22,691 bases of DNA, from positions 1 to 22,691 of the IMG/VR virus record IMGVR_UViG_3300032213_000585; one strand, given 5' to 3'. This DNA is from a virus. Shown one piece after another: positions 1 through 22,691 of this stretch; within the stretch, counting starts at the first letter, position 1, and each line of letters begins with the position of its first letter. Below the pieces are notes generated by a model, which ran no database searches, had not been told where the DNA came from, and was given only the letters and a program-made list of their open reading frames with translations. The position numbers and the translations under genes are program-made.

Positions 1-1
1 T

Positions 2-760
2 CGTTGGGCTACTCACGGATCGGAGACTGTAGATAACTGTCATCCGTTTAGTTTGGGTAATGATCCAATGAGTGTTATGGGTCATAACGGTATTCTTCCT
101 GTCAAGATTGACAAGAATGATGATCGTTCAGACACAAAGGTTTTTGCCCAGGACATTATGCCTGCAATCGGTGGAGTCACTTCATTAGATGATGATGAAT
201 ACTTCAAAAAATTGGAGACATGGGCAAAGGGTTCAAAGTTAGTTTTCTTAACTCTGAATGAAGATGCAAAATATCCGTTCTATATTCTCAATGAAAAGGA
301 TGGTCACTGGGATAAAGATATTTGGTGGTCAAACTATTCATACGAATACAGCCGATACACATACAAACCATACAAGGGTATGTATTCGTCTGCTGGTTGG
401 GATGACTGGGACTACGGATACCAATCATATTCAACTCAACCTGCAAATCAACCCGTGATTGATGATGATAATGATGAAGCACAAATAGAAATTGATGACA
501 TGTTTAATCAGTTTGGTGTGTTCATGACAGCGTTAAGCAAAGATGAATCGCTTCTCGAATGTTATTCATGTGCGCATTCAGAGCATGTTGCTTCAGATGA
601 AATATTCACTCATTGTCCACAATGTTTCAACTGTTTGCATTGTGGAACAAGCAAGGACTGCATGTGTTGGGATGCACTATATGAAAATTATTATGTAGAT
701 GCATACAACCATGCACATGAGTTGGAAACAATTACTACTACACACCCAAGTTTTTACTAG
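2..760 (+). CDS. Class II glutamine amidotransferase-like protein, 5'-truncated by window edge
   Basis: The reading frame is open from base 2, so the gene begins outside the window; the TTG at 53 is not a convincing start because conserved sequence lies upstream of it. The first codons read RWATHG and then NCHPF (about 2-49), followed by GHNGIL (about 80-97) and a SDT motif near 128. These are the conserved N-terminal motifs of Ntn-type class II glutamine amidotransferases, which release ammonia from glutamine using an N-terminal cysteine; that cysteine would lie upstream of the window. After the domain comes a Tyr/Trp-rich linker (308-433), an acidic stretch, and a Cys-rich tail (560-667) with the pattern C-x2-C ... 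C-x2-C-x2-C-x2-C-x5-C-x-C, probably metal-binding. The acceptor substrate is unknown. In phages and bacteria such domains can accompany amidoligases; none is visible here. Confidence 0.8.
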   Translation, partial: RWATHGSETVDNCHPFSLGNDPMSVMGHNGILPVKIDKNDDRSDTKVFAQDIMPAIGGVTSLDDDEYFKKLETWAKGSKLVFLTLNEDAKYPFYILNEKDGHWDKDIWWSNYSYEYSRYTYKPYKGMYSSAGWDDWDYGYQSYSTQPANQPVIDDDNDEAQIEIDDMFNQFGVFMTALSKDESLLECYSCAHSEHVASDEIFTHCPQCFNCLHCGTSKDCMCWDALYENYYVDAYNHAHELETITTTHPSFY

Positions 761-769
761 GAGAACATT

Positions 770-1285
770 ATGACAACAATTAAACTAATCCCATCTACAA
801 TGGAGTTTGAAGTATCTGTTGATAGCGCATCAATGCCATCACTATTCAATCAGTCGATGGAAACAACAATCGTTGAAGAGATCACTCGTCAACTTGATGG
901 AAAACTTCCAAAACAAGAAGAAATCGTCAATGAAATCAAGGAAAATCGAGAGTATTCACGCAAAATCCGTGATTGGGTGCTGGAAGAAATTGACTACCAT
1001 GACATAGCAGAGCGTGCTACACAAGAGATTAGTTATGAGCAGATCGCAGAACGAATCATGGACTCGGATGCTTGGCAATTCGATTCACTGATTACACAAC
1101 TGACTCGCAATGCACGTTTCATAAACATGGTTCAAACAGCAGTAAGAAATTGTGTTATGACTTCAGATGTAACAGATCATATTGAGCATGCTGTTGAAAA
1201 TCATGTAAATGCAATCAAGAATGATGTTGCAGATCAAGCGGTGAAGATCATCAACAATCGTCTTAGTGGCGGTGCGGATGTCTAA
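770..1285 (+). CDS. Hypothetical helical protein, 171 aa
   Basis: The ATG at 770 has a good ribosome-binding site (AGGAG at 759-763) that overlaps the stop codon of the preceding gene, so the two are probably co-translated. The protein is predicted by eye to be almost entirely alpha-helical, Glu/Ile/Asn-rich, with no transmembrane segment, no cysteine motif and no recognisable catalytic motif. A heptapeptide YxxIAER occurs twice with a 13-residue period (residues 76-82 and 89-95), suggesting a short helical repeat. The 3' end overlaps the start of the WhiB-like gene by 8 bases. I do not recognise the family. A structural, scaffolding or protein-binding role is possible, but nothing in the sequence decides it. 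Confidence 0.75.
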   Translation: MTTIKLIPSTMEFEVSVDSASMPSLFNQSMETTIVEEITRQLDGKLPKQEEIVNEIKENREYSRKIRDWVLEEIDYHDIAERATQEISYEQIAERIMDSDAWQFDSLITQLTRNARFINMVQTAVRNCVMTSDVTDHIEHAVENHVNAIKNDVADQAVKIINNRLSGGADV

Positions 1286-1553
1286 AACGCTACCAATATT
1301 CAATATATACAAACCTAATTTCATGCAACAAGGAGCATGCATCGGGCAGCCAATGCGCTGGTGGTTCCCTGAACATGGAGATGGAAAACTAGCGCAAGAA
1401 AATCTTGCAACAGCAAAACAAATATGTAAATCATGCCGTGTAAAACTGCAATGTTATGAGTTCGGAACACGAACTAGTTCATGCGGTGTATGGGGTGGTA
1501 TTACTTTAGATCGTGGTCGCCCGACCCGGAGAGGAAAGAACCGTGCTAAGTAA
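1278..1553 (+). CDS. WhiB-like (Wbl) Fe-S transcriptional regulator
   Basis: This 91-residue protein has the Wbl signature: Cys21, then Cys50-x2-Cys53-x5-Cys59 (ICKSCRVKLQC), the four ligands of a [4Fe-4S] cluster, followed by the G-V-W-G-G turn (residues 70-74) and a basic C-terminal tail (RGRPTRRGKNR) like the DNA-contacting tail of Wbl proteins. An extra cysteine at 69 sits next to the turn. Wbl proteins bind the principal sigma factor and act as redox or nitric-oxide responsive regulators; phage copies can interfere with host Wbl function. The start is taken as ATG 1278, overlapping the upstream stop by 8 bases; a GTG at 1266 would add four residues and lies outside the conserved region. 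A likely role is to reprogramme host or phage transcription, but its targets cannot be read from the sequence. Confidence 0.93.
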   Translation: MSKTLPIFNIYKPNFMQQGACIGQPMRWWFPEHGDGKLAQENLATAKQICKSCRVKLQCYEFGTRTSSCGVWGGITLDRGRPTRRGKNRAK

Positions 1554-2034
1554 TATGCAAGATAACTTAATTCATATTGACAGAGAAATCGCTAATGCGC
1601 TAAAAAAAACACATGATAATAACTTCTATTTACCAGAAGCAATTCTATTCGGTATTGAAACTTTCATTGGAGAACCTCCGCTAATTGTTCCTGTTGATAA
1701 ACATGCAGACATATACGACATGATGTATTCAGAAAATACCGCAAAAGAAATATCGGTATATACGAAGTTCGCAGTCGTTACATGCGGATGGGCAGCACCA
1801 ATAGAAGATGAAGAATTGGAAGAAAATTCGTTACCTCCTTCAGAACATCCTGAAAAAAAAAGAGTAAGACTGTGTGTGCTGTATGCAGATGGTAAAATCA
1901 ATACAGCCCTTACATTTGAAGGGGATAAAGAACCAGACCTACAAATGGGTAACGGAAGCGGAGATCTTAAAGAAGCAATTTTCGATCTCTATAACCGTTC
2001 ACGGCAATATAACAAGAGAATCTTAAATGATTAG
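1543..2034 (+). CDS. Conserved-looking phage protein of unknown function, 163 aa
   Basis: The chosen start is GTG 1543, because GAGAGGAAAG (1530-1539) lies at the right distance upstream; an earlier GTG at 1513 would run through the WhiB-like gene's basic tail. The protein has an N-terminal helix, a middle segment with VVTCGWAAPI, an acidic loop (EDEELEEN), then SEHPEKKRVRLCVLYADG and a likely beta strand. The combination of a V-V-T-x-G-W-x-x-P strand and an E-H-P-x-x-R-V-R-L strand reads like a folded beta-rich domain rather than a random ORF. The 7803-8213 gene in the same window also contains a VVTVGW segment, so the two may share a fold, but this is only a visual match. No catalytic motif or signal peptide is seen. 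It overlaps the upstream gene by 11 bases and the downstream one by 8. Confidence 0.75.
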   Translation: MLSNMQDNLIHIDREIANALKKTHDNNFYLPEAILFGIETFIGEPPLIVPVDKHADIYDMMYSENTAKEISVYTKFAVVTCGWAAPIEDEELEENSLPPSEHPEKKRVRLCVLYADGKINTALTFEGDKEPDLQMGNGSGDLKEAIFDLYNRSRQYNKRILND

Positions 2035-2245
2035 AACTATGTGGCTACCAACATTGGAAGTACCAATGAGTGTCATGAACATGATCGACACAGTAGAAGC
2101 AATCAATAAAGAAACAACAAGACTATTACAACACTACGTCAGAACAGACGAAGAGTTAGAAAAGGATACATACGAAAAATTAAATTCGTTAATATCAACT
2201 AAACATGAAATGGAAACCATTCTCATGGAGGCTCTAAAGGAGTAA
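2027..2245 (+). CDS. Small hypothetical helical protein, 72 aa
   Basis: The ATG at 2027 overlaps the upstream stop by 8 bases; a second in-frame ATG at 2039 is an alternative start, and no strong Shine-Dalgarno sequence distinguishes them. The protein is mainly helical, rich in Glu, Thr, Met and Leu, with heptad-like spacing over residues 16-70 that could form a short coiled coil. There are no cysteines, no membrane segment and no recognised motif. It ends two bases before the transglycosylase-like gene, whose ribosome-binding site is embedded in its last codons, so the two are probably translated together. Its function is unknown. Confidence 0.65.
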   Translation: MIRTMWLPTLEVPMSVMNMIDTVEAINKETTRLLQHYVRTDEELEKDTYEKLNSLISTKHEMETILMEALKE

Positions 2246-2247
2246 CA

Positions 2248-2664
2248 ATGCTCAGAATTCTTCTTGCATCAATAATTACTTGGATACCAGTAAATGACAC
2301 AGATCAATACATTTACTCATCACCAAATAATGAGGCATCTATAACTATCCCCAAGAACGCCAAGTGTCCACAGTGGTGGAACATGGCGCTATCGGTTGGC
2401 TGGTCTGCAAAGAACATGAAAATGCTCGACACAATTATGCATCGAGAATCAAAGTGTAACTTGCTTGCCAGAAACCGTCAAGATCCAAACGGAGGTAGTT
2501 TCGGGTTAATGCAAATCAATGGATTCTGGAAAGATTATTGCGATCTAAACAAGAAAAAAGATCTCATTGATCCTAGCATAAATCTTTCTTGTGCGTTAGA
2601 TGTATTCACCTACGCCCACAACAGGCACGGCAACGGCTGGGGTCCTTGGAGGGCAGAAGAATAA
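2248..2664 (+). CDS. Lytic transglycosylase-like (SLT/lysozyme fold) protein, 138 aa
   Basis: ATG 2248 follows AAAGGAG at good spacing. Residues 60-80 read LDTIMHRESKCN, in which Glu67 fits the catalytic glutamate of the SLT family, followed by SFGLMQING (the conserved S-x-G-L-M-Q-I motif) and a late YAHNRHGNGWGPW that matches the family's C-terminal motif. The enzyme would cleave the N-acetylmuramic acid to N-acetylglucosamine bond of peptidoglycan. The N-terminus has a short hydrophobic stretch (residues 2-14), a possible weak export or membrane signal but shorter than a standard signal peptide. Several cysteines (40, 70 and two near 89-105) could form disulfides outside the cytoplasm. It sits with accessory genes on the strand opposite to the M15 endolysin, so it may be a second lysin or act at entry. 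It is the last gene before a probable terminator. Confidence 0.85.
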   Translation: MLRILLASIITWIPVNDTDQYIYSSPNNEASITIPKNAKCPQWWNMALSVGWSAKNMKMLDTIMHRESKCNLLARNRQDPNGGSFGLMQINGFWKDYCDLNKKKDLIDPSINLSCALDVFTYAHNRHGNGWGPWRAEE

Positions 2665-2671
2665 GATCTGG

Positions 2672-2687
2672 GTCTGGCGGCCCGGAC
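2672..2687 (+). other. Small GC-rich hairpin after the transglycosylase gene
   Basis: GTCTGG and CCGGAC can pair as six base pairs (one G-U) around the tetraloop CGGC, eight bases after the stop codon at 2664. It lies directly before the larger terminator hairpin and may protect or pause the transcript end. No U tract follows it, so by itself it is not an intrinsic terminator. Confidence 0.35.
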
Positions 2688-2694
2688 GGTTACT

Positions 2695-2734
2695 GAGGGT
2701 GGGGTACTTATCCCTTTCTTTCCTCACCCTCTTT
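2695..2734 (+). terminator. Probable intrinsic terminator of the accessory cluster
   Basis: GAGGGTGGGG (2695-2704) pairs with CCTCACCCTC (2722-2731) as ten base pairs with one G-U wobble. The loop is 17 bases and pyrimidine-rich, and a short TTT (2732-2734) follows. It lies 30 bases after the last gene of the first + strand cluster and in front of the replication operon. The U tract is short, so termination may be partial. Confidence 0.55.
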
Positions 2735-2820
2735 AACCACCCCCTACACACCCATACGTGTCCCTTGTGATATCGTGGGGGGAATCAAAGGGGGGCACTG
2801 ATAATAGCCCTTACACAAAA

Positions 2821-2849
2821 GTGCGACCAACCCACTGGGGTTGGCGCAC
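2821..2849 (+). promoter_or_regulatory. Strong leader hairpin upstream of the Cas4-like nuclease
   Basis: GTGCG and CGCAC enclose CCAACCC-ACTG-GGGTTGG, giving a stem of 5 plus 7 perfect base pairs with one bulged A and a four-base loop. It ends 19 bases before the chosen ATG at 2868 and close to its GGAG (2859-2862), so it belongs to the 5' leader of the replication operon and could influence translation, RNA stability or protein binding. On the opposite strand the hairpin is followed by TTTTGTG, so it could also act as a weak terminator for antisense transcripts. No convincing promoter was found: a GATAAT at 2800-2805 lacks a matching -35 element. Confidence 0.55.
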
Positions 2850-2867
2850 ACGACCAATGGAGTCATG

Positions 2868-3734
2868 ATGAGAATAGAAAATGATAACGGTTCGTCCGTT
2901 GATCGTATTTATATAAGGCAATCGTGGCTCGGAGACGCTCTTATGTGTCCTGAAAGAGCACGACTAACAGAGTTGCATCCAACCGCTAGGAAAGAAAACG
3001 ATTCAGCAATGATGGGTACTGCTGTGCATACAGGCATTGAAGCAGTACTTAACAGTGTTATTGATCCTAGTGAAATCGCTAGTTATTCGGTTAATGCGTT
3101 CCGCTCCAAGGAACAAGACCTGTGGTCGAAGGGACAGAAAATCAACATCACTAACACTGAGCCCAGGAACTGGGACAAGCATATTGCTTCTATGGCTGAT
3201 GCTTGGGTTAGAGATATCATGCCGTCTGTACCCCAAGGGGGTCAGACGGAATACAAGTTCACTACCAAAGTTGGTGGTGTGGACAACCCTTTATTCCAGT
3301 ATGAACTCTGGTTTGAGGGAACAATGGACTACATTCACCCAACAGGTATTTGGGACTGGAAAACTGCTGCACGCAAGTACAGCGAAATGGAAAAGCAAAC
3401 TCAAAACATTCAGTCTGCTATTTATGCAGAGTCTGCAAATAGGCTGAATTTAGTGGGCTATCCAACCGAATTTAATTTCGGGGTTATGATACGTAATGGT
3501 TCTTCTACCGGTCAGATTCTCACTATTGACAGAAAGCCTGAACACGGTAATTGGATTATTACGCAAGCAATTTCTATCATCAATAGTATATTGTTGAGCA
3601 AGATTTATCTTCCATCAGAACGATGGTTGATAAATGACCAGCACTTTCTCTGTTCAAAGAGATGGTGTCCAGTATGGTCAATGTGCAAAGGCTCGTTTAT
3701 TGACGAGTCAACTAACAACGCTGAGGAGGCGTAA
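2868..3734 (+). CDS. Cas4/RecB-type PD-(D/E)XK exonuclease with four Fe-S cysteines
   Basis: This 288-residue protein carries Cys27 near the N-terminus (LGDALMCPERARL), a G-T-A-x-H motif (His54), the nuclease core Asp154, Asp163 and Lys165 (GTMDYI then WDWKT), a QxxxY-like helix (QNIQSAIYAES), and a C-terminal cysteine cluster Cys262-x4-Cys267-x5-Cys273. The one-plus-three cysteine arrangement is that of Cas4 and AddB-type nucleases, where it holds a [4Fe-4S] cluster that closes the nuclease domain. A role in DNA end resection or recombination is likely, given helicase, primase and RusA genes downstream. ATG 2868 was chosen because GGAG (2859-2862) lies five bases upstream; the frame is open from a TTG at 2841, which falls inside the leader hairpin. 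There is no CRISPR array, so an adaptation role is not supported. Confidence 0.85.
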   Translation: MRIENDNGSSVDRIYIRQSWLGDALMCPERARLTELHPTARKENDSAMMGTAVHTGIEAVLNSVIDPSEIASYSVNAFRSKEQDLWSKGQKINITNTEPRNWDKHIASMADAWVRDIMPSVPQGGQTEYKFTTKVGGVDNPLFQYELWFEGTMDYIHPTGIWDWKTAARKYSEMEKQTQNIQSAIYAESANRLNLVGYPTEFNFGVMIRNGSSTGQILTIDRKPEHGNWIITQAISIINSILLSKIYLPSERWLINDQHFLCSKRWCPVWSMCKGSFIDESTNNAEEA

Positions 3735-3736
3735 TC

Positions 3737-4174
3737 ATGGACAAAGACAGAGCAATCATCACACAGGTCTGTGCAAAAATTGCAGCAGATCTAACAGATA
3801 AACAACTAACAGTAGAAGAACGAATTGGCGAATTCGCTATTATTTTTTCTTCTATCACAGACATCATGATCGAGGAGATTTATGGTGAGGACAATAAGGT
3901 CATTGAGCAAAACAAGAATGTTGTTGCAATGGTTAAGGATGCTTTCAAAGCAGAGGAAATCATTGTAGAAAAATCTGCAACGTCAACTTCAGATGGAGTT
4001 GTTGTTAAGGGTAAGCAACATGGTCCTCTTCCTGATTGGTTGATCAAGGCTTGCAAGCGTGATGGTGTAACGACTGTGTATGACAATCGTGATTCACTCG
4101 CTCTAAATCCTAAGCGTCCTTCATTCAAGGCTGTTGACGCCGAGAAGGCTTACTGGCCACCTCGGAGCCGTTAA
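3737..4174 (+). CDS. Hypothetical protein with basic C-terminal motif, 145 aa
   Basis: ATG 3737 has a very strong ribosome-binding site (GAGGAGG, about 3722-3728) and follows the nuclease stop by two bases. The N-terminal half (residues 1-75) is helical and acidic; a Ser/Thr-rich hinge follows; the C-terminal 50 residues form a distinct basic segment with GPLPDWL, VYDNRD, KRPSFKA and a final AYWPPRSR. The aromatic and proline motif at the extreme C-terminus looks conserved in character and could be an interaction or nucleic-acid-binding element. It lies between a nuclease and a helicase with TAATG coupling to the helicase, so a replication accessory role (loader or single-strand binding) is plausible but unproven. 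I do not recognise the family. Confidence 0.75.
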   Translation: MDKDRAIITQVCAKIAADLTDKQLTVEERIGEFAIIFSSITDIMIEEIYGEDNKVIEQNKNVVAMVKDAFKAEEIIVEKSATSTSDGVVVKGKQHGPLPDWLIKACKRDGVTTVYDNRDSLALNPKRPSFKAVDAEKAYWPPRSR

Positions 4175-5202
4175 TGCGTTTATCAGCAGAAGAAATATCT
4201 GCTGGTTGGGAGTCGGTGGAGAAACAGCACCCCATGGCTGTTTCTCCACACTCCGAATACAGAATGTATTCACCTCTTTCTGAAGCCGCAGATTCATTCG
4301 TTAGATGGGCGCAATCTCCACAGGACAGAATCCATTTAGGGATTCCTAAGATAGATCAAGAACTTCGGGGCATTGCTCCTGGTGAAATGTCAATCATGCT
4401 GGGCTTTGCTCATGGTGGTAAAACATTAGTGCTGTTAAATGCACTTCGTGAGAATCGTGACAAACATATAGCAATGTTCATTCCTGATGAACCAAGACAA
4501 TTAGTGCTAACCAAGTTGGCTTGCATACATCACCGGATAGACGCTAGAGAACTTGAAGCAAGAGTTGCGATTGACGATCAAGACGCAATCAATTTGCTTA
4601 GACAAACCGCTGAAGAGGATTTCCCTAATCTTGCGGTATTCGATCAGCCTTTAAACGCTTCAGATATGGAGCGTGCTTACAACGAGTTGTGCGACCTTTG
4701 GGGTCGTGTGCCAGAACTTGTTGTAGTTGACTATCTTGACCTTGTGGAAGCAGGAGAAACTGTTCCCGACAAAGCAACCTTCTTAAAGGGTTTCGGTCGT
4801 AGACATGACATTCCAATGCTTGTATTACATCAGACATCACGCACCGCAGGTGCTGACGGAAAGAAGATGACCATGAGTTCTGGTGCTTATGGTGGCGAGC
4901 AACAAGCCACAAGCATTATCGGTGTTCGTCGTAAGAAATATCAGATTGCTCATGAGATCAATGAGTTGATCGAAAAATTAGATCGTACTCATTCAGATAG
5001 AACTCAGGACAGGCTCGATTATCTTCGTCATGAAGCGCTAATGCATGAGCATACGTTGACTGTTAGTTTGCTTAAAAACAAACGGCCAGCGGGTCAACTT
5101 GTTGACGACATTGACTTTGAGTTAGATGCTGCAACAGGTCGTTTAACGTATCTCAATGGTGCTTTACCAACTCAATATCAGCAAGGTCAGATGTATGAAT
5201 GA
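4174..5202 (+). CDS. Replicative DnaB-like helicase, RecA core only
   Basis: This 342-residue ATPase has Walker A GFAHGGKT (residues 77-84), an acidic FIPDEPR segment where DnaB has its catalytic glutamate, Walker B LVVVDYLDLV (about 181-191), the sensor LVLHQTSR, and a late KNKRPAGQL that matches the DnaB C-terminal motif ending in a Gly-rich turn. The preceding LGIPKIDQELRGIAPGE is typical of the DnaB/KaiC entry to the ATPase core. The roughly 75 residues before the core are too short for a normal DnaB N-terminal primase-binding domain, so coupling to primase may differ. It starts by TAATG overlap with the preceding stop and overlaps the primase gene by 8 bases, indicating tight co-expression of the two fork enzymes. 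Confidence 0.88.
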   Translation: MRLSAEEISAGWESVEKQHPMAVSPHSEYRMYSPLSEAADSFVRWAQSPQDRIHLGIPKIDQELRGIAPGEMSIMLGFAHGGKTLVLLNALRENRDKHIAMFIPDEPRQLVLTKLACIHHRIDARELEARVAIDDQDAINLLRQTAEEDFPNLAVFDQPLNASDMERAYNELCDLWGRVPELVVVDYLDLVEAGETVPDKATFLKGFGRRHDIPMLVLHQTSRTAGADGKKMTMSSGAYGGEQQATSIIGVRRKKYQIAHEINELIEKLDRTHSDRTQDRLDYLRHEALMHEHTLTVSLLKNKRPAGQLVDDIDFELDAATGRLTYLNGALPTQYQQGQMYE

Positions 5203-6097
5203 TGGAATAGAGATGTTCATGTCCCTGTTCGGGGGTCGTATTGATGCGTACGGCACTTGGGATGGGGGCTGTGAACGTTCCAGTGTGTCTTATGAGACAT
5301 TCGCTAGACATCTCTACGGTGAAGAACTAATCGGTATCTACCCTCTGACCGATGGTAATTCTGTTAAATGGGGTTGTTCGGATATTGATATTGATGATAT
5401 CGATATGGCCGTGAACCTTCAGACGGCTTTCGCCGTTAAAGGTTTGAAAACTTTTATTGAAAAAACCCGTAAGGGTTATCATGTGTGGATGTTCGCTAAT
5501 GACTGGGTTCCTGCGACCACAATGCGGAGAGCCTTCCTTGTGGCACATGATGTGATCGGTGTGCCTCCCAAAGAAGTCAACCCTAAGCAAGAGGTGTCCA
5601 GTGGTCTGGGCAACTATGTACGTTTGCCGTACCCAAATGGCATGAATGAAATCCCTGAAATAAGGTATGCAATATTCCCAGATGGGTCTGCCATGACATT
5701 GCAAGAGTTTCTCAAAGAAGCAATGGATTCAAGGGTTTCGATCAAGGATCTTGAACCTCTCGCAGAGAAACACAAACAAAGAAGTCGGGCTGTGCTAACT
5801 CCTACCCCTACTTCTACTTCTGTTTATCAAGCATTGGATAAAGCAAATGGTTATATTGCGTCTATCTGGCGCAATGGTCCACTACCTAATTCTGACCGGT
5901 CAAGTACCTTGATGCGCATGTGTCATTACATGCGTGAGTTCGGTGTTCCAATCAACGAAGCGTTCATCATTCTTGTGGACGCAGACAAGCGGTGGGGCAA
6001 GTTCCACGAACGGCCCGATGCTGTGTTACATTTGACAAAAATGATTGAAGATGCATTCGGCAAGGACTACGAGTTCAAGGAGGATTTTAATCCGTGA
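5195..6097 (+). CDS. Archaeo-eukaryotic (TOTE-type) primase
   Basis: This is a 300-residue primase of the AEP superfamily. Asp63-x-Asp65 (CSDIDIDD) fits the catalytic metal-binding D-x-D; TRKGYHVWMF (residues 91-100, His96) is the nucleotide-binding motif; EVNPKQ (127-132) followed by GNYVRLPYP (139-147) matches the third motif region seen in TOTE-type primases. The C-terminal third (about 215-290) is helical and may be a PriCT-like accessory region. It would synthesise primers for replication together with the helicase, whose gene overlaps by 8 bases. ATG 5195 was chosen, with AAGG at 5183-5186; an upstream TTG at 5156 lies within the helicase gene. No zinc-binding domain of DnaG type is present. 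Confidence 0.85.
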   Translation: MNDGIEMFMSLFGGRIDAYGTWDGGCERSSVSYETFARHLYGEELIGIYPLTDGNSVKWGCSDIDIDDIDMAVNLQTAFAVKGLKTFIEKTRKGYHVWMFANDWVPATTMRRAFLVAHDVIGVPPKEVNPKQEVSSGLGNYVRLPYPNGMNEIPEIRYAIFPDGSAMTLQEFLKEAMDSRVSIKDLEPLAEKHKQRSRAVLTPTPTSTSVYQALDKANGYIASIWRNGPLPNSDRSSTLMRMCHYMREFGVPINEAFIILVDADKRWGKFHERPDAVLHLTKMIEDAFGKDYEFKEDFNP

Positions 6098-6459
6098 AAA
6101 AGTTTCAATATCATCAGATGATAAAGATTAGACCTATTGCTAAAGGTCGCCCACGATTCAATATGAAAACTGGTAATGCTTATACTCCAGCCAGGACTAG
6201 AGAGTATGAGAAGTCAATCAAAGAATCCTATAAAGGTCCGATGTTTGAGGATCAGTTGCTTTCGGTTAAGTTGCGTTTCACTGTTGATGGAACAGAACTT
6301 CTTATCGAGCCGTTGATTCTTAATCCAAACGTAGAACAACCTAAATCTAAATTAACTTCAGATATTGACAACTATGCTAAGGCGGTTTTAGATGCCCTTA
6401 ATGGGGTTGCTTATAAAGATGATAAACAGGTTGTTTCTTTGTATCTGGAAAAAGCATGA
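6094..6459 (+). CDS. rusA: RusA-family Holliday junction resolvase
   Basis: This 121-residue protein has the RusA layout: a basic N-terminal KGRPRF (residues 17-22), AYTPARTREYE (29-39), and the catalytic block DIDNYAKAVLDALNG (90-104) followed by YKDDKQV (107-113). Asp92, Asp100 and Asp110 fit the conserved metal-binding acidic residues. The enzyme is expected to cut Holliday junctions as a dimer, resolving recombination or branched replication intermediates before packaging. The GTG start at 6094 overlaps the primase stop (GTGA) and has AAGGAGG at 6077-6083. The length is that of a standard RusA. Confidence 0.92.
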   Translation: MKKFQYHQMIKIRPIAKGRPRFNMKTGNAYTPARTREYEKSIKESYKGPMFEDQLLSVKLRFTVDGTELLIEPLILNPNVEQPKSKLTSDIDNYAKAVLDALNGVAYKDDKQVVSLYLEKA

Positions 6460-6602
6460 AGAAGTTGAGGTACATGCGTTGTGGTCCAATTACCACAACA
6501 AAAGCAGACGGAACAAAAACGGTTGAGTATGTAGGTACAAAAGAAACCATCACAATTATTAAAGCCGGACGAAAGAAAGCAAAAAAGCATGAAGCCAATT
6601 AG
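6456..6602 (+). CDS. Small basic protein, 48 aa
   Basis: An ATG at 6456 overlaps the RusA stop as ATGA and the frame runs to TAG at 6600-6602, overlapping the next gene by 14 bases. It exactly fills what would otherwise be a 129-base gap in an operon with no other gaps. The peptide begins MKKLRYMRCGPITTTK and ends in a Lys/Ala/Arg-rich tail; net charge is strongly positive. No motif is recognisable, but it could bind nucleic acid. Support is from position and overlap only, so it may also be non-coding spacer. Confidence 0.6.
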   Translation: MKKLRYMRCGPITTTKADGTKTVEYVGTKETITIIKAGRKKAKKHEAN

Positions 6603-7011
6603 CAAACCTTTCAGTCTTGATCATTACAACCAAGATGATCCTGCAAAAGAAATCTTCTGTGACTGGTTGAGGTCGCAAGGTTATGAAGCAATAGTCAATC
6701 CTGATAAATATGGGATTGATGTTTTGACTAATTGGTTTGGCGAAGACACTGGTGTCGAAGTTGAAGTTAAACATAATTGGAAGGGAAGTTATTTCCCTTT
6801 CAAAACTATTCATTATGCTGCAAGAAAATATAAGTTTTTGTCAGGTAACAAAGAAGTTAGGTTTGTTACTTTCAATCATGACAAGAATCGTATGATTGTT
6901 GTTGATGGTAAAGAGTTTGTCAAAATAGTTACTAAAGAAACAAAGTACACTAGTGACGAGACTTTCTACGAAATTCCAATTGACAAGGTACAATTCGTAG
7001 ATATTGCGTAA
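6589..7011 (+). CDS. Putative PD-(D/E)XK nuclease-fold protein, 140 aa
   Basis: Residues 18-64 carry a restriction-endonuclease-like core: helix PAKEIFCDWLRSQGY, then YGIDVLTNW with Asp44, and VEVEVKHNW with Glu59-x-Lys61. The G-I-D ... E-x-K arrangement matches the PD-(D/E)XK active site. A conserved-looking aromatic stretch (YFPFKTIHYAARKYKF) and a beta-rich C-terminal half follow. The 140-residue length fits a minimal nuclease domain without a separate DNA-binding domain. It lies between RusA and a sigma-like regulator in the replication operon; a role in DNA processing or host DNA degradation is possible. The fold call is based on motif spacing by eye. Confidence 0.65.
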   Translation: MKPISKPFSLDHYNQDDPAKEIFCDWLRSQGYEAIVNPDKYGIDVLTNWFGEDTGVEVEVKHNWKGSYFPFKTIHYAARKYKFLSGNKEVRFVTFNHDKNRMIVVDGKEFVKIVTKETKYTSDETFYEIPIDKVQFVDIA

Positions 7012-7390
7012 TAGAGACATACATCTCTCTCCAGCACAAGAAGCAACGCTTCGGGTTGCTAGGAGACCAGAAACGCCAATTGAGGCGTTGATGATGGCCC
7101 CTGCCTTTGAAGACGTTAAAGAGTCTGTGCAGGAACTGCAACCTCTTCGGGAAGCAGTCGCTGACTGCATCGACAAACTAAATGATCAAGATCGTTTCAT
7201 TGTTGACGCTGTTAACTCAGAAATGGTTTCTTTAGAAGAACTTGGCAAAAGGCTGGGGGTTTCCAAACCCCATGCCTGGAGGTTACGGAATGCAGCATAT
7301 GAGAGGCTGGCAGTCCATCTCCGTGCCCACCCCTATTTATCGGAAAGGTTTAATTTAGATGAGGACGAATCAGATGACAATAGGGTTTGA
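7004..7390 (+). CDS. Sigma-70 region 4-like helix-turn-helix protein, 128 aa
   Basis: Residues 59-102 read LNDQDRFIVDAV then VSLEELGKRLGVSKPHAWRLRNAAYERL, which is the organisation of sigma-70 region 4: a helix, then a helix-turn-helix with a recognition helix ending in R-x-R. No region 2 is present, so it is not a complete sigma factor; it may be a regulator, a -35-binding accessory factor, or a RinA/ArpU-like late activator. The TTG start at 7004 overlaps the previous stop by 8 bases; ATG codons at 7091 and 7094 are alternatives that would keep the whole helix-turn-helix. The acidic C-terminus overlaps the next small ORF. It may control the switch to the convergent late operon. Confidence 0.75.
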   Translation: MRNRDIHLSPAQEATLRVARRPETPIEALMMAPAFEDVKESVQELQPLREAVADCIDKLNDQDRFIVDAVNSEMVSLEELGKRLGVSKPHAWRLRNAAYERLAVHLRAHPYLSERFNLDEDESDDNRV

Positions 7391-7535
7391 TAGTGCAGTC
7401 AATATTGAGGAAGTCGCTAGGGTTCTTGCATCGCATTTTGGGAACGCTGATGTGGGCCGTGGAATATCGGAAAACGGTTTGCCGTTCGGGTGCATACATA
7501 TTGCTAATAAGAAAGGCAAGAAAAATGTCCGATGA
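7374..7535 (+). CDS. Small hypothetical protein, 53 aa
   Basis: An ATG at 7374 has GAGGA (7361-7365) eight bases upstream and the frame runs to TGA at 7533-7535. The peptide MTIGFDSAVNIEEVARVLAS continues with ENGLPFGCIHIANKKGKK, a composition typical of a small folded alpha/beta protein. It overlaps the upstream gene by 17 bases and the downstream start (7525) by 11, the pattern used throughout this operon. The competing longer frame from a TTG at 7387 has no ribosome-binding site and an Arg/Leu-rich translation, so I prefer this reading. Its function is unknown. Confidence 0.72.
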   Translation: MTIGFDSAVNIEEVARVLASHFGNADVGRGISENGLPFGCIHIANKKGKKNVR

Positions 7536-7803
7536 ATGGATATATGAGATTGCTCCTGCAGATCAAATAAATTCCATTAATAAAAACGCAGATAAAACAA
7601 TCAAGAATATGTCGGGTGGCGTAAGTATCGTTTTGGGTACGGACAATCAGTCCGCTGTAGATTTGTGTCAGACTTGGGGTAGAGCGTTAAATGGCGACCC
7701 AACTGCTTGGATCAGGATCTCATCTTTTATGTCGGGTATTATTGAAACGATAGAAGAACATTTGTTGGAAGAAAATATCAATCCATATGACGTGGAGGAC
7801 TAA
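7525..7803 (+). CDS. Hypothetical protein, 92 aa
   Basis: The start is ATG 7525 (MSDEWIYEIAPADQ), preceded by AAGGCAAG, rather than the TTG 138 bases upstream in the same frame, because another well-supported small gene occupies that segment. The protein has a helical N-terminal half, a small central GGVSIVLGTDNQSAVD segment and an acidic helical C-terminus (ETIEEHLLEENINP). No catalytic or membrane motif was found. It is followed by GGAGG and TAATG coupling to the next gene. I do not recognise the family. Confidence 0.72.
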   Translation: MSDEWIYEIAPADQINSINKNADKTIKNMSGGVSIVLGTDNQSAVDLCQTWGRALNGDPTAWIRISSFMSGIIETIEEHLLEENINPYDVED

Positions 7804-8213
7804 TGAAATCAGTTAAATCAGAATGGACTTTAGTAGCAATTCATTGGCGTGATGCCTTTGACGGTGAAAACGGCTGGACAGATTTAGAGAAGTATTCTCC
7901 TACTGAAGCAACTGTTGTCACCGTCGGGTGGCTCATTCCTGACATGCTTAAAGGTTATGTAACTCTTGTTAATTCATACTTCCCTGATGAAGTTGATGAC
8001 CCCAAAACAGTTGGTATGCCAATCCATATTCCTGTTGGAATGGTTATTCAAACAATTGTTTTAGATCAACCTTTGGTTTCTATTCTTGATCCAGAGGAGT
8101 CGGTTCAGGAATCACAAGATTCGCAAACGCTTCCCGCATTTTTGCCGGGTCATCAGCCATCTCAGGTGAAATCTCAAAATGAAGCCAGTCTCCTGAACCC
8201 CCACCGTGAATAG
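7803..8213 (+). CDS. Conserved-looking hypothetical protein, last gene of the + operon, 136 aa
   Basis: ATG 7803 overlaps the preceding stop (TAATG) behind GGAGG. The first 90 residues look like a compact beta-rich domain with several Trp/Gly motifs: WRDAFDGENGW, VVTVGWLIPDML, GYVTLVNSYFPDEVDDP and MPIHIPVGMV. The C-terminal 45 residues are Ser/Gln/Pro-rich, low in order, and are encoded on the strand opposite to the last quarter of the M15 endolysin gene (8080-8213). The tail may therefore be evolutionarily recent, added by loss of an earlier stop codon. No enzyme motif is seen. It shares a V-V-T-x-G-W strand with the 1543-2034 protein. Confidence 0.75.
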   Translation: MKSVKSEWTLVAIHWRDAFDGENGWTDLEKYSPTEATVVTVGWLIPDMLKGYVTLVNSYFPDEVDDPKTVGMPIHIPVGMVIQTIVLDQPLVSILDPEESVQESQDSQTLPAFLPGHQPSQVKSQNEASLLNPHRE

Positions 8214-8592
8214 TTTCTTTTTTGTAGTTCAACCATGCGTTACGATCACACATCCATGCACGTCCATGTGGCTTGACTAGATAATCAAATATTGCTTCAA
8301 CGCCTAATAGTTCTGCGTTAGCCACAATAATCTTTAGCACTCGTAGTGCTTCCATTCGACCGTTCTTGATGCCCTTCTTTGGTGGCATGTGCCGGTACGA
8401 CAGGTCTACTGCTCGTCCTGTTGCGTGAACGGAAAGTGATTCTTTTCCACGCATTGGGCGAACGCCCCAGTCGCCATTATTCCAAAGCGCACCATTGGAC
8501 AACTTAATTGTCTCATCAATAAATACTTTCATTCCTGGACGCAAACCCTTTGCGGCTCCATCCTTGTTGCCTGTGTATAGTCTCTTCTTCAT
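8080..8592 (-). CDS. M15-family zinc metallopeptidase, probable endolysin
   Basis: This 170-residue protein shows the M15 (D-Ala-D-Ala carboxypeptidase / L-Ala-D-Glu endopeptidase) motifs: SVHATGRAVD with His56 and Asp63 as zinc ligands, and GDWLHFEI with Asp135 in the catalytic-acid position and His138 as third ligand. It would cut peptide bonds in peptidoglycan during lysis. There is no signal peptide and no separate cell-wall-binding domain, so export would need a holin or similar; none was recognised. ATG 8592 has AAGGAG at good spacing and follows the giant virion gene by eight bases. Residues 127-170, including the second catalytic motif, are encoded antisense to the end of the 7803-8213 gene. 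It is the last gene of the late operon. Confidence 0.9.
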   Translation of the reverse strand: MKKRLYTGNKDGAAKGLRPGMKVFIDETIKLSNGALWNNGDWGVRPMRGKESLSVHATGRAVDLSYRHMPPKKGIKNGRMEALRVLKIIVANAELLGVEAIFDYLVKPHGRAWMCDRNAWLNYKKETIHGGGSGDWLHFEISPEMADDPAKMREAFANLVIPEPTPLDQE

Positions 8593-8600
8593 GTTTCTCC

Positions 8601-11600
8601 TTAGTTATATTTTCTTACTGGTGAACCCAACCAAGATAGCCATGCGTTCAATTGTGTGGTGTCTTCCGTACCAAACAATCTTTGTGCCTGTCCTACTGGT
8701 GTAACTACGCCTTTCAAAGCAGACATAAGTCTGTCTTGATTGTCAACAAAATCTTTTCCTGTGAAGAAACTCTTACCCAATGCCTGCTCTGCTGGCACCT
8801 TAAACACAGGGTTGACCTGATTCAAAAGTTTCAAAGGATTTGAAAGATCTTCTACTGTTGGCCCAATTCTTGTAAATCCAAAGTCTGGCAAAAAATTCAA
8901 TCCATCACCAAATGGCAACTTGAATGCACCAAGTTTTGCAATAAATGGATTTATATTTGCATCGTCCTGCGGTCGATCACCACGGAAGTTGTCTATAAAG
9001 TTTTGGTAAATCAAATATGGTTTAGGATTCAACCACATGTTTGTAACTTGCATATGCATGTTTCGTGAGGTCCACAACCAGAACGGAATAAACTGCCTCA
9101 TTGCTTTATCTAATTTTGACAAGTCTTCGTAGTCAAAGTAATAACGCTTAACCCGTGCTGCAGCCATACCAGCATCTGCTCCACGTATTGCAGAGTCAAA
9201 TGCCAATATAAATCTGTTGTAGTTATCGGATGCTTGACCGGCATTTTGATTCAATCGAATTAACCAGTTATCGTAAAAACGACTACCTGCAGTGGCATCT
9301 TTAAATGTAGAACTAAAGATACCACCACCCGAACCGAGTGAGCCAAGGCGAGCGGTTCGAAGTGTCTCGACCATTTCTGGTGCAGTCCTTCCAACAAACT
9401 CTAAATATTCTTCCCAAGTTTTTCCTGCTTTAGAAAACTTAAGCCAGTTAAAATATAATGGAGTTCCTTTGATTACGTTTTCCATTTTTGCATCAGCAAA
9501 TGTCAAAGTCATTGCGTTAGCAATTGCGTTTCTCACATGGAATCCTGGACTCAAAGTTACGTAAGCCTTAAAAAACTTTGTGTAATCACCAATGTAATAC
9601 TGCAATGCTCTAATCCATAATGGATCTTCGATTCGTGCTGCAGCATCCCAAAGAGTCTTAAACTCTGGTGACACTTGTAGTCCAGGGAAATACTTGGAAT
9701 GCAAGATTTCCCATCCGTCTTTAAGATCTTTTGTTGTCTGTCTAATTGCTCTTGCAGGTAGACCAATATCAGATACTGTTCCGTCTGGCATCATGAATGT
9801 TCCATCCGGTAGCAACTGTGCACCTAAACCTTTTTCAAGATTTGATGCAGCGTAAACCATTCGTTGGTCAAACTCTGCTTCACCCATTCTTATAAATGCA
9901 TCATTGAACTGTGTTTCAAGTTGTATCTGGTTTAGTATGACTGCATCAATGGCATCTACTTGTGACTTGTTTCCAATATGCTCGGCCAGTGCCTTCGCAT
10001 CTTGCATTGTTTTCTTGATGACTTCTAGTCGGTCATAGAAACTTCCCTTGCCAGATCCAGTGTCGGCCACAGCCTTGGCTGCAGATGATGGACCAAGTTT
10101 TTGGTTATTGATATCTACAGTTGTGCGAATCTGTGTGTCATCAATCATCTTTAATACTGAGTCCAATTGAGTTTGGATGTCGGCAACCTTTGCCGGATCC
10201 ATATCTTGGATATTCTGTGGAGCATTAAAAGCATCTATTGCTTGTTGTGCTCTTGCTTTTGCTGCTTGTGCTTGCTTGTCTAGTACTTCAAGCGGACGTC
10301 CTGCGGCTGCTCTAAGGTCTGTTTCAAGTTGGTTCATCGGGTCGGCGGGTATTTGAGTTTCAATTGTAAATCGTGATTGCTTTACTGGTTTCGCTGTAAG
10401 CAGTCGATCAACAACGTTGTCGCCTCGTTGTCCCTGATAATTAGGGTTAGGTATCTTCTTGCCTTGCTTGTTCAAGATAAACTCTTCAACACCATTGGCG
10501 TTTTTGCGAGTTAAGAATTCTTGTTGGTCAAATGCTTGTCCAACGTTTTCTGCTTCAGAAGTTACTTTAAATGTTCCTGATGCAGTTGTACTTTTCGCTG
10601 CAACTTCTTCTGCTTGTCCAGCCCTAACAACAACTTCATAGTTCTTGTTAAATTCTTCTGCAATCCTTTCGGATTCGGTAGAAATAAATTCGTCAAACTC
10701 TTTGGTCTTGGCTTTAAGGCCAGCACGTTCAGCCCTTACTGCTGCAACTCTTCGTGCTATGTCTGCACGTTCTACACCTGATAATGGTTTTTCTCCTGCT
10801 TGTGCAAGACGAACGTTAAGAACTGCTTCACGCTCTCGAAGCAACCTTCTTGCTTTCATACCTTCTGTGGATGGTGTCGAAATCTTCTGTAAACGCATTT
10901 GTTTCAACAAAGCAACTTGTTCTTCTAGTTGTTTTACAGTCATTTGTTCAACTGGAACGGCATTTAGAATGCGATCTATTTCTTGTTCAACTTCTTTTAA
11001 TGAACCAAGTTTTATCTTCTCCGAAGTATTCAGAGTTCTTGTAGCGTCTTCCGGCAATACAACTCGTGATGGTATGTCCGTGACATTGCCAGCATCATCA
11101 AGACGGATATCCCTAAAAGTAACCATGTCACCAGATTGTGGTTGATCTAATACTTTGCCAGTTGCCTTAATGTCGGATTCAATCTGCTGTGATTCAAGAT
11201 CAGCAATAATTGTTTTATAACGATTTAAAATCTCATCAACGTTCAAAGGAATGTGGTCGGAAGCATTTGCTGTAGTTTCATTTGCAAGTCTTTCAACTTC
11301 ACGCAACCTAGTAATCACACCATCAACAGAACTTGTAGCATCAAGCGCACGTTGTGACTGCTTCTCTGCAATAACTCTTGCACGGTAAGCATTGATCTTT
11401 GACAGATGCTCATAAGCATCAGTCTTTTCCCAAGCACCAAGAATGTTTTTCCTTCGTGCTGCAACAACTTCACCAGACTCCAAAATGCCTGGATTCATTT
11501 CTGCAAGATGTTTAACCAAACGTTTTACGGCAAGTTCAGAAGATATCTCCTGTGCACCGACTTCGGTAAACTCAACCGGAGATGTAACACGTAAAATCTC

Positions 11601-14600
11601 TGGTCTTTTTGCGTATTCCATTATTCGTGCAAGTTTGCCTTGCACTCCAGAATTCAAGTCAGCACCCCAAGTAAGAAGATTCCACTCTTCGGGTGTAAAC
11701 GTTATTCCTGTATCACCCCAAGTGACACTACTACCATCTATCGCAGAAAGACTATGCACCGCATTGGCTCGTGACTCAACACTCTTGAACACGGGATAAG
11801 CATCGGAGTTCATCAACTCATCAACAACTAACTGCGAGTTAGAAACTTCGTCCACAACTGGGGTGCCCAACTTGGTGGCCCTTTTCTTGCCATCATTCAA
11901 TATGGTCTCTGTGGCCGCAGCACCCAATTCGGAATCAGCAAATGCTTTTGGTCCATATCCAATAAAACTTTCAGCAAGATTTTTTTGTTGATCAAGTCTT
12001 GCCTGCTCTTGCAATATTCTTAATTCAAGATTACGTGGTCCCCTAGAAAGAGCCGCTTCACTAGTTGTCCTCATGTAATCGTCAAGGATTTTGACCATAA
12101 TTTCGTTTGCAGATGTTTGTAAATCTTGGAACAAGATTCCGTTATCCAAGAAGAAATTATAAAGTGTGGCATTCTCTGGAAGAGTTATGTCAAAGTTTGC
12201 CGGCAACTTGCCAGAGTTGTCGAGCAATAGATTCATAAACGCAGAATGATTCTCATCAAATGTTTTAAGTGCATCTTCAGCACCACGTTTAATTGGAACC
12301 CAAATATCTGCAAAAGAATCTTCAAGAAATTTACGCATCATTTCTTTGCGCCCAGGATAATCACTATTCATTAATGTATTAAAATTAGATATTAGGGTTT
12401 CTCTTATGTCTGCATGTTTAATTTCTGTTTCAGCAATAAATGCTCTAATGTTTGAAACTTCTTGATTCAATTCTGCATACTGTTTTTCAACAGCCTTTAA
12501 AACTCTTTGTTGACGAGCCTTGAATGAACCCCATGATTTTCTTTGTGTAGAACTAAGTTGTGTTAATTCTGCTGTTTCTTTCTTTACAGCAATCTCAACC
12601 TGTGCAGGAGTTTTACCAGTAGTCCTTCTAGTTGATTCTTCAAATAAGTTCTGAAGATAATCTCTTTCATTCTTTAATCTGGTGCCAACAGCAAATGGCC
12701 CGTCTGTACCTTTACGCCCAAAACCTTTTGTGGTTAATTGTTTAACTCTTTCAAAATCACCAGTTTTAATTGCGTCAAGAATAAATGGTTCTGCATTCCT
12801 TGCAAGAATCTCATCAATAACATCATCACCAATAGTTATGTTGTATTGCCTTAAGATGGAATCCATCTGGGTGTACTCTGCCCATGCTTTTTGTTGTAGC
12901 CAAATATCTTGCATCATACGTGCTGCACGTTGTGGATCATTTTCAATAAGACTCTTAATAATTCTTAATTGTCCTGCTTCGTTTGCAATAGCACCATTCA
13001 TATGATCTTTCATAATCAATGATGTTCCATTAAAGTCAAATTGATTTTGCGATATTCGAGCAAACAAATAATCAGCGGAATCTCTTGCGGTTTGATTATC
13101 AATGTTTCCAACAAGAAGTGCTGAAAGAATTCCTTCAAATTCTGCATCATCCATCTGAGCAACTTTCTTGCTCATCCATGGATAGCGGGTGCCGGCACTA
13201 ACCGGCCCCCACTCTTTAGCAACCTGCTGTGCGGTTTTGCCACCAGCAAGTGTGTCGGATATCTTGCGAAGATTTTCATATAAAGATTTACCACCAAGAT
13301 CCATATTGGAACGCAAGGAGGAGATAACTGTATGTACATCTTGGTATGCAGACATTGATCTTTCAAAAGCCTGAATACCATTTGAGTAATCCGAATAACG
13401 TTGCTGTATCTCAAACAATCTCTTAGGATCAACATCACCAGTCAAAGAAGCAATCTCATTCTTTATTGTTTCTAGTTGACGAGCAAGATCATCTCTTTGC
13501 TTCATGATCAAAGAAAAGTTGTTTATGTTGTCTGTATTCTCAATAGAAAAAGACTTCAAGGCTTCATCGTAAAGTCGTGTCTTTTCTACAGAGTCAAGTA
13601 CTGCAGCCTCCATGGCTTGTTTCAAGGCAAGCACGTCTGTAGAAGGCATTGTGCCATCGGCAAGGGCGGTCATAGCGGTCTGTAAATCGCCGTATAGCCC
13701 TCTCAGAGCCTCTCTAACGGTGTGTAATCCACCGGCTGCACCGTTGGACAAGTCCCAAAGAGCCTTCTGGGCATCCTCCAAAGCCTGCTTAGGGGCATCA
13801 ACCATGACCTGCTTCAAATATGCAGGATTTAAACCGTAAGCCTTTTCAACTGTAGCCAAGAAATCTGGTCCAATTTGAATTCCCTTTTTAAGCATTTCAA
13901 AATGTCCAACCTGCTGACTGTAAGCCTGAATGTAATTGGAAAAAACTTGACGAATGTCTGTTGCAAACAAATCAAAGTTAAACCCCTTCCATCCTGCGTC
14001 CACAAGTCCACGACTTGCAGCCCAGTCAGCAAATTCACCAGTTGGGTTGCTTGCATAAAAGTTCAACTGCTGTGGTCGAAGATTGTCTCCTTCTTGGAGC
14101 ACATGACCAAAAAACAAATCACCCTCTTGAAGACCTCGTTCTTTAAACGGACCAACATAGCGGGTCGAGTTTACTCGGCCAGCGCTAGTCAGTTCATCTA
14201 ATGCATCTTCACCTCGAATAAGAAAAAACTTCTTTCCCTTTTCGGAAGTCATAATAGGAAAATAACCCTTAGTTACATATCCTGGTGGTGTTGCACCAAT
14301 TTCCGCTGCACGTCTCTGAACGTCCCCAACCATAGTATCGAGAGTTTGTCTCAACTCTTTTCCAAGCGTTATCTGATCTGCACTAAGTCCAAGACTTAAA
14401 CCAGCAGCATCAAGATCTTCATTACCGGCAAGAAGCAGATGCATAACATTTCTATTTTCTTTTTTAGAAAGTTGATCAAACATTGCTTTTGAATTTGATG
14501 AAACATCTTCACCAGCCTGTGATGTTGCTATTCTTCTCCAGTCATCAATTTCAAGCATTGTAAGATTCAAGTTCACTTCATCTGGACTCATTCCGCCACG

Positions 14601-15635
14601 TGCAAGTTTTACTCGTGCATCACGAATAAAATCCTCACCAAATGGTGCAAACTTTCCAACACCGGTTGGAGTCGCAACAGCCTGCAAGGCGCCACCAACT
14701 TTGGTATTCACCATTCCAAGTCGTGCACCATTTAAAACATTTTCAGCAAACTGACCAATTTTGTCAGTTCCAGGAATTTTTACTCGACTGCCAAAATAAT
14801 AAACACCAGGTCCTTTAATGCCCATGTCTCTTGCTACTTCAGGAACAAGATCATAAAGTGTTCCCTTACCTCTTGCAAGAATGCCACCGGCAACTTCGTT
14901 TATAAAATCATCTGTGTAATGTGCAAACTTTTCTGGTTCAAGTCTTGCCATGCGTGCCATTCGTTCACGTGTAAACTGTGCAAGTTTTTGTCTGCCTTCA
15001 CGACCAATCACTGTTTTACCAAGAACACCACGAGTTTCTTTCATTACAATTTTTGTTGTTCCAGTGGCAACATCAAATACTTCATCTGCATATTTTGCTT
15101 TTGATGCAACAGTTCCACCCAACGTTGCGTATGTCAAAGGGTCTAAGAGAACATCTCCAAGAAATCCAACGACACGACCCTTCCAACCCTTCATTGGAAA
15201 GGCTGTACCAAAACCATAGTTTACATCTTTGGTCTGATTAAACCAGTCACCAAAAGACGCTTTGGTATTTTTATCCGTATCTAAAAGATCTACAGTTTCA
15301 CGAATTGCAGATATGACAGCACGCTTGGGTGTGTCAAGCAGTTGTATCGGTGCAAGTATTGCCTTAGAAAACCCGGCAGGTTTTTGCATCTGCTTAAATA
15401 TGTCGTTTATATCACTTGTGTAATACGCACTCTTCTTCGGTGCCTCATAGTTCTTGTCTTTGCTATAAGGATTATTCTTAAGATTATCTAAAAGAAATTG
15501 CGTCTGTGGTGACTGACGAACTTCAGTCTTTTTTTCAAAAGGTATTGCAACTTTTTTTGTAGGAACCTTACTAGCAGAAATCTGCTTCAAAGCATCAATA
15601 ACTGTTTTCTGGTTCGCTGGATTAGGCTGTACCAC
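8601..15635 (-). CDS. Giant internal virion / DNA-ejection protein candidate, 2344 aa
   Basis: This is one uninterrupted frame making up about a third of the window. The start is uncertain: GTG 15635 overlaps the upstream stop by 14 bases, while TTG 15665 would add ten residues; neither has a clear ribosome-binding site. The N-terminal part has a DPLTYATLGGTVASK segment and a later GYVTKGYFPIMTSEKGKKF; a long central region is helical and coiled-coil-rich (Gln, Glu, Ala, Lys); the last 400 residues contain FHVRNAIANAMT, RYYFDYEDLSKLDKAMR and FIPFWLWTSRN. The last pattern (a D-Y-x-x-L helix followed by an I-P-F-W-x-W-x-R motif) is familiar from very large phage proteins thought to be carried in the head and injected with DNA. 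No HExxH, Walker A or polymerase motif was spotted. Its place at the end of the virion genes agrees with an ejection protein. Confidence 0.8.
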   Translation of the reverse strand: MVQPNPANQKTVIDALKQISASKVPTKKVAIPFEKKTEVRQSPQTQFLLDNLKNNPYSKDKNYEAPKKSAYYTSDINDIFKQMQKPAGFSKAILAPIQLLDTPKRAVISAIRETVDLLDTDKNTKASFGDWFNQTKDVNYGFGTAFPMKGWKGRVVGFLGDVLLDPLTYATLGGTVASKAKYADEVFDVATGTTKIVMKETRGVLGKTVIGREGRQKLAQFTRERMARMARLEPEKFAHYTDDFINEVAGGILARGKGTLYDLVPEVARDMGIKGPGVYYFGSRVKIPGTDKIGQFAENVLNGARLGMVNTKVGGALQAVATPTGVGKFAPFGEDFIRDARVKLARGGMSPDEVNLNLTMLEIDDWRRIATSQAGEDVSSNSKAMFDQLSKKENRNVMHLLLAGNEDLDAAGLSLGLSADQITLGKELRQTLDTMVGDVQRRAAEIGATPPGYVTKGYFPIMTSEKGKKFFLIRGEDALDELTSAGRVNSTRYVGPFKERGLQEGDLFFGHVLQEGDNLRPQQLNFYASNPTGEFADWAASRGLVDAGWKGFNFDLFATDIRQVFSNYIQAYSQQVGHFEMLKKGIQIGPDFLATVEKAYGLNPAYLKQVMVDAPKQALEDAQKALWDLSNGAAGGLHTVREALRGLYGDLQTAMTALADGTMPSTDVLALKQAMEAAVLDSVEKTRLYDEALKSFSIENTDNINNFSLIMKQRDDLARQLETIKNEIASLTGDVDPKRLFEIQQRYSDYSNGIQAFERSMSAYQDVHTVISSLRSNMDLGGKSLYENLRKISDTLAGGKTAQQVAKEWGPVSAGTRYPWMSKKVAQMDDAEFEGILSALLVGNIDNQTARDSADYLFARISQNQFDFNGTSLIMKDHMNGAIANEAGQLRIIKSLIENDPQRAARMMQDIWLQQKAWAEYTQMDSILRQYNITIGDDVIDEILARNAEPFILDAIKTGDFERVKQLTTKGFGRKGTDGPFAVGTRLKNERDYLQNLFEESTRRTTGKTPAQVEIAVKKETAELTQLSSTQRKSWGSFKARQQRVLKAVEKQYAELNQEVSNIRAFIAETEIKHADIRETLISNFNTLMNSDYPGRKEMMRKFLEDSFADIWVPIKRGAEDALKTFDENHSAFMNLLLDNSGKLPANFDITLPENATLYNFFLDNGILFQDLQTSANEIMVKILDDYMRTTSEAALSRGPRNLELRILQEQARLDQQKNLAESFIGYGPKAFADSELGAAATETILNDGKKRATKLGTPVVDEVSNSQLVVDELMNSDAYPVFKSVESRANAVHSLSAIDGSSVTWGDTGITFTPEEWNLLTWGADLNSGVQGKLARIMEYAKRPEILRVTSPVEFTEVGAQEISSELAVKRLVKHLAEMNPGILESGEVVAARRKNILGAWEKTDAYEHLSKINAYRARVIAEKQSQRALDATSSVDGVITRLREVERLANETTANASDHIPLNVDEILNRYKTIIADLESQQIESDIKATGKVLDQPQSGDMVTFRDIRLDDAGNVTDIPSRVVLPEDATRTLNTSEKIKLGSLKEVEQEIDRILNAVPVEQMTVKQLEEQVALLKQMRLQKISTPSTEGMKARRLLREREAVLNVRLAQAGEKPLSGVERADIARRVAAVRAERAGLKAKTKEFDEFISTESERIAEEFNKNYEVVVRAGQAEEVAAKSTTASGTFKVTSEAENVGQAFDQQEFLTRKNANGVEEFILNKQGKKIPNPNYQGQRGDNVVDRLLTAKPVKQSRFTIETQIPADPMNQLETDLRAAAGRPLEVLDKQAQAAKARAQQAIDAFNAPQNIQDMDPAKVADIQTQLDSVLKMIDDTQIRTTVDINNQKLGPSSAAKAVADTGSGKGSFYDRLEVIKKTMQDAKALAEHIGNKSQVDAIDAVILNQIQLETQFNDAFIRMGEAEFDQRMVYAASNLEKGLGAQLLPDGTFMMPDGTVSDIGLPARAIRQTTKDLKDGWEILHSKYFPGLQVSPEFKTLWDAAARIEDPLWIRALQYYIGDYTKFFKAYVTLSPGFHVRNAIANAMTLTFADAKMENVIKGTPLYFNWLKFSKAGKTWEEYLEFVGRTAPEMVETLRTARLGSLGSGGGIFSSTFKDATAGSRFYDNWLIRLNQNAGQASDNYNRFILAFDSAIRGADAGMAAARVKRYYFDYEDLSKLDKAMRQFIPFWLWTSRNMHMQVTNMWLNPKPYLIYQNFIDNFRGDRPQDDANINPFIAKLGAFKLPFGDGLNFLPDFGFTRIGPTVEDLSNPLKLLNQVNPVFKVPAEQALGKSFFTGKDFVDNQDRLMSALKGVVTPVGQAQRLFGTEDTTQLNAWLSWLGSPVRKYN

Positions 15636-16668
15636 GTTTCGCCATATTCTTGTAGATAAGAGCAAGTTTCAATGCTTCAGTCAATGGTGTTTTACCCTGT
15701 TCTGTAAGTTGTCTTTCAATCTCCGTACCAAGAGTCTGTGCTTTAGCGGCCTTACCAGAAGCAGTATCACTTCGACGAGCAATTATTGAGTCAAGGTAAT
15801 CAGCATAAAGATTACGACGCTGTGTAGGGTCTTCACGAATAATTGGTGCATTACCAATTTCCTTTAAAGCAGCCTCTGCACGCTGTCTTTCACGTTTGCT
15901 TTGCTTATCATTAGGATTTTCTCCGGGACCAAAATCTAAACCAGGAAAAATATTTAGACCAAACATTTTTCCAGGATATGGAATACGTGGAATAACTCGT
16001 CCAAGTTTTCCAGCAGCCTTACCAATTGCTGGCCAAAAAGGAAGATCCTCTTCTTGACGTTTATTTCTAGCGGAATTATCTTTTTGAACTTGCAACAAAT
16101 AAGCAAGTTTTTCTTTATCCGTTGCATAAGCAACAGGATTCCTGTATTGATTAACAACATTACTTTTAAGTTTTGCTTCTTTAGCAGTTGCTTCATCAAA
16201 ACCTTGATAAATGTTTTCAAAGTCTTTAGGTGCATATTTGGTCAAGTTTTCCAAACTAAACTTTTCACCGTAACCAGGAAGCCCTTGCTTCTGGAATGGA
16301 TCTTGTTCAAGACCCTGTTCCATAATTTTTGATTTAACAGTTTGCTGTTCGGCAGCAATCGAATCAATAAACTTGTTCCAAGCAGTTGGCTTAACGTTCT
16401 TTGGCGCCATGTCGTACAAACTCCATGGCGGTGAACCAGCACGGATCTGTGAAGCAGCAACAACATAAGGATCCTTTGGATCTCCCTGAGCAGCCAACAT
16501 TGTGTTGGGTGCATAACGCTCCCACAACTGTGTTTCATCAAACTGTGGCTTGGGTTGATATGTTCCCATAATCAACGACAAAACAGGATCCATAGTTGCA
16601 CTTGAAAAATCGCTAAACTTGCCAGCCTTCATCAAGTTAAAAAGCATTGCTTGGTCTTGTGGATCCAT
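15622..16668 (-). CDS. Putative internal virion protein, 348 aa
   Basis: ATG 16668 is preceded by AAAGG. The N-terminal half is globular with many aromatic and proline residues (MGTYQPKPQFDETQLWERY, AGSPPWSLYDMAPKN); the middle is helical and charged; residues about 205-245 contain a Pro/Gly/Phe-rich segment (PRIPYPGKMFGLNIFPGLDF) that might contact a membrane; the C-terminus is basic and helical. No enzymatic motif was recognised. The gene sits directly upstream of the giant virion gene and overlaps its start. By position and composition it is likely to be a component of the ejected core or the tail, but this is inference. Confidence 0.72.
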   Translation of the reverse strand: MDPQDQAMLFNLMKAGKFSDFSSATMDPVLSLIMGTYQPKPQFDETQLWERYAPNTMLAAQGDPKDPYVVAASQIRAGSPPWSLYDMAPKNVKPTAWNKFIDSIAAEQQTVKSKIMEQGLEQDPFQKQGLPGYGEKFSLENLTKYAPKDFENIYQGFDEATAKEAKLKSNVVNQYRNPVAYATDKEKLAYLLQVQKDNSARNKRQEEDLPFWPAIGKAAGKLGRVIPRIPYPGKMFGLNIFPGLDFGPGENPNDKQSKRERQRAEAALKEIGNAPIIREDPTQRRNLYADYLDSIIARRSDTASGKAAKAQTLGTEIERQLTEQGKTPLTEALKLALIYKNMAKRGTA

Positions 16669-16685
16669 ACCTTATAAACCTTTCG

Positions 16686-17915
16686 TTACTTGCCAGCAAC
16701 GGCTTTAGCCAAAGCAGGGAACGTTTTCTTTAGTTCGGCCACAGTCGCTTTAGGATTCTTGGCAATATAGGCAGGAGCAAACTGCTTTACTGCTTCTTTA
16801 AAGTTTGGTGTATTTGCTGCAATCTGAGCAATGTTCTCAGACTTAGTAAGAGGAGCGTCAACTCCGGTCATCTTGATTAACTCTTCTTGAAGAGTATTAC
16901 CCTTCTCGCCCTTGGCTTGGTCAAGATTAAATCGTTGTTGTGAAATGGTATCCATCAACTGATTCAATTGATCTTGCTGAGACTTTGCAGCCATTGCTTG
17001 ATAAGCAGCCCGTGAAGAACCCAAGGTCTGGTTAGCAAAATTTTGGCCCATCTGTGCTTCACTCAAACGTGACTGTTGTGATGCCTGTGCTGCACGATTC
17101 AACAAATCATAAACAGAATTCATTGCACCAGCACCAGCCTGATTGTAAGCATTCTCATTAGCAACCTGCTGGCTCACCGGTGCACTATCAACACCATAAC
17201 CTTGCAAGAATTGCTGTGAGTTATCCCCAACTGTGGTCGGAGTAAATGTTGCACCAGCAAATGGATTTGTGTTGTTTTGTGCAAGATACTGATTTAAAGC
17301 ATCGTAACCCTGTTTGGTCATGCGGCTAGCGTCAGCGTAGCCAGCACCAATGTTACCCAAAGCAGAATCATAAACACCCTTAATCTGTGATTGACCTTGT
17401 TTTTGCATTGCATCAAGATTTCCACCAAGGGTGTCATACATATTTTGCCAATCACCAGTGTTGTAATAATCTTGCATTGCTTTGTATTGTGCTGCCTGTC
17501 TAACTTTTTCAGCAATTGCTTGTTGTTGTGAGTCTCGATACTTCATCATGTCAAGAGCACTAGTTCCACTACTAGATCCACCACCCAAAGATGCCCTCAA
17601 AGAAGCATAAGGATCCGTAAGGGTTACAGCAGAAGTTGTACCATCAACTGCTGTAGTTGGAGCATAATTAGAACCATATTGTTGTTGATTATAAGTAGTA
17701 CGTTCAGTGGGTGTAGCACCACCATAATAAAATGGACTCTGATTTATTTGACTTGTTGCATAAAGTTCAGCACCACGTTCCAAACGATCAGCCGAACCAC
17801 GAGCATTAGGATCAAAAGTAGTAGTAGGCGTAGGCCATACACTCACGTTGGATTGCTGTGCTACCGGCACAACACCTTTGCTACCAGACTGAGTAGTTCC
17901 TCTATCCGCTGCCAT
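16686..17915 (-). CDS. Putative internal virion protein, Gln/Ala-rich, 409 aa
   Basis: ATG 17915 has AGGAG in the end of the previous gene and starts one base after its stop. The first 130 residues are Ser/Thr/Gly-rich and probably disordered (including GGGSSSGTSA); residues about 130-340 form long Gln/Ala/Tyr-rich helices with patterns such as DSQQQAIAEKVRQAAQY and QSRLSEAQMGQNFANQTL; the last 60 residues are basic (IAKNPKATVAELKKTF). This composition is common in phage core and ejection proteins, which must unfold to pass through a narrow tail. No catalytic motif is seen. The role is inferred from composition and from its place between the fibre-like gene and the giant protein. Confidence 0.75.
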   Translation of the reverse strand: MAADRGTTQSGSKGVVPVAQQSNVSVWPTPTTTFDPNARGSADRLERGAELYATSQINQSPFYYGGATPTERTTYNQQQYGSNYAPTTAVDGTTSAVTLTDPYASLRASLGGGSSSGTSALDMMKYRDSQQQAIAEKVRQAAQYKAMQDYYNTGDWQNMYDTLGGNLDAMQKQGQSQIKGVYDSALGNIGAGYADASRMTKQGYDALNQYLAQNNTNPFAGATFTPTTVGDNSQQFLQGYGVDSAPVSQQVANENAYNQAGAGAMNSVYDLLNRAAQASQQSRLSEAQMGQNFANQTLGSSRAAYQAMAAKSQQDQLNQLMDTISQQRFNLDQAKGEKGNTLQEELIKMTGVDAPLTKSENIAQIAANTPNFKEAVKQFAPAYIAKNPKATVAELKKTFPALAKAVAGK

Positions 17916-17916
17916 G

Positions 17917-18348
17917 TTATACTCCTGACCTCATCTGCATTAGTGCTAATGCATCTTGTTCAATTTGAGAATTTTTATCCGCTTCCAAATTCTTTAAATC
18001 ATTCTCATACTGAGAAGTTTGCTGTTTCTGTTGCAAACCAAACTGTTGATTCTGTTCATCCTGTGAACGTTGATAATCAGCAGTCTGTCTTGTTTGATTC
18101 TTACCAAAATCAACCATTGCTTTCTTAAAAGCACCAGACCTAACAGTAGGAGAAAGAAGACCACGACGACCAAAAGAAGCAACCAAAGGTTGTTGCTGTT
18201 GCTGAAAACTTTCATTCAAATCCTGCAAACCACGTGATGCACGTTGATTAGAAATGAAATTAGCATAAGCCTGCATAGCATTATTAGACGCATAGTTGTC
18301 CATCAACCCACGACGTTGCTGTTCAAAAACTGCTGGATTATAAGCCAT
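17917..18348 (-). CDS. Putative internal virion protein, Gln-rich, 143 aa
   Basis: ATG 18348 overlaps the preceding stop (TAATG). The protein is helical and rich in Gln, Asn and Arg, with a run of five glutamines in ESFQQQQQPLVASFGRRGLL, followed by SPTVRSGAFKKAMVDFGKN and a Gln-rich coiled-coil-like tail. The turn motif G-R-R-G-L-x-x-P-T-V-R-S-G has the look of a conserved element in phage core proteins. It shares its composition with the next gene and is spaced one base from it, so the two probably act together in the virion. The function is inferred only from context. Confidence 0.72.
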   Translation of the reverse strand: MAYNPAVFEQQRRGLMDNYASNNAMQAYANFISNQRASRGLQDLNESFQQQQQPLVASFGRRGLLSPTVRSGAFKKAMVDFGKNQTRQTADYQRSQDEQNQQFGLQQKQQTSQYENDLKNLEADKNSQIEQDALALMQMRSGV

Positions 18349-18551
18349 TACCTGTAAACACCTTTCTTATCTGGTGTAAATTGTTTAACATAATTCTTTT
18401 TTACATCCTGTTGCGTTTTAATTAAAAGATCAACATCTTTACGCAAACGAACAATCTCTTCCATTAAAACAGAAGTTATCTGCCTAATAGCATCAGCATC
18501 AGTTGACTTTAAAGCACCAATTGCCGGTATAGAGAATTCGTTAATAATCAT
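18348..18551 (-). CDS. Small coiled-coil protein, 67 aa
   Basis: The ATG at 18551 overlaps the stop of the preceding gene as ATGA and the stop overlaps the next start as TAATG. Residues 18-55 form a charged amphipathic helix (ADAIRQITSVLMEEIVRLRK, then DVDLLIKTQQDVKKNY) likely to be a coiled coil; the C-terminus is basic. It may be a small trimeric or dimeric virion component near the tail fibre-like protein. There is no further motif. Confidence 0.7.
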   Translation of the reverse strand: MIINEFSIPAIGALKSTDADAIRQITSVLMEEIVRLRKDVDLLIKTQQDVKKNYVKQFTPDKKGVYR

Positions 18552-18829
18552 CCAAATACCTGACTCGCCAAAACAATTTGATCCGTAACAGCCAAACCAT
18601 TTGGCACATCCGTTGAATCAAGTTTTACATAAGTTACAGTTCCATCAGTAATTTTTGATGATGTGACAGCATTAGCCGCAAGTTTTGCGTTAGTAATTGA
18701 CAAAGAATCAATGTACGTCCCAGAACTTAAACCATCAACATAAAGTTGAACAGCAGTAAAGTTTGCATTAACCTGACTAGCCTCAGCAATGGTTCCATTA
18801 GTAAATGTATGTGGAATAGAAATAGTCAT
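18548..18829 (-). CDS. Small tail-fibre-like protein, 93 aa
   Basis: The N-terminal FTNGTIAEASQVNANFTAV matches the short motif common at the N-termini of phage tail-fibre proteins, in which N-x-N-F precedes a structural repeat region. Residues 42-70 have a fibre-type pattern, ITNAKLAANAVTSSKITDGT, seen in trimeric beta-rich fibres. At 93 residues it is too short for a full receptor-binding fibre and has no enzyme or binding domain, so it could be an adaptor, a spike base or a collar appendage. It starts by TAATG overlap with the tail nozzle gene and ends by ATGA overlap with the next gene. Confidence 0.78.
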   Translation of the reverse strand: MTISIPHTFTNGTIAEASQVNANFTAVQLYVDGLSSGTYIDSLSITNAKLAANAVTSSKITDGTVTYVKLDSTDVPNGLAVTDQIVLASQVFG

Positions 18830-20448
18830 TATCCAGTGACCTTTCGAGTGTTGAACTTATAAGAAATACTGTCAATTCCCCATTCAAGTCCGGTAGGACC
18901 AGTAAAAAGTAATTGAACAGACTTGGCCATACCAAGATTTGCACCACGAACAAGTTGAGCACCAGCAGCCCTATAACCCCAAACACCAGAGTTCCAACGA
19001 CCTTCACCCCAAATCATTCCACTAGCACTTGCTTCAAGATTTAAATTAAACGTTCTACGTTCATTTCCAAGTGCTTCTTCAAAATCATGAAATGCTTTAA
19101 CACCAATTGTTCTTGCAGTATCAACTTGTTTAATAACAATATCTGGACGTCTAAACATTTTTCTCATTGAATAGGATTGTCCATCAACCCAACCGGTTCG
19201 ATAGTAAGAATCAAAACCAATTTCTTCAGTAGCAATTAAATCTGATGCAGTATCATATTGGTCTATTTTTAATACCCTGCCATACTTAGAATGAATACCC
19301 AAAGGTATTGCTTTTCCAGTTGAATCAATCCAGTCAACACCACCACAAATGGCATAACCATCTGCAGTTGAATGTCGCATCCAAGCACCTTCATTAATCT
19401 GTGGGTCGTAAACAAAACTTGTCGTAAGATCACTCACTGCTGTGGTCGTAGAATACGGCATTGACCACCAGACCCGTCGGTTGATGTACGAAACCGACAC
19501 CTTGTTAATTGATGCATCAGAAACATGCCCTAAAGGGAAAATAGAATTTATACTCATTGACACATTGGTCAATGAGTTTCCATTGTAGTAAAACAAACCC
19601 TGTGGATGTGAATAAAAGTAAACTCCATTTTCGGCCACAGCCATATGGTGATGACTTGCTACACCAAGTTTTGATGTTAACTCAACAACTTGAAAATCTG
19701 TGTTGTCATACCCATAAACAACGTAAACAGCCTTTGGTTTAAATACAACCAATTGTCCTTGGACTACCGCTACAGCGTTTACTCCAAGTCCACCACCCTG
19801 GAAATCAATGTAATCATCTTCGCCCCAGTTTTCTGGTGCTCCTTCAAGCGACCATCTAACTCTGTTGGGGTAAGTAATACCATCTTCAGTTGTATTTGCT
19901 GCAATAAGTTTATTTGCATGAATAATTAAATGTTCTGCTTTTGGAAGATGATGAACAGATGCATTAACTGCTGTTTGCCAATCATTTGGATTTGTTCCAG
20001 CCGCACCTAATGACGTTGCATAAGTGTCAGTCACAGACCACTTGTATCCACCAGTTCCAGCGGAACCAGTGCACATGTACATTACGTCACCCCATTGGGC
20101 CATGCATACACCATGTGCCGAACTAGAAGTAATTGGGTTTCCAGCAGAATATTCAAGTGCTGTAAAGTTTGTTCCAGTAGATTTAAATACTTTTTGATTT
20201 GCTGAAAGCATAATATATGGAGTTGTGCCAGCAAAGTTAAATAATCTTTCGGGACTCCATGTTCCGGTAAATGGGACTACCGTTGAATTGATTTCACGCA
20301 TAGCACCACGAGTAAATAATCCGCCACGTGGGTCTACTTCAATATTAAACATATCAGGTGACTCATTACGCTTTAATTGAAATTGGTCTGCACGAAGGTT
20401 CAACCCACCAGTAAAGTCATCAAAACGTTCAACGGATACGGCAGCCAT
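18829..20448 (-). CDS. Tail nozzle / tubular protein B-like, 539 aa
   Basis: ATG 20448 overlaps the adaptor stop (TAATG) and has AGGAAA upstream; the frame continues upstream but into the adaptor gene. The N-terminus reads FTGGLNLRADQFQLKRNESPD, then NIEVDPRGGLFTRGA, the opening typical of podovirus tail tubular/nozzle proteins, which begin with a gather of G-G-L and N-x-E-x-x-P-R-G motifs. The rest is beta-rich with repeated strands such as GVYFYSHPQGLFYYNG, consistent with a propeller fold. The product would form the lower tail tube that contacts the cell surface and holds fibres. The call is by motif and by its place directly after the adaptor. Length agrees with the usual 500-800 residues at the short end. 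Confidence 0.82.
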   Translation of the reverse strand: MAAVSVERFDDFTGGLNLRADQFQLKRNESPDMFNIEVDPRGGLFTRGAMREINSTVVPFTGTWSPERLFNFAGTTPYIMLSANQKVFKSTGTNFTALEYSAGNPITSSSAHGVCMAQWGDVMYMCTGSAGTGGYKWSVTDTYATSLGAAGTNPNDWQTAVNASVHHLPKAEHLIIHANKLIAANTTEDGITYPNRVRWSLEGAPENWGEDDYIDFQGGGLGVNAVAVVQGQLVVFKPKAVYVVYGYDNTDFQVVELTSKLGVASHHHMAVAENGVYFYSHPQGLFYYNGNSLTNVSMSINSIFPLGHVSDASINKVSVSYINRRVWWSMPYSTTTAVSDLTTSFVYDPQINEGAWMRHSTADGYAICGGVDWIDSTGKAIPLGIHSKYGRVLKIDQYDTASDLIATEEIGFDSYYRTGWVDGQSYSMRKMFRRPDIVIKQVDTARTIGVKAFHDFEEALGNERRTFNLNLEASASGMIWGEGRWNSGVWGYRAAGAQLVRGANLGMAKSVQLLFTGPTGLEWGIDSISYKFNTRKVTG

Positions 20449-21143
20449 TAGTTTCCTAAAGTTGCACCAAGTGTTTGCAACCAACGACGCATAGTTGGAT
20501 ACCTACGTCCACCAGACATGATTACTGGTTGTGCACTTGATGCTTTCATCAAGTCACGTCGTGCTAGTCCGACACCTTCTTCAAAGGTGCGGAAATACAT
20601 TGCCGATAATTCTGCGTCTTCTTGGCGTTGATAAATACGACCAAGAACAAAATAAGGTAGCAAAGCATGAAACCACACATCAAGATCAATTTCTTCTGCC
20701 GTGTCGGTCAACCAAGTGTAAACAGGATTTCTATATGCACGAAGAACCAAGTTGTAAACAATGTCTGGCTTCGGCCACAGTTGAAGTTGGTTATCCCAAA
20801 AAGAATAAAAATATGGTCGTCCTGGAACGTTTGTATTGGCAAGCCAAATACGTTCTGCCTCATCATAAGGTATAAGAGTTAAACGATTTCCTGATGCTGT
20901 GTCATCAATGATCGAGATAATTTCTCGAATGTCACCAATGTTTGCAATAGTGTAGTTTTGCTGAGCAGCAACAGTACTTAACGTATACGACTGTTGGAGA
21001 TAAGGCCAACGACGTTCAAGCATGTAAATGCGTTCAAACCCTTCACGGGCAAATTGATCTACAACCGAATCTGGAAGATCGGTTTCATCTAGGTCAACCA
21101 TATTTCTGACCTGTGTTCGAAGATCGGTTAAAGTTATACTCAT
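20448..21143 (-). CDS. Head-tail adaptor protein (gp6 / tubular protein A-like), 231 aa
   Basis: ATG 21143 overlaps the upstream stop as ATGA. The N-terminus is helical (TDLRTQVRNMVDLDETDLPD, then VVDQFAREGFERIYMLERRW), followed by a beta segment (YTLSTVAAQQNYTI, IREIISI), and a C-terminal helical region with WFHALLPYFVLGRIYQRQED and FEEGVGLARRDL. This order, with the DLP(D) turn and Arg-rich helix, is that of phage adaptor proteins that form a ring below the portal. It would join the portal to the nozzle encoded by the next gene. The C-terminus is basic (GRRYPTMRRWLQ). Confidence 0.85.
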   Translation of the reverse strand: MSITLTDLRTQVRNMVDLDETDLPDSVVDQFAREGFERIYMLERRWPYLQQSYTLSTVAAQQNYTIANIGDIREIISIIDDTASGNRLTLIPYDEAERIWLANTNVPGRPYFYSFWDNQLQLWPKPDIVYNLVLRAYRNPVYTWLTDTAEEIDLDVWFHALLPYFVLGRIYQRQEDAELSAMYFRTFEEGVGLARRDLMKASSAQPVIMSGGRRYPTMRRWLQTLGATLGN

Positions 21144-21352
21144 TTAGCCTGACCCTTCGACCTTAGATGACCTACACAAAAATCAGTACCTTTAGCCTTT
21201 GGACCTTCACAAGTGTCTTCGTTGGCTATGCAACGGTTGCGACCTATGTAGGGAGCAGACGGAGCAGCAAGTTTTGCTCCTGATACTCCGGCTAATCGCA
21301 TACCGGATACTGGTTTTCCATAATAGGAATGGGCTGGTGTAGCGTTTTTCAT
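21140..21352 (-). CDS. Small Cys/His-rich protein, possible zinc-binding, 70 aa
   Basis: ATG 21352 is chosen over an in-frame TTG six bases upstream. The C-terminal half has C-x6-C-x10-C-x2-H (RCIANEDTCEGPKAKGTDFC then VGHLRSKG), a plausible single zinc site of unusual spacing. The N-terminal half is Gly/Ala/Pro-rich with GKPVSGMRLAGVSG. It lies inside the virion operon directly before the adaptor, with a 4-base overlap. It may be a minor virion component or a regulatory peptide; no family is recognised with confidence. Confidence 0.75.
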   Translation of the reverse strand: MKNATPAHSYYGKPVSGMRLAGVSGAKLAAPSAPYIGRNRCIANEDTCEGPKAKGTDFCVGHLRSKGQAK

Positions 21353-21379
21353 ATACAACTAGCCCGTTTTGTTACATAT

Positions 21380-21410
21380 CCCCCACCACGGGGGAGGTCC
21401 ATGGTGAGGG
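21380..21410 (-). promoter_or_regulatory. Hairpin with two alternative pairings in the late operon
   Basis: Read on the - strand, CCCTCACCA pairs with TGGTGGGGG as nine base pairs (one G-U) around a 13-base loop. The same GGGGG can instead pair with the CCCCC inside that loop, giving a 5-base-pair hairpin with loop GTGGT. The two forms exclude each other. It lies in the 70-base gap between the 209-aa Lys-rich gene and the Cys/His gene. No U tract follows on the - strand, so it may be a processing, pausing or stability element. Confidence 0.45.
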
Positions 21411-21428
21411 AATGTTAATTAACTATTT

Positions 21429-22058
21429 TTAATAAAGCATCATTTTCTTTGATGTGGATGGCTTTGCTGGCTTCCGTGTGTTCGGACTAACAATCTTCTG
21501 AACTTTTCCTGCTTCAGCAATTCGTTGACCAACACTACGAGTGTCCTTTGGCTTTGACTTCGAACTTCCCTTAGGGAATCCAGAAACCGATGGCTTAGGA
21601 TTAAAAGGACCATACTTGCCAGTTCCACTCATACGTGGTTCTTTGCTTCCAGTATTTGCATACGAAGTCTGCTTACCTACACGACCCATACGTACTGGCT
21701 GATCCCCACTGGATTTTGGTTTAACAATTGCTGGAGTCATGGGTTTATTTGGGGTAACAGAAGATGACCCGGAAGTTTTTTTCTTAGGTGCAGCAAAACC
21801 CTTGCGAGCAACATTGCCAGACTGAAACTTCTGTTGAAGTTGCTTACGCATTTCAGGAGTAACAGTCTTGCCAGCAGCCTTCATTTCAGCCAAACGAGTC
21901 TGAACAAAGAAACGCTGATTAGCCTGTTTAGCAGTAATACCTTTTGATGCAGTTTTATCTGCAACAAATGCTTTACGATCAGCAACACGTTTTGCTACAG
22001 CGGGTTTCTTTTTTGCACGACTTGTTGGTGCACCTGCTGAATACTCATTCATTGGCAT
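21429..22058 (-). CDS. Lys/Ala/Ser-rich basic virion-associated protein candidate, 209 aa
   Basis: The start is ATG 22058 or the second ATG at 22052; no strong ribosome-binding site separates them, and the gene begins two bases after the previous stop. The protein is very basic and low in complexity: Lys, Ala, Ser, Pro, Thr and Arg dominate, with few large hydrophobic residues. A short helical part (residues 40-80, AKQANQRFFVQTRLAEMKAA) is the only ordered-looking segment. It ends in STSKKMMLY, resembling the SKSMY end of the neighbouring 99-aa protein. Such proteins could coat DNA, line the capsid or act as scaffolding. No family is recognised. Confidence 0.75.
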   Translation of the reverse strand: MPMNEYSAGAPTSRAKKKPAVAKRVADRKAFVADKTASKGITAKQANQRFFVQTRLAEMKAAGKTVTPEMRKQLQQKFQSGNVARKGFAAPKKKTSGSSSVTPNKPMTPAIVKPKSSGDQPVRMGRVGKQTSYANTGSKEPRMSGTGKYGPFNPKPSVSGFPKGSSKSKPKDTRSVGQRIAEAGKVQKIVSPNTRKPAKPSTSKKMMLY

Positions 22059-22060
22059 AA

Positions 22061-22360
22061 TTAATACATGCTCTTTGAACGAGTAGTTCCACTCTTGCGA
22101 CGCTTTGAAGCGTCTGCAGCATCAGCCTTACGCATTACTTGACCCTTAGATGCAACAGCACCCTTACCAGCCTTCGTAGGGCCACGAGTATCAGGTTGTG
22201 CTTTAATAGCACGACCAGTTGAGAACATTCCACCCGGTCGGAAATCTCCAACCTTCTTGAACTGACTCGGCTTGTTATTCTTTGACGGCTTCTGTGCTTG
22301 CTTCGTCATACGAAGTGACTGTGCTTCAATTGCTTTTTTTGGTGGATACTTACTTGCCAT
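22061..22360 (-). CDS. Lys-rich basic protein, 99 aa
   Basis: ATG 22360 has AGGAGA upstream. The protein is almost all polar and basic (MASKYPPKKAIEAQSLRMTK, FKKVGDFRPGGMFSTGRAIK, and a final KRRKSGTTRSKSMY) with essentially no hydrophobic core, so it is probably disordered and nucleic-acid-binding. It is the first gene after the capsid-decoration terminator and stands two bases before the 209-aa protein, to which its C-terminal end is similar. A head-interior or DNA-condensing role is plausible but unproven. Confidence 0.75.
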   Translation of the reverse strand: MASKYPPKKAIEAQSLRMTKQAQKPSKNNKPSQFKKVGDFRPGGMFSTGRAIKAQPDTRGPTKAGKGAVASKGQVMRKADAADASKRRKSGTTRSKSMY

Positions 22361-22382
22361 TAGAGTCTCCTAACTCAATAGT

Positions 22383-22418
22383 AAAAAGGGGGAGTGAGCC
22401 AGAAACACCCACCCCCCC
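22383..22418 (-). terminator. Intrinsic terminator after the capsid-decoration-like gene
   Basis: On the - strand GGGGGGGTG (22418-22410) pairs with CACTCCCCC (22396-22388) as nine base pairs with one G-U, with a 13-base loop, followed directly by TTTTT (22387-22383). It begins 11 bases after the stop codon of the upstream gene. This has all parts of a rho-independent terminator and would lower transcription of the downstream virion genes relative to the capsid protein. Confidence 0.8.
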
Positions 22419-22429
22419 AATTTAATTAC

Positions 22430-22691
22430 TTACTTGCGGTAAATGCTTACCGTGTTCGCTGCGGTGAAAACACCAATGAACGTTGCTGACGATGCTGCTG
22501 CAACAGTTGCCGAACCGACAAGAGTTACACCAGATGCACCGGCAGTAAGGGTAATTGCATATGTTGCTGGAGCAAGGTTAACAACCGTGAACTCAATTGA
22601 AGTTCCGACTGCCTCATCAGTGAAAGCAGCACCAAGTTCCGCACCGGTTGGTGTGGTCAAGGCACGACCTGCTGTTGGTGTCATCGTGTAA
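22430..22691 (-). CDS. Capsid decoration/head-fibre-like protein, C-terminal part only
   Basis: The frame is open to the window edge (codons before the ATG at 22684 are also sense), so the start of the gene lies beyond 22691. The visible 87 residues are Ala/Thr/Val/Gly-rich beta structure with TPTAGRALTTPTGAELGAAF and later GVTLVGSATVAAASSATF, ending VSIYRK. This Ig-like or jelly-roll pattern, with a G-V-T-x-V-G-x-A-T-V-A strand pair and final S-x-Y-R, is common at the ends of phage capsid decoration or head-fibre proteins. A C-terminal domain of the major capsid protein itself is the main alternative. It is followed by a strong terminator. Confidence 0.7.
   Translation of the reverse strand, partial: YTMTPTAGRALTTPTGAELGAAFTDEAVGTSIEFTVVNLAPATYAITLTAGASGVTLVGSATVAAASSATFIGVFTAANTVSIYRK

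Follow-up and report, generated by a model that had tools for sequence, protein, structure and literature searches.

At the left edge of a 22,691-base virus record (the window, which is probably itself a fragment), an open reading frame of 252 aa enters across the contig edge, closes with a stop codon at base 760 and joins a glutaminase-like domain to a segment crowded with aromatic residues and a tail crowded with cysteines. What reaction might such a protein serve, and with which partner? The full reading that we favor, at a probability of roughly 0.6, is that ORF 2-760 encodes one of the two enzymes of an amidation cassette, namely its glutaminase.

The truncated amidotransferase

ORF 2-760 belongs to a class II (Ntn) glutamine amidotransferase (GAT) gene whose 5′ part is cut off. 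The original prediction had recognized a class II GAT-like domain in it, and the RWATHG, NCHPF, GHNGIL and RSDT motifs, together with a fold of the GlmS/EgtC type, bear this out. Because the frame is truncated, its catalytic N-terminal cysteine falls outside the window and was read from contig L002, in which positions 4838-6331 align with window bases 1-1494 at 94.4% identity. The missing start is supplied by L002:4632-5597, which encodes a 321-aa protein beginning MCLLTF; residue n of the window ORF corresponds to residue n+69 of this full-length GAT. The original prediction had made its assignment depend on an N-terminal catalytic cysteine, and the full-length homologue does start Met-Cys, as do the complete relatives, one clade of which begins MCMLC. 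The segments of the window protein and the gene that follows it are listed here, with the evidence for each in brackets.

2-358, plus strand: class II GAT (Ntn) domain, C-terminal two thirds or so, equivalent to residues 70-188 of the L002:4632-5597 product (motifs, AF2 model, GlmS/EgtC Z scores)
359-475, plus strand: disordered linker, aromatic/Ser/Gly-rich and then acidic, full-length residues ~189-227 (pLDDT, dN)
476-559, plus strand: predicted helix and strands before the Cys module (AF2 helix 227-240, strands 244-246 and 251-255)
560-667, plus strand: eight-Cys module (Cys invariance in relatives, pLDDT ~91)
668-760, plus strand: variable C-terminus, partly of low confidence, and stop codon (pLDDT <50 at residues 304-318, alignment)
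770-1285, plus strand: next downstream gene, 171 aa (ORF list)

In an AF2 model of the full-length homologue, residues 1-188 mostly have pLDDT >90, residues 189-219 are disordered (pLDDT <50), and a confident tail, with pLDDT 82-95 from residue 231 in the region ahead of the Cys module, extends to about residue 300. The modeled fold is that of an Ntn class II glutaminase, in agreement with the predicted placement among the Ntn-hydrolase amidotransferases; it superimposes on the GlmS glutaminase with a Z score of 13.9 (169 residues, 3.9 Å) and on EgtC with a tied score of 13.6. The catalytic positions C2, R70, T73, H74, N98, G99 and D113 are conserved, residues R70, T73, H74, G75, H83, N98, G99 and D113 are invariant in an alignment of 72 relatives, and the glutamine-binding and oxyanion residues (Arg, Thr-His-Gly, His-Asn-Gly, Asp) align with those of GlmS. 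Against Pfam GATase_4 and GATase_6, the full-length homologue scored below the gathering cut-off (16.4 versus 23 bits), which is a curated threshold and not a defining biochemical feature, and the truncated window protein gave no Pfam match. The GAT is therefore a divergent member of its family, and its placement rests on motifs and fold.

The original prediction had also described a 42-residue linker (bases 308-433) containing ten Tyr and five Trp. These counts are exact, and 15 Tyr plus Trp in a span of this length were reached once in 20,000 residue shuffles of the window protein. However, the first ~17 of these residues (WDKDIWWSNYSYE...) belong to the catalytic domain: they are conserved, with G170, W177, S179 and N180 kept, and disorder in the model begins only at full-length residue 189. 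The linker is the fastest-evolving segment of the GAT, with a dN between the window and L002 of 0.10, versus 0.01 in the catalytic domain.

The upstream amidoligase and its inheritance with the GAT

A partner enzyme had been predicted to lie just upstream of the window, and in L002 a gene for a 332-aa Amidoligase_2 protein (3632-4630) does end 1 base before the GAT gene. Of 88 distinct loci, 86 show this adjacency, the two genes lying -19 to 85 bp apart. The L002 and L005 proteins score 23.2 and 30.3 bits against Pfam Amidoligase_2 (PF12224), above its cut-off of 22, and the L006 protein falls below it at 16.5 bits. A model of the L002 amidoligase resembles YbdK (Z 12.0) and glutamine synthetases (Z ~11.5). 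Its ExE, K, D, E, HxH, N and ExR positions do not vary across 53 relatives; E87, E89, H168, H170, N250, E258 and R260 are among the invariant residues. We regard the assignment of the two proteins to the class II GAT and GS-fold amidoligase families as next to certain. The amidoligase also carries an N-terminal CxxC...CxxC module, which some lineages have enlarged to a maximum of eight overlapping CxxC motifs. A DNA-modification gene, which the original prediction had entertained as a possible neighbor, was not recognized among the neighbors scanned with Pfam.

The two genes share more than position. Among 29 phages, distances for the GAT correlate with those for the amidoligase at 0.91 (partial correlation 0.83), while correlations with the DnaB-like helicase are 0.71 for the GAT and 0.69 for the amidoligase; the histories of the two proteins are thus closer to each other than to that of the phage helicase. 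More than 500 relatives of the actinobacterial branch are detectable in viral contigs, and the pair is also found in Marvin, in MEP402, in a gut phage and in actinobacterial chromosomes, a spread over such different genomes that supports a functional unit moving together. It might be argued that the GAT acts by itself and that the amidoligase is merely a neighbor in the same operon, as the evidence for pairing consists of adjacency and co-inheritance. Yet the 86 of 88 adjacent loci span very diverged phages, phages of unrelated types and bacterial chromosomes retain the pairing, and the correlation between the two proteins exceeds the helicase background, all of which makes a solitary GAT very improbable and a functional GAT-amidoligase pair highly probable. 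Neither protein matched the PADLOC models of anti-phage defense proteins at an E value of 0.01.

Several loci depart from the simple arrangement. The Nocardia contigs (L172-L180, L182 and L202) mostly carry two tandem amidoligase-GAT pairs. The related Labedaea contig L171 has a single pair, with genes for an SSB and a DUF4192 protein close by, a setting that may indicate a mobile element. An apparent fusion of ligase and GAT in one open frame in L191 was set aside, since in the closely related L187 the two genes overlap and are not fused, and an assembly frameshift is the simpler reading. In some contigs the main amidoligase is preceded, at a distance of ~0.2-0.6 kb, by another amidoligase-like ORF of diverged sequence; two of these were checked, and neither had a Pfam amidoligase match.

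L015:1552-2427 (also in L017, L018, L020, L052, L078 and L080): second amidoligase-like ORF, recognized by an amidoligase profile match

The cysteine modules

Bases 560-667 of the window encode 36 residues with exactly eight cysteines, as originally counted, in the pattern C-x2-C-x14-C-x2-C-x2-C-x2-C-x5-C-x-C. Eight cysteines in a 36-residue span arose in 0 of 20,000 residue shuffles of the window protein, and the invariance of their spacing in relatives places the tail far beyond chance. All eight are invariant in 72/72 aligned relatives and in 40/40 tails, and comparison with L002 gives a dN of 0 in the tail, albeit on a base of only four synonymous changes. The more general pattern C-x2-C-xn-C-x2-C-x2-C-x2-C-xn-C-x-C was found in 83 of the 85 distinct relatives that reach this region, MEP402 and one gut phage being the sole exceptions; this count leaves out three relatives cut by contig ends, and the profiles used to collect the relatives were dominated by actinophages, a bias toward close members. 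The tail occurs as well in Marvin-type mycobacteriophages and at Labedaea, Nocardia, Mycolicibacterium and Microbacteriaceae loci, and it was not found in more distant bacterial matches. The earlier view that such a tail is unusual for this enzyme family is consequently wrong for the clade to which the protein belongs, where it is near-universal.

Judged from its sequence, the eight-Cys module probably binds two metal ions, and it is very likely that the Cys modules of both partners are zinc-binding. Comparison of the tail with known zinc-finger families such as LIM, RING and zinc ribbon, using a query wider than the module itself, returned only weak, scattered matches of the zinc-ribbon type. 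No earlier description of the strictly conserved Cys modules on both partners in the actinobacterial branch was found in our literature survey, outside of which lie the key papers of 2009 and 2012.

Cysteine modules on both partners, with up to eight overlapping CxxC motifs in the amidoligase, could also mean that the target of amidation or conjugation is a protein of the host or the phage, such as a component of transcription or translation, and that modules of the zinc type recognize it. The GS fold is common to the Pup ligase/depupylase family, and a weak Foldseek match to Dop was obtained; however, some pairs, such as that of gut phage L011, are without Cys modules, and we consider a protein target improbable. 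More speculative than the amidation cassette itself, and rather unlikely, is the idea that the two Cys modules set the actinobacterial branch apart as an amidation (or conjugation) machine assembled by metal, which would act on a defined host macromolecule untargeted by the cassettes of Gram-negative phages, with the eight-Cys tail as a docking element through which the glutaminase joins either the ligase or its substrate. The invariant Cys module offers a defined handle for mutational tests.

Known cassettes and the proposed amidation function

Phage cassettes that combine an amidoligase with an amidotransferase have already been described in phiEco32, LUZ24, Marvin and MEP401. Marvin (cluster S) has the same adjacent genes, gp105 and gp106, including a GAT with an N-terminal Cys and an eight-Cys tail and an amidoligase with an N-terminal Cys module like that of the actinophage partner. 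At ~32-33% identity, the Marvin pair differs in the larger size of the amidoligase (453 aa) and in a short linker without a Tyr/Trp-rich stretch. Marvin gp105 (L009:3350-4711, JF704100.1) is labeled ‘glutamine amidotransferase domain protein’ and yet has the sequence of a GS-fold amidoligase; the amidotransferase is gp106, and the mislabel of gp105 recurs in many cluster S records. The Methylophilales phages MEP401 and MEP402 likewise have an adjacent pair, in which the GAT starts Met-Cys and a Cys module precedes the catalytic domain of the amidoligase, as in the actinophage enzyme (PMC10580990), but the GAT is without the eight-Cys tail.

The phiEco32 and LUZ24 cassettes contain genes for a COOH-NH2 ligase, an amidoligase, a class II amidotransferase, a RimK-like ATP-grasp enzyme and a gamma-glutamyl cyclotransferase (PMC3890496, PMC5498523). 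They resemble the present locus in placing an amidoligase beside a class II GAT that has a Ser/Tyr-rich linker and C-terminal CxxC pairs, and differ from it in their Cys spacing, in amidoligases without an N-terminal Cys module, and in consisting of five or more genes, whereas two are recognized in the actinophage pair. A Pfam scan of upstream ORFs in L002 and L006, which covered some of the ORFs on these partial contigs, gave no match to PF14395, ATP-grasp or gamma-glutamyl cyclotransferase. Beyond the phages, the GlmS glutaminase domain and YafJ-type GATase_4 proteins have the fold and active-site motifs of the phage GAT in common, but the phage protein is a shorter, free-standing domain with an added linker and Cys tail and no synthase domain. 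EgtC is alike in its Ntn fold and differs in its Q-loop and HP motifs.

What is known of the two folds suggests release of ammonia from glutamine by the GAT and ATP-driven amide formation by the GS-fold ligase. We propose that the phage GAT splits glutamine and hands the ammonia to the amidoligase, which would activate a carboxylate with ATP and convert it to an amide. The Cys modules would bind zinc and hold the two proteins together, or hold them to their substrate, which may be a peptide or another component of the host cell envelope that is altered early in infection. That the GAT is an ammonia donor to the ligase we consider likely.

A different division of labor is known from ergothioneine synthesis, in which a GS-fold ligase and an Ntn hydrolase (EgtA/EgtC) form an established combination: EgtA, the partner-pathway enzyme of EgtC, is also GS-related, and EgtC hydrolyzes gamma-glutamyl amides and does not donate ammonia. 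By analogy, the phage ligase could attach glutamate or couple an amine to it as part of a gamma-glutamyl protection and deprotection cycle, and the Ntn enzyme could later hydrolyze the gamma-glutamyl amide with no ammonia being donated. The near-equal Z scores of EgtC and GlmS are consistent with this, as are the gamma-glutamyl cyclotransferase in the phiEco32 and LUZ24 cassettes and the grouping of the amidotransferase with degradation genes (PMC5498523). The active-site loops point the other way. The phage GAT has the GlmS-type motifs RWATHG, NxHP(F), HNG and SDT, while those of host EgtC (RSATxGMP, APF) were sought in it and are absent, and sequence profiles of the GAT match GlmS (E 1e-6) and PurF, with EgtC not found among the matches. 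Fold alone is not decisive; the GlmS-like, EgtC-unlike active-site loop favors ammonia donation over gamma-glutamyl hydrolysis, which we regard as unlikely.

For the amidation cassette, the identity of the substrate is the most tentative element. The literature surveyed establishes no substrate for amidoligase-amidotransferase pairs, frequent as they are among phages. For the phiEco32-type cassettes, the published proposal is that they modify the cell wall and keep out superinfecting phages (PMC10580990, PMC5498523); experiments behind the cell-wall proposal were not found in the literature surveyed. By analogy with these cassettes, a host-envelope substrate is possible, at somewhat less than even odds. 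The pair shares a gene block with replication genes, and no other envelope-modification genes were recognized among the neighbors scanned upstream of it in actinophages. Because the actinobacterial branch has two recognized genes and many relatives, among them those of culturable Marvin-group mycobacteriophages and Nocardia-type chromosomes, it constitutes a convenient minimal system for a substrate search.

Other genes of the window complete the picture of the locus. A lysozyme-like/SLT protein (2248-2664, plus strand; Pfam SLT_3 and SLT) with a likely signal sequence adjoins the WhiB and replication genes and is kept in L005 and L006; its presence is compatible with work on the envelope and does not prove it. 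The gene at 770-1285, which had no Pfam or PHROG match, occupies a place similar to that of genes after the pair in L006 (6732-7289, 185 aa) and L005 (173 aa). The WhiB-like regulator at 1278-1553 (plus strand; Pfam Whib, above cut-off) suggests that the host is an actinobacterium, and the ORF at 7004-7390 (plus strand) encodes a small protein resembling sigma-70 region 4. On the minus strand, a 170-aa protein (8080-8592) containing ATGRAVDLSY...WLHFEIS resembles an M15/VanY-type peptidase by eye and has no Pfam or PHROG match, and a single 2,354-aa ORF (8601-15665), which lies among virion genes and has no PHROG match, probably encodes a giant internal virion protein.
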